Below are positions 1 to 64,000 of a stretch of 64,000 nt of DNA, piece by piece. Position 1 is the stretch's first letter, and each line of letters begins with the position of its first letter. The translations under genes and the position numbers were made by a program. The stretch spans positions 434,001 through 498,000 of the forward strand of contig CP038108.1 in the NCBI GenBank assembly GCA_004519485.1. The letters run 5' to 3'. Source of the stretch: Nannochloropsis oceanica (taxonomy: Eukaryota > Sar > Eustigmatophyceae > Eustigmatales > Monodopsidaceae). The notes beneath the pieces are model-generated. The model ran no database searches, was not told where the DNA came from, and saw only the letters and a list, made by a program, of their open reading frames with translations.

Positions 1-106
1 GCCCCACTAATTTCCTTTTCAACTCCCTCCGGTGCTTTCTCATCTATCCTTTTCCTTCCGTCATCTTCCCACTTTTTTTTCTTTTATTCTATTTTAGTCG
101 ATCTAT

Positions 107-518
107 TTAAACGATCTTCCCTCCTGCTGATCCAAAATCATGCCTAAATAAACACGCCACGCCATCCTTACATCCATCGCCTTTCCCGAAAAATCGACAC
201 TTCCGCGTATAACGCTGACTTCCAGTCCCACCCCAATTCCTCCCTTCTTTTACTCCCTTTCTTCCTTCTGCCATAGTCGCTGTTGTGGTATCAGGAGCCG
301 CAGCAGTAGCAACAGCCGCGGCAATTTTGCTGCTGCTGCTACTGCTATTTATGGTGGTAGCGAAGAGTGGTTTGAAAGAGGAGGCGGCGGAGGAGGGGAG
401 GGATAATGTGTTGGAGGAGGAGAAGGAGGCACCAGAGCAGGTGGTGGTCTTGGTGTCATGGCTGGACTGCGAAGCCGGGGAAGCCAAAGAGGCCGCAGGG
501 AAAAGAGAAAGCGGCTGC

Positions 519-553
<35 letters not shown>

Positions 554-3500
554 CTGCTGCTGCTGCTTCTTCTTCCTCTGCTGCGGCTTGATGACGGGCA
601 TAAGAGCCTGGCCAATCCGGAGCGGCTGCTTGTCCTTCCAGGGCTGCTGCTGCTGCTCCTGCTGTCGCTGCTGCTGCTGGTAGGTCTCGATGGAAGGGGA
701 GATTTTACCCTTGCTTTGGTCGACGGACTCGGAAGAGCTCAACATCGCACCACCAACCAAACATGGCTTGCCGTTTCTCATCCCTTGTTTTCGCTGCTGC
801 TGCTGCTGCTCTTGCTGGTAATGAAGTGTCTCGCTCTTGGAGGAAATGGTGGAACTAGTTGATCCTGTTTCAAGAATATCGTATTGATGACTGTGATTAT
901 GCTGCTGCTGCTGATGATGATTATGCTGCTGCTGCTGTTGCTGCTGCTGGTCGTCGTGGTGGCGGTGTGGGAAGGAGAGGTCCTTGAGCATACGCGTCAT
1001 TGTCTTGGCTTCGCTCGCCGTGTCCCCTTCCTGCTTGGCAGTAGAGGTGACATGGTGGTGGTAGTGCTGCAGCTTACGCTGCTGTTGTTGTTGGTCTTCG
1101 TGTTGATGGTGTTGCTGCTGTTTTTCCGTCCCTCCCGCGCCAGTTACCGAGGGGGAGGAGAAGAGGGAGGAAGAGCGAGAGGACAAGGAAGAGATATCGG
1201 TATTGCTGGCAGTAATGACCACCGCTGGCGCCACAGCTATAGCAGCCTCTACTGCTCCCACCTGCTCTTTGTCCCCGCCTTCTCCCCCCCCCCCCCTCCA
1301 CCACATCCCCAACAGGCCTCCCAGCCTCTCTTCGTGCACACAATTTCACCTCCTCCTCAGCCAAAGCCAACAACTCCCTCGCCGCTTTCAGCTTAATCTC
1401 AGCTTCTTTTCTGATCAAGATCCGCATGGCCTCATCTTCCGCCATCATCGCCAAGGTTTCTTTGAGCGCAATTTTTTCACAGAATTTTTCAAATTTCTTC
1501 CGTTTTTTTTCTTCGACCCTCGCCTGTTTGAACAGGGCCTGGACAGGGGCGGAAAGAGGGGGAAGGGGATTTGAGGATGGCGGGATGGCGCTGTTTGCGG
1601 AGGTGGACGGTGCTGCTAAGGGGGGGGTGGTAATAGTGGTGGGCGCTGCAACATTAGGGAAGAGGATGTTTGTGACTAACTCGGATGTGGAGGGAAGGGG
1701 GGGAAAGGTGGTGGTGGTGGAGGAAGAAGAGACGACAGGGCAGGGAACTGATTGCTGGGAGCTGGAAGCAGGACGTGGCACAGCCAGCACCAAGGAGGAG
1801 CAAGAGGATGAGGACTGTGGTCCAGCCGCTGATGCTGACGTTACTGCAGCCGGTAATACGGACGCTCCTGTGCCTTCATTACTACTCCCACCTCCTTGCT
1901 TTTGAAACTTATTCTTATTCTTATTTTTCTTCACCTCTGTCTCCTGATGCACCTTCCTGTCCAACGTAAGTTCCGCCGCTTTCCTCTCTGCAGCCTGCAT
2001 CCATTTCTGCTCCCCATCCCTCCTTAAGGCCGCCTCCTCCGCCTCCCTCTTCCTTTCCTCCCGTCTTTCCCTCGCCTCCTCCTTTTTCTGCCACAGCGTC
2101 AAATGTCGTGCAGCAGCTGCGGCAGTTAAGTAAGCCGCCACCTGTTGCAATCGAGCCCGTCGACTCTCGAGCCCATACCTCGCCTCTCCTTCCCTCCCTT
2201 CCGCCCCAGAACACACAATAATCTCCTCCTCCTCATCCTCCTCAATCGCATCCCCGTCCAAGCAACTCTGCACCATCTCCAAGGGCGTCTCTCCTCCTCC
2301 TCCAAGCCCCCTCCCCTCCCCTCCTAACCTGCAACCTCCTCCTACCCGCACAAGCACACTCGCCCCATGACGTATCAGTAAATCCACCGTTTCCATCCCC
2401 GCGCTAACGGCCGCATAGTGCAACGGACTCAGATTCAACCCACTTAACAAATTCAAATCCAACACAAATTTCCCTTTCCTCCCTCCCTCCCTTCCTGACA
2501 TCTTCTTATGCCTCAGTAATAGCCTGAGGTAGGGAGCATCACAGGCTTCCGCCACTGCATGCATCAGCATCCTCCCCTGATCATCCTGATCCTTGCTCAA
2601 ATCAAACAAACTATATCCTGCACCCTTATCTACCTCCAATAAAAATGCTGCAATATTTAACCGTCCTCTATGTGCCTCTGGGAGCTCCTGTAACAGCATC
2701 TGCCACGCTGCTTCCTCCTGCTCCTCCCGCTGCTGCTGCTGCTGCTGCTGATCCTGCTGTTGATCCTCCTCCCCTTGGACACTATCGCTCAGTCGTCGTC
2801 GTCGTCTGCTGCCGGCGCCAGTCCTTCCCCTTCTCCACGGTGTCACACAAGCGTGCAGAAGCGTCATCCTTCTCCCATCCCTTGACCCCAAAAAGTCATG
2901 GTAATAATTCAGATTTACCTCCCAACCTCCCTCCCTCCCTCCCTCCCTCCCTCCCCCTCCACTCCTCTTTACACTTTCAACCAATGACAAAAAGTGAGCA
3001 AATTTCCCATCCACTGCGGCCTGGATGGCATCTGCAAATGTCACCAACTTTGCCTCCCCATTTTCCTCCTTCTCTTTCCTCCGCTGCTCCATCCTTGCCT
3101 TCCTTCGCGTCTCCCTCTCTTCCTCCCTCGCTCGTCTTGTTTTCTCTTCAGCCATGAGCTGCTCTCGTCGCTCTCTCCTTTCATTAGCCTCCATTGCTCG
3201 TCGGGCCCGTATTTCGTCGTCGTCTATGGCTGCTTTAGCTATTTGTTGCTGTCGTTGTTGTTGCGGCGGCGGAGGAAGCGGCGATGTGCCACCGTTGAAT
3301 CCAATGGTGGGAGCAAGGAAATAGGGCCGGCCACTGATCCAAACAATGTTCTTGCCCGTGCTGGTTGTGCAAGGTAGGGACACGGACTGTGCTAAGGAGG
3401 AGGAGGATGTTGCATCCACTGCTGGTGACGCGACTATTGCTGCTGTCGGGTGGGGAGTGGTTGCCAGAATATGCCGTTGACGGCGACGGTGCTGCGCATG

Positions 3501-4128
3501 TAGGCGGAGGAGTTCGTCTACCTCCCCATCGTCATCAAAGAAGTAGGCCTCTTCTTCATCTTCTAGACTGCCTCTCTCCTCCTCGTCGTCGTAGCCTTTG
3601 CCTTGGCCGCCGTTTCCAACGTCCACCTCGTGGTTAATATGCATCAAGACCTGTTTTAGGGTGAGGGACGGGGTGAAGAAAGGAGACGGGACAGAGAATG
3701 AGCGTTAAGTAAAGCAAGCTTCAAATGTGTACTAAGTGGCGAAGGATCGTGACTGACGTGGTGCACGCTGGGCGTAGGAAAAGGGATGTATAGACCCTGC
3801 ATCTGTGGAGACATTCATAGCACAACCTCAGGTGCGCTAAGGGCAAAGACAGAAGCCATCAGGAAAACCGGTAAACAGACCCAGGCCTTTTCTAAATTAC
3901 AAGACAGCCTTTAGTACAAAGATAGTGGCATGCAGACGGCCTTTTGTGCTTTACACGTACCTCGTATGCTTCACAGAGCTCCCACAGATTGGTGTGTCGA
4001 AGCGAGTCCCCCTCGCCCAACGCCAAGAAGGGCAGAGCCAATCGCTTGAAGGCCCTACGCATGGCCCCTTCGTCTGGGGGTGGCGAAGGCGACAGCCCGA
4101 GCAGGCTGAATGCCTCGTTGACCTTCAT
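107..4128 (-). CDS. J-like domain / ankyrin / CCCH zinc-finger protein, reading frame interrupted at a G13 tract
   Basis: Two exons are deduced: 3961-4128 and 107-3650, with an intron at 3651-3960 (donor GTACGT, acceptor AACAG). The splice joins ...CEAYE to VLMHIN, completing a J-domain-like helix IV (EAYEVL). The first ATG is at 4128 (MKVNEAFSLLGLS). Order of parts: J-like region of about 60 residues in which the HPD loop is absent (FLALGEGD instead); acidic stretch; basic coiled coil; ankyrin-like repeats (LSPLHYAAVSAGMETVDLL is the clearest); second coiled coil; S/T/P-rich linker; third basic coiled coil; Gln/His-rich region; and a final CCCH finger with C-x8-C-x5-C-x3-H spacing (CRFFGKGDGC...CLFRH). 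The frame is broken at a run of 13 G on the sense strand (1284-1296); with one G fewer it would read on to the stop at 107, giving about 1236 residues. The finger suggests RNA binding and the ankyrins protein contact; both are inference. I recognise no named orthologue. Confidence 0.7.
1284..1296 (-). repeat. 13-base homopolymer (G on the sense strand) where the gene's frame breaks
   Basis: A run of 13 C on the plus strand. Upstream of it the sense frame reads ...GDVVEGGGG. The downstream Gln/His-rich and zinc-finger part lies in another frame (GGGGEGGDKEQVGAVE). The two frames meet exactly at this tract, and I see no convincing splice pair that would remove it. It may be a base-count error, a length polymorphism, or a true interruption. 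Confidence 0.85.
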
Positions 4129-4735
4129 GGCTGTTGTAGTAGGGTGGTGGGGTCTTGGCCTTGCTGTGTCGCCGATCACTTCAAACACCTCTCTCGCTTC
4201 TGCGGGTTCGGGGCGGCCTGTACCACATGGATGAGGGAAAGGCACGTTTGAGTGTGTGTCGAAGTGTGAATAGCAGGAGGAAAAGACTGTTAATGGGGTG
4301 TCGGTCGGCTATTTGCTGTGCAGCGTGCTTTGTCGAGACGGGAAGCACAACAACGGTGCGCGCCCATCTCGCTTCAGTCAGCGAGGCATGATGACGACGA
4401 ATGTTATTTGATGAAAGGCATCTCGTTCACGCATACGTCTCCTCAAACCAGACCAACGACAACAAGAACAACCTTCCTTGAAAGACACAAAGCTAAATGC
4501 TGCCATATTGCGTGAATCTATTGACTAAATGGGAACATGTACTATTTTCTCTGAGTGTGCAACAGGACAGCGTGCACAGGAGAATTCGCATCCTCCGCAC
4601 GGCGCAGGACCTAAGCCGCTGAGAGGGGCTCTCATCCTTCCACACCCACCACCAGATATGCGGTAAAGCATTCACTCACTAATGCCCTTTCCGCACCTAA
4701 AACGTAAATAGTACAGCATTCCAAGCAAAATAATC
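4129..4735. promoter_or_regulatory. Divergent intergenic region between the J-like gene and ClpB
   Basis: Start codons of the two genes face away from each other, so this 0.6 kb must hold both promoters and 5' leaders. I found no perfect heat-shock element (alternating nGAAn units); the nearest approach, around 4467-4485, has the wrong spacing. No other ORF here is supportable. Confidence 0.5.
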
Positions 4736-7618
4736 ATGGTGCCACGCCACAGGTCCAAGCCCCCACGCCTTCCTCCGCTCTTCCTCCTCCTCCTCGTCTT
4801 CAAAATTTTCCTTGCCACCGTCACTGCCTCTGCGACGCACCAACTCAGTGGCATCTTTCAGAACGTGGACTTTACCAAGGGCTCCCTCGATGTGCTGGAG
4901 CGCGCTATTTCCACTGCCAAGTCCAAGGCCAACGCGCAAGTCTCCCCTCTTCACCTGGCAGTGTGTCTCTTTGATGAGGATGCTGAGCACAAGGGGGGAC
5001 TGGGAGGGCAATTGGTCGCAAAGGCAAACGTGCCCTTGGCCCAGCTACGTCGAAGTCTTGCCTCGGCAATCGCTAAGGATCATCCGACTCAGTCCCCTGC
5101 CCCCAGCCAGCTCTCCATTTCCAAGGACCTACAGACATTGGTCCAAACAGCGGAAAGGATGAGGAGCGACGCCGGGGATTCCTACGTCGGTGTCCACCAC
5201 CTCCTGCAGGCACTCGTGCAAGACGCCAAGGCGGGCAAGATACTGAAAGAACAAGGCCTTGCTCTCAATAAAGTTAAGGGAATAGTGGCCTCGTTGCGCA
5301 AGGGTCGCAAGACGGAGAGCCGGCAGGAGGGAGAGAGCAACTTTGAAAATTTGAACAAGTACGGACGCGACCTGGTAGCGGATGCCGAGAAAGGCAAACT
5401 TGATCCTGTCATTGGTCGCGATGGAGAAATTCGACGGGTGGTGGAAGTATTGAGCCGGCGGACCAAGAATAATCCGATTTTGCTGGGAGAGCCGGGCGTA
5501 GGCAAGACCGCCATCGTTGAGGGACTTGCTTTGCGCATCCTCAATGGGGACGTACCCAAGGCACTCGAGGATAACAAGGTCATAAGCCTTGACATGGGTA
5601 GCCTGATTGCCGGAGCGAAGTATCAAGGGGAGTTCGAAGAGCGCCTTAAGGCTGTGTTGGAAGAAGTGGCGCAGGGTGATGGAAAGGTTGTGTTATTCAT
5701 TGATGAGATCCACACGGTTGTGGGCGCGGGCGCGACTTCGGGCGCGATGGATGCAAGCAATTTACTTAAACCCATGCTGGCGCGGGGGGAGCTACGGTGC
5801 ATTGGCGCCACAACGTTGGGAGAGTACAAGAAGTACATTGAAAAGGATGCGGCGTTCGAAAGGCGCTTTCAGCCCGTGTTTGTCACCGAGCCCTCTGTTG
5901 AGGACACGATTTCCATTCTGCGAGGGTTGAGGGACCGCTACGAGAGTCATCATGGCGTTCGAATTCTGGATGCTGCTTTGGTGGAAGCCGCGCGGCTCAG
6001 CAACCGGTATGTTTCGGGGAGAAAGCTGCCGGATAAGGCCATTGATTTGATGGACGAGGCTTGCGCGAACGTGCGCGTCGACCTAGACTCCCGTCCGCAG
6101 GCACTTGATCAAGTGGAGCGGAAGTGTCTTCAACTCGAGATAGAGGCAGCAGCGCTGGCAAAGGAGGAATCAACAGACCCTGCCTCGGCAACGCGATTGG
6201 GGGAAGTCCGCCGCGAACTTGAGCAGTTGAAGGAGACTAGGACGGCACTAGAAGGAGAGTATCTGAAAGCCCAGGGACTGTTGGAGGAACTGGCGAACCT
6301 GCGCCGGGAAGTAGAGGACGTCGAATGGGCGGTCGATGAAAATAAGCGCAAGTTTCAGGTCGAAAAAGCGGCGGAGCTCCAGTACACGGAGTTGCCCAAG
6401 CTTCAGGAGCGGTACGCTGAGAAACTCGATGAGCTAAAGAAAAGCAGCAATTTGCTGCAAGATTTCGTGGGTCCGGAGCAGATTGCCTCGGTTGTGTCGC
6501 GGTGGACCGGCATTCCTGTATCGAAATTGAACCAGGGGGAGCGGGATCGGGTGTTGGGGTTGGAGGACCGCTTGAAATCGCATGTGATTGGCCAAGATGC
6601 GGCGATCAAGGCCGTGGCAAGCGCCATTTTGCGATCGCGCGCAGGCCTCTCGGCAAGCTCGCGCCCGATTGGCTCGTTCCTATTTTTAGGGCCGACAGGT
6701 GTGGGCAAGACGCACGTGGCCAAGCAGTTGGCAAAAGAATTGTTTGACGACGAGAAGGCAATGCTTCGTGTTGACATGTCGGAGTACATGGAGCAGCATA
6801 CTGTGGCGCGATTGATTGGCTCACCTCCTGGGTATATTGGGCATGATGAAGGGGGGCAATTGACGGAAGCGGTGCGTCGTCGGCCATATAGTGTGATTCT
6901 ATTCGACGAAGTTGAAAAGGCCCACAAATCTGTGCTTAATGTTTTGTTGCAGATGTTGGACGATGGGCGCTTGACCGATGGCAAGGGTCGCACCGTTGAT
7001 TTCAGCAACACGGTGATCATCATGACTTCAAATGTGGGGGCCGATGTGATTATGCGTGATGTGCGCGCACACCAAAAATTGTCCAGCAAAGGAATGAAGA
7101 TGTTGCAGGACCGGTTGCGGTCACACTTTTTGCCTGAGTTCCTGAATAGGCTGGACGAGACGGTTGTGTTCCAGCCCTTGTCACACTCGACGCTCAAACA
7201 AATTTTGGTGCATCAGTTGACTGAGGCAACGATGATGTTGCAGGCTGCCGATACGAACATTACGGTCTCTTTAGACGAGTCGGCGAATGAGTATTTGCTT
7301 CGCAAGGGTTATGATGTCGTGAATGGTGCTCGACCTTTGCGCCGGTTGATCGAGCGGATCGTGGTGACGGAGCTGAGTCGTTTGATTGTCGCGGGGCACT
7401 TGTGCTCGAATAGTAAGGTAAATGTGGAGATGGAGCACGTGCTGGGCGAAGGGGATTGTTTCAAGTACATTATACAAAGGTGGGAGGGAGGCGTAGGGAC
7501 CAAAAAGGAGGGGGAGCCAGGGGTGTTTTGGCAGATGTTGGGTGACTACATGTTGCCGCAGGACGACGGTGAGGAGGGGCCAGGGGTGGAGGGAGGAAGG
7601 TATGACGACGAGCTGTGA
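4736..7618 (+). CDS. CLPB: ClpB/Hsp104-type AAA+ disaggregase, predicted ER-lumenal
   Basis: A 960-residue protein in one exon. Residues 1-33 are a classic signal peptide: basic n-region, a Leu/Phe-rich core, then a TASA cleavage site. The Clp N domain (about 40-190) follows almost at once, leaving no room for a plastid or mitochondrial transit peptide. NBD1 has Walker A GEPGVGKT (251-258), Walker B FIDE (321-324) and pore-loop Tyr in AKYQG. The coiled-coil M domain (about 455-575) marks ClpB rather than ClpC. NBD2 has GPTGVGKT (652-659), FDE, and pore loop PPGYIG. The family is usually about 860-900 residues; here a 50-residue Gly/Asp/Glu-rich tail is added that ends in DDEL, an HDEL/KDEL-type retrieval signal (DDEL is accepted by the Kluyveromyces lactis receptor). 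Known family role: hexameric ATP-driven threading of aggregated protein with Hsp70. ER location is inferred from the two signals together. Confidence 0.95.
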
Positions 7619-8089
7619 TGGCAGGAGTTCGACAGAATGGATGGAAGACTTTCCTCGACAAAATTGACATTAAAACCAATAAATGAACATAGAAGAATGA
7701 GACACACACAAAAAGAAAATAATCACCGTCTGTTGTGCGATCTTTCGGGAAGGGATATGGTAAAAGTTGGGGATGACCAGAGTAAAGAGATATAAGAGAC
7801 ACAAATGCTTGACATACGATTCCTTCATTCTATTTTTGTTCGATGAACCTTTCCTTCCTAACACAACTTCATAATATACATCAGATTATCCCTTCTCTAT
7901 GTTTTACTTCTATTTCGACGCATCTGTCAATAACTATCTCCAGAAATACAATTTTCATACCTTTGTTTTCATAAAACTTTTCAAGCCTCTCCCTTTCTTT
8001 TCTTCCCTCTTTCACCTGCACGAATGCCCCTTGTCAAATCCCACAGACGCTGCTCTTCTTATCCTTCTCCACCACCTCGGATTTTATCT
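7619..8089. other. Convergent 3' intergenic region, ClpB / alpha-galactosidase
   Basis: Tail-to-tail spacer of about 0.47 kb, A/T-richer than its surroundings, holding the two 3' ends. I see no gene or structured element in it. Confidence 0.5.
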
Positions 8090-10237
8090 CTATACCACCA
8101 CCGGTGTCAGCTTAAACAAAGCCACCCCATGGCCTGGCACCTCCCACTCCATGATTCCCTCCCTCACAGCCTCCGTCGATAAGGTCTTCCGCGCCCACAA
8201 ATCCCTCACATCATAAATCACCTTCTCCTTCTCATCCTCTCCCCCCCCTCCCTCCCTTCCCCCTTTGACTAACCCGAGATCACTCCATCTGGCAGAAATT
8301 CTATTGGCGACAGGGCTGCGATTGAAGAGGAGAACGACAACAGCATTATCGGAAAGGGGACCCATCCAGATTTCCTGGGCACCAGGAGGAGCATCGGTCT
8401 CGGGAGCTAGGCATTGCTGTTGCCAATTGTTGATAAGCAATTGCGGTAATGCGGAGGAGGAAGAAGAAGACTGAGAAAAATCTGGACTGATTTCCCCCAT
8501 ATTCTCTGTCATGAGCCCACCCGCCTGATCCCCCCATTTTCCTATATCCTTCCCTCGCTCGTTGACCACCGTTGTCGTTTTCTCCTTAATCGTCCACTGT
8601 TGCACCTCACGTGTTTCATTACATGCCACCAACTCGATCGCTATTCCTGTGTTCAAAATATTCAAAGTGCTCCTCACCACAGACAAACACAAATGGGGGG
8701 CTGTGACAGGCATGAGCATCGATCCATCCCGCAGCCACTGCTGACGCGTTGCCGCCGCCGATGAGGAGGAAACGGAAGAGGGGAAGCAAACGCAGGGCTC
8801 CAGCGCCACTCCCATGCCCGTATCGGGAAATGATACTACTTCTGCTTTTTTGGCGGTTGTGGCTTTATCTTCTTCTCCACCTGCAGAGCCTCGAAGAAGC
8901 ATGGAGCGACTGATGGCCGCCACATCCCCCTCCTCCTCCTCCTCCTCCTCCCCCATTTCCAAGCCCTGCTTCTCATCCAATCCCTGATCAGCCACAGCAA
9001 GGCATAGACTAAGATCTGCGTCTCCTCCATCTTTCGCCAACAACCGGAGAGTCACTACTTCTGCTTCCCTCGCGCGAGTGTCAAGAGCAGCAGTAGCAGT
9101 CGGCACTCCTCCTTTATCCACCTTCATCTTCACCACCTCCTCCGCCGCCGGCTCTACTGCCCAAAATACAGCATCCACATCGTCTCCCTCCCCCTCCTCC
9201 GTTCTTTCACACGGCACCATGATAGCACTTTTAACCCCCATCCCTTCCATCCCTCCTCTCCCTCCCTCTAGTGCAGAAGACCACACCCTCCGTGCCTGCC
9301 TCCCCAACGCGTCCTGGTTCACGCTTAACACCTCCTCATTTCCCAACAAATTCAGAATCTCCCCTCCTATCTCCAACCCCTTCAAGTCACATCCAATTAG
9401 CAAAGGCGCCTTCATCACACACCACAAAGACATGTGGCTCCTATATTCCTCCCCGCTCATCCCGCCATTTCCCACCTCCAGCATATCTGGATCATTCCAA
9501 CCCCCCCTCCTGCCATACCTCCATCTCCGTCCATTTACCTCCACAATCTCCATCACCGATGTCCACTCATCCCTTATATCAGGCGTCGTCCTCCAGCTGT
9601 TCCCCACTTCCCTCGCCCATCCCCCAGGGTTGTTCAACCCCCACTCACATATCGAATACAACATCGGCCGGCCCGTTCCGTTCAGGGCATCCCTCATTGG
9701 TGGGTACCGCATTTCAGGTGGCGTCCCATCTGTATAACAATTGTCGTATTTTAAATAATCTACCCCCCAATTGGCCCATGTCTGCGCGTCTAACTCCTCC
9801 ATCCCCAACGATGCTGGGTACTTCTCGCACGTCGCATACCCCGCGCTAGAATAGATCCCAAATTTAAACCCCAATCCATGCAAATACTCGCCCAAGGCCT
9901 TGAGCCCCGAGGGAAACTTGATCGGATCCTCCACCAGGCGCCCGTCGGCGGTGCGATTTCTCTCCATCCAGCAGTCATCCAAATTGACATACGAATAGCC
10001 CTTGTCCTTTAGCCCCGTGTCAATCAGGAGTTGCGCCGTCTCTTTCAGCAGAGCCTCGTCGATATTGCACCCGAATTTATTCCATGTATTGAAGCCCATG
10101 GCGGGTGTGAGCCCCATGCCATTGGACAAGGCCACGGTGGACATTGGCAGGGTTGTCAAAGTGATGGTGATGCTCAGGAGGGATAGGAGGAGGGATAGGC
10201 TATCCCGAGCGCCCGCTTCTGGCTTGACCCACCGCAT
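8090..10237 (-). CDS. GH27 alpha-galactosidase with an inserted ricin-like region
   Basis: The start is placed at the ATG at 10237 (MRWVKPEAG), which puts a hydrophobic signal peptide or anchor (SLSLLLSLLSITITLTTLP) near the N-terminus; the frame stays open further upstream without an ATG context I would prefer. The protein is about 715 residues against a usual 380-450. The GH27 (beta/alpha)8 domain is complete: GLTPAMGFNTWNKF, LDDCW, nucleophile Asp in YLKYDNCY, acid/base Asp in the first D of DIRDEW, and GGWNDPDMLEVGNGG. Between the barrel and the C-terminal beta domain (WMGPLSDNAVVVLLFNRSP ... RDLWARKTL) lies an insert with low-complexity stretches and two QxW-type motifs (QQWL, QQWTI) with LCLSVV and IELVACNE between them, as in a ricin-type beta-trefoil. 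Expected reaction: removal of terminal alpha-galactosyl residues from glycans or galactolipid-derived sugars in the secretory or vacuolar route. Confidence 0.93.
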   Translation of the reverse strand: MRWVKPEAGARDSLSLLLSLLSITITLTTLPMSTVALSNGMGLTPAMGFNTWNKFGCNIDEALLKETAQLLIDTGLKDKGYSYVNLDDCWMERNRTADGRLVEDPIKFPSGLKALGEYLHGLGFKFGIYSSAGYATCEKYPASLGMEELDAQTWANWGVDYLKYDNCYTDGTPPEMRYPPMRDALNGTGRPMLYSICEWGLNNPGGWAREVGNSWRTTPDIRDEWTSVMEIVEVNGRRWRYGRRGGWNDPDMLEVGNGGMSGEEYRSHMSLWCVMKAPLLIGCDLKGLEIGGEILNLLGNEEVLSVNQDALGRQARRVWSSALEGGRGGMEGMGVKSAIMVPCERTEEGEGDDVDAVFWAVEPAAEEVVKMKVDKGGVPTATAALDTRAREAEVVTLRLLAKDGGDADLSLCLAVADQGLDEKQGLEMGEEEEEEEGDVAAISRSMLLRGSAGGEEDKATTAKKAEVVSFPDTGMGVALEPCVCFPSSVSSSSAAATRQQWLRDGSMLMPVTAPHLCLSVVRSTLNILNTGIAIELVACNETREVQQWTIKEKTTTVVNERGKDIGKWGDQAGGLMTENMGEISPDFSQSSSSSSALPQLLINNWQQQCLAPETDAPPGAQEIWMGPLSDNAVVVLLFNRSPVANRISARWSDLGLVKGGREGGGGEDEKEKVIYDVRDLWARKTLSTEAVREGIMEWEVPGHGVALFKLTPVVV

Positions 10238-10807
10238 TACCGCTGGTCGATCCCTGTTACATGCGGATGATGCATTGAGTGTAATGAGTGATTTGCCTCC
10301 GAAAGAAGTAAATGTAGTCAAGTAATAATAGGGAGCTGGTGCTGGGGGCAGGGGGCCCGCCAGGGGCATCCCGCAGGACAAGGATTATGACGATTGATGT
10401 CATCGGCTGCTTCCTCCTTGAAAACTTTTGCTTAACGAAACCATCACTATAACGATCACACATGTGCCCCGCACAAGCCGACACAGAGCACATATTTGAT
10501 GCTCGTGCGAGAGGTGTTCAAAGAAGCCCATCTCCTTGCCCAGGGCAAGGTCAAGTGCTCGCTCACAAAAGCAAGAATTCGGCGGAGCGCGCCGGCCGAG
10601 GCAGCGTCTTCGTCTTCCACGCTTGAGACCAGCACCTTTGACACCACGCGAATGACGACCATGCTCACTCATTACCACCGCCTAACTTTTTTCTTGGTGA
10701 TGCCTGCCAGGGTGGCCAGCCTGCTTTGATTTCCTGATATTCATACACTTACCCCCTCCGCAAATACGCCCATCACACCACAGACTCTCCTCTTTCACGC
10801 TGCAGCT
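10238..10807. promoter_or_regulatory. Divergent region between alpha-galactosidase and RPN10
   Basis: Head-to-head spacer of about 0.57 kb. No motif that I can name with confidence, and no supportable ORF. Confidence 0.45.
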
Positions 10808-12356
10808 ATGCCGCTCGAGACCACCATCGTCTGCGTGGACAACAGCGACTGGACGCGCAACGGGGACTACATCCCTACGCGTTTCGAGGCGCAACATGAT
10901 GCTGTGAATCTGGTAACCGGGGCCAAGACGCAACAAAACCCTGAAAGCACCGTAGGTGTCCTTACCATGGCCGGACGGGGTGTCGAGCTCCTCGTCTCCC
11001 CCACCGACGACATTGGCAAGCTACTCTCGTGCCTACATGGGGTGAAGGTAGGTGGTAAGTCGGACATGGCGGGAGCTGTGCAAGTAGCGCAGCTGGCGCT
11101 AAAGCACCGGCGGAACAAGAATGGTGGGCAGCGGGTTGTGGTGTTTGTGGGGAGTCCGTTGGAGGCCGATGCTAAGATATTGGTGAAAGTAGGCAAACAG
11201 TTGAAGAAGAATGGTATTGCTGTGGACGTGGTGAGCTTGGGTGAGATTGAAGAGAACCAGGAGAAGCTGCAGGAGTTCGTGGAGGCTACCAACAGTAATA
11301 ACAATTCGCATTTGGTTACCATTCCTCCGGGGCTCTTGCCTTCCGACGTGCTTGTCACCTCCCCCATCATCCATGGCGGGGAGGAAGGTGGCGGCGGAGG
11401 AGGAGGAATGGGTGCAGGCGAGGGAGGAGGAGGAGGTGGGTTTGGCATGGGTGCGGGTATGGGTGATTTTGGGGGCGTGGATGCTCAGAACGATCCCGCG
11501 TTGGCGATGGCTTTGCGGGTGTCATACGAGGAGGAGAGGGCGAGGCAGGAGGCGGCAGCAAAAGAAGCAGCAGTAGCGGAGGGTGAAGGAGGGAAGGGAG
11601 AGGCAAAGGTACGGCATTACTTTGGTGTGATGGAGGGATGGCGGGATGGATAGGAGAAGACAGAAGGACAGGGTTTAGTATGTTTTCTTTTTGTTCATGT
11701 GTGTTTAGGTCACTATGGCCACTAGTATGTTATGGAAGCTGTATGCAATTGTCAAGATGATATATGTTTGGTTTTCTTGTCCTCAATCTCATTTGCCTTT
11801 GCCCTCTCAACCCGCAAACTAACAGGCTACTGGCATGGAGACAGATGCCGGGGCCTCCTCCGCCGCAGCTGCTGCCGCAACAGCGGCCTCGATGGGTAGT
11901 GATATGGACGACGACGAAGAAGCCTTACTGAAACAAGCTCTGGCCATGTCCATGGCTGACACAGGGAGCAGCAGCAGCGTTGCCGGTGGTGCTGGTGGAG
12001 AGGGTGGGGGGAGTACAAGCAGCAGTAGTGGTGATGAGGCTCCAATGGAGGAGGATGAAGACGCAGCGTATCAGCTAGCGCTAAAGATGTCAATGGATGA
12101 AGATAGTGGTGGTAATGGTGGTGGAGAGAGCACTAGCGCCCCTGCTGCCCTGCCTACGGAGGCTGTAGCAGCAGGAGGAAGTGCGCCGGCTCCTACATTC
12201 GCCGACCCGGAGTTTGTGATGAACTTGTTAGGTTCTTTGGAGGGTGTGGATCCGAACGATCCTACCATTCGTGCAACACTGGAGTCTATGGGAATTAAGC
12301 CGCCGGGGGAGAATGAAGATGAGAAGAAGGATGGGGAGGGGGGGAATAAGAAGTAG
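10808..12356 (+). CDS. RPN10: 26S proteasome ubiquitin receptor RPN10 (PSMD4)
   Basis: Two exons, 10808-11608 and 11826-12356 (intron 11609-11825, donor GTACGG, acceptor AACAG, phase 0), give 443 residues. The N-terminal VWA domain is highly typical (IVCVDNSDWTRNGDYIPTRF, AQHDAVNLV, NPESTVGVLTMAG). A glycine-rich linker leads to three ubiquitin-interacting motifs: PALAMALRVSYEEE in exon 1, then EALLKQALAMSMAD and AAYQLALKMSMDED in exon 2. The C-terminus matches the usual conserved segment (PEFVMNLLGSLEGVDPNDP). Role: docks polyubiquitinated substrates on the regulatory particle. The intron falls between UIM1 and UIM2, so failure to splice would leave a one-UIM form. Three UIMs are what I would expect for a plant- or alga-type RPN10. 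Confidence 0.96.
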
Positions 12357-13370
12357 GAAGGGTAGGGGAGGGTGATGGGTGGGAGAGAGAGGTACAGGGG
12401 AAGTGAATCTAGGGTAGATGTGCGAATAGAGGAAGTAAGGAAAAAGAGGGCATGTAAACGGACGAGAATGGCTGCAGGAAGTAGCAGAAAAGATGAGGAA
12501 ATTCAGCTGGTCAGAGAGGGTCTGCTGGTCAATAAGGAGGGAGTAGAGCAAAACCATGCGTGAAACAAGGAAAGAAAAAGAAGGAAAAAGAAGTACGGAT
12601 TTCTTCAAAACCTTCAAAGCGGTTGGATGTGTATATTCTTATTTGCTCTCAGGGGTGTTATACATCAGACGTCTCCTCTGCATCTGTCTCATCCAGCACA
12701 CTGCGCGCAAGGCGTTCGGGGCCTCCTATTGTGCCTGGCATATCGCAGGAAATTCAACAACAGCAGCAATTGAAAGCCAGAGAAAGCCACATTTCATCAC
12801 GGGAGCCTGCGGTGGGGTCCCTAAAAGGGAGAAGGCCTCGTAAGCACGGTTGAAGACTGGGTTGCCATTTTACTATTTCTGTTCTGGTTCTGGCTGAGAT
12901 GAGACACGGCAAGTCGAAGGCAAAACCAGATCGGATCGCTGTTTTTGCTTGTTACTTTACTAGACATTATTTGAATCGGCATATACAAGCTCATCCGTGC
13001 TTCAAGCTTCAACCTTGTACGTTTGTTTCAAAGTTCCCCGACCCGGCCGTCGTGCTTATGCTCGAGCCATTTACATATTGCTCGGAGACCGAGGCAACCG
13101 CTGAGCCATTCGCCATGGATAAACAAAATAAAATATATACTCTGGTTTGTCGAGCCCATCTCTGAGTCTCGAAAGTTTCATTTTGGGTTTTCGATCGAGG
13201 CTTCCACCACTTATATCAAAAAAATCGTGGAACCAATGCCACATTGTGGCGTGTACGTACCCCCCTTGAGTGACCTTGCTGCTTGTCCAACGACACGCTT
13301 TGCAAATACTCAGCGTCAAGGCCTCAAAACACCTAACCCACCACTTTCATTAGTACAGGCTCAGCATACT
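12357..13370. other. Intergenic region between RPN10 and an unrecognised gene
   Basis: About 1 kb. It contains an A/T-rich TATA-like stretch (AAATAAAATATATAC around 13126-13140) and a possible splice acceptor (TTAGTACAG ending at 13357) just before the chosen start of the next gene, so a 5' leader intron is possible. Several short open frames are present but none resembles a protein family. Confidence 0.4.
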
Positions 13371-14711
13371 ATGCCGGACATTTGTCCGTCGCCCGCGCTT
13401 AAGAGCAGCAAAGACGACTCGGAGATGACACATGAGTCCCGGCTTGCCGACACAGGCAGGAGCAGCATTTCTACCCTCGACGTGACACCCACAGCATCAT
13501 CGCATCCCACCTCAACTACATCAGCCCTTCCTCCGCTCTTAGACCAGTTAAGTATGCGCCAGCCGCCCCCATCGGGCACCTCGACAAATACCAAGATGCC
13601 AGTGACAACACGAATTAGGCCTTTGTCACGAAGCTCCCTTGAAAGCACCATGGACGAACTAAGCGAAGTGAGTGGAGGCGTCTCAGGCGAAGATACGAGT
13701 AAATTATCCGAGCCCGAAAACTCGTTACGACGGCCCTTCTGGCAGTTGAATCTCCTTCGAGCCACCATCACGACGGGAGGATTTCTCACACCGCGCTTAC
13801 ATGTACCTCGCTTGGTCTGGGAACAATGGGGCGCCAAGTTGAACGGTTTGACCACCAAAGCCACAGCTTTTGAGGCTGTCTTAAGTCTACTTGTGGACCG
13901 CATTTTGCCCTTGGAGCTCCTATCGAGCATCAATGACCCCAGCAGGAAAACCCAAAATGAGGATGGCGAGGCCGCAAGGAGGGACCTAGCTAAGGTACTG
14001 CGGATTTTTGAGGAAGTGCGCGCCGAGTTTGACTTTCTGCAAAACTCTCTCGCGCGGCTCTTTCTCTTTATCAAAGAAGTCCCCCCTACCGCCACCAGCA
14101 GCAGCACCAGTAACAGCAGCAGTAACGGCAGCATAGCAATAGCGCTTGCGTCGTCATCCTCCTCCTCCGCCGCCTCTTCATTTTATTTGGGAAGTGGTGG
14201 GGGCATGCAGCAAGTGCGGGGATTCATGACTTCTTTTCGCAATAAGATTCAAAGAAGCGCAGTCTCTGCGATGACTGCGGTTGAACGCATAGGGGTGGCC
14301 TTGCCTGCCAAAATAAATGATGAAGACCTCTTATCCTACGCTAGCTTGGTCTCTGAGATGTGTCATAAGGCCCAGAGGCTCGACGAATGGTTTGTTTCCC
14401 TGGATTGTCGGAGAAGAGAGTTACAGGAAGCATTGCGAAGAGAGGCATCTCCGTCAGCTTCATCTACTTCTTCCTCTTCCGCGTCCTCCTTTTCTTCCTC
14501 ATCTTTATCAGGGAAAGAAGCAACCCAAGCGCTGTTGCACCAAGTGGAGGGCATTCTGGTGGAATTGCTGCATTGTGCCAGATTTCTGCAGGAGGTGGTG
14601 ATCGAGCTTCTTCTACGAGACGTAGAATCGTTGGTGGACTCGTATTTGCGCAAGGCCCGCAAAGTGTTCACGAGAATGGTTTGGGAGTTGGAGGAGCAGG
14701 AGAATAGCTAG
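13371..14711 (+). CDS. Unrecognised protein, helical C-terminal half
   Basis: Taking the ATG at 13371 (MPDICPSPALKSSKDD) gives 446 residues; another in-frame ATG lies at 13236, and the frame is open upstream to 13023 without an ATG. Residues 1-110 are Ser/Thr/Pro-rich and look disordered. From about residue 120 the protein becomes ordered: FWQLNLLRATITTGGFLTP, then RLHVPRLVWEQWGAKLNGL and amphipathic helices rich in Leu, Glu and Arg, broken by a Ser/Asn-rich loop and a second Ser-rich loop. The C-terminal 60 residues (LLHQVEGILVELLHCARFL ...) look like a coiled coil or helical bundle. No signal peptide or membrane segment is seen. I do not recognise the family; a scaffold or adaptor role would be a guess. 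Confidence 0.65.
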   Translation: MPDICPSPALKSSKDDSEMTHESRLADTGRSSISTLDVTPTASSHPTSTTSALPPLLDQLSMRQPPPSGTSTNTKMPVTTRIRPLSRSSLESTMDELSEVSGGVSGEDTSKLSEPENSLRRPFWQLNLLRATITTGGFLTPRLHVPRLVWEQWGAKLNGLTTKATAFEAVLSLLVDRILPLELLSSINDPSRKTQNEDGEAARRDLAKVLRIFEEVRAEFDFLQNSLARLFLFIKEVPPTATSSSTSNSSSNGSIAIALASSSSSSAASSFYLGSGGGMQQVRGFMTSFRNKIQRSAVSAMTAVERIGVALPAKINDEDLLSYASLVSEMCHKAQRLDEWFVSLDCRRRELQEALRREASPSASSTSSSSASSFSSSSLSGKEATQALLHQVEGILVELLHCARFLQEVVIELLLRDVESLVDSYLRKARKVFTRMVWELEEQENS

Positions 14712-15335
14712 TAACTGTAGGGGGATGCTCGAAATTTAGGTATGATAAGGCAGTGAGCATAAGGAATCGAAAAATTGTTCTCTGATTTTTGTACTCTTAC
14801 GAATCGACATCGGATGAAGATAAAGAAAAGGAGCTTGAGAAAGCCTCTGATTAGGTATCACAGAGAAATATGGGCACGTTCCCTGGATAGGACTCTTTGG
14901 TTGGCTTTCCACAGTGGTATGAATGATGTTTTCTGGGAAACCCCAGAAAATTTTGTCGAAGGTTCATCTGCGGCTTTCTTCGTCTACATTCTCTCTACTT
15001 TATTTGTATTGGAATATTTACACCCATCTGGCTCCGCGCGGGGGAAATTAATTTTGTGGCCATTCTCTTTCTTGTCATCACGCTTTCTCCTCCTTACACT
15101 TCACCTGATACCGGCTCCGTCTTTTTCATGTGTGGGCTGATTCCGATAATTCGCGTGACGATAGAAAGCAGGGGAAGATATGCATTCATGACATTGGCAA
15201 CACTTCAATTGCTGCTGCTGCCTCAAACGTTGACTGTACGTAGACACCTTGATCTTCTTTCTGGATCCCTTCGCAAGCTCCCTTTGTCAAACCAAATCCT
15301 TCTCCCCTTCCTCTTCCACGTTTTTTTCCACCAGG
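14712..15335. other. Convergent 3' intergenic region
   Basis: About 0.6 kb between the 3' ends of the unrecognised gene and the MYB gene. Nothing recognisable beyond low-complexity pyrimidine runs. Confidence 0.4.
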
Positions 15336-18300
15336 TCACATCAGGAAATCGTCCGAAATATAAAATGATTCGCTGGGGTCCAACTCCAGAGAAGGATGCC
15401 GCTCATTACCCACTGTCAGCCCATCCCCCATCATCATTCCTCCCCCCCCTCCACCCTCACATTCCCCTCCATCCCCCAAATAGACGTCTTTGCCCCCCAA
15501 CTGCTGGTGTTGATCGAAGTGGTACAATGGTTGCTGCTGCGGCTGGAAAAATAATCCCCCACCAGCAGCAGTGGGAGAATTCAAAAAATCCTCTTCTGGC
15601 GCACAAAGTTGCTGCGGCTGCGCGGTGGCATTCGATACTTTAAAAGTAGGAAGAATAGCAGCAGCAGCTGGACCAGGAGCAGGAGTGGCAGGAGCAGGAG
15701 CAGGAAAGGCTTCCAAGCCTAGGAAACGATGAGGGGGGATGGAAGCGGGGGAGGAGTGGGGAGGTCGCTGTAAGGAGAGGCCAACCCTATCCAGCTGCTG
15801 CTGCTGCTGCTGCTGCCGTTGCTGCAGCAGCTGCTGGTGGTGGTAGGAGGATAGCTGATTGCGGCGCTGCTGCAGTAGCTGCTGCTCCTGGTAGGATAGC
15901 TGGCAGTGGCGCTGATGATGATGATGCTGCTGCTGCTGCTGCTTGGAAAGATTACTAGAGGGAGCAGATAGATTATGGGCCAGGTCACTAGGAAGGGAGA
16001 GCTGTAATGGTCGCTGCTGCTGCAGCGACTGCGGGTAGGAGGAATGGGGAGGATAGAGAGAAGGCGAGGAACAGCTGAAGAATGAGGTAGCGGAAGATTG
16101 TTGGCCGCAGCTGCTGCTGCTACTACTGTTGCTGCTGGCATTGTAAGAGTACTGCTGCTGCTGCTCTTGCTGGTGCTGCTGCTGGTGCTGCTGCTGGTGC
16201 TGCTGCTGATGCTGGTGCTGATGCTGCTGCTGGTGCTGCTGGTGCTGCTGGTGGCAATGAATTGCGGCAATAGTGGTGGGGGTCGACCCGTAATGCGGGT
16301 AAGAAGACGCTTCGGTCGGGGGATGATGAGTGTGCAGGGGGGTGGGAGAGAAAAGGGATAATATTGAGGATTTTTGCTGCAGGCCTTGCTGCTCCTGCTG
16401 AGAGAAGCCAGGGTTGGGAGCGACTTGTTCGAGAAAGGTCTGCGGCCGAATCGAAGGCATGTGGGAAGGAGTGAGCTGCAAATGCGTTGTCGAAGCAGAA
16501 GTGAGGGCAGGAGGAGGGACAGGAACATGAAGAACTTGCTGCTGCTGCTGCTGTTGCTGTTTCTGCTGCTGCTGGTGCTGATGTTGCTGGTGCTGATGTT
16601 GCTGGTGCTGTTGCTGGTGCTGGTGTTGCTGACGTTGTGCGATTAGCATCGGCGGGTTTTGTCGCAAGTGCGCCGCCGCCGGGGACGCGGACGTACATGC
16701 AACAGTACCAACAGCTGCGGCACTATTGCCCCGCTGCAACGACACGCTTCTCATCGAGGCCGTCAGGGAAACATTTCTGTCCTCGTCCTCTCCCTTCCCC
16801 CCCACTTCTCCTCCTGCTGCCACCCCTTCTGCTCCCCCTTGCGACGTCTCCACTTGTGCTCGCAACGAAGTAAGTCCTCCACTTCTTCCTTCTCCTCCTT
16901 CCTGCTCACCAGCATGACCATTTTTAGGGCTCCAAAAGTTCAACGTTCCGTTGCCAAGCGATGCCAAATCTGCCCACTCATGAGCATTCCCAATCTCAAA
17001 CAAATCATTGCTCCTGCTCCTGCTCCTGCTGCTGCTGATGGTTGTGTTGGTGGTGACATTTAGCGGTGGTGGTGCCTCCTGCTGCTGCAGTCGGGTTGGA
17101 GGGACTAATGGAGAAGTGGGTGAAGGAGTTTGAGATGTGGATATGCTGCTGCTGCTACTGCCACTGCTGCTGTTGCTGCTGCTACTGCTGCTACTGCTGT
17201 TTTTAGTATTGGTGGTGGCACTGCTGACCGAGCCCCTCGCAAGAGAGGAGGTTGGCTCGAGGACGGAGGCTAGGAGGGGAGCGGAGGAGGCATTGCCGCT
17301 ATCTTCCAGCTTCTCCTTCTCCACCTCCTCCTTTCCAGCCTCTTCGTCCTCTTTCGGTTCCCCTTCATTCTTGTCGTTGACCTTGTTGTCTACCAGGTAG
17401 AGGGAGGATCCATCACTGGCCGCCTCTAGCGTCGACCGTATGCTGGGCTTGACGCTGCTGCTTCGGCTGCTGCTGCTAATGGTTGTTGCAGCAATCTTTC
17501 CCACACCCATCTTCAGGTCTCCTTCCACAGGAAGACCCCGAGCTGCTGCGGCCACCTGAGTTTTAGAAATTTTATCACGGCGCCGAGCGGCCGAATTCCA
17601 CCTGTTGACACAAATCGAGAAAATAGAAAGTCCATGTAAGATGGCACTCTTTCTCTCGATGCTTCCTCCCTTCCTCCCTGCATCCCCCTCTCCCCCCTTC
17701 CTCTCACCTGTTCTTCACCGCATTCTCCGACCTTCCTGGGACCTCCTTTGCAATCTTCGTCCAAGCATTGCCCCATTTTCTCTGTGCTGCCAACAACAAC
17801 CCGTCCTCTTCCTCGGTCCACCCCCCCTTCTTCAAGGCCGGGTTCAGGTGATTATACCACCTCTCACGACATTGCTTCCCTATCCTCCCCGGGACCTTCT
17901 CGGCGACTTCCGACCATTTCATGATTCCGTTCTGGACACAGGACATGATGATGGCGTCTTCTTCCCTTGTCCACGGGCCTTTGACCAAGCCGGGATGGAG
18001 GACTTTATTCCAACGATGGAGGCATTGCACATCGGAGCGTTTCCCATCGAGGAACTCTTCGGAAATAACTTTCCAAGAGTGCGCCCCTTTAGTCGCGATG
18101 GCGATCCGGAGCTTCTCGTCCTCTTCTTTGGTCCAGCGGCCGTAAAGGATGTTGGTGGCAGTGACTGTGGTTGGGGGGGGGGGGGGGTTACACTCGCCCT
18201 TGTCGTCCTCTTGGGCTGTTTCCTTGGCTTTTCGCTGGCCCGTGGTTTTGCTCTGATCGAGAATTGCGGGGGCCAAGTAAGGGGAAGAGGGAAGAGAGCA

Positions 18301-19158
18301 GACTTGCGCCCGTTCGCGGGGGCTGGTTATTGGTTTGGGAGGAGTGCTGGTCCGGGAGAAAGAGGAGGAAGAGGAGGAGATTGTCGATGCCGGCAAGGCA
18401 AGAGCAGTGGAGGAGTCGTCGGCGGCCAGGTTAAAATTTTTGTCCAGGGATTGGTTCTGGAGTTGGTTCTTGGTGGTCGTGGAAGTCGTGCCTAGCAGCG
18501 TGGATGGTGGCAGGCGCCTAAACAAAGGTTGATCTATCTGAGGCTGGATCAGGACTGGTGGTACGCCTACCCGTATTCCGTTACCGGCCGCTTCCCTGTC
18601 GTTCTTGTACCTGGCATTACTGGTCGCACTCGGACTGTAACTGTTGTGGTTGTCGTCGCTGTCAATGCATTTGTAAATTTTGCCGCAGCTGCTGCTGCTG
18701 GTGGTGGTAGGAACGACCAACGTTATGGCTGTGCTCAAGTTGTCCATCCCTCCTTTGGACTTGGACACGGCGAGGCCTTCCTCGTTCAGATGCCATACCG
18801 GGGACGGATGTGAGTCGATCTAATAAATGAGAACAGGAAAGAGGAGTAAGCGTGTGTTCTCCGGTAATTTTGGCCAGAGAAAGAAGGTTGTTTGCCGTCT
18901 TCTACTTGATCGAGGACTCACCTTTTTCGCCGCAAAGGCAGCCACGTTCACGCTCAGATCATGCAGATACAAGTCACCGGTCACAGAAAGACCGCTTGAA
19001 GATGGTCGCTTGCTGCCGCGAACCGTGCGAAGCCCTGGAGGACCGATTGGTGGCAGGGGGGATGGTGCCTTCCCCACCGATGAGGAGGAAGAGGTGCTGC
19101 CTTGGTCTGAGGTGGGAGCCGCAGTCAGGTTAGCCTCGGTGTCGGGATGAGGGTCCAT
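15336..19158 (-). CDS. Three-repeat (R1R2R3) MYB transcription factor with Gln/His-rich C-terminal region
   Basis: Three exons are deduced: 18922-19158, 17708-18819 and 15336-17601 (introns 18820-18921 and 17602-17707, GTGAGT/GTGAGA donors), giving about 1204 residues. The start is the ATG at 19158 (MDPHPDTEANL). Exon 2 encodes three SANT/MYB repeats in order with the regularly spaced Trp residues: R1 GRWTKEEDEKL...SWKVIS...HRWNKVL, R2 GPWTREEDAII...KWSEVAEKVPGR...RWYNHLNP, R3 GGWTEEEDGLL...AWTKIAKEVPGR...NAVKNR, completed by WNSAARR from exon 3. This is the animal/plant 3R-MYB class, known for binding MYB-type sites and, in plants and animals, driving cell-cycle genes. Exon 3 is dominated by Gln, His and Ser runs, including alternating QHQHQQ tracts, typical of activation domains and prone to repeat-length change. 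A run of about 15 G (plus strand 18174-18188) stays in frame as a Pro run before R1. Confidence 0.92.
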
Positions 19159-20058
19159 CGAGAGGGCTTGTACGACACAGAATACTTTTCGCACGTCGGA
19201 CTGGCCTTCCGATAAATTTGCCCGATGAGGGGTGGATGCGAGTGGCCTTATGTGTCCTTGTCTCAATGCTGGGCGATGGAGCAGCACATTTGATTCCGTG
19301 CGTGATGTGCCCAAAAGACCCAGACAACCACACCTGCGATGGGTACGGATTTATATCGGAACTATCGCATGAGTCGGCAATACTGGGCTTTCTTGTGAAC
19401 CAGGAGTGTGATCGTGGGAGGAGTGTTTTGGTGTGTGGCATGGGGCATGGGGCATGGGCCCTCGCCCAATGTATGAGCGAGTGGTGCACAGGACCCTGTG
19501 CACGACGAGCCCGTCACGCAACCACCCGTACGCTCCCTACAGAATCTTGTAGGCACATTTCATGCAACCACGAGTGAGGGACGTGCGTGCTTTTTTCAGG
19601 AGGTGGGGAGAAAAGAGGATGACTTGGTCTCCTTTCAAAATGACGTCTTTCGCCCTCCCTCCTTTCTCTGGTCTGACTGCGGTGGTGCTCGTCTCGACAA
19701 TTCAAAGGCACCCTTGCCAACATATTTTGTGACCAAGCATGAGGCAATAAGGACAACAAAGAAATCAAATGATTGGACTCGACGCCTTTGCTGTGGGGGG
19801 TGGGGCATTTAACATTTTTAACCCAGTATGCGCTCAGCCGCGTCATCGCTCTCCCTTTTTTTGGGGGGCACTGTGCTCTTCTTTCTATCTTTCTATCTAT
19901 CTATCATTTTTCTATCTTTCCTTCCTACTTGGAAATTTGCCTAGCTTGTGGCATTTCATCGTTCCATCAATGTCAACTCGCGTCTCCCCACGCCCGCTTC
20001 TTTCCCTTCCTCAACTCCTCTCCTCTCTTCCCTCTTACATCGCCTTCTCACCTCCCTC
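19159..20058. other. Intergenic region with short tandem repeats
   Basis: About 0.9 kb between the 5' end of the MYB gene and the 3' end of the oligopeptidase gene. It holds three near-tandem copies of GCATGGG around 19438-19458 and a TCTA/TTTC microsatellite around 19884-19925. The open frames here begin with non-ATG codons and show no family resemblance. Confidence 0.5.
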
Positions 20059-22953
20059 TCAGTCGCGCCAAATCGCCCCCGTATTCTTGGCAATGAAAGC
20101 CATCACATCACTCTGCTCCTCAATCACCTTCGACGTCGGCTTTCCCGCCCCATGACCCGCTTTGGTATCAATCCGAATCACCAATGGCCGGGTCTGGGCC
20201 AGATTCTCGCCATGTGCATGTTGCAACGCCGCAATATACTTGTAACTATGCAAGGGAACTACACGGTCATCATGGTCCCCCGTCGTAATCAACGTCGCGG
20301 GATAGGTCACCCCCTCCTTGGTATTGACGTTGTGAACGGGCGAGTACTCCAGCAAATACTGGAACTCCCCCTTGTCCTCATCCGCATTGCCGTAGTCCGA
20401 GCACCAGGCATAACCAATCGTAAACTTGTATGGGGAGAAGCGGAGAGGGAGGAAGAGAAGGGAAAAAATTGTGAAATATGTGAAAAAAAGAGTGCACAAA
20501 GACCGAGGTTTTCCTCTGCTCCCTCCTTTTCTGCCCTTCCCCCTTACCTTATGAAACCGCAACATGTCCAAAACCCCCACCTGCGCCACCGCGGCCCCAA
20601 ACAGGTCTGGCCTCTGGTTTATGCACGCCGCCACCAACAAGCCCCCATTCGAACCCCCATTGATGGCAATCTGCCGCGGAGTTGACAAGCCTTCCTTTAC
20701 CAAAAACTCAGCCGCCCCGATGAAGTCATCAAAGACGTTTTGCTTCCTCTCCTTCGTCCCGGCGTTATGCCATTTTTCCCCGTACTCCCCTCCGCCCCTG
20801 ATGTTCGCAATCGCCACCATTCCTCCATAATGACGAATAAACAACAATCTGGACAGACTGAACGACGGACGAATCGAGATATTGAACCCTCCGTACCCAT
20901 ACAAGAACGTTGGTCGTTCCTTCTTCCCTCCTCCCTCCCCTCCCTCCTCTCCATCCCCTGCTGCTGCTGCTGCTGCGGCGGCGCGTCGCACCAAAAACAT
21001 AGGAACTTTAGTCCCATCTTTGCTAGGGTAGAAAACCTGCTCCGTTGCATACTCCTCGGGGTTTAACCCAGGAATGACCGCCCGGAACAAGAGTGTACGC
21101 GGGATCTCCACCTGCGACAACAAGCCCACAGCCACAGGCATCCTCGTCGTTGTCTTACTGTTACTGCTGCTCATCGCGGTCTTGCTGTTGCTCTTCCCGC
21201 CTTTCCCTCCCTTCCCCCCCCTTTTCTTCCCCCCCTTCACCTTCTCTGTCCCCGCCCCGGGACCGGCCCCTGTTGTCTTGTCCGGCGATACGGGAGGAGT
21301 TGATTCCTCCGCAGTCCCAGCCGCAGCAGCAGCAGCAGCAGCAGCAGCATCAGCAGCTGGCAAGCGGATCTCGGCCCGGTACACCGTACCTGGGTCATTG
21401 AAGCTGCTGTACTTGTAGAAAAATTCATCGGTCTCCTTCCGCGCGCACAAACTGTCCAACGTACCCTTCCCAGGCAGCGGCACCTTCACCCTTGCCAGCT
21501 TTCCACCCTTTTCTCCATCATTCCCTCCCTCTAGCAGACACAACTCAAGCTCATCCACTACGTCCCTCAGATAGGACAGGAGCAAGAATTTTCCGGCCAC
21601 TGGCTGAGCCCCATTTAGCACCCCCCCTTTCCCGTCCTCAGGAACGACGTCCACAAACCTCACCTCCTTTTGCAAGGCCTCCAGGTCTTCTTCAAGCTTA
21701 TTCCCGGGAGGGGGGAGGATGGCCTTCACCACTTTGTAATTCCCGGCGCCGCCCCGGTTGGTTCGGAAGTAGAAGGTCCGGCCTTCATTGGTGATGTAAT
21801 CGTATTTGCACTTCAAGTCATCCACGAGCTTCACGCACTTCCCAATCGTCCCCATGTCCTTCCCATCAAAATGTGTCAAGTCAAAGTAATACAACCGATT
21901 GACCGGGTCACAATTATCACTGCTCGTCAAGAGCAACGTCTGCCCGTCATCCGACACCTCCACCCCATACATCCACTTCGGGTGCTCCGCGTCTTCCCAA
22001 AACACACTATCTTCCTTCTCGTCCGTGCCCAACCGATGATGGTACACCTTCTGGCTCGCCGCTGACTCTGTCTCGGTCCCGGCGCCATCTTCTTTTCCAT
22101 TACTACTCGGCGGAGGGTATTTATTGTAAAAAAAACTTTTTCCATCCTTCAGCCAGGCCACACTCGTGAACTTGCACCAGTGCACCTCGTCTTTCAAGAG
22201 TTCCCCCGTGGAAATATCCATTACATAAATAGTCTGCCAGTCTGAGCCGCTCAACGAGATCAGGTATGCGAGGGTGTTCCCATCCTCTGTTACGTACACA
22301 GACGATAATGCCGCCGTCCCGTCCTCCCGCAAGGTATTCGGATCAATCAACACCCGCGGGGGCGACGTCAGGGAGTCTTGCGTGTACAACACAGATTGGT
22401 TCTGCAAGCCCGTCTTCTTATAGAAAAAGTAACGGCTGCCCTTCTGCCAGACACAGGAAAATTTGTCGTAGTGAAAGAGCTCGTTCATCCGCGTTTGAAA
22501 CTTGAGCTTGTCGTCTTGCAGACATGCCTTGAAATAAGCGTCCGTCGCCTTGTTTTGCGATCCCACCCATCTCTGTACGTCCTTAGAGTCGGGATCTTCC
22601 AGCCATCGGTAGGGGTCTGGTACGGCCACCCCATGCAAGGTGTCGACAACAGGGCCTCGCGTGGTGGTAGGATAACGAAGCTTGCCCGTCGCCGGGTCAT
22701 AGAAGCCCCCACCGCCGCCACCCCCGCTTTGGTTCCCCAGGCCGAGCATACGGAGGAATGCGCACAATGCACTGCTGCTGGACTTGATGTCGCGCTTGCT
22801 GCGGCTGCGGAGGAAGAAGTAGACATGCGAGGCCAAGAAAGCCGTGCCCAGCACGCCGGTGGCAACGATGAAGGCATCTTTGCTTGCAGAATGGGGCCCG
22901 CCCGCGCCGCCGCGCTTCGCCAGCGACGAAGACGAGAGAAGGTGAGGTGCCAT
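20059..22953 (-). CDS. PREP: Prolyl oligopeptidase (S9A) with N-terminal membrane anchor
   Basis: Two exons, 20548-22953 and 20059-20424, with an intron at 20425-20547 (GTAAGG...ACAAG), give 923 residues; the intron is 123 bases and has no in-frame stop. The beta-propeller begins near residue 90 (PYRWLED). The catalytic triad is visible: Ser in NGGSNGGLLV, Asp in TTGDHDDRVVPLHS, His in KAGHGAGKP. YGYGGFNISI and GEYGEKWHNAG are family signatures. Unlike the usual soluble enzyme of about 710 residues, this one has a single hydrophobic segment near residues 26-48 (AFIVATGVLGTAFLASHVYFF) followed by RSRSKR, so a membrane anchor is likely. Two low-complexity inserts (Ala/Gly/Lys-rich and an Ala run) lengthen it. 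Reaction: cleavage of short peptides after proline. Confidence 0.94.
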   Translation of the reverse strand: MAPHLLSSSSLAKRGGAGGPHSASKDAFIVATGVLGTAFLASHVYFFLRSRSKRDIKSSSSALCAFLRMLGLGNQSGGGGGGGFYDPATGKLRYPTTTRGPVVDTLHGVAVPDPYRWLEDPDSKDVQRWVGSQNKATDAYFKACLQDDKLKFQTRMNELFHYDKFSCVWQKGSRYFFYKKTGLQNQSVLYTQDSLTSPPRVLIDPNTLREDGTAALSSVYVTEDGNTLAYLISLSGSDWQTIYVMDISTGELLKDEVHWCKFTSVAWLKDGKSFFYNKYPPPSSNGKEDGAGTETESAASQKVYHHRLGTDEKEDSVFWEDAEHPKWMYGVEVSDDGQTLLLTSSDNCDPVNRLYYFDLTHFDGKDMGTIGKCVKLVDDLKCKYDYITNEGRTFYFRTNRGGAGNYKVVKAILPPPGNKLEEDLEALQKEVRFVDVVPEDGKGGVLNGAQPVAGKFLLLSYLRDVVDELELCLLEGGNDGEKGGKLARVKVPLPGKGTLDSLCARKETDEFFYKYSSFNDPGTVYRAEIRLPAADAAAAAAAAAAGTAEESTPPVSPDKTTGAGPGAGTEKVKGGKKRGGKGGKGGKSNSKTAMSSSNSKTTTRMPVAVGLLSQVEIPRTLLFRAVIPGLNPEEYATEQVFYPSKDGTKVPMFLVRRAAAAAAAAGDGEEGGEGGGKKERPTFLYGYGGFNISIRPSFSLSRLLFIRHYGGMVAIANIRGGGEYGEKWHNAGTKERKQNVFDDFIGAAEFLVKEGLSTPRQIAINGGSNGGLLVAACINQRPDLFGAAVAQVGVLDMLRFHKVRGKGRKGGSRGKPRSLCTLFFTYFTIFSLLFLPLRFSPYKFTIGYAWCSDYGNADEDKGEFQYLLEYSPVHNVNTKEGVTYPATLITTGDHDDRVVPLHSYKYIAALQHAHGENLAQTRPLVIRIDTKAGHGAGKPTSKVIEEQSDVMAFIAKNTGAIWRD

Positions 22954-23313
22954 TTATGTTTGCTATGATGTGTGCGGTATGGGTGTATTGTGAGGATGGT
23001 GTCCTTGAGTGTTCTTCGACTTTCGCTCTGCAGTACAACTTGGCGACTCTTCCTCTTCGCCCCATGGCGATGAGACTCTCGGACGGGGCAAGAGGTCTGA
23101 AATTTTGCCTTCCGATGTTGACCACAGTGACTATGCCTGCTTTTCCAAGGTCACGATGCCTTAGGTCCTGCCTGCTGCTGACTTGCCCCCTGCACCACCA
23201 TGTTAACAGATTTCACATTAATCTGCTATCAGCGCCTCAACCAAACCAGTCCTCATCCACCCCTCAAGCTACACGTCATCGCCAACCCCGGGCTTGCATC
23301 AGCCTAATTTGCC
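22954..23313. promoter_or_regulatory. Divergent region between prolyl oligopeptidase and COQ7
   Basis: Only 360 bases separate the two ATG codons, so the pair probably shares a bidirectional promoter. I can name no specific element. Confidence 0.5.
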
Positions 23314-24559
23314 ATGGCCCTGCCCCATGCGCTGTCTGTTTTCCAAAGAGGGATGGAAAGTCAAGCGATAAGACGCCACTACATGGTCATCGTGCTTGGC
23401 GGCACCGACAACCGAATGCCTCCTCGTCTCAGCCCGAGGCATCTCATGACGGAGCCGGCCCGTGTTCGGCCCAGCAGCCTCACTACCACCGCAGCAACAC
23501 GCATCATGAGCGCCAAGTTCGCTGACGCCAGTCACGCCTCTTCCCTCCATGCCCTTGTCATTCACGCACCACGTTCCTGCTTCTCCACCAGCACCAGCAC
23601 CAGTACCAGCACAAGTACCACCGTCCCCTCAAACCCAACCCTTACTCCCCACGCGCCGCCCGTATTTGATTGGGTCGCTTTGGACGAAGAGAAAAAGATT
23701 TGGAGCGATTATGACAATAATTATGAGGCTGCGCTTGTGCAAGACCTGAGGAGTAACCATGCGGGTGAGACAGGTGCGGTCTGGATCTATGCTGGTGCCA
23801 AGGTATGTATCTTACACATGAGAGAAGACAGTATCACTTTTTTACGGAGGGAATGAAGCCAATTTGCGTGCCTATTTTTTGCATTCTCTTTATTTTCCTT
23901 TTTCTCTAATCCATAAACATTCTCTCTCTCTTTCTTTCTCACGCACGACCCACCCACCCACATAGGCTGCTATGAAATTAGGTTCTCCCTCTCGCTTCTC
24001 TCCGGGGGCCCGCGCCTTCGTGGCCGAGCACTACGCCACCGAAGCTGAGCACCTTGCACATTTCGACCGTCTGCTGGACATGCAAATGAAATCAAAGTTA
24101 CTACCTCTCTGGAGAGTTAGTGGATGGTGTCTGGGATTTTTTCCCACGCTGGTAGGAGGGGAGCCAGCCCTCTTTCTGACGGTTGAAGCAGTGGAAACCT
24201 TTGTGGAGGAGCATTACATGGTATCAAAGGAGGGAGGAAGGGGCAGAGGGAGGGAAACGTCACATGAATGCTGCCCATACTGATTGTTGTTCCCTCCTTT
24301 TCCTTCGTTTAAAAAAAAACACATCTATCTATAGGAGCAAATCTTTCCCTTGGAATGCAGCGGTCGATACCCAGAGCTTTTGAAATTATTGAGGCATTGC
24401 TGTGAGGAGGAGGTGCATCACAAGGAGGACGCAGCGGCAAGGTGGATTTCAGGGGGAGGGGGAGGAAAGGGGGGAGCAAGGCCCTGGTATGTACGAGTTT
24501 GGGCGAAACTGGTTGGGTGGGGGAGTAAGGGCGCGGTGGCGGTGTGTAAAAGAATATGA
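23314..24559 (+). CDS. COQ7: Demethoxyubiquinone hydroxylase COQ7 (di-iron)
   Basis: Three exons: 23314-23802, 23966-24220 and 24335-24559 (donors GTATGT and GTATCA, acceptors CATAG and TATAG; all phase 0), giving 322 residues, or 258 if translation starts at the later ATG at 23506. The chosen ATG has a good context (GCCATGG). The N-terminus is Arg/Ser/Thr-rich and includes an (ST)n run encoded by an AGCACC repeat, consistent with a mitochondrial presequence. The core begins LRSNHAGETGAVWIYAGAK, and the di-iron ligands of the COQ7 family can be followed: Glu in HAGET, E-x-x-H in TEAEHLAHF, Glu in VEEHY, and E-x-x-H in EEEVHHKEDA. Role: hydroxylation of demethoxyubiquinone on the inner face of the inner mitochondrial membrane. 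The C-terminus (GWGSKGAVAVCKRI) is typical. A Gly-rich insert sits just before it. Confidence 0.94.
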
Positions 24560-24987
24560 ATATCTAGGCCAATAGATGGGCGGGTAAATTGAGCATGTGG
24601 CAGCGTGGTAGAGATTGGCTGATTGTAGAAAGATACGAAAGAATGAATCACGGTGTGACAAATTGAAAATTCAATATACGATTGCATTGAATGCGCTGAT
24701 TTGTTTCGTGTCATGTTCTTACTGCCTTGGTTCTTTCCTTCTTGCCTTTCGTTTGTTCCTCTACCTAACCTCAAGCAGCCTCTTGTCTTACTATTTACTT
24801 TGTTTTGACTTCCCCTTTTCCCTCTTTCTCCCTACCCTTCCATTTGTCTTCTCCCCATCACTGGATAACTCGCATCAATTCCCCGAAAAGGCAAACATCT
24901 GCAGCCCAGACATTCCGATCCCCTGAACCTTGTACAGGCCTCCCTTCCCTCGGTCCCTTCCCCTCTCTCCTCTCTCCCTCCCCCTCC
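24560..24987. other. Convergent 3' region, COQ7 / RFC3
   Basis: About 0.43 kb between two 3' ends, pyrimidine-rich on the plus strand in its second half. No feature recognised. Confidence 0.4.
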
Positions 24988-26061
24988 CTAAAACCCGAAC
25001 ATGTTGATGACAAAGGCCTTATACAGGGCCATAAACTTGGCCACGAAGGCTTCCAAGTGGAAAATCTCCTTGCTCCCCACCTGAACCCGGTGCTCATAGA
25101 ACGCTGCCCAATACACCACCTCATGCTTCAACTGATCATCCAGCTTCGGCAACAACTCCCTCAACAACGTCTTCAAAATCACATCCGATGGGATGCAATT
25201 CGTCAGCAACTCGTATAGCATATCCCTCGCCAAGACCAACCGGGGGGGGCTCTGCTCCTCGATCAGCATCGTAGCAAGCTTGCCAATGTATTCTTCCCAA
25301 TCGGCCACCTTTACCTCCTGGTCAGCCGTGAACGGATGTTGTTGCACCCGGCACGCCTCAAGCATCAAAAGGGCCCGGCGGAGGTTGCGGTCTGAGTGCT
25401 GAGCAACGCGCATGGCAAGTTCTTCGGGAAGGGTTCCACAAGCCTCTTTTTTGGAGATTTTGTTCAGAATCGTGCAGATAATCTCATGGGAAGGCGCCGG
25501 TACCCGAACGCCCAGGCAACGAGAACGCACAGGTTCGATGACACGCGAGGCGCTGTTGCAGCACAATATCAAGCGGCACGCTGCTGTGTATTTTTCCATT
25601 GTCCGACGCAACGCCGCTTGGGCCTGACGACTCAGCCTGTCCACCTCCGTCAACACAACCACCTTGAAAGCTCGTCCTCCTGCCAATCCTAAGGCCGCCG
25701 TGGGGTTATAGGACTGGGCGATCTCCTTGATCACTTCTTGGACCACAAACCGGTCACCGGACCCTGCTTCGGCGGCATTGATCTCTTGGTGATATGCCGA
25801 GGCCAGAATGGTTAGCTCAATCGTGCGTTTGGTGGGGGTCTTGAACGTCTTGTGCTCCAGCCTGGTCTTCTCCACGCCGGCGCCGTAAATCTCCCGAAGC
25901 AAAGCCATGATGCGTGTCTTTTTGCCGGCACCGGGGGGGCCGTAGAAGAGCAGGTGGGGTATTTCACCGTCCTTGGAGAGGGCTTGCAAGCGCTGGGTCA
26001 GGTCATCGTGGTAATCCAGTTTGGCCAGGGTCATCGGCCGGTGCTTGTCCACCCACAACAT
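24988..26061 (-). CDS. RFC3: Replication factor C subunit 3 (RFC3/RFC38)
   Basis: A single-exon gene of 357 residues, close to the usual length. It opens with LWVDKHRP and has Walker A GPPGAGKKTR, the Lys-Lys form characteristic of RFC3; TEVDRLSRQAQAALRRTMEKY in the Walker B/sensor region; and the SRC motif in EPVRSRCLGVRVP. The C-terminal half matches the clamp-loader collar. Role: part of the RFC complex that loads PCNA on primed DNA in the nucleus. The ATG and first 17 codons, together with the proximal 5' flank, lie inside one arm of a perfect inverted repeat whose other arm is at 26451-26548. Confidence 0.96.
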   Translation of the reverse strand: MLWVDKHRPMTLAKLDYHDDLTQRLQALSKDGEIPHLLFYGPPGAGKKTRIMALLREIYGAGVEKTRLEHKTFKTPTKRTIELTILASAYHQEINAAEAGSGDRFVVQEVIKEIAQSYNPTAALGLAGGRAFKVVVLTEVDRLSRQAQAALRRTMEKYTAACRLILCCNSASRVIEPVRSRCLGVRVPAPSHEIICTILNKISKKEACGTLPEELAMRVAQHSDRNLRRALLMLEACRVQQHPFTADQEVKVADWEEYIGKLATMLIEEQSPPRLVLARDMLYELLTNCIPSDVILKTLLRELLPKLDDQLKHEVVYWAAFYEHRVQVGSKEIFHLEAFVAKFMALYKAFVINMFGF

Positions 26062-26108
26062 AGTGAGGATGCAGCTGTGATGGGGAACGCGTAGGAGGGA
26101 GTGCTAGC
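26011..26108 (-). repeat. Left arm of a 98-bp perfect inverted repeat (authentic RFC3 5' end)
   Basis: Base-for-base reverse complement of 26451-26548, covering about 47 bases of RFC3 leader and the first 17 codons. Weaker similarity continues for some 20-25 bases outward on the leader side. The spacer between the arms is 342 bases. Confidence 0.95.
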
Positions 26109-26450
26109 GGGCTGTATTTTGTGTGTGGGAGTGTAGGAGGGCGGTGAGCGTGTACAGAAGGAGGCAAAGAAGCATCATCGCCGGTATTGATTTGGAGAAG
26201 CTTTGGCAAAGTGGTGCGTTTCACCCATGCAAAATCTGCCGTGCCTGTCTGATCGTAAAGAGCAAAGGGAGGCTTGACTTGAGACCGTGCTAAGAGCGTG
26301 TACATGTGTGGGGTGCGTCGCATCGCACAGCGTAAAAGGAATGCGCGCGCAACAGCCGAATCAATGCTGTCTCGAGATGTCAGAGAAGCCTCACGACGCT
26401 TACCATCAAGTGACTTTAAAATATAGCCTCTCACACACAAACTACAGCTA

Positions 26451-26548
26451 GCTAGCACTCCCTCCTACGCGTTCCCCATCACAGCTGCATCCTCACTATG
26501 TTGTGGGTGGACAAGCACCGGCCGATGACCCTGGCCAAACTGGATTAC
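26451..26548 (+). repeat. Right arm of the inverted repeat: orphan RFC3 5' end
   Basis: Carries the RFC3 start codon and 17 codons (MLWVDKHRPMTLAKLDY) on the plus strand, then runs into unrelated sequence. The frame stays open only to 26707 with no AAA+ homology after the match, so it cannot encode a clamp-loader subunit. It could still carry a duplicated transcription start. Confidence 0.95.
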
Positions 26549-27116
26549 AGAGTAGACTTCTCCCCCCGGCCCCCCCCCCCCATCCCCCCCGACAAAAAAT
26601 TGATACCCAAGAAGCATGCATTCTTGTGGCAAAGTGTAATTGGTTTCAGTCTCGGTCAGCTTCTCGTTGTCATTCACTTCCTTTGTCTTTGGTTTTGTTT
26701 CGGATGAAGTTTTGTTCTAATTGCTGTTATCCTACTTTCGTGCTACTTTATACACCCTCAGTGCCACTGGGGCAGAGAATTATAATTTCTTCGTTTTCTT
26801 CCCCCAAGTGGGCTAGTGCAGCACACTTACCTTCTCTCTTTCTTTCTACCCTTTTTACACTTAATATGCTCACCATCTTTCGCAATCTTTACCTCCTTGT
26901 CGATCAGCCTTCTTGCACGCTGCTGGCAAAGGACTGCTGTGGTCTTTGTTTGATTATCCTATCCTCCGTCTCATCTCCTCATGACTTTATCTTGCAGCCA
27001 GTCATTCCCTCCCCATCCCTCGCTCATACTTCAGTAATCCCCCCAGGGTTTTTTCCCTGTCTCCTCGTCCTTTATTTCTATGCACACTGAGACATCACTG
27101 GAAAATCCTTCCTAGT
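26549..27116. other. Intergenic region downstream of the RFC3 duplication
   Basis: Pyrimidine-rich spacer leading to the 3' end of the CDK gene, with a C run near 26569-26590. No gene recognised. Confidence 0.4.
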
Positions 27117-27157
27117 CTAAAATCTGCCTCCCATTTCACCCATCGAGCCTGGTGGTA

Positions 27158-27188
<31 letters not shown>

Positions 27189-28553
27189 GTGGTGGTTTAG
27201 GTGTGGTGGTGGCGCCGTGGAAATAGGCATGCCAAGTGATGGATGCTGATGATGGTGGCTGTGGTGAGATTGATGTTGTGCTTGGGCGCCATAAATGTGC
27301 GCATTCATCATTGGCTGCAGTTGGATTTGCTGCTGGATCTGCTGTTGCTGCTGTTGTTGATGATGGTGGTGATGATGGTGATTATGGAACTGCTGCTGCT
27401 GATGATGGAACTGCTGATGATGATGGTGGACCCCCCCCCCTCCTCCTCCTTCTTCTCCCCCCCTTCCACCAACCCCCATTCCCTGCTGTATATGCACATG
27501 GCCATGCGCATGGATCTCCCCAAAGAAGGCATGGGCCAAGGCATCTCTCGCTGATATCCTCTTCGACGGGTCAAATGTCAACATCTTACTGATCAAATCG
27601 ATCCCCAACGGCGGTAACGTCGGCACTAAACTCGCCCAGGACTCCAGGGATTGATAACGTGGAAATTGTGCTTTGACTTTTTGAAATTCCGGCAGCTCCA
27701 CTATACCAGGGTAGACGGCCTCGGTGGGCGTGCCAAGGGCGCGAAAAATTCTATTGCAAGACGGGGAGGGGAAAGGAACAAAAAAATGAGGAATAGGAAT
27801 TCGTGTGTGGGAATCAGATCTGCAAGACCCGAGAATATCTTCAAGAGATGGTGGATCACCGTCGGCAAATGCTCCTTTCCTCCCTTCCTCCCTCCCTCCT
27901 TTCCTCCCTCCTCACCTATCCAATTGATCACTCTCCGAGGCCCCCGCAAACAATGGCCGTCCGTTAGCCATCTCAGCAAAAATGCAGCCAATCGACCAGA
28001 TATCCACCGGAGTGCTGTATTTCCTAGAGCCCATCAACACGTCGGGGGCACGGTACCAGAGCGTCACCACCTCGTGGGTGTAGCTTCGGACAGGGATGCC
28101 GAACGCACGAGCCAAGCCAAAATCAGCCAGCTTTAATTCACCGTCGCGATTGATGAGAAGATTTTGAGGTTTCAAATCCCGATGGAGCACGCGGTGGTCG
28201 TGGCAGTAGGCGACGCCGTGGAGGAGCTGGTAGAGGAAGGACTGAAGGACGGCGAGCTCGAGGCCATTGTCGCATATGTCTAGGTATTTTTTCAGGTCTT
28301 GGTCGAGAAATTCGAATACCAATGTAAGCTTGCGCTCTGTGTGAACTACGTCGTATAAGCGTACGATATTGGGGTGTTGTAGCTCTTTGAGCAGGGAAAT
28401 CTCCCGGATGGCCGTGGAAGGAATGCCTTCGTCTTCGGCTTCCAGGCGGATCTTTTTCAAAGCGACGACCTCATTGGTCACCCGGTCCTTGGCCTTGTAC
28501 ACCACCCCGTATGTGCCTTCCCCTATCTTTTCCAATTTCTGGTACCGCTCCAT
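27117..28553 (-). CDS. CDKA: Cyclin-dependent kinase of the CDKA/CDK1 (PSTAIRE) type with His/Gln-rich tail
   Basis: Two exons, 27916-28553 and 27117-27750 (intron 27751-27915, donor GTGAGG, acceptor AATAG), give 423 residues. The kinase domain is complete: [12 protein letters not shown] with the inhibitory Thr/Tyr pair, VALKKIRL, canonical PSTAIRE helix, [19 protein letters not shown], and activation-loop Thr in [15 protein letters not shown]. Exon 2 supplies ALGTPTE, the C-lobe and [20 protein letters not shown]1/CDKA proteins normally stop soon after this point at about 294-300 residues; here about 135 further residues follow, made of Gly, His and Gln runs ([14 protein letters not shown] and similar). 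Role: cyclin-dependent control of cell-cycle entry. The tail is an oddity of this lineage, and its length is probably variable. Confidence 0.95.
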
Positions 28554-29282
28554 TGAGGCGTGTCAGGGGTGTTTGCTGCCGAGGCTCTTGTCCAGGCCGA
28601 GAGGAGGGGATGATTTGTAATGATAGTCGTAAGGTTGATTTTGTGGAACTGTGTCTAGAATAGCACGTGAGGATGGCGAGGTGAACCTTCTTTTTAATTG
28701 GTGAAGTATTAGCGCTCGGTTGCGGAGGCGGATGTGTGTGACTGGAGGAAGAGCGGGCGTCACCGGGCAAGGAAGAATCGACGAGGACCGGCGACCCGGA
28801 ATCCAACCAGGGGCCTGTGTGTGTGGTTGTGGAAGATGAGGGTGCTAGATCGAGACCATGATACAGCAAGCCATCCCACGATCATGAAAAATGTTCAAAC
28901 CCATCATAACATGTCTACTTGAGGACGCCGTCAATTGTCCTTGGAGGCAAACGCATCCCAGCTGGACAGGAAGCCGAGGAGATGATGAGAGCAAACTTGC
29001 ATGGATAAGAGGGGAGGTCGACGCGGCAATGGCGACCACTTCGCCGCGTCATACGACCCCGTCCAAATGCCCTAGTGCACACAGTAGCACTGAACAAGTG
29101 CAATAAACATAGTGCCCTGATGTTCTTTTACGTAATGGGCTTGAGAAACTCTACCGTGTCCTATTAGTGGCGGACGCAACACACCAAAAGCTTGTTCGAG
29201 GCGATCTTCTGTCTTTTTGTTCTATAACCCGCCGCCCCTTCCCATGCCCCGTTCACGCACACACTACGCTACAGGTGAAACC
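28554..29282. promoter_or_regulatory. Divergent region between the CDK and IDI-SQS
   Basis: Head-to-head spacer of 0.73 kb. No recognisable element. The short frames within it have no family resemblance. Confidence 0.45.
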
Positions 29283-31897
29283 ATGCCCAAGTTCAAGCTC
29301 CCAGCCATCCTAACGCCCTCCAAAAAGGTACATCATCCGTGAATTAATTGGCTGCCTCAGTGTCCTGTCTCCTGTTCCCCCCCCCCTTACCAGCTTCCCT
29401 CTATCCCCGATATTCCGCCGCCGAAGATCCCCGTTATCCCACTCATATACGCATGCAAACACAGAAGGACGAAGCAAACAGCAGATGGGGTAGAAGCGCC
29501 AGCATGAGCCAAGATGACTTCATGCGCAAGGACGAATGCCTAGTGGTGGACGAACAAGATCAGCTCACAGGCACAGAAAACAAGTACAACTGCCACCGTT
29601 TCACTCCCCAGCAACCCCGCGGCAAGCTCCACCGCGCTTTCTCAGTCTTCCTCTTCGATTTAAAAGGTCGTCTCTTGCTCCAGCAACGGGCCGCGTCGAA
29701 GATCACCTTTCCCAAGGTCTGGACCAACACCTGCTGCTCCCACCCCCTTAGTGGTTTCCAACCCTCCGAAATCGATACTCCAGAAGACGTCGCAACCGGC
29801 ACAGTTCAAGGCATCAAACGCGCCGCCATTCGCAAGCTCGAGCACGAACTTGGCATTCCTTCTACACAAGTGCCCATCGAAAAATTCAAGTTTTTAACCC
29901 GCCTTCATTATTGGGCTGCCGACACCATCACCCACGGCCCCACCTCGGAATGGGGGGAACACGAAATTGACTACGTCCTCTTCCTCCAAGTTCCCTCCAC
30001 GTCCTTATCCATCAAGCCGAACCCCGATGAGGTCGATGCCACTCAATTTGTCACCTTGCCCGAGCTTCAACGCCTCATGCACCCTTCCTCCGGCCTCCTG
30101 TGGTCTCCCTGGTTCAAGATCATCGCCGAACGCTTCCTCCCCCAATGGTGGGCCGACCTCTCCACCACCCTCACCACCAATGTCCATTTCGATCCAATTA
30201 CCATCCACAGGTTCGACCCGCCGGTGGAGCACATGGGAGGAGGAGGCAGCGCAGGCCCTTTCCTTGGCTCCCCTCCTCCTCCTCTCGCTGCTGCTGCCCT
30301 CGCTGCTGCTACCAGCAATGGCAACGGTTATAGGGACAACAGTAAGAAGCAAGGGGCGTACGGAAAGGTGAAATCGCATTCTGAGAGCGTTTTCTCCCAG
30401 CTATTGCGCATCGACGAGGTCTTCTGTGCGTTGCGAGTTAAGTTCGCTCATCCCTTCCCAGAGGTGGATATGGGTCAGAAGAGCAATGAGGATGTCAGGT
30501 TTTGCAATTATATTCTTGGGAAGGTATCCAGATCATTCGCAGCCGTGATCAGGCAGTTGCCGAAAGGCTTGTGTCTAGAGACAGTGGTTTTTTATTTGGT
30601 CTTACGGGCCCTCGATACAGTCGAAGATGATATGGAGGCGTTTGTCGCTGATCCTTCTGTGAAAATACAGCATTTAAGGTCCTTTTATCAGGTGGCTTTG
30701 GAAGACCCTAGCTGGACGATGAAGGGCGTGGGTAAGGGGGATGAGGCACGGTTGCTGGAGGAGTTTAATCGGGTGGTGAGGGTGTTCAAGAGCCTGGCCC
30801 CGGAGATGCAGGAAGTGATCGGTGATATCACCCGTAGGATGGGGAATGGGATGGCTGACTTCGTGGACAAAGACCTGGGTCAGGGAACTGTGGGAGTGAA
30901 AGAGTACGATTTGTACTGCCATTATGTCGCCGGGCTGGTTGGGGAGGGGTTGACGCGAATGTTCGCGTCGAGTGGCTTCGAGAGTGCGGACTTGGCGACA
31001 ACAAGCGAGGAGTTGAGTAACAGCATGGGGCTCTTTTTGCAGAAAACGAATATTATTCGCGATTATTTGGAGGATTTTGTGGATGGACGGGCATTTTGGC
31101 CCCAAGAAGTGTGGAAGTTGTACGCCCCTTCCTATCCCGGTACTTCGCCTTCGCTGGGAGCGTTTGCTGCGCCGGAGAATCGGAAGAAGGGCTTGGCGTG
31201 CTTGGATCATCTGGTGACGAATGCCTTGACGCATGTACCGCATTGTTTGGATTATATGAGCCGATTGAAGACCACGGAGATATTCCGTTTTTGTGCCATT
31301 CCCCAGGTGATGGCGATTGCGACCCTGGAGAAGGTTTACCATAACCCGGACGTGTTTACGGGAGTGGTGAAGATCAGGAAGGGGTTGGCGTGCAAATTGA
31401 TTTTGGAAGCGAGTACAATGGGGGAACTCTTTGCGTGCTTTGAGAATTTCGCGGGTAAAATAGCTGAGAAGGCACGGGCGCAGCAGCAGGAGGACGGAGG
31501 GAGGGAGGGAGGGATGGCGGGAGAGACGGTGAAGTTGTGTGAGGAGATCAAAAAATTGTGTTCAGGGCAGGGGGGATCGGAGGAGAGGAGGAGGCGGGGA
31601 TGTGCGGGAAAGCAGGGGACGTATTTAGCGGTGGTGCTGACAATTGTAATAGTGCCTCTGCTGGCTTGGTTCGTGAGAGGTGGAGCGGAGGGGGGATTTC
31701 TTGGACGATTGAGCGATGGGCCTGCAGGACTTTTAGGGACTGACTATGTTCGGATGGCAATCCTTGTAGTGGCATCGTTGGTGGTGACTTTTGGTTTAAG
31801 TTACATGGTGGTGAATATTTGGGCACCGCAAGAAGGGAAGTGGAAGGAGATGGGAAGGACGGTGGGAAGATCGAGTGGGGGGAAGAAGTTAAAGTGA
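29283..31897 (+). CDS. Isopentenyl-diphosphate isomerase - squalene synthase fusion
   Basis: The preferred model has a short first exon 29283-29327 (MPKFKLPAILTPSKK), an intron 29328-29464 (GTACAT...ACACAG, phase 0) and a second exon 29465-31897, for 825 residues. An unspliced start at the ATG at 29453 would give 814. The type I IDI (Nudix) part has TNTCCSHPL with the catalytic Cys and SEWGEHEIDYVLF with the catalytic Glu. A Gly/Pro/Ala linker leads to squalene synthase: FCNYILGKVSRSFAAVIRQL, first Asp-rich motif ALDTVEDDMEAF, YCHYVAGLVGEGL, second motif NIIRDYLEDFVDGRAFWP. Two hydrophobic segments near the C-terminus (YLAVVLTIVIVPLLAWFV; MAILVVASLVVTFGLSYMVV) anchor it, presumably in the ER. 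It couples IPP/DMAPP balance to squalene, and so to sterols. Such fusions are known in diatoms and haptophytes. Third-position use changes from C-rich in the IDI half to G/T-rich in the SQS half. Confidence 0.95.
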
Positions 31898-32444
<547 letters not shown>

Positions 32445-34568
32445 ATGCACTTTATTTTTGCGTCTTGCGCCCGCACCAAAACAATCCACACCTTCCACAC
32501 GTACATGTACAGGCAGGGCTATCGTGATCCAGCCGCCCATGTCGTCAGTCTAGTCAACCGCTTTCCCCCTCGAATGATGACGCCTGCCCTTGCCGTCTCT
32601 AGGGCCGCTGCCCGCCGCCGTGCCCTGCTTCTCGAAGCCCGCAAGCAGCGCGAGGCGTGGATCCAGGATGAAGATTATAAGGAGGTGGGTGTGGTGCAAG
32701 CCCTGATGGAGAAGCAGCAACAACAGCGGCAGCAGCAGGAGCAGCCACCATCACAAACGAAGAAGAGGGGCACTCTCACAGGGCTTTTTGAAGGCATTCC
32801 AGGCTTAGAGGGCGTGATGCCCATCGCGCGGGAGTACGTTGGGTTTTTAAACGAGCTCGCAGGAGAAGGAGACAGGGAAGCGATCGAATTAGTAAGTGAT
32901 GCCTCGTCAGCCGCGGAAGGAGACGGAGAGGACGAGGAAGGCGAAGGAGCACAAGGGGAGGAAGCTCCGCCCTTGCCAGACATAGCTCTCAATGCCTCCG
33001 TGTCCTTGTCGTACGATGATTTCGTACAGCTTTTGGCTCATCCTGGATCAATTGAAGTGGTGAAATCCATGCAGCGTTTCGTCACTGCCTTTATCCAAAG
33101 CCAAGAGCGACGCGAGGGGTTGTCCGCTCTCCCTCCCTCCTCCCTCTCCACCCCTCGTCCGCAAGGACAGCATCTGCACGCATTTATCGAAAGTTTGCGA
33201 TTAGAAATGTGCAAGAGTGGGGTGTGGGCGGCACGGCTGGCAATCGAGGAGAAACGCTCCTCTCCAGGCTCCTCCTCCTTTTCCTCCTCTTCCTCCTCCG
33301 CTTGGGATGGGTTGAGAGAGCACCTCGAAAAGTTCCTCGTTATCAAACTTTACCGCTACCTTTTCACCGAAGCTGAAACCCAGACCCTTAGAGATCAAGA
33401 AGCCGCCTGGCAAGCCCGCCTTGACTCCCTCGCCTTCCTCGGCCCCGAGCACCTCGAAGTCCGCTCCCTCATCTCCTCCTTGCCCTCCATATCCATCTCC
33501 ACCTCTCTAGCTCCCGCCATCGCCGAATTCAGCCTTGTCCCCTCTTACAAAGCCCCCGTGGATATAATGTCTTGCCTTTTACGTTGCTCTTATCTTCTCT
33601 CTCGCGGGCTCGTTGCAGCTCACCCTCCCGGAACCGGCCTACCAGGTGCGGATGAATTCCTGCCTGCCATGATTTTAATGATCAAAGAGAGTAAACCTTC
33701 CGGCTTGAGGAAAGCATTGGACATAGTGCAGTGTTACCGCTATCCGCCGCGATTGCAGGTGTCCGAGCCGGCGTATGTCTTTACGAATGTGCTATCTGCC
33801 GTCCATTTCCTGGAGACAGCGAAGGCGGGTCAGTTGAATATGACGCCTGAGGTGTTCGAAAGATCCTTGGTAGCGTGTAGCAGGAGTATGGGAAGATGGA
33901 GGGAGGGTGTGTTCGAAACAAGAGCAGGAGCAGGAGGAGGAGGAGGAGGGGTGGTAACGGGGGAAGAGGAGGAGGGACATGGGGTGGGAGTGTTGCCTGT
34001 TTTGTCTGCACTTAAGGACATGACGCTTAAAGAGGGTACCTCGCTGTCTTCCTCTTCCTTCTTGTCTTCCTCCCTCGTTGTCTGTAACGGTCATTACAAG
34101 AGCAGCGAACCCCATGGGTCAGTTTTGCTGCCAGCACGCAGTATTCAAGACATAAGACGAGAACGGATGGCTGGGGCAGCTGCAGCAAGAGTTGTAACTG
34201 TGCCAAGCACAGCAGCTGTCTCTCCCTCCAATTCTACTCGATCTTTTACTTCCTTGCGTCTCCACGACTTGCTTGGACGCATTCAAGACACACATAGGAA
34301 TCGCAGCAGTAGTAGCAACAAAAGCAGCAGCAACAGCAACAGCAGCAGCAGCAGATGCACGCAGGGCAAGCACCAAGAAGGAGCAATAGGACAACCCCAC
34401 CTCCTCCAATCCCTCTCCTCCGAGCAGCTTAAGAAGGCCTGCTCCTTTCTAACTGTCCCTCCGCAGGACTTGCGGGTAAGCGATATGTCGGCCCTGCTAT
34501 CAGAGTATAGATGCCTCGCCATAGTTGCTGGCGAATGTCTTAATTTGCTGCAAGAGCAAAGAAGGTAG
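32445..34568 (+). CDS. VPS9-domain protein, probable Rab5-family guanine nucleotide exchange factor
   Basis: Single open frame; ATG candidates lie at 32445, 32505 and 32574, and the first gives 707 residues. The N-terminal third has a basic helix, a Gln-rich coil and an acidic stretch. The middle is helical (bundle-like, before the catalytic domain). The VPS9 domain lies around genomic 33535-33850: APVDIMSCLLRCSYLLSRGL, then PGADEFLPAMILMIKES, YRYPPRL and EPAYVFTNVLSAVHFLE, which carry the Asp and Tyr used to activate Rab5 GTPases. The C-terminal part is Ser/Asn-rich low complexity with a short final helix. Known role of the family: GDP/GTP exchange on Rab5/Rab21-type GTPases in endosomal traffic. 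No ubiquitin-binding A20 finger, Ras-association or ankyrin region is seen, so it is a minimal member. Confidence 0.85.
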   Translation: MHFIFASCARTKTIHTFHTYMYRQGYRDPAAHVVSLVNRFPPRMMTPALAVSRAAARRRALLLEARKQREAWIQDEDYKEVGVVQALMEKQQQQRQQQEQPPSQTKKRGTLTGLFEGIPGLEGVMPIAREYVGFLNELAGEGDREAIELVSDASSAAEGDGEDEEGEGAQGEEAPPLPDIALNASVSLSYDDFVQLLAHPGSIEVVKSMQRFVTAFIQSQERREGLSALPPSSLSTPRPQGQHLHAFIESLRLEMCKSGVWAARLAIEEKRSSPGSSSFSSSSSSAWDGLREHLEKFLVIKLYRYLFTEAETQTLRDQEAAWQARLDSLAFLGPEHLEVRSLISSLPSISISTSLAPAIAEFSLVPSYKAPVDIMSCLLRCSYLLSRGLVAAHPPGTGLPGADEFLPAMILMIKESKPSGLRKALDIVQCYRYPPRLQVSEPAYVFTNVLSAVHFLETAKAGQLNMTPEVFERSLVACSRSMGRWREGVFETRAGAGGGGGGVVTGEEEEGHGVGVLPVLSALKDMTLKEGTSLSSSSFLSSSLVVCNGHYKSSEPHGSVLLPARSIQDIRRERMAGAAAARVVTVPSTAAVSPSNSTRSFTSLRLHDLLGRIQDTHRNRSSSSNKSSSNSNSSSSRCTQGKHQEGAIGQPHLLQSLSSEQLKKACSFLTVPPQDLRVSDMSALLSEYRCLAIVAGECLNLLQEQRR

Positions 34569-35168
34569 GTTGATTTAAACGTAATCTTTAGGTAATGAAA
34601 AAGTGAGAAACGATAAAGTAAAAAAAGCACACGAGACTTTTAAATTTATCATCACATATACCTATAGATATGTATATATGTATTGACAGGCTCCCTATCA
34701 TTTTGGTTATGGCACAAGATCAACCTTCAACAATTTCTTCCGTTATCGTAGTCCTATGTTTTATTTACTTAAACTTTTCAATATATAAATTATACATACT
34801 TTTGATGTGTAATAAATATTGATAATGTTTACTCAGATTTTTTTTCTATACTTTCTTAATCCATACGTGTTTTCCTCGCTTTTTTTGGATCTTTTGTCGT
34901 TTCTGTTGTCCATCATACGCTAAGACGTATGTATGTTAAATACGAAAGATATCAATACCCAGTCTTTAGGATTACTTAAACTTTATCGCACAACGTATAA
35001 AGAACAGTTCTTTATAGCTACCAGTCTTCTCATGCCTAGAAACGATTTTTCGTATGCTCCTGACTTCTAATATCCAGAAATGTTACCCCTCACCCTCACT
35101 CTTTCCCCCGTCCTTAACTCCTTCACCGCCTCTCCTTCCTTCGACCTCCTTTTCCTTCGTTTTCATTA
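34569..35168. other. A/T-rich island between convergent genes
   Basis: By hand count 34621-35040 is about 30 percent G+C (127 of 420), far below the flanking genes. It includes stretches such as ATATATAAATTATACATAC. It lies between the 3' ends of the VPS9 and PKS genes. No gene is seen. Confidence 0.75.
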
Positions 35169-38100
35169 TTAAGGAGCGGGTGCGTTACTAGCTTCCCTAC
35201 ATTCTAGTGGTTTCTCAAGTATCTCCTTCAGCTTCAGGCGCGGCCGCTCGTCCCGCTCCTGATACTTTTGTTGTTGCTGCTGCTCCTTCTGTTCCTGCTG
35301 CTTCTGCTGCTCTTGCTCCCCTTGTGATTGATGCTGACGTAGCTGAGACAAAGAAGTTCGCGTAGTACCAGACACTAGAGTGTGTTGCAAGTACTCCAGT
35401 ACAACAGGGGTGGCTTTTGGTTCGAGGGTGAAGAGGTGGCTGTGTCCGACGATGAGTTTAAGGACCATGGACTTGTTGCTGAAGTCGGACCAGCCCCAGC
35501 ACGAAAAGTAGGGGGTCATGCTGTGCGTATATTTGTGGATTTAGAGCGTGGAAAGAACAAAAAGGGTTTATACTATGAATGAGTGCAAAATTATCACTGG
35601 CTTGTCAGATTAGACTCGATTACATGAACCACCCACCGCTCTTCTTATCCTCTATTCAACACACGTACCGATCCTCGCTCCCATGCAACACGTGAATCGG
35701 GCACTCCAACAGCCGGTCCGGCTCGCAATGATAGAAGTCCATCGCACTCAAATCCTTCGATGTAAGCTTAATAGCGGCCCGATTATTTGCAGAACGCAGA
35801 TTCTTGTAGGAGTCGGGCAAACCTCCATACCATCCCAGGATGGCGTGCACGAACAGCAGAGGCCCACAGCTGTACCACCAGATCGGCGACCGTAAATGGG
35901 GAGGATGAGCGCTTGCCACATACAGCTGATCCAAAGTAAAGTTGTGCTTCAGCTGAAGCACACGCGCCATCTCCAGAGCGACGTAGGATCCATAGCTATG
36001 CCCAAATACGCTGAGGGGAACCTCACCTGGTTCCAGATACCCGGCCAGGTGCAAAGCCTTGACAATCGCCTCCGCCACCAAATAAATGTCTGCCAAAGAC
36101 TTCTCTTTAAAGCGGGAGTCCCGCCCTGGCATTACTACTGTCACAATCTCCACATCCTTGATCCGCCATTGATCGTACAGGCGCGAAGTCCCCCCGGCCC
36201 AGGGCAAACACACCAAGCGGGCCTTTGCCAAGGGCGAAGGATGAGAGATATGGATCCACTGTTGCGTACTTTGATCCGTCATGACGGGTCGGATTACGCG
36301 CTGGCGACCCAAGCCGAAACAACCGAACCCGAAGCAGCCAACGGGCACGCTGACCTCCTCGCCCTCAATGCCCATACCATAGCGCGACTTGACGTTGTTA
36401 ACGCGTACCGCCGTGGACTGTGAATGTCCCGACGAGGTGCTACTCCCTTGTGCCAACGTTATTGCGGTACCAAGCTGGCTCTGCAGGCAGTCGAGCTGTC
36501 GCATCTCTAATTCCGCCTCCTCAATCACTTCCTTATTTGCCCGCCAGGCGAAGGGCATCACTCTCCTACCGAGTAACGCGGACGACACGCTCTTAATGCT
36601 AATAAGCGTCGGACGCTCTGCTTGTGCACTTTCATCATCCGCTGACGACGACGGTGACAATGTAGCTGAGACCTCCCGCTCGCTGCTGCTGCTGCTGTTC
36701 TGCATCTTATTGCCCGACTGCTGAGAATGGATCATCTTTGTCACATCCGCCACAGTAGTTGCCGGTCCAATCTTGGACGGATTGATCTCCACTCCAAACA
36801 ATTGTTTAATTCTACTGATAAGCTCGATGGTGCTAAATGAGTCCATTCCCACGCTAAAAAGCGCCGACGAACCAAGCACCTCCTTATGCTTCGCAATAGC
36901 CTTAATGGTATCGGCCACCATATTCTGAATCTCCTTGGCCGTCAACGTCCGATCCGTTGTCCGGGCTGCGTCCGCCCCCAGTATAAATTGCTTTAATCCA
37001 CCGTGCAAAAAGCTGGCACGGTTAGGATACACGCCTACGGCGTTCTCGCGGAAGAAGAGCTCACATCCTATTGGCAGCCCGCAAACAATGGCGTCTTCCA
37101 AATCCTGCAATGCGCGCTCAGAGCGGACAAATTCCACGTTGGAGCGCAGCTGCATCTTGCGGACCTGAATGTCGTTCGCCAAAATACCTACATCCGACAG
37201 ACTTGTCATGCAAAATGCAGTGCCTGGGAGTCCCAGCGAGTGGCGCTGGCGAATAAGCGAGTCCATGAAGGCGTTTGCACTCGCGTAGGCCGCGCGCCCT
37301 CTTCCGCCCATAAGCGATGCGACGGAAGAAATGACTACGAAAGTCTCGAGCCCCAGATTCTTAGTGTGCTCATGCAGGTACCACGCCCCTAGCGCCTTGC
37401 ATCCTCCCACCTTTAGCAGGTCATCCGATACCACATCCGTCAGGACTGTATCGAGACTCACCCCTGCAACGTGAAAGACAGCTTTGAGCGGCGGGCGGCC
37501 CGAGTCCCCCTTCGCATACTTGTGTACCAACTCTGCCATATCATTCTCGCTCGCTGTGTCAGCCACCACCACATCCATTGTGCACCCAGGCGTCGCAATT
37601 AAATCGCGAAACAAAGCCTCTACGCGGTCCGGTTGTTTGGTCACGGTGATGACAAAGTGTCGGGCACCCTTTTCAAACGCTCGACGCACCACCTTTGAGC
37701 CAAATCCTCCCGCACCGCCCGTAATCAAGTAGGTGGCGTTGGCGTGATAGATGCGCTGGGGCATGAGCACTCGAACCGACACGGGTACACCCTCAGAGGT
37801 TAAGTAATTGCTGAGGACGACCTTGCCTGTATGTTTTCCGGCCTTGATGAGCTCGATGGCATCGCGGATGCGGTCCATGGGAAAGATTGTGGTGGGAATC
37901 GGATGGTAGGCGCCATTGCCGAGAAGATCAAACACTTCAGACGTCGTCTTGATGGTCAAGGGTGCATCATCCAACGCCAGACGATCCATGTCGATGGCAA
38001 CAAATAATCCGTTCTTTCGCAGCGCCAATAGGCCCATCTTGGCATTATCATAGATGTCAAGCTTGCCGATTTCCAAGAAGCGCCCCCCAGGTGCCAGCGC

Positions 38101-41100
38101 TTGCACACCCAGTTGCTGATGTTTCCCCGCCAACGAGTTCAGAACCACGTCCACCCCTCTATTGTCCGTATCGCGCATCACATCTGCAAACCAAGAGGTG
38201 GAGCGCGAGTCGTAAATTTTCTCCACTCCCAATGCCTTGACCACCGCGCGCTTACCAGCCGAGGCTGTGGCATAGACTATCGCTCCAACATATCGGCAAA
38301 CAGAGATGGCCGCATGCCCCACCCCGCCGGCCGCCGCGTGGACCAGAACCCGATCGCCCTTCTTGATGCGAGCAATGTTGATCAATGCATGGTGCGCTGT
38401 GTTGTACACACTTTGTGTGCTTGCTGCCACCTCAAAACTGATACTGTCGACGAGCTTCACCACCCGGGATGCAGGAGCGTTAAGCCGGTTCCCAAAACAG
38501 GCGGCCTCCGCGGTTGCCACGCGGTCCCCGACATTCAAGTGAGTCACTCCTGCCCCGACCGCCGACACAACTCCCGCGGCTTCCATGCCCAAGTGCCGCC
38601 CGTAATAAGATCCTTCAAACGAAAGCTCGGGTAGCATGTTGATAGCGATGAGAACATCGCGGAAATTAAGTGCTGCTGCATGAATGTCTACAGTCACTTG
38701 ATCGGGTCCAGGAGCTGGGACGGCATACGCCTGAAAAAGTACATTGATCTGCCCAGGGGTCGAAAGCTCTTTGCTTACATCGCAACAATACGCAACCTTG
38801 GGATCCGTCGGTGGTATCATACGACTGCGACGCACAGGTACATCTAAAGGAAAATAGCGAGGTACCCTAATGTTGCCGTTCGAGACAAGATAAACCTTCT
38901 CCCGAGGAGTGTACGCAAGAATCTCGGCCACCTTAGCCAAAGCCTGCACACGTGTCATCCCCTTGGCGTTCTCAGTGCCCAAGTCAATAAGGCGCGCCTC
39001 GAGAGCGGGCAGCTCGTGGGCAATCACAAAAGTAAAACCCTGCAAAGAGCCCTGGTTCGGCCGGATTTCCCCCGCGTAGGCTCCTTCTGTCACAACCCAA
39101 AGATGCCCTCCCTGTCTTGTGCCGCCACTTTCAACAAGGAGCTGGGTAATCTGCTGTTCACAAGCCATAGATGCCTGACAGAGCTTGGCTAACCGGCTAA
39201 AAGCGTTTGTCCCAAGCACTGTCTCGTCATTTAGCCCGCCCAAGAAAATGAGGCCCTGGAAACCGGAATCAGCAGAAATGCCCTTCAGCGTCTTGCACAA
39301 GATAGAGCCCCACGCTTTAGCGCTGTCTTGCAAATGTGCCATGGGATGGCTGCCGCAAGTCAGGACAACAGTGCGGCACTGTGGCCCCGCTAGTATTCCC
39401 AGGTGCTGGGTGAGATGAGCGGCCAGCACGGGGTCTTCAGCCACGACGACGAAAGTGCGCGGAGCTGACGGGATGGGACGGATCATTCGTGCCGCCACCA
39501 AAGTGCTGCTAGATATCACGTCTGATGCGAACGGCTGCAATGCTTCAATCCATGCTTGTTTATCCATGCTGTCTTCCACCCCCATTACCAGAAGCTGTGC
39601 TCCTGGTGTCATAAAAGATTCGAGCGTTGTCAATGTATGGAGCACAGGCTTAGCCTCAGGGCTGATATCACCGCTACTGCTGCTATCCTGTTCCCAAATC
39701 GCCTTGCCCGATGCATGCCATGCATGCACGGCCACGATATCAAAAGCGTAATCCGCCAGTTCCACAGCCAGTGCAGGCAGCAGAATCTTGCGCACCCGCA
39801 GCCCTACCTCCGTTGCACCCATACTGCCTGCAACCAAGTTCAAGACTTTCATGTCGTGTGAGCCGATAAAAACCTCAATAATCTGGTGTGAGTCCAGCTC
39901 CATTTGGTTCAATGCCTCGGCTATCGTAAATAAAGCTGCATTTCCCACAATCTCCAAAATCCTGAACACGGTTGGCTGGCCAGCATTTGCCATCTTGAAA
40001 GCCTGCGCCGCACGCACCACCAATGGGGCCAGCGTGTCGACAATAGCCACCTGTGCCTCGGCCTCTCCATCCAAAAGAGCCTTTCCTGCCCTTTCCACCT
40101 TTACAACCGCCTCCTTGAAGAGATCCAATGAGCATGCATCCATCGTCGCATCGCGTGACTGCCAAACCAATTCTGAGAGCCGGGTCGTGTCCGTGCTCGC
40201 GCCAAAGATGCAGCTAATGTTTTGCATGGCAAGCACGAGCACCCCATCCTCATCGTACACCAAAACGTCCCCTCCACTCTTTTTCCGTCCCATGTAAGGA
40301 ATGGTGCTGTCGTGATCCAAAAATGCATAAAGCTTGTTGCTGCTAGGCTTGCGAAGGAAATGCGCTACGTCAAACCCCCCTGCATACACGACAATTTGCG
40401 GGTCATGCGACGGCAACAAAAAGAGGAGCTGATACAAGGCATCCAGAAGTTGAATGCCGAAGCTCCCCCCCTGCCGTCCCCATTCTATGCTGTCAAATTC
40501 CACTACGGTCAAATAGGTATCGTCGACCAAATTTCCATGCATCGACGAAATGACCTGAAATGACGGCCCATACTCTGAGAGTCCCTCCTTGTTGATAATT
40601 CCGTAAGCATGCTCTCTATTCTTGGCCAGGCAGTGTGCATGATGCTGCTGCAGGGCTGTCAAGCCTTCCTTTCCAATGTCTGCCAGCTGCCAGGGCGCCA
40701 GCAAGCCAAAAGCCCCTGGCCTCAAGTGGATACGGGGGTCCAACGTCCCATCTGCCGTTAGCAGCGATGCATGCCCCCCATTCTCGTCGCTGCTCTTTAC
40801 GGCAAATCCCGAGCAATGGTCAACATAGCTTGGAAGATCGTCGCGCTCCCCAACAGGGACCTTGGCCGGCGTAGACCGCACCAAAAAAGATTGCATCTCC
40901 TCCCCGCTCCCCTCCACCTCCTTTAGCACAACCTGGACAAGCGTCGGGGTTTGCCCAATAGTCGTCCGAGGAATCCTACACATGGACTTGAACTCAACGT
41001 TGCTTAGCGTACATGGCATCCCCACTGCCTCGAGAACCATCTCCACGTAGAAGCAGCCGGGCAAAATTTCTTGCCCGCCCATCTTGTGGTCCATCATCGG

Positions 41101-44100
41101 CTTGAAAGTCCGGTCACAAACTTCCACCTGAAAGGCTCCACTTTTAAACGTGCCTGCCACGGGCCCCTGGAGGTACAGTCCGGAGTAAAGGTCGCGATCA
41201 TTAATGTCAACCAATCCATGCATTCGTGACTTGATGAAAGGGTGCTTTGGCAAGTCCACCATGGAGTAGTTCAAGGAATTATACAACCCATGGAGCTCTA
41301 ACTTAACGTTCTTCTCAAACAGAGTGGCCAACAACCCCATCATCACATGCAAACAATTCCCGTTTCTCGTTAATGTCGACATTACTACAGCCTCTCTCCC
41401 TGCCGCTTTAATGGACTCCAACAACGGCCCCGCCAGAGTCTTGTGCGGTCCAATCTCCAGCACCACATCCGGCGCCGTCTCCTCATCCGCAAAAATGCAC
41501 TGGACGGCATGCTCCAACACCACGGCCGATCGTACGTTCTTGCACCAGTATTGAGCATCTGTCTGATTCGCTTCTTCCCCCGTAACTGTCGAGACAAACA
41601 CCGGCGACGTCTCCATCCGCATGGAAATCCGATCCGGGCTATCAAGGAAGGCCAACCGCCGCTGCATCTCAGGCAAGATAGGCTCAATATGTGATGAGTG
41701 AAAAGCAATATTACCCTGTACAAACGCAGAAAAAGTACCTGCGGGTAACTTTGTTTTGACCTGGTCCAGTACCGCTTGTAGCCCCGCCAGCACCGTCCCG
41801 GTCGGGCTGTTGACACAAGCAATCTCCACGCCCCCCTCCTGGCCAAACCCCTCCGAGGCCAGGAAATCCATCACCTCGTTCTGTCCCATTCCTACAGCCA
41901 AAAGTCTCCCACAGCCTGCCAGTTTTTGTTGCTCCTGAGAGCGGTGATATACAACTTGAACCGCCTCCTCCAAACTCAATAAACCCGCAGCATATGCCGA
42001 CCCCACTTCCCCAGCCGAGTGGCCCACCACCACAGACGGCAACACCCCACAGCTCTCCAGTAACTTAAGTATTCCCACTTGCACCAAGAAGGTGACCGGT
42101 TGCGCATACTGCGTTTCTCGTAATGCTTCCATTGACAGCGTCCGGGCCTTCTCCAAAATAGACCATCCAGCCAAGGCCTCAAAAAGGATATCTACCCGCA
42201 AGACCGTCTCTCGATACACCGGTACTTGCATCAACATCTCCCCACATCCCACCCACTGAGCCCCCTGTCCCGTAAATGCAAAGAAAAAACGCTTTCCCTT
42301 CTCTTCTTCCGGCCCCGGAATATCAGGTCCAGCTACCACCGCCTCCAACTGCTGCACTAACCCCGGCAAGCCCTCGGTCCCCACTACCAACGCCTTACGA
42401 TACTGAAACACGGTCCGATTCACAGCAATGGTTCCACACACATCCCGCACATCCATGTCCAGCTTCTTCTTTAGCTGTGCCGCCAATGCTCCCGCGTACA
42501 ACTTGAGGTGCGCGCTGCTCACCGCCGACAGAGGCAAGAGCACTGGTCCTGCAAATGCCGGGCGAGCCAACACCCGCTGGACCAAAGCGGCCGGCGGACG
42601 ATATTCTTCCACAATAACATGAGAATAAGATCCACCAATACCAAAGGAATTAACACCCATTAACACTGGTGGGGTGCTCTCCACAGGACCAAAAGGTTCC
42701 GTCTCCTGAATCACGCGCATGTTATGCCCTTGCCAATCGAAGTCAGTTCGTGGGGTCGTGACGCCCGCCGTCGGCAAGTACACACGACGCCGCATCATCT
42801 CAATCACCTTGGCCAAAGAAAAAAGTCCCGCTGACACTTCTGCATGCCCGATGTTGCTCTTGACCGAAGCCACGCGCAGTAGTCCCTGAACATCATCCTT
42901 GTCCTTGACGCCCCGAGCCTTCCCTAGCACGTCGCCGATCGCTTGCAGCTCCAAAACATCTCCCACGTAGGTACCCGTAGCATGACACTCCATATAACTA
43001 ACCAAACCCGGCGACAGACATTCTGCTTCATAGGCACGGGTCATCAGCTGCTTCATTCCCCATACACACGGACTCTCATACATCCTCCCCGCTCCCTCCG
43101 CCATGCCTTCCACCGCCCCCGCACTTCCGGCAACAGCATTCCTTATAGTGCACATAATCCGATCCCCGTCCTGAATTGAATCCTTGAACCGCCGCAGCAC
43201 AATGCATCCATAACCCTCCGCGCGCACGTACCCTTTAGGGCCAGCATCCTCAAACGGGTGGCTTGTGCCAGTGCTGCTCAGCACCCCGCACGCTTGCAAC
43301 GACAAATGGAAATCCTTGTCTTGCGGAATGTTGACACACGCCACAATGGCAAAGTCACAATCCCCTTTGCGTAAAGCCGCCACAGCCATGGATAAGGCGA
43401 CCAAAGAAGAGGAGCAGGCGGTTTCCAAAGTGACCGACGGCCCGTGCGTCCCCAAGAAGAAAGCCACGTGATCCGACAGGGACGACATGAGGCATCCCCG
43501 CAGCGTCGTCTCGTCGGGGGCATCCACAGAATGCACAGAATGAACGTATCCCGCAGCGAATATTCCAGTTCGGGTGCGATACATCCGCTCGCCCGACAGG
43601 CCCGCGTCCTCCAGGGCATGCCATACGCTCTGCAAGATTCCTACTTGCCTGATATCCATATTCCGGGCCAGTTTTTCCGTCACCTTGAAGAAATGACAGT
43701 CGTAGCTCTCTACTTCCTCATCAGAAAACATGTTGCAGAAGCGAGATTTGAGCCGCCACGGGTTGCTGCTGCTGCTGCTCCCCTCATCGTCGACCATGGT
43801 CCCTAAGTACCGCCCTCCGGCCACCACGTCCTGCCGCAGCTGCCGCTTGGCCTGGATAATATCAAAGAGCTGCTCGCCCGTAGTGATGTTTCCTGGTAAG
43901 TGAATTGTATACCCGTTTACAGCGATACGCTGCTGCTGCACGCCGATGCCACTTGGCTGGACATGGCTTGAAGAAGGGGCATGACCATGCCCCGGGGCTG
44001 TCATGGGGGCGGAAGGGGGGTTGGGAGTCGTGGCAGCGGCAGAGTGGAACGTTTCCTGTATCTTTGAGCTATCTATGGTAGAGGATACAACATATGGTGG

Positions 44101-44139
44101 CTGTTTTGGGTCGATCGATGACCTCGCGAGGTTCGCCAT
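35169..44139 (-). CDS. Type I fully reducing polyketide synthase, KS-AT-DH-(MT-like)-ER-KR-ACP-TE
   Basis: Two exons, 35669-44139 and 35169-35520; the intron 35521-35668 (GTACGT...GCACAG) splits the thioesterase and joins GSEDR to MTPYFSCWGW. The start is the ATG at 44139 (MANLARSSIDP), giving 2940 residues; the frame is open a little further up but without an ATG. Domains: KS with Cys242 (ETACSSS), His386 (HATGT, usually HGTGT) and His432 (NIGH); AT with GHSAG Ser708 and AFHSSH, pointing to malonyl; DH with HKMGGQEILP and DALYQ; a methyltransferase-like fold with a degraded SAM loop (RILEIVGNAAL); ER with AAAGGVGHAA; KR with TGGAGGFG and AYASANAF; ACP with VGMDSFS; TE with GHSYG, GSED and VGHSHLF. 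All three reductive steps look active, so an iterative enzyme making a saturated chain is likely. The TE resembles stand-alone type II enzymes. A Gln-rich tail ends the protein. Confidence 0.95.
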
Positions 44140-45056
44140 GATTTTTTGACGAGGTCGCTGCTCCTCTCGTCCGCAAGGGAGGCCCACCCAGCCCGCGAGA
44201 TGAGAGGAGAGGGAGGAGCGCAGAACAGAGGCCTTGCCAAAGGAGTAAAACAACCTGTCTTGATATTGACATAAATTGTTGTGGGGATGGTGAGACGTGT
44301 GCCCGTGGAAGAATCACGGTGGCGCGTGGCATCTTTAGTGTTTTCTTCAATGGCCCATTTTTGAATCTCTCTTTGGACTTAGACAAAAGGAAAGGATAGA
44401 GCGTAGACAAACCGGAGATGACAAACAAAGTAGAGACAAAAAGATATGTCCAGATCGATTTATCTTGCTAATCTGTAAAGGGTGAGTGTCCTGAGAGGAG
44501 GACTCACGATGCAGCATGTCAACGTCTCTTTGCCTCTCGGAGCCGTTGAATTTGGAAGTTCGATGATGACGCATCTCCGGGAGATGATCTCCCCGGCTTT
44601 CTTGCGAAATACCTGCTGCATTCCTGAGGCGCAATGCAGTATGGACAGGTGCTGTGCATGATTCCCATAATTTGTGACTTGCTGCGAACACTTCTTGCGT
44701 TCTCGTCCAGCCTGCTAAGTCCCCTGTTCTTTTGCGCCCATCAATCGTGAATAATGGTGGGAAATTGGCCCGTTTCGGGGCAGCTTGCGGTGGCTGTGCC
44801 GCAGATGTTCGAATACAGGCAAATACCTGGCATTGCCTCTTCTAAAGGTGCTCGTACGCCCTATCATTTCTTGACGAATCATTGCCCAGTTTCCTCAATT
44901 CACCGTTGCGCACAGAATGCTCTACTCAGAACGGATTGGTTAGGTCCCTCATTCCACCATGCCCTTGCTTACCGTTACCACCATTAAATAGAGACACGGC
45001 CCACGCAAGTGCATATCACAGCATTCTCCCTCACTTTTGTCCTATCCCACGGTACT
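44140..45056. promoter_or_regulatory. Divergent region between the PKS and the ABCA transporter
   Basis: About 0.9 kb between start codons. It probably contains both leaders and promoters. No motif named, and the small frames here are not supportable. Confidence 0.5.
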
Positions 45057-48000
45057 ATGGCCGGCGGATGGTCTATTTTCTGGCGACAGTTTTCGGTACG
45101 TACTTACTTACTGCCGGTGGTGCAACGGACAGGAGAGGGGAAGGAGAAGGCATAGATCTGGATGGAGAAATGCCTTGCATATGTATGTGCAACGTGCAAA
45201 GGCCTAAGGCAGTCTCATGGGGAAAATCTACGTAGCTTTCAATTTGCTCACGCTTGTTAGACCTGGTTGGTTGCCTGAAGGGAGCTAGATCGGAATGGTA
45301 CTGCTGCGGACCTGGTATGCTGCGGGTTTAATGACCTGAAAAGTATTGCGTGACTTGGCTACTTATCATACCAATCTCTTGTCTCGCCACCAAAATCTCA
45401 CTCATAACTGCCTTTCCCCCTGTTTCCTTTCCTCTCTCCTCCCATCTCTTCCTCCCTCCCCCAGGTCCTAACATGGAAGAACAATATCCTGCGTCGCAAG
45501 AGCTGGAAATCCTCCATGATAGAGATTCTGGTGCCAGTTGCCCTCATATTCGGAATGCTTGCCATCTACAATACCATCAAGCCCCGAGTCATGACGGCGA
45601 CTGTGCCCGGTAGCACTCGTTCCATGCGCTTCGATCATTTCTATGACAGTTACGGACAGCCACAGTGTGTAAGGCACGATGCCAACATTTTTTGGCGCTG
45701 CCCTGCACGAAATTGTCAAGAAGATGCCTGCGACAAGCTGGCGTTCGCCTTTGCCCCCGCTTCGGCCACCGACGTGGCTGCTGCGGCGGCGGCGACGGCC
45801 TTGCAACAGCAGGTCCTGTTTTTGACGGACTCCAACGTGGACACTCTACTCTTCCCTTCCGAGGCGGATTTGGATGCCTATATTGCCCAGCCCAAGTACG
45901 CTATCAGCAAAAACTTAAGCAATATTGGCGTGGCTATTGTGTTTGATTCCGGCGCGCCTAATTGGCAGTACCACCTGCGCGTGAATCGGACGTTGAACGA
46001 GGGCTATAACTACAACCTGCCGCCCACTACCCTCGCCACGGACAGCTTGCTCAAGAACCCTTATGATGCACCTAAGGCTTGCTCTCGCTGCTCAAACCAG
46101 TACTTGTATTCATGGTACCAAAGTGGGGCATTGGCGGTGCAAAATTTGGTGGACTCGTTTATTATCTCCGAGGCGGCAGGCAGGCCCATCACACTGACGG
46201 CCTCGGTAGTGGACTTCCCTTCCCCGGGTTATACAGAGGCGGGATTTTGGGGACAAGTACAGTCATTTTTCCCTATTTTCTTGATCATTGCCATCCTGTA
46301 TTCGGTCTCGAACGTATTACGGAGTTTGGTGATTGAGAAGGAAGCGCGGATTCGGGAGGGGATGCGAATGATGGCTTTGACGGACTCAGCACTATATGCA
46401 AGTTGGGCTTTCCATTTTGCCACAACGTTCACGGTTATTGCAGCATTAATGGTGCTGGTGGGAGGCAAGCTCTTTATGTACTCGGACAAGGGACTGGTGT
46501 TTGCGTTCTTCCTCCTCTTCTTTTTCGCCACAATGGCCTTTGCCTTTTGGATGTCTACTTTTTTTAGCAAGAGCAAGACGGCAGCCATCTTGGGGGTAAT
46601 GCCTTACTTTGCCGGCTACTTTCTCACCATGGCCTTGAAACCAAATTCGGGACGAAGCGCTAAGCTCTTGGTGTCGTTGCATCCGGCTGGGGCATTTGCG
46701 TTGGGTATCACGGCCTTCACTGAATATGAGGACGCACAGCAGGGGGTGACGCGTTTTACCTATGCCACGTCCGCCGTTGGCAATTACGCTTTCTCAGATG
46801 CACTTGGCATGTTGATATTTGACATCTTTTTTTATGCCTTTCTCTTCTGGTACTTCGATAAGGTCTTCCCCAATGAGTATGGCACGCGTCTTCCGCCCTA
46901 CTTTGTCTTCATGCCCTCCTACTGGAAGTCTTGCTGCTGCAGATTGGGAGGCGGCGGGAGCGGGGTGGCTCCTGCGTACACGGACGTACAGGATGTGGAG
47001 GCTATTTTAGCCCATGGGCTGACGCCAGACGTGGAGCGGGTGCCTGATGTGTTGGCACAGCAAATCAAGGAAGGGAAATGCATTTTTATCCAGGACATGT
47101 GCAAGACCTACGCAACCAACACGGGACCCAAAAATGCGGTGGACCGCTTGAACTTGACCATGTACTCAGGGCAGGTCACGGCATTGCTTGGGCACAATGG
47201 CGCGGGAAAGTCGACTACAATTGGCATTTTGACAGGGCTGACGGCTCCGAGTGCTGGGGTGGCGACCATCAATGGCTTGGATGTGTCCCGAGACATGCAG
47301 GAGATTCGGCATAATTTGGGGGTGTGTCCACAGCACGATATCTTGTTTGCAGACCTGACGGTGAAAGAACACTTGACGCTGTTTGCAACCTTCAAGGGGA
47401 TGCCTCGTGCCCAGATCTCTGCGGCAGTGGAGACCATGATTGCTGAGGTCGGGTTGACAGAGAAGCGCAACGTAGCTAGCAAGAGTTTGTCGGGCGGCAT
47501 GAAGCGAAAGCTGAGCCTGGGCATTGCTTTCATTGGAGGAAGCAAGGTTGTGTTTTTGGATGAGCCCACAAGCGGCATCGACGCTTATTCGCGCCGGTTT
47601 GTGTGGAATGTGATTCGCAAGCATAAGGAAGGCCGCACAATCATCCTCACAACCCACTTCTTGGACGAGGCCGACATGTTGGGCGACCGTATTGCGATCA
47701 TGGCCAATGGAAAGCTTCGAGCTTGTGGCTCTTCATTATTCCTCAAGAACCACTTTGGTGTGGGCTACAACCTTACCATTGAAAAGACACCGCTGGCAGA
47801 GGCGAGCCGGATCCAGCAGTACGTCCGGAACAAAGTCGCTGAGGCCAACATTTTGAGTTGCGTGGGAGCCGAGGTGTCGTTCCAATTGCCTCGAACGGCT
47901 ACTAATGCATTCAAGGCCTTATTTGAAGGCTTGGACAAACACAAGGAGGAGTTGGGGATCGAAACCTATGGTGTATCAGTGACTACATTGGAGGAGGTAT

Positions 48001-51000
48001 TTCTCCGCGTGACGCGCGGGGACGAGACGGATGTGGCGGGCCGTGCGGCCGTTTCAGAGCGTCGCCACAGCTTGGAGGAACGCAGACAGAGCATGGAGGA
48101 ATCCCGTCAACGTCGCCTCAGCAGCACGGGTGTGGCTTTTCCAGGAGAAACTGCCTTGGATAAGAGCCTACCGCCAATCAAGGACTTGGGTGTCGGAGAT
48201 GCCAAGACTCCTCCGGCGGGCGGCGACAGCGGCACGTATGTCAAGCAGCACAATTGCGTCGCTAGTACCCGGGATAAAGATGGTCTGGCCATCGACTATC
48301 ACAACCATTGGCGATTCTTCCGAAGGCATATGTACGCTTTGCTAGTAAAGCGTTACTTATACTTTAAGCGCGATAAGAAGGCATGGGTATATCAATTTAT
48401 ATTGCCCGCCATCTTTGTCCTTGTTGGGTGTTTGCTTATGAAGGCCGGGGTCAACAGCATCTTTGCTGAGGACATGCCTCCCCTGACGCTGGGCCTGGCG
48501 GCCTATAACCCTGGAATTCGGGCCAACTCCAACCCGCTGCCTTTCAACGCCGATGGTAGCCCCTTCGGGTACACGGTCTGGGAGGACAACCAGTTTGTAC
48601 TAAATCCGAGCGTGGTCGGCCAGGCGGCCATTATGGCGGCTATTCCTGCTGGACCGACCCTACCTACCTATAGTTTTGCGCCCGGCTTCGTCCAGAATGT
48701 CCAGAACATGAGCGCGAGCCTACTTGCCTCCCGAGTTGACTGGAAGGCATCTCGCTATGGTGCTCTTACCTTTGCCGTGGTCAATGACACGCAAGAATTT
48801 AACTACAATGTGCATGCCAATTACACGGGGGCCCACGCCTCGGCAATTTTTACGAATCTGGTCAACGGCGCCATTTTACAGCAGTTTGCGCCAGGTGCCA
48901 GCATTCGTACTACGGTAAAGCCGTTGGGAGTGACGCGAAACGAGGTCGCCACTGCGTCGTCATTTGACGGCTTCACGATTGTCATTATGATTATGCTGTC
49001 CTTTGCGTTCATCCCGGCCGCATTTGCGCTGTTTGTGGTCCGCGAGCGCGAGACCAAGGCGAAGCATTTGCAATTGGTGTCAGGGGTCAGCTTCTTCTCC
49101 TACTGGCTCTCGACTTGGTTATTTGATTTTGCCTGCTACCAGATTCCCTTGTGGATGACGATTGCCATTCTTAAGATATTTGGTGCCACAGCTTTGATGG
49201 ACGGTGACGCTTTTGGTGCGACAGTGGTGCTCATGCAGATGTTCGGCGCTTCGGTCACGGGCTTTACCTATCTCACGTCCTTCATGTACGCCAAGCATTC
49301 AACGGCACAAGTTGCGACCATTTTGACAAATTTTATCTTTGGGCTCATTCTTGTGATTGTGACGGTGATTATGACGTTCATTTCGACTACGCGCGATGTG
49401 GCTTGGAAATTGGTGTACGTGTTTCGACTCGTCCCAGCTTACGCAGTGGGCAACGGCCTGCTCAATGTGGTGTTTGCGGACCTTTTTTCCATGCTTGATG
49501 ACAACCAATACACGCCTTACTCCAAGAAAATTGCGGGCTGGTCCATAATTTACATGAGTGTGGAAACGTTGGGCTTCATGGTGCTGACACTGCTCTTGGA
49601 GTACCTAATTCGGCGCCCGACCATGGCAAAGCTGCTCGGGGGGGCACCCTTGTCAGCCACCACAGAGGCCATCAAGGATAAAGACCCCGACGTGCTAAAG
49701 GAAGAAGCACGGGTACATCTCGAGGCTACGGCTGCCACAAACGCGATGAATAAGGAGGAGGACGTGGTGATCATCAAGGATATGACCAAGGTGTACCCAG
49801 ATGGCAAGTTTGCGGTGCGTGGCATTTCCCTTGGCATCCCTAACGGCGAGTGCTTCGGCTTGCTGGGCGTGAACGGAGCAGGCAAGACCACGACGCTTAG
49901 TATTTTGACGGCGGAATTTCCACCGTCCTCGGGTCAGGTCCGGCTAGGCGGTTATGACATTGCGGAGAATCCCGAGGTGGTCCGGCGGTTAGTCGGCTAT
50001 TGTCCTCAATTTGATGCCCTCTTCGACCTTCTGACGGGCAGAGAACACCTGGAATTGTACGCGCGCGTGAAGGGTTTGGATGAAGCGCAGGTAAAAGCGG
50101 TGGTAACGCAAAAGATACAGGAAATGGATTTGGCCGAGTTTGGCGAGCGCAACGCCGCGTCCTATAGCGGGGGCAACAAGCGCAAGCTCAGCGTTGCCAT
50201 GGCCATGATTGGATCTCCCCAGATTGTGATTTTGGACGAACCGAGTTCAGGTAAGAGGGAAAGTAGGAGAATGAGAGAAGACGTGCCCGCGCCGAGACGA
50301 AAGAGATAGAGTGCGGAGAATTTCCCGCATTCGACTTCAATCCTTTACAGATTTCTATACCTTTTCATTCTCCTTCCCACCCTCCCTGTCGTGCAGGTAT
50401 GGATGCTGTCGCGCGTCGCTTCATGTGGCAGGTCATCAGCGACATTACAACCAAGCGAGGCGAATGCTGCGTTATCCTAGTATCACACAGCATGGAGGAA
50501 TGTGAAGCCTTATGCACACGCATCGGCATCATGGTCGGGGGCCGCTTCAGATGCCTGGGACCGGCGCAACACCTCAAGTCGCGATTCGGCATGGGCTATC
50601 AGGTGGAGATCTCCGTGGCGCTGCCCCTTTTTGGCGGCAACAGCAAGGTGGATCTTCAGGACGAGGCTACAGGGGCAAGAGAAGAACTTTCTGAGATGGA
50701 CAACGCCATAACAGTCCGCCTCGAGGCAGCAGCAGGGAACTTGCAAACGGATCGTCTCACCATGCCGCAGCTGGCGACAGCTCTAGCGGCCATCGATAGA
50801 TCTGCGTGGCTGGATCGACTGACAAGCACGGGCACGGGGGTGGATGTGTTACAGACGGTCTCAACATCGGGGAGCATTGGCCTGCGGGAATTTGCCGCGT
50901 GGTGTCGTTTGGAGGAGCGTGTGGAGAGCATTTTGAGCTTTGTGGGCCAGCATTACCCTGACGCGGTTTTGCGCGAACGCCAGGCAACCAAGGCTAGATT

Positions 51001-51325
51001 TGAAATCCCCAGCAAGGATACGACGACGGGTGCGCCACGCCAGCTTTCGGAAATGTTCGGCTTGATTGAGGAGCACAAAGTCCCCCTGTTCATCGAGAAT
51101 TATTCTGTTTCGCAGACTTCGCTCGAGCAGATCTTCAATTTCTTTGCCGGGCAGCAGGAAGAAGAAAAAGGCGCAGCGGCTGGAATTGTCTCCGGAGGTC
51201 CCCTGTTGGCACTCGGACCTGCAATGGTGCTGGGTACGACACAGCAGGGGGACGGCGGGGCGATGGACAGCACCAATAACAGTGGCGGGGGCTCCAAGGT
51301 CATTCCCTCGGCCACGGTTGTCTAG
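45057..51325 (+). CDS. ABCA-subfamily full ABC transporter
   Basis: Three exons: 45057-45095 (MAGGWSIFWRQFS), 45465-50250 and 50397-51325 (introns 45096-45464 with GTACGT...CCAG and 50251-50396 with GTAAGA...GCAG), giving 1917 residues. The first splice rebuilds the ABCA entry motif RQFSVLTWKNNILRRKSW before the first membrane span (MIEILVPVALIFGML). A large extracellular loop follows, then a membrane bundle, then NBD1 with GHNGAGKST, LSGGMKRK and VVFLDEPTSGID. A linker with repeated RR(H/Q)S(L/M)EE leads to TM7, loop 2, the second bundle, and NBD2 with GVNGAGKTT, YSGGNKRK and IVILDEPSSGMD, the D-loop spanning intron 2. The C-terminus has the ABCA-type (F/Y)SxxQTSLEQIF element. The subfamily moves lipids across or out of membranes. 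The gene is head to head with the PKS. Confidence 0.95.
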
Positions 51326-53068
51326 GATAAAATTAAGCCGGCATTTGCGTATGTGTAATTTTGATGTTCGGATATTTTGAAAGCTTTCATGTGTATAGAT
51401 GGTGAAAAGACACTGTGTATGGGAGGTAAAAGACGAACAGATGGAGAAATACGAAAGGTAGTGCGCGCTCTCATCGACGCGGAGAGATCTCGGATCCCCG
51501 AGGAGCGAGGGGAAAATGAACGGTGTTACATAGAGAAACAAACAAGTGTGGATGATGCAGAGAACATGATAACAGATCAAAAGCAGGAGCAATCGAAATT
51601 TATGATCTGGACTGGATGTAGTAATCAAATGGAATCAAGAAACATAATAGAAACAACGTGTTTCATATGTATGAGCGGTAGAGCAGGGGGGTGACCCTGA
51701 GACAGAAACTTTGTACATTCCATGTGGACAATATATGCGTCAATGAGAATAAGAATACAACACATAACACCCAGAAACGACATGAAGATTCTTCCAAAGC
51801 ATTTGTTTTTGCTGTTGTGGGGGTCTCAGGTGGCTGGCTCTATGCCCAATTCCACAGCCGGCCCATGCTCCCTTATTTCGCTGTACCCTCTGTTCGACAA
51901 GAGTGTAGAAGCAAAGAGACACCACAAGCAAACTCAAGCATCGAATCCTCCATTTAATGACGTGGCGAGCTTATCCGCTGGTCTTGGTACCTGACTGTCC
52001 GCGTTTTTAACAATTACATTGTATTGGAAGCACTTATGCTTCTTTTAATTGGGCGAGAGAGCGAGAGTGAGTAAGCTGTTACTCGTAAGCACGTAAGCAC
52101 GTGGAGGTTCCTTATGGGTTCCGCTTCTCTATGGCTGAGGCTGAAAACAAGGCGTATGTGTGTGCCTTGCCTAGGCGAGCAGATCCCGAACCACTCACAC
52201 CAGAGGGCGGCGTGCCCGCGCCGCTGCTACGTGGAGGCGTGGCAAGAAGGGTGCTGTCCATCAACCTCCTACCCTTCGCTTCATCAACAGCCAGTCACAC
52301 ATTACATCAAGAGAGTTAGGTTGCAGGGAGTAAGACGAGTGTATCTGTTCGTTGACATGCGAATATATTGTACTAGTGACGTGTCACTGTCCTACGGGTG
52401 TGTCATTGGCTTGCTGCAATGCCCTCTTTTTTGTAGCCTTCCATCTGCCGCCTTGTTTCTCCCGCGACTGAGGGACCACGGATGAAGCGAGGCATTCATT
52501 TCACGCTTTGACAGACTTTTGTTGAGTGAAACTAATATTCTTAATTTAAGACTGGCTTCACATATTGGAAAATGGTTAATCTAAGCGTGCAATGAATGCT
52601 CACCTTCCCGTGGAGGAGGGCACGGATGAGGTAAAGCCTTGAATCATTCTCCATAGTCGACTAAAAATTAAACAAAGTTCGAATGAGGCATAGGAAATTT
52701 GATGATAAGGCTGTAACACTAGTCCACGCATGTGGGGACTACTGCTTACGCGTTCCTCTCCTTCCCCATACCCTCTCATGTCCTCTTCTCTCCTCGCATC
52801 TGCATTAAGAAAAAATATGTGAGCCTATGATGACATCATTTCTATACGAGTGAGAGGCAAAATGCCTCAAGGACACTTTACATATCTGAAACACAATGAT
52901 AGTTCTGAAGGTCACAACGAAATAGTAGGCGAACAGAGAAGGGGATGAGGACGGGGGGACGGACAACGGAGTAAGAAAGCGCCCACATCGCCACTGCTTT
53001 TTGGTTTTTTAAATTTTGTTCCTCGTTCTTGTAATTTACTTTTACACAAACACATATACTTGCTTTCG
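51326..53068. other. Long convergent intergenic region
   Basis: About 1.7 kb between the 3' ends of the ABCA and NOP9 genes, the longest gene-free stretch in the window. It has a short tandem of GTAAGCAC around 52086-52100. The longest frames (for example 52114-52485) show no domain, and their Cys/Arg-rich composition looks accidental. A non-coding RNA cannot be excluded; I see no tRNA fold. Confidence 0.45.
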
Positions 53069-55966
53069 TCATGTCTTGCTACTGCTCTTTTTCTCGGTCT
53101 TCACAACCTCGGGCGCATCGTTGCGACTGCCGCCACCGTTTCTCCCCCCCTTGACGTCTCGCTCCAAGTCCTCCACGGCCGTGAGGAGCTCGCTCTTGCT
53201 CATCATCGTCCGCGTCCCCAATAGGCGCTGAGCCTTTTCCACCGCCGTCCCCCGTGCATGCTTTGAGTCGTTGTCGTGTCGGTACTTCTTCTTGGGCTTG
53301 GGAACAGCCGAGGAAGGAGCAGCATTGGCAGCTGGCACATCTTTCCTTCGTCGTGGCAGTGCCCGCTCCTGCTCCTCGGAGCTGGCGCCACGACTGATCT
53401 TCCTCTTACGCCCGTAACCGTTGTCTAGAGCAGACCGTCTTAGTGTCTCACTGCCACAGCCGCTTCGCTTAATCGCCTCCAGCACAAAACCCAAATCCCC
53501 ACCACCCTCTTCCTCCTCTCGTCCCTCTTCCTCCTTCTTTTTCTCCGTCTCCTTCTTACCCTGCTTATTTCCCATCAGAAGGTCCAAAAATGACTCACCA
53601 TCCTTGCCTTCCTTTTCGTACGAAGGACTCCTCATCTTCCCTCCCTCCCCCTCTTCCTTGTCTCCTTCCTTCACTTGCCGCTTCCTTTGCCCCTTTCCAG
53701 CCACCACTACCTCCCTCTCCAGCATTTCAAACAAATTGTCCAACACCTGCTTCTTCTTCTTCCCCTCCCTCTGCAGTTCCTCCCACTTCTTCCTATTCCC
53801 TCTGAACAAACTCACCCCTACCACACCCAAAGCCCTTCGGCCGAAATGACAGCCAGCAAGTCTGCTTTCCGCTTGCATCAGTTCCTGAGCGATCGCACGT
53901 TTCCCTTCTAAGCTCAACCCACCAGTAGTGAAGCATTTAGTCAACACATGGTATCCAACAGGATGCAGCGCTAATGACGCAAAATGCCCGCGTAATTTGT
54001 CTGCCAAATGATCCGCCAATTGACTGGTACTGCTGCGGCCGCTGCTGCTGCTACCGCCGCCACTGCCGCTGCCATTCTTACCACAACCATTCTCCTTTCT
54101 CTTCTTGGTGTCCCCAGCCGTAGCTGTTGCCTCTGTCATCGCTGCAGTCGCTGTAGACGAGAGCTCCAAGAGCGGGTCAAGAATCGTACGACTTCCCACA
54201 TTGTCTTTCGCAATCGCGACGAGACTCTCGGAAGGTAATTCTAACACGGCCTGACAAAACACCCATCCAACTCCCATTTCTCCCCCTTCCCGACCCGGGA
54301 ACCGCATGACACACTCAAGCAGCCGTGCCCCCGGCACACTCAAATACAGGCGACCATCATCTCTACCAACGCCGCGTCCTTTCTTCTCCCCTCCCCCTGC
54401 ATCTTCTTGGCCTATTCTCAAAGCCAGCAGTGTCTGCACCGCCCGTACAGCAGCCGTTAAAGTTGTCCCTTCCCCCTTCACCTCCTCTCCCTCTTTCCCA
54501 CCCAATGCAAGCAATAAGGCCTTGACAATCTTTTTCTCCCCCTTTCCCAGCCTTAGACATGCCCCCGCCAAGCGCCACAACACCCCCGACCTTCGTTTTT
54601 CCTTCACCAGCTTACCAAAAGACGGTCCTAGTTCCTCCAAAACCACCTTGATTTGTTTAGCACTTTCTGTCCGTTGCAACCATGTTTGAAGGACAAAATT
54701 CGCCACCTCATCTTCGGCATATTCCATCACCTTCCCCTGCATGCATATCTCAAAAAATTGCACGAGGAACGTGCTTGGATCGGTATGCCAGAGCACGGCT
54801 TCTAGAAAGCGGCTGCTCAGGCTCTCACCGGCCATGGCATAAACGACTTCGGCGCATCGGGAGGGTGTGTGTGTGCACAGGGCTTTTTGAACCACTTTGT
54901 TGAAAAAGAGGCCAGCGGGGGAGAGAGTCAATTCTTGTCGCGCCGCACCTTCCTTTCGAGCCACTGCTTGAAGGAGCAAGCATAGAGCAGGATTGGCATA
55001 GGCATCGCAAAGCGTTTGATGCAAAGTCATGAGCTCTATTCTGCCCAATTCGGCGATCATTTCATCCAAAACGATGGAGAAAGTATCAGGCACTTGAAAC
55101 ATGACTAGGGGGGTCGTGTGGAGATTTACAGCTTCGCCTGTGTTCCCCGCCCTCCGTCCTTCCGCGGCACAATGTTGGAAATCCAAAACAATTGCCGTTT
55201 CGATCGCATGCTGGTGCTTGGCGTTTTTTCCCCTGCGTTCGGCCACGACCGGCATACCCGTCAACAGACAGAAAAGAGCTCGCATGCTGTGAGTCCCACA
55301 GATATCGTAAATCAAGGACAACCACGAATCGTGCAACTCCTCCGCCAATTTACTTGCTGAGCCACATAATGTCACGGGGCTTTTGGGGGTAGTTTCCTCG
55401 CCGTCCACATCAAGCACAGGGGCGTCGGCGTCCTCGTCCTCCCCCTCGTCCTCGTCCTCCCCACGCATCTCTGCCTCAATCATAGGCCCCGCCAATGACA
55501 AGAGCGTCTGCAGCACATGCGAAGAGTATCGATTACTCGCCAAGCTAGCCGCATACCCTAAGCAACCCTCTAAAAGACGTGCGAGCTGCTTGCGCGTACA
55601 CAGACGAGCCAGTTTTTCCAGCAACGGCGCCGCGTGCCTGTCCATGGCCAAGCTGGCCACCTTGAACATCAGTTCGTTGATCAAGTTGCTCACCAGCAAG
55701 GCCCGTTCCTCCGCTTCCTCTTCGTCTTCCTCCGTCGGCTGTTGGATATCGTCTCCATCCACTGTGCCCCTACATCCTCCTCGGCCTTGTTCTTGCTGCT
55801 GCCGCTGGAGCAGGGCCGCCACGCTTCTGTCGATCAAAGGCTCCAATGAGCGCAGGTATGTCAGCGTCTCGCTGTCGGGCCGCCGAGGCCGCGCAGGGCC
55901 GTGAGAGGTCCCATCCGTCGCCATCGCGCCATTGGCCTCGTGGTTGTCAGGCACTTGATCCCGCAT
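53069..55966 (-). CDS. NOP9: NOP9-like Pumilio-repeat nucleolar protein
   Basis: Single exon, 965 residues from the ATG at 55966 (MRDQVPDNHEANGAMATDG); the frame is open further upstream, where an acceptor-like CTTTCCAG near 56022 suggests a leader intron. After an N-terminal segment (YLRSLEPLIDRSVAALLQRQ) come degenerate PUF-type repeats: ELMFKVASLAMDRHAAPLLEKLAR, YAASLASNRYSSHVLQTLL, CGTHSMRALFCLLTG, NKVVQKALC, ANFVLQTWLQR, GSRTILDPLLEL, and LHPVGYHVLTKCF. This order and spacing fit NOP9/PUM-like nucleolar proteins rather than cytoplasmic Pumilio. The C-terminus is Lys/Glu-rich with several basic clusters suited to nuclear and nucleolar import. Known family role: 18S rRNA precursor processing. 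It is head to head with UTP25, another small-subunit assembly factor. Confidence 0.88.
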   Translation of the reverse strand: MRDQVPDNHEANGAMATDGTSHGPARPRRPDSETLTYLRSLEPLIDRSVAALLQRQQQEQGRGGCRGTVDGDDIQQPTEEDEEEAEERALLVSNLINELMFKVASLAMDRHAAPLLEKLARLCTRKQLARLLEGCLGYAASLASNRYSSHVLQTLLSLAGPMIEAEMRGEDEDEGEDEDADAPVLDVDGEETTPKSPVTLCGSASKLAEELHDSWLSLIYDICGTHSMRALFCLLTGMPVVAERRGKNAKHQHAIETAIVLDFQHCAAEGRRAGNTGEAVNLHTTPLVMFQVPDTFSIVLDEMIAELGRIELMTLHQTLCDAYANPALCLLLQAVARKEGAARQELTLSPAGLFFNKVVQKALCTHTPSRCAEVVYAMAGESLSSRFLEAVLWHTDPSTFLVQFFEICMQGKVMEYAEDEVANFVLQTWLQRTESAKQIKVVLEELGPSFGKLVKEKRRSGVLWRLAGACLRLGKGEKKIVKALLLALGGKEGEEVKGEGTTLTAAVRAVQTLLALRIGQEDAGGGEKKGRGVGRDDGRLYLSVPGARLLECVMRFPGREGGEMGVGWVFCQAVLELPSESLVAIAKDNVGSRTILDPLLELSSTATAAMTEATATAGDTKKRKENGCGKNGSGSGGGSSSSGRSSTSQLADHLADKLRGHFASLALHPVGYHVLTKCFTTGGLSLEGKRAIAQELMQAESRLAGCHFGRRALGVVGVSLFRGNRKKWEELQREGKKKKQVLDNLFEMLEREVVVAGKGQRKRQVKEGDKEEGEGGKMRSPSYEKEGKDGESFLDLLMGNKQGKKETEKKKEEEGREEEEGGGDLGFVLEAIKRSGCGSETLRRSALDNGYGRKRKISRGASSEEQERALPRRRKDVPAANAAPSSAVPKPKKKYRHDNDSKHARGTAVEKAQRLLGTRTMMSKSELLTAVEDLERDVKGGRNGGGSRNDAPEVVKTEKKSSSKT

Positions 55967-56354
55967 GGGATGGAGATGGGGGAGGTCGGTGGGGGTAAAT
56001 TGCCAAGGATACAATACTTTCCTGGAAAGCAAGGGCAAAAGACGAGGCCTGTGGGGTGCGTGTGGGCGTGCGTAAGGGCCAAGGACAAATATAAGCAGAA
56101 ATATGATATCAAAGTGATACATGCCGTGTCGCGTTTGTAACAGGGGGCTTAATTAAGCATGGAGTGGCTGTGTTGTGAGTGGACGCGAGAGGTGGAAAAG
56201 GTCAATGGGCCAGGAAAAAAATCCTCCTGCTTACTTACTTATTTACGCTACGTATTCTCACACCATACACCACACACAACAATCCTGCACAGACATCCCA
56301 GCTATTGGGCAAGGTCTTTAAGCCAGGGACAGTGGCCCAGGACCCCATCCCTTC

Positions 56355-56389
<35 letters not shown>

Positions 56390-56413
56390 CCACCACCACC
56401 ACCATCGTAGCAA
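55967..56413. promoter_or_regulatory. Divergent region between NOP9 and UTP25
   Basis: The 447 bases between start codons must drive both ribosome-assembly genes. It includes the trinucleotide repeat just before the UTP25 ATG. Confidence 0.55.
56356..56405 (+). repeat. (AGC)n(ACC)n trinucleotide repeat in the probable UTP25 leader
   Basis: About eleven AGC units followed by about five ACC units, ending within ten bases of the UTP25 start codon. It would form part of the 5' untranslated region. Confidence 0.85.
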
Positions 56414-58207
56414 ATGGGCAAAATGCGCGGTGGGGGAGGCAAAGGCGGCGGCAAGAAGGGAGGCAAGAAAGGCGGAGGTAAGAGAGGCAAAAAGAGTGTT
56501 CGCAAGGACAAGGACTGGACGCATGAGGGGGCTGGCTCCGGAGCCATTGCAGATGAGGCCGCTTCAAACCCTGCCCGGCATCACCAGCCGCTCGACGACG
56601 ACCATAGTGGTAGGCAAATGGTTCCACCCTCCTCCGGTCCCCGCAAGCGCCGCTTAACCCAAGCGGTGCAAGATCAAATGCGGCGTGGGAAGCTCAAGGC
56701 CATATATCGGTCCAAGGAACGGGCGGTTGGTCGAAAATTTGAGGCGGCGCGCCTGGCAGCGGAGAGTGCATTTGCGCGCCCTCCATTAGGTAAGCTTCGT
56801 CGGCACCGGCATAGAAAGCGCCAGTCGACGGATAAGGACGATCGAACCCAGCAACCTGGCAGCAATCGTGATGGAGGCAGAAGTAAAGATCGTTATTTGT
56901 GGATTCATGATGGCAAGCGTGGGATGGAGGACGAGAAGGAGGAGGAGGAGGAGGAGCAGATGATGTTGCTGGATGGAATAGAAGGAAATGGAGAAGAAGG
57001 AAATGGGGGAAAAGGAGGGGCTTACGCGGCATTGGTGGCGGGATTGGCACGAGCGAATGCAAGCAAAAGATATGAGGCATTGTTGGAGCAGCGGAGGCGA
57101 GAGCAGGAGGGGATGACTGAGAGTGAGGAGGAAGAGGAGGAAGAGGAAGAAGACGAAGAAGACGATGAAGGAGGAGAAGAAGAAGAAGAAAAGGAGGAGG
57201 AGGAGGAGGAAGAAGAAGAGGAAGAAGAGGACGAGGAGGATAGTGAGGAAGAAAGGGAGGCGATGAAGGAAGGTGAGGAAGAAGAAGAAGAAGAAGATGA
57301 AGGAGAAGATGATGACGAAGACGATGCTAAGAAGGAGGAGGACGTCAACGGCGATCTTGACCTAGAGGAGGAGGTAGAGAAGAAGGAGGAGGAGGAAAAG
57401 GAGGTAAAGGAGCAAGGGAAGGCAGCAGGATACAACAGAGGGGAGGGTGAAGAAGGGGAGGAAGATGATAACATGGCCGACCCTTTTATCCGAAACTGGA
57501 ACCGTGGGCCCTTGGCAGTGGAGGAGGGAGAGGGGGAGGACAAGAGAGGGGGGGATGTAAGGACTCTGGTCATGTGGAAGGGAGGAGACTTGGGAGAGGA
57601 GGAGGGGGAGGACGCATTGGTTGTACAGGCAATGGATGGGATCTCTACTTCCTCTTCAGAGTCCTCGTCCTTGTCCTTGACCGTGCCTGTGGACCCCGCA
57701 ACGTGCCCCGCGCCGTTGCTGAGGAAACTGCTGAAGGAGAATTGGTTGCCGTGCAAGAAGCAGCAGCAGCAGCAGCTGCGGCAGCAGCAGTGGCGGCGGC
57801 AGCAGCGGCGGCGCAAGAATAAAGAGTACTTTGACGAGGGTATGGAGGAGGATGGGATTGAAGGAAATGTGGATTTGTTCACGCCACTGCAGTCCCGTCT
57901 GTTTCCCTTGCTTTCCTCGTACTGCGATGTGGTCTTTGCGGGGATGACATCGGAGAATGCTATGGCCGTTGAACAGGTAACGGCACTCCATCTTTTAAAT
58001 CACACGTTAAAAGCCCGAGCGAGAGTGTTAAGGCATAATCTCCGTAGACGAAAGGAGGCGAAGGCTGCCAGGATCGCGAAAGTCACCGCAGCGGTAGAGA
58101 AGGAGTTGAAAAAGGAGATGAAAATGGGTAAGGAGGAGGAGAATGTATGGGAAGAGGAAGAGGAGGAAGGAGGGGAGGGTACGAAGAGTAAGAAACAAGG
58201 TAAAGCA

Positions 58208-58239
<32 letters not shown>

Positions 58240-59868
58240 GGCGGCGGCGGCGGCGGCGGCGATGGAGAGTGAGCATGAGCAGCAGGATCGCGACCAGGGA
58301 TACACGAGGGGGAGGGTATTGATTTTGTTGCCGATGCGAAGCATGGCATTGCGAGTGATCAAAACCATGTTATTATTGCTGGGGCCCAAAACCAGCGTGA
58401 GTGGTCTGGGGAGGTTGGAAAACGATTTTGGGGGGGGAGAAGAGGAGGAGGAGGAAGGTGAGGAGGACGGAGGGAGGGAGGAAAGAGAAGGGGAAGGAAG
58501 AAAGAAGGGAGGGAAGGGAAGGCCGCGAAAACCGGAGGACTGGGTTGAATTATTTGGGGGAAATTGTGATGATGACTTCAAGGTAGGGATGGCTTTGACC
58601 CCAGGGGCGGGGAAGGGGAGGGCGGGAGGGAAAGGGGTGAGTGTAAAGTTGTTCAGTGAGTTTTATCAGAGCGACATTATAATTGCCTCCGCATTGGGGT
58701 TAAGGCTGGCTATTGAGGCGGAGGAGGAAGGGAGGGAGGGAGGGAAGACGGCAGGAGGAGGAGGAGGGGGAGGAGGAGGAGCGGATTTTTTGAGTTCAAT
58801 TGAGGTGGTATGTGTTGTGGGGGGGGACGTGATGCTGATGCAGAACTGGGACCATGTAACTGAGGTCTTGAGGAGGGTTAATGAAACGCCCAAGAGGGAT
58901 CACAACACGGATTTCTCGAGGGTGAGGCCCTGGGTGTTGGAGGGGGAGGGGAGAAGGTTCAGGCAGACCGTGGTATTGACACGGTATCTAGATCCTGTGT
59001 TAACGGCTACGTTCAAGAGGAAGAGCAGCAGTGAGAGCAGTGGCAACAGTAGTAGCAGTGGAGGGAATGGGAACTACCGTGGAGCGTTGCGAATAAAGAG
59101 GGTGGTGGACAAGGGGGCCTCCGTCTGTCAGGTGGCATTGCAGGTGAAGCAGGTCTTTCAAAAAGTGCCCTGTGCCCAGCCGCGGATGCAGGGAGACGTT
59201 CGATTCGAGTATATGGTGAAGAGGGTGTTGCCGGAGGTAAAGAGGCTTCAGCAGGGACGGACGTTGGTGTTTGTCCCCAGCTACTACGACTTCGTGCGGT
59301 TGAGGTAGGGAAGGAAGGAGGGAGGGAGGAAGGGAGGAAGGGAGGAAGGGAGGGAAAGGTGTGTATTGTAATGCTTTGTTTTTCGTTTTCTTGTGAGGCA
59401 CTTCAATTTACGCTTCAAGTCCTCCCGTGAATCCTTCTTTCCGTTTTCCCACCCTTCCTCCTTCTCAGGAATTACGCCGTCAAGGAGGACCTTTCCCATG
59501 TCTGCATCAGCGAATACGAGCGCGTTTCGGAAACGAGCCGTGGCCGGGCTCGTTTTTTCCATGGCCAACGTGACTTAATGTTTTACACGGGCCGCGCGCA
59601 CTATTTCAAGCGATACATGATGAGGGGCGCCAGTCACCTCATTTTTTATTCCTTGCCCGAAAATGCAAATTTTTATCCCGAGTTGGTGAACTTGTTGGAG
59701 GAGGGAGGGGGTGAAGGAGAGAGGGAGGGAGGGTGGGGGGTAGGGGGGATGACGTCAGTGTTCGCGATGTTCACGCGCTTTGAGGCATTGGCCCTGGAAA
59801 GAATTGTGGGGACGACACGGGCGAAGCATATGCTGGGGTCGGAGAAAGCGACGTTTTTGTTTTGTTAG
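56414..59868 (+). CDS. UTP25: UTP25 / digestive-organ-expansion-factor homologue, SSU processome
   Basis: Two exons, 56414-59304 and 59469-59868 (intron 59305-59468, GTAGGG...CTCAG), give 1096 residues. The N-terminus is Gly/Lys-rich, followed by a long Glu/Asp tract (about 57120-57310), both usual in nucleolar factors. The UTP25 core is clear: LFTPLQSRLFPLLSSYCDV, RGRVLILLPMRSMALRVI, FGGNCDDDFKVGMALTPGAG, KLFSEFYQSDIIIASALGLR, FLSSIEVVCVVGGDVMLMQN, HNTDFSRVRPW, FVPSYYDFVRLRNYAVKED, and exon 2 ISEYERVSETSRGRARFFHG and FYTGRAHYFKRY. The fold is DEAD-like but without the usual ATP motifs, as known for this family. An 18-residue Ala run and two Glu/Gly-rich inserts interrupt the core. Role: 18S rRNA maturation in the nucleolus. 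Confidence 0.95.
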
Positions 59869-60871
59869 GGGCGAATGAGGGAAAGAGGGAGGGAGCGAGG
59901 GAGCGAGGGGGAAGCACAAATAGCTCAAGATAAGTGAGAAAGTACAGATTAGGCCGGAAGAGACCTTGATAAAGAAAACAAGCCGAAAATGCGCTATTTT
60001 CTACATCTTTATATGTTTTTTCCAATGACTTGCATGGAGAGCCTTTTTTTTTCCTTGCAAGATGGTCGTCTTATCCCTCTTCTTTCTTCCCTCCCTCACT
60101 CCTTCCCTCCCTCCCTCCCTCCCTTCTTCTCCTCATGCTATGAGAGACGACCCTACATATCCGTTCCTCCCCACAATAATATAATCCATAATCTTTGTAA
60201 CAATATCTACAAGCCGTTTCGTGTCTCCAACTCCGCGGGGCTTCTTGTGTTACATAATAGGTAGAGCATCGAGCCCAGGCACATAGGCTACTGTGCGTGT
60301 TGCTCAACGCTTTAATATGAGGGACTCTATATATTGAGATAAAAATTCGGTACCGTAAAGATTGGGACAAAAAATAATTTATTCGGGCAACCAATGGGTC
60401 TAAAACCGCGGCTTGAATCTCCACCAGCGAGAAAACCAAGGCCCGGGTACGAAGGACCGAGCCGGTGTACGACAAGTAGGGCATATGGATGAGTTCCCCG
60501 GCCCCCCTCGAACAGCTGATAATATCGTTTGTGTGTATATATCATAATCAAAGCACGCCGCATTCGATGATAACAACAATTATTTCGTGCACACGCACAC
60601 GCACACACCCCCCATGCCCAAAACCCCGGACATAATGTTTCCTCTGCCTTTCTATTTCCCCACGTCGAACAAATTTAAATTCCTCAAAAACTCAAATTCT
60701 TCGTCATTTCAAAATTCTAAAGGAGCGTATTCCTACCCCTCTTCCACGACGATGCCGCCGACAACGATGATGTCGGTCCCTCCCCCTCCTTCCCTCCTTC
60801 CCGGCCTCTTCCTCCCCCAAAAGTACCAAGTTCGACTCGACTTGTATATCTCCCCGCCGCCACAACTGCTA
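59869..60871. other. Convergent 3' intergenic region, UTP25 / kinase
   Basis: About 1 kb. It contains GGGA/GCGA-type short repeats near 59878-59912, a CCCT tetranucleotide run near 60098-60125, and an ACAC/GCAC run near 60590-60607. No gene or tRNA recognised. Confidence 0.45.
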
Positions 60872-63787
60872 TTACTGCTGCTGCTGCTGGTATAAGTGGT
60901 AGTGTAGTTTTTGTGGCTCCTGTGGCGGCGATGGGAGGTCCTCACTTGTCGGGAGATTTGATGATTGTTGCTGCCATCGCTGCTGCCATCGCTGCTGCTG
61001 CTGCTGCATGAGGCGGAGGGCGCGTTGATGTTGGTAGTAAGCATCGAGTCCCCTTATACCGGGTGGCACAAGGGGAGGACGAGGAGAAGGAGGAGGAGGA
61101 GGGGAGGGGGAAGAAGAGTAAGAGGAGTAAGCGGAGGAGGTGGAGGAGATGGAGGTGAGGGTGGTGGTGGTGGAGGACGAGGAGGAGCAGGAGGAGATAT
61201 CTTTGCCTTTATTTACCAAATGGGCCGGGGGGAGAGGAGACTGGGAGAATGAGGAAGCGGTGGAGGAAGAGGAGGAGGTGGAGGGTGGGGTGACTGTGGT
61301 GGAGGTGCAGGAGTAGTAGCCCCCACCAATCGTGGTATAAGAAGGCGCAACGCTGCTGCTGCTGCTGGTGTTGGTGGTGCTGCTGTTGGTTTTGTGATCT
61401 TTATTTCTGCTGCGGCTGCTGCTGCTGTCGGTGTTACTGCTGCTGTTACGACCCTTACTGCTGTTGTTAATGTTGTTGATGTTGTGAGTATTGTTGTTGC
61501 TGCTGCTACTGTTGTGACCCTTGCTGTTCTTGATCGTGGTGGTAGTGGTGGTTGGAAGGCCGCTGCAGGCGATATAATTGTTATTCTTTTTTTTGTTGTT
61601 GTTGTTTTTGTTGTTGTTGCTGCTGCGACTACTGCTGCTGCTGCTGTTGCTACTACTACTGTTGCTATTTCTGATGCTGCTAGTGCTGATGGTGGAAATA
61701 AGAGACGGTCGGTTGGGAGGAAAGAGATGGCGACTGGCTTCTGGGACCGACGAAACAGCCACAGGCGGAAGGATAGAGGCGGGAAAGGAGGACGGGGTAG
61801 GGTGGGCGGAAAGAGTGGACGAGGAGGTGGTGGTGGCACCGATGATGGGGTAGGAGGAAGAGGAGGAGGAGGATGAGGTGGTGGTGGTGGTGGAGGAAGA
61901 GGACGAGGGGAGAAAGGCTGTGCAGGCGGGAGTACCGGTGAAGGGGCGATCCAGGCTGTCCAGGCTGGAAGAAAAGGAGGAATCAGAGAAGGAGGCGGAA
62001 GAGGAGGAGGTAGATGAGGAGGAGGGGGAGGAGGAGGAAGAGGAGGAGGAGGAAACAGAACCTGACCCTGAAGAGGAGGAAAGTTTTTTTTTCCCAGAGA
62101 GAGATTCCCCCATTCGGAGGACGCAAAGGCGATTGGCTAGAATTACGGCTCCGGCCACTGATCTGAAGTGAAATTTCCGCTGCTTGATGTGGGCTTTGAG
62201 TTGTTCCTGGGTCATGGAGAGCTGGCGATGTTGGAGGAGGGAGGGAGGGAGAGCGAACCATTTGTGTTCCAGGCAGGCGCGGGCAGTGAGGCGGCGTTGG
62301 GGGTGGACCACGAGCATGTGTTTGATGAGGTCTTTAGCCTCGTCTGAGACGTGCCAAAAGACAGGATGACGCATGGAGTAGTAGCCCTGAGGGAGGGAGG
62401 GAGGAAGAGAAGGTTATTACAGGGATCAAAAAATGAGTATAGAACCAACAACAGCAAAAGGCTCCTAAGATCCTTCCCCCCCTTCTTCCCTCCTTCTCTG
62501 CCTTCCTACCTTCTTGATCTTAGCCAGCATCAGGGGCATACTTTGGTCTTCAAAAGGTTGAAAGCCTGCGAGGAGACAAAAGAGGATGACACCTGCAGCC
62601 CAGACGTCTACTTTCTCATCGTAGGGTTCCTGCAGAGGGAGTGAGTGAAGGAGGGAGGAGAAGAGGGAGAGTCGATATGAAGCCAGTGGAAAATCACGCG
62701 ATAATATCCATCACAGAGATACATGATAAATGAATGAACGAATGAACGTCTGAATGAATGAATGAATGACAAATAAATAAATGTATCATGATAATATATT
62801 TAAGCCTCAAAGTCCTTGAGTCACTCACCTGCTTCACTATTTCAGGCGCCATATACCCAGGCGACCCACACACAGTCCTCAATGATTCCAAGCCTAGAAT
62901 TTGGTGAGACATACCAAAATCACAGAGCTTAACGTGGGTAGCATCTTCAGTGGTAGAGAGGAGGATATTCTCCGGCTGGTGTGTTCGAAGATGGCGAGGA
63001 AAAGAGAGAGGAGAGGTGAGTCATCGATTAAATTGAAACTTCGACGTGTCAACCAAAAATCATCAAGGGAAAGATGTGGAAAATGACGGAAGTACCTTTA
63101 GATCTCGATGGACGATGCCCCTACCATGAGCATACGAGACAGCTTCCATTATGGCCCGCATCACCTGCCGGGCATCCTCCTCGCTATACCGCACACGTGC
63201 CACGATAGCGTCAAATAGCTCCCCACCGGCACACAATTCTTGGACAATATAAATCCGTCGGTCATTTCGAAACACATGAAGTAAACGGACAATATATGGG
63301 TGGTCCAGCGATTTTAAGATGCTGATTTCCCCCTCGATTAACAGCCGGTCTTCCTCCTTCATGTCCTTCAGATCAATGACCTTGACCGCACAACATTCCT
63401 TGCTACCCTGCCGCCGGCGGCATTTATAGACCATAGCATATGCTCCATTTCCCAGCTTCTCCTCCAACTTATATACGTCATGGAACCCTACCGTGGGCTG
63501 CAGCTTTTTATGCTCGACGTCCTCCTTCCCTTCTTCCTCGACTTCACCCTCCAGCTGGTTGCCTTTGCGTTTAGCAGCCTTGGGGCGGAGAGAGGAAAAG
63601 AACTTGAATCTTGGTGCAAACGCCTTTGCCTTTTTACGGACAAGATATTAAGGGGGGCAAGGGGGTGGTGAGAATGAGGGGAGATGGAGATTCAGTCAGA
63701 GGCAGCGGCCTTATAGCTTGCGGGATTTATTTGGACAGCTTAGGGGAAAGGAGACTTGGACAAGAGACTCACCTGAGCGATACCCAT
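60872..63787 (-). CDS. CAMK-group Ser/Thr protein kinase with long Ser/Asn-rich tail
   Basis: Five exons are deduced: 63773-63787 (MGIAQ), 63096-63629, 62829-62975, 62510-62629 and 60872-62386, with introns of 143, 120, 199 and 123 bases; all junctions are in phase and give 776 residues. Kinase features: LGNGAYAMVYKCRRR, Lys in CCAVKVIDL, VHRDLK joined to PENILL across a splice, KLCDFGMSHQ, activation loop LRTVCGSPGYMAPEIVKQ, DVWAAGVILFCLLAGFQPF, RRLTARACLEHKWF. The activation loop and the GYYSMRHPVFWHVSDEAKDLI segment fit CaMK-like or CAMK-like kinases; there are no EF hands, so it is not a CDPK. About 430 residues after the domain are almost wholly Ser, Thr, Asn, Pro and Gln runs of unknown role. 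Substrate unknown. Confidence 0.9.
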
Positions 63788-64000
63788 ATTGATGATGTGC
63801 TTGGCCTGGCGCTAGGGCAAAATTGAATGTCTTTGATTGGTTTAAAGCAGCAAACAGAGCATAAGCAAGAAAGCAAAGCGGGAGAGGCGACTTCGATTCC
63901 CCCTCGTCCGCAGAAATACGTGCCCTCCTCTGCATTCAAGTGAGAAGATAGAGCCGTCAGAAAGCAGATGAGTGGACACATACATGCACAGGGAATGGAG
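63788..64000. promoter_or_regulatory. Upstream region of the kinase gene at the window edge
   Basis: Likely 5' leader and promoter of the CAMK-group kinase; it is cut by the window end. Nothing specific recognised. Confidence 0.4.

What the first reader, a model, noticed from the sequence alone, without database searches (positions are those of the whole stretch)
4736..7618. A ClpB/Hsp100 disaggregase with both ER-entry and ER-retention signals
Seen: a strong N-terminal signal peptide ending TASA, the Clp N domain starting within about ten residues of it, intact Walker A/B and pore loops in both ATPase domains, a full M domain, and the last four residues DDEL before the stop at 7618. Known: Hsp100 disaggregases work in the cytosol, mitochondria and plastids, and the ER lumen is generally regarded as lacking one; DDEL functions as a retrieval signal in some eukaryotes. 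Inference: this alga has an ER-lumenal protein disaggregase, perhaps working with BiP, or serving the ER-continuous outer plastid membrane space found in algae with complex plastids. The acidic, Gly-rich 50-residue tail may simply display the DDEL.
Basis: partly seen in the sequence, partly recalled or inferred. Interest (0 to 1): 0.82.

Follow-up and report, generated by a model that had tools for sequence, protein, structure and literature searches.

The report
ER-resident ClpB disaggregase in an alga
A Nannochloropsis-type alga encodes a complete heat-shock protein-untangling machine that carries both an entry signal for the endoplasmic reticulum and the same stay-there tag as the alga's own main ER chaperone, in a compartment not generally thought to keep such a machine.

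Summary
Window 4736-7618 (+) is an uninterrupted 960-residue ClpB/Hsp101: signal peptide, N domain, two intact ATPase domains, full M domain, C-terminal YDDEL. Four results support the ER reading. (1) Near relatives keep both signals: 3 of 3 full-length clade members have a signal peptide; 6 of 6 with a C-terminus end in -EL (DDEL, KEEL, NEEL, GGEL, DDEL, RAEL), against 1 of 229 other ClpB-type proteins returned. (2) The genome's own BiP-type Hsp70 ends in exactly YDDEL; calreticulin, a GRP94-type Hsp90 and a PDI end SDEL, SDEL, KDEL. (3) Separate genes give a plastid-type ClpB (phenylalanine after its signal peptide), a mitochondrial-type ClpB, a Hsp101-type protein and plastid-encoded clpC. 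(4) Seven relatives form one branch (100/99) inside the Hsp101/Hsp104 clade. Against: GGEL and RAEL are weak signals, and RAEL sits on an unrelated tail; the alga's KDEL receptor has one of three changes linked to DDEL acceptance; nothing was localised or assayed. Best reading: an ER-lumenal disaggregase/unfoldase, probably working with BiP. The closest precedent is Plasmodium HSP101, a secreted ClpB with an ER pool. A new variant of a known kind.

The parts
4736..7618 (+). intron-free gene for a 960-aa ClpB/Hsp101-type protein
4736..4834 (+). predicted signal peptide, residues 1-33 (cleavage ASA|THQ by the AxA rule, recalled; SignalP was not available)
   Evidence: sequence; hydropathy 2.93 against a maximum of 2.39 in 170 other returned proteins; same architecture in P0003 and P0004
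4868..5326 (+). Clp N domain, residues 45-197
   Evidence: Pfam Clp_N 139-188; PDB N-domain chains 7tfm and 5u2l; model helices 48-188
5486..5509 (+). Walker A of ring 1, GEPGVGKT (251-258)
5615..5629 (+). pore loop 1, AKYQG (294-298); Q in place of the usual R
   Evidence: R in 48 of 51 others, Q in 3
5687..5707 (+). Walker B of ring 1 (318-324)
6179..6445 (+). M domain coiled coil, residues 482-570
   Evidence: model; M-domain search
6689..6712 (+). Walker A of ring 2, GPTGVGKT (652-659), followed by H660 where 50 of 51 others have E
6824..6841 (+). pore loop 2 with Y700
6893..6910 (+). Walker B of ring 2 (720-725)
7178..7426 (+). ClpB_D2-small domain, residues 815-897
7523..7576 (+). conserved tail motif [18 protein letters not shown] (930-947)
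   Evidence: conserved in P0002, P0003, P0004, P0121, not in P0122; strand 929-934 in the model
7604..7615 (+). C-terminal DDEL (957-960), inside YDDEL shared with this genome's BiP-type Hsp70

Best explanation
The gene encodes a ClpB/Hsp101 disaggregase that enters the ER co-translationally by a cleavable signal peptide and is kept there by retrieval through its C-terminal YDDEL. In the lumen it should form the usual ClpB hexamer and thread aggregated or misfolded polypeptides through the central pore, with ATP used by both rings. Substrate hand-over and M-domain release would be by the lumenal Hsp70, BiP. Shown from sequence: full domain and motif complement, both targeting signals, their co-conservation, use of the same tag by the genome's BiP-type Hsp70, and separate plastid-type and mitochondrial-type ClpBs. 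Inferred: ER residence, hexamer formation, disaggregation and BiP partnership.
For: Domain set and catalytic residues and ClpB/Hsp104 fold. Signal peptide in 3 of 3 full-length clade members and -EL in 6 of 6 with a C-terminus (window, P0002, P0003, P0004, P0121, P0122), against 1 of 229 other returned proteins (P0025, NNEL, no signal peptide). BiP-type Hsp70 C14 ends AYDDEL, calreticulin C12 TFSDEL, GRP94-type Hsp90 C6 PASDEL, a PDI C21 EKDEL. A KDEL-receptor homologue is present. The plastid-type ClpB C16 (VQA|FLLPF) and plastid-type Hsp90 C5 (VEG|FIPH) have F after the signal peptide, and this protein does not. One clade with 100/99 support inside the Hsp101/104 clade, while C16 groups with cyanobacteria. 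DDEL has been used as an ER-retention tag in the diatom P. tricornutum (PMC3229587, passages).
Against: P0004 ends GGEL and P0122 RAEL, which are not canonical retrieval signals; P0122's RAEL ends a long tail that does not align with the others, so its -EL may be chance. The KDEL-receptor homologue C21 keeps D50 and E117 and differs only at 54 (R); in the human receptor N54R alone did not give DDEL recognition. Four of the seven clade members (P0002, P0121, P0122, P0124) are N-terminally incomplete, so their signal peptide is unseen. No transcript, localisation, ATPase or disaggregation data. H660 after Walker A of ring 2 and Q297 in pore loop 1 are unusual and could mean altered activity.
Confidence: 0.78

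Rival explanations
1. A secretory-pathway unfoldase rather than a disaggregase: it prepares ER-transiting plastid preproteins for crossing the inner plastid membranes, or acts on cell-wall cargo, much as Plasmodium HSP101 binds export cargo in the ER.
For: Signal peptide and ER tag as above. Plasmodium HSP101 has an ER pool that binds reporter cargo (PMC8896661, passages). In ochrophytes plastid proteins pass through the ER lumen (established knowledge, recalled). The N domain with no significant relative beyond P0001-P0004 and the pore-loop change may mean special clients.
Against: No partner such as a channel was looked for. The M domain, needed for Hsp70-linked disaggregation, is complete. 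Nothing ties the protein to import.
Confidence: 0.12
2. It is secreted or held in Golgi, vacuole or periplastid space; the -EL end is a weak or incidental retrieval signal.
For: GGEL and RAEL in two relatives; human-like D50 and E117 in the alga's receptor; DDEL excluded by the human receptor (PMC8248988, abstract and passages).
Against: The genome's BiP-type Hsp70 carries the same YDDEL. -EL is kept in the five members with an alignable tail while the letters just before it vary.
Confidence: 0.13
3. The annotated N-terminus is wrong: an upstream exon supplies another targeting sequence, or the protein is cytosolic and the signal peptide is a pyrimidine-rich intron end.
For: The stretch is pyrimidine-rich, with AG at 4847 and 4860 that could be acceptors; another predictor started the protein inside, at residue 142 (P0001).
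Against: P0003 and P0004 have the same basic/hydrophobic/AxA architecture with different lengths and letters, followed by conserved QLSxVF. A separate Hsp101-type gene, C21, exists, though its N-terminal half is unseen.
Confidence: 0.06
4. Plastid stromal ClpB with a bipartite presequence.
For: It has a signal peptide, as stramenopile plastid proteins generally do (recalled).
Against: No aromatic residue at +1 and only about ten residues before the N domain, whereas C16 has the F and sits with cyanobacterial ClpB in the trees.
Confidence: 0.03

Closest known systems
Cytosolic Hsp101/Hsp104 (plants, fungi, protists)
   Same: Same fold, both ATPase rings, M domain, closest clade; 53-54% identity to four named or transcript-derived eukaryotic rows
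   Different: Those returned here have no signal peptide and no ER tag; the N domain here has no significant relative beyond P0001-P0004 among 1709 candidates
Plasmodium HSP101 (ClpB2, PTEX)
   Same: ClpB with secretory entry and an ER pool that binds cargo (PMC8896661, passages; that paper leaves open whether the pool is stable)
   Different: It works at the vacuole membrane with EXP2 and PTEX150; an xDEL retrieval tag is recalled as absent; lower similarity (576 bits, against 938 for a ClpB1 chain). Common origin not tested.
Torsins
   Same: ER-lumenal AAA+ ATPases related to Clp/HSP100 (PMC5425593, abstract and passages)
   Different: Torsins lack aromatic pore loops and need cofactors; this protein has two complete rings with pore tyrosines
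BiP as ER disaggregase (mammals)
   Same: Same proposed task in the same compartment (PMC9076838, abstract, introduction and passages)
   Different: An Hsp70 system without Hsp100; here an Hsp100 could be added to it
SKD3/CLPB of the mitochondrial intermembrane space
   Same: A ClpB relative in an unusual compartment (PMC9934407, search listing)
   Different: Ankyrin repeats at the N-terminus (listing); single ATPase ring (recalled)

Membership tests
ClpB/Hsp101 disaggregases | N domain, two AAA+ rings, ClpB_D2-small domain | tested here: met
ClpB/Hsp101 disaggregases | Walker A/B, pore tyrosines and arginine fingers in both rings | tested here: met
ClpB/Hsp101 disaggregases | Full-length M domain between the rings | tested here: met
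   helices 482-538 and 542-570
ClpB/Hsp101 disaggregases | Phylogenetic place in the Hsp101/104 clade | tested here: met
   28-row clade at 100/100, M domain plus ring 2; it also holds P0006 and P0023, which I took for bacterial, and the sister of the ER branch inside it is unresolved
ClpB/Hsp101 disaggregases | Hsp70-dependent disaggregation activity | not testable with these tools
   needs purified proteins
ER-lumenal residents retrieved by the KDEL receptor | Signal peptide without plastid or mitochondrial presequence | tested here: met
   composition and comparison only; no SignalP
ER-lumenal residents retrieved by the KDEL receptor | C-terminal signal of a type used by ER residents of the same species | tested here: met
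   BiP-type Hsp70 ends YDDEL
ER-lumenal residents retrieved by the KDEL receptor | Receptor residues that accept D at -4 | tested here: inconclusive
   C21 receptor D50, R54, E117: one of three positions changed
ER-lumenal residents retrieved by the KDEL receptor | Location in the ER lumen | not testable with these tools
   needs imaging or fractionation
Stromal ClpB with bipartite presequence | Aromatic residue at +1 after the signal peptide, then a transit peptide (rule recalled) | tested here: not met
   T at +1, N domain begins about 10 residues on; contrast C16
Plasmodium HSP101 orthologue | Common descent with apicomplexan HSP101 | not tested
   only pairwise scores seen

The most novel reading that the evidence does not exclude
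The ER lumen of Nannochloropsis and its relatives, and perhaps of a wider algal group represented by P0122/P0124, houses a dedicated, stably retrieved full-length Hsp100 disaggregase that pairs with BiP, a bichaperone system that I know from no other ER; it arose by duplication and re-targeting of a cytosolic Hsp101.
Probability: 0.58. Interest if true: 0.85.

Novelty: new variant of a known kind. Interest (0 to 1): 0.72.

Why it matters
In 2022 it was still described as unknown whether the ER can dissolve aggregates, and BiP was offered as the mammalian answer (PMC9076838, abstract, introduction and passages); torsins, ER relatives of Clp/HSP100, lack pore loops (PMC5425593, abstract and passages). 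[quoted passage not shown] It would also show that DDEL serves as a working retrieval signal in this lineage.

Tried and rejected
Plastid, mitochondrial and mis-splicing readings were considered and put low (see rivals). Viral-contig scans with P0122 (no relative) and with the window protein (31 loci, best-segment identity 30-54%) gave no close relative and were not used. A J-domain in the divergent neighbour (window about 3300-4130, minus) was suspected by eye; Pfam found nothing. The first printout of C-termini read minus-strand matches on the wrong strand; one search corrects it, and only plus-strand rows are used. The first tree had frame errors in the C28 pieces; one search was built with corrected pieces, on the M domain plus ring 2.

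Literature. Their listings were mostly capped (for example 25 of 268 papers, 20 of 427), and among the papers listed I saw no report of an ER-resident Hsp100 in an alga; the library holds only open-licence PMC papers. The main text of PMC11211512 on Nannochloropsis holds none of ClpB, Clp, chaperon, heat shock, KDEL or ER lumen. The diatom Hsp104 paper PMC12732369 (passages) reports no signal peptide in its Hsp104. PMC5447177 (passages) gave nothing on location of its ClpB.

VIA-align rows barely test residues outside 201-917, so the tail's fold was not judged from them.

These were small and I left the odds as they were.

Full report

Which organism. The genome held for this window has 29,264,788 bases in 32 contigs. 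Contig C32 is 117,556 bases and carries ClpC-like pieces in three places. Seven Nannochloropsis plastid genomes are 114,867-117,806 bp with clpC-I and clpC-II; N. oceanica IMET1 is 117,548 (PMC3750441, passages). I infer a Nannochloropsis close to N. oceanica; no record name was available.

The signal peptide is conserved. Three proteins close to the window's appeared: P0002 (93%), P0003 (82%) and P0004 (79%; identities). P0003 and P0004 reach past the N domain and start with a basic stretch, a hydrophobic core and an AxA-type site, then QLSxVF and the N domain. P0002 lacks its N-terminus. Peak hydropathy over 11 residues is 2.93 (window), 2.56 (P0003) and 3.16 (P0004), against a maximum of 2.39 among 170 other returned proteins of at least 840 aa. 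The window stretch is pyrimidine-rich and has two AGs nearby, so an intron end was considered. The different lengths and letters in the relatives, with the same layout, speak against that. The DNA of the relatives was not available.

The C-terminus is conserved. The window ends RYDDEL, P0002 EYKEEL, P0003 GYNEEL and P0004 MHGGEL. A search with residues 452-612, the M-domain region (4486 of 7246 candidates significant, best 120 listed), added P0121 (549 aa, N-terminally incomplete, 70% in that region), which ends APDDEL, and P0122 (703 aa, incomplete, 50%), which ends DGRAEL; P0124 is incomplete at its C-terminus. Of 236 proteins returned in all searches, 7 end in EL: P0001 (this gene itself), P0002, P0003, P0004, P0121, P0122 and P0025. 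Leaving out the clade (P0001-4, P0121, P0122, P0124), that is 1 of 229, and P0025 (NNEL) has no signal peptide. The lists are the best hits only, hold many near-copies and include some incomplete proteins. GGEL and RAEL are not canonical. P0122 has about 190 residues beyond the conserved part that do not align with the others, so its -EL may be chance or even an unspliced stretch.

The same genome uses this tag. I read the C-termini of ER families found by Pfam search. A BiP-type Hsp70 on C14 ends EEAYDDEL, a calreticulin on C12 TFSDEL, a GRP94-type Hsp90 on C6 PASDEL and a PDI exon on C21 EKDEL. I named these by family, look and tag; the starts of the C14 and C6 genes were not resolved. Of 30 thioredoxin-domain loci printed, only that one ends in xDEL; many are partial exons or other thioredoxin-fold proteins, one frame runs off its locus, and one C2 frame runs into a withheld stretch. 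BiP and the window protein thus share the last five residues YDDEL.

The receptor is ambiguous. The best KDEL-receptor homologue (C21) aligns to chicken KDELR2 with D at 50, R at 54 and E at 117; its exon joins are mine. The human receptor excludes DDEL. Changing D50 or N54 together with E117 switches it towards DDEL, while N54R alone does not (PMC8248988, abstract and passages). So the alga's receptor has one of three changes. K. lactis uses DDEL (same paper), and DDEL was used as an ER-retention tag in Phaeodactylum (PMC3229587, passages).

Other compartments are served by other genes. Own-genome searches find C16, a ClpB with signal peptide and VQA|FLLPF, which groups with cyanobacterial ClpB (100/98), so plastid-type. 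C28 is intron-rich with a basic, serine-rich N-terminus and no Clp_N match, so mitochondrial-type by look. C21 is intron-rich; its ring 2 falls in the Hsp101/104 clade, and its N-terminal half reads N, so its compartment is unknown. C32 carries plastid-encoded clpC. A plastid-type Hsp90 on C5 also has F after its signal peptide (VEG|FIPH). The window protein has T at +1 and about ten residues before its N domain.

Ancestry. In a careful tree of 40 sequences over the M domain and ring 2, the window protein, P0002, P0003, P0004, P0121, P0122 and P0124 form one clade (100/99) within a 28-row Hsp101/104 clade (100/100) that also holds C21 and two rows I took for bacterial, P0006 and P0023; the sister of the ER branch inside it is unresolved. 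An N-domain search returned only P0001-P0004 as significant among 1709 candidates, so the N domain is either fast-evolving or lineage-restricted. H660 right after Walker A of ring 2 is shared by window and P0002-P0004 (E in 50 of 51 others and in P0121, P0122, P0124); Q297 in pore loop 1 is R in 48 and Q in 3 of 51 others. The tail motif VFxQxL...LPQDDxEE is conserved in P0002-P0004 and P0121 (with one Q to H change in P0003).

Mechanism. The simplest account is entry by signal peptide, retrieval by YDDEL, and hexameric threading with BiP as the Hsp70 partner. Sequence shows the parts; location, assembly, activity and partnership are inferred. Plasmodium HSP101 shows that a ClpB can enter the secretory pathway, keep an ER pool and bind cargo there (PMC8896661, passages), which is why I file this as a new variant rather than a new kind. 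Mammalian ER disaggregation has been assigned to BiP (PMC9076838, abstract, introduction and passages), and torsins, the ER relatives of Clp/HSP100, lack pore loops (PMC5425593, abstract and passages).

Limits. Relatives come from unnamed records, so lineage breadth is uncertain. Intron-bearing genes may be broken in such collections, so absence elsewhere means little. SignalP, transcripts and imaging were not available. The listings of the ten paper searches named in Tried and rejected, most of them capped, showed no earlier report.

Noticed in passing
window 3300-4130, minus strand: Divergent neighbour whose first exon (MKVNEAFSLLGL...LCEAYE) looks by eye like a J-domain without its HPD motif, seemingly spliced to an acidic protein with weak ankyrin matches; Pfam finds no J-domain.
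   Followed up: partly
window 8090-10381, minus strand: Alpha-galactosidase of the Melibiase_2 type (E 6.2e-72) with a C-terminal beta-sandwich domain.
   Followed up: no
G000 C21:283136-283985 and C9:128826-129376: Two KDEL-receptor-family genes; the C21 receptor has R at position 54 but human-like D50 and E117, although the BiP-type Hsp70 ends DDEL. How it accepts DDEL is open.
   Followed up: partly
window 6713-6715 (residue 660): Histidine right after Walker A of ring 2 in window, P0002, P0003 and P0004, where 50 of 51 other ClpBs and the three more distant clade members have glutamate.
   Followed up: no
window 7523-7576: Conserved tail motif VFxQxL...LPQDDxEE of unknown role, modelled partly as a beta strand.
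   Followed up: partly
proteins P0122 and P0124: More distant clade members from unnamed metagenome-type contigs; P0122 has about 190 residues beyond the conserved part, ending RAEL.
   Followed up: partly
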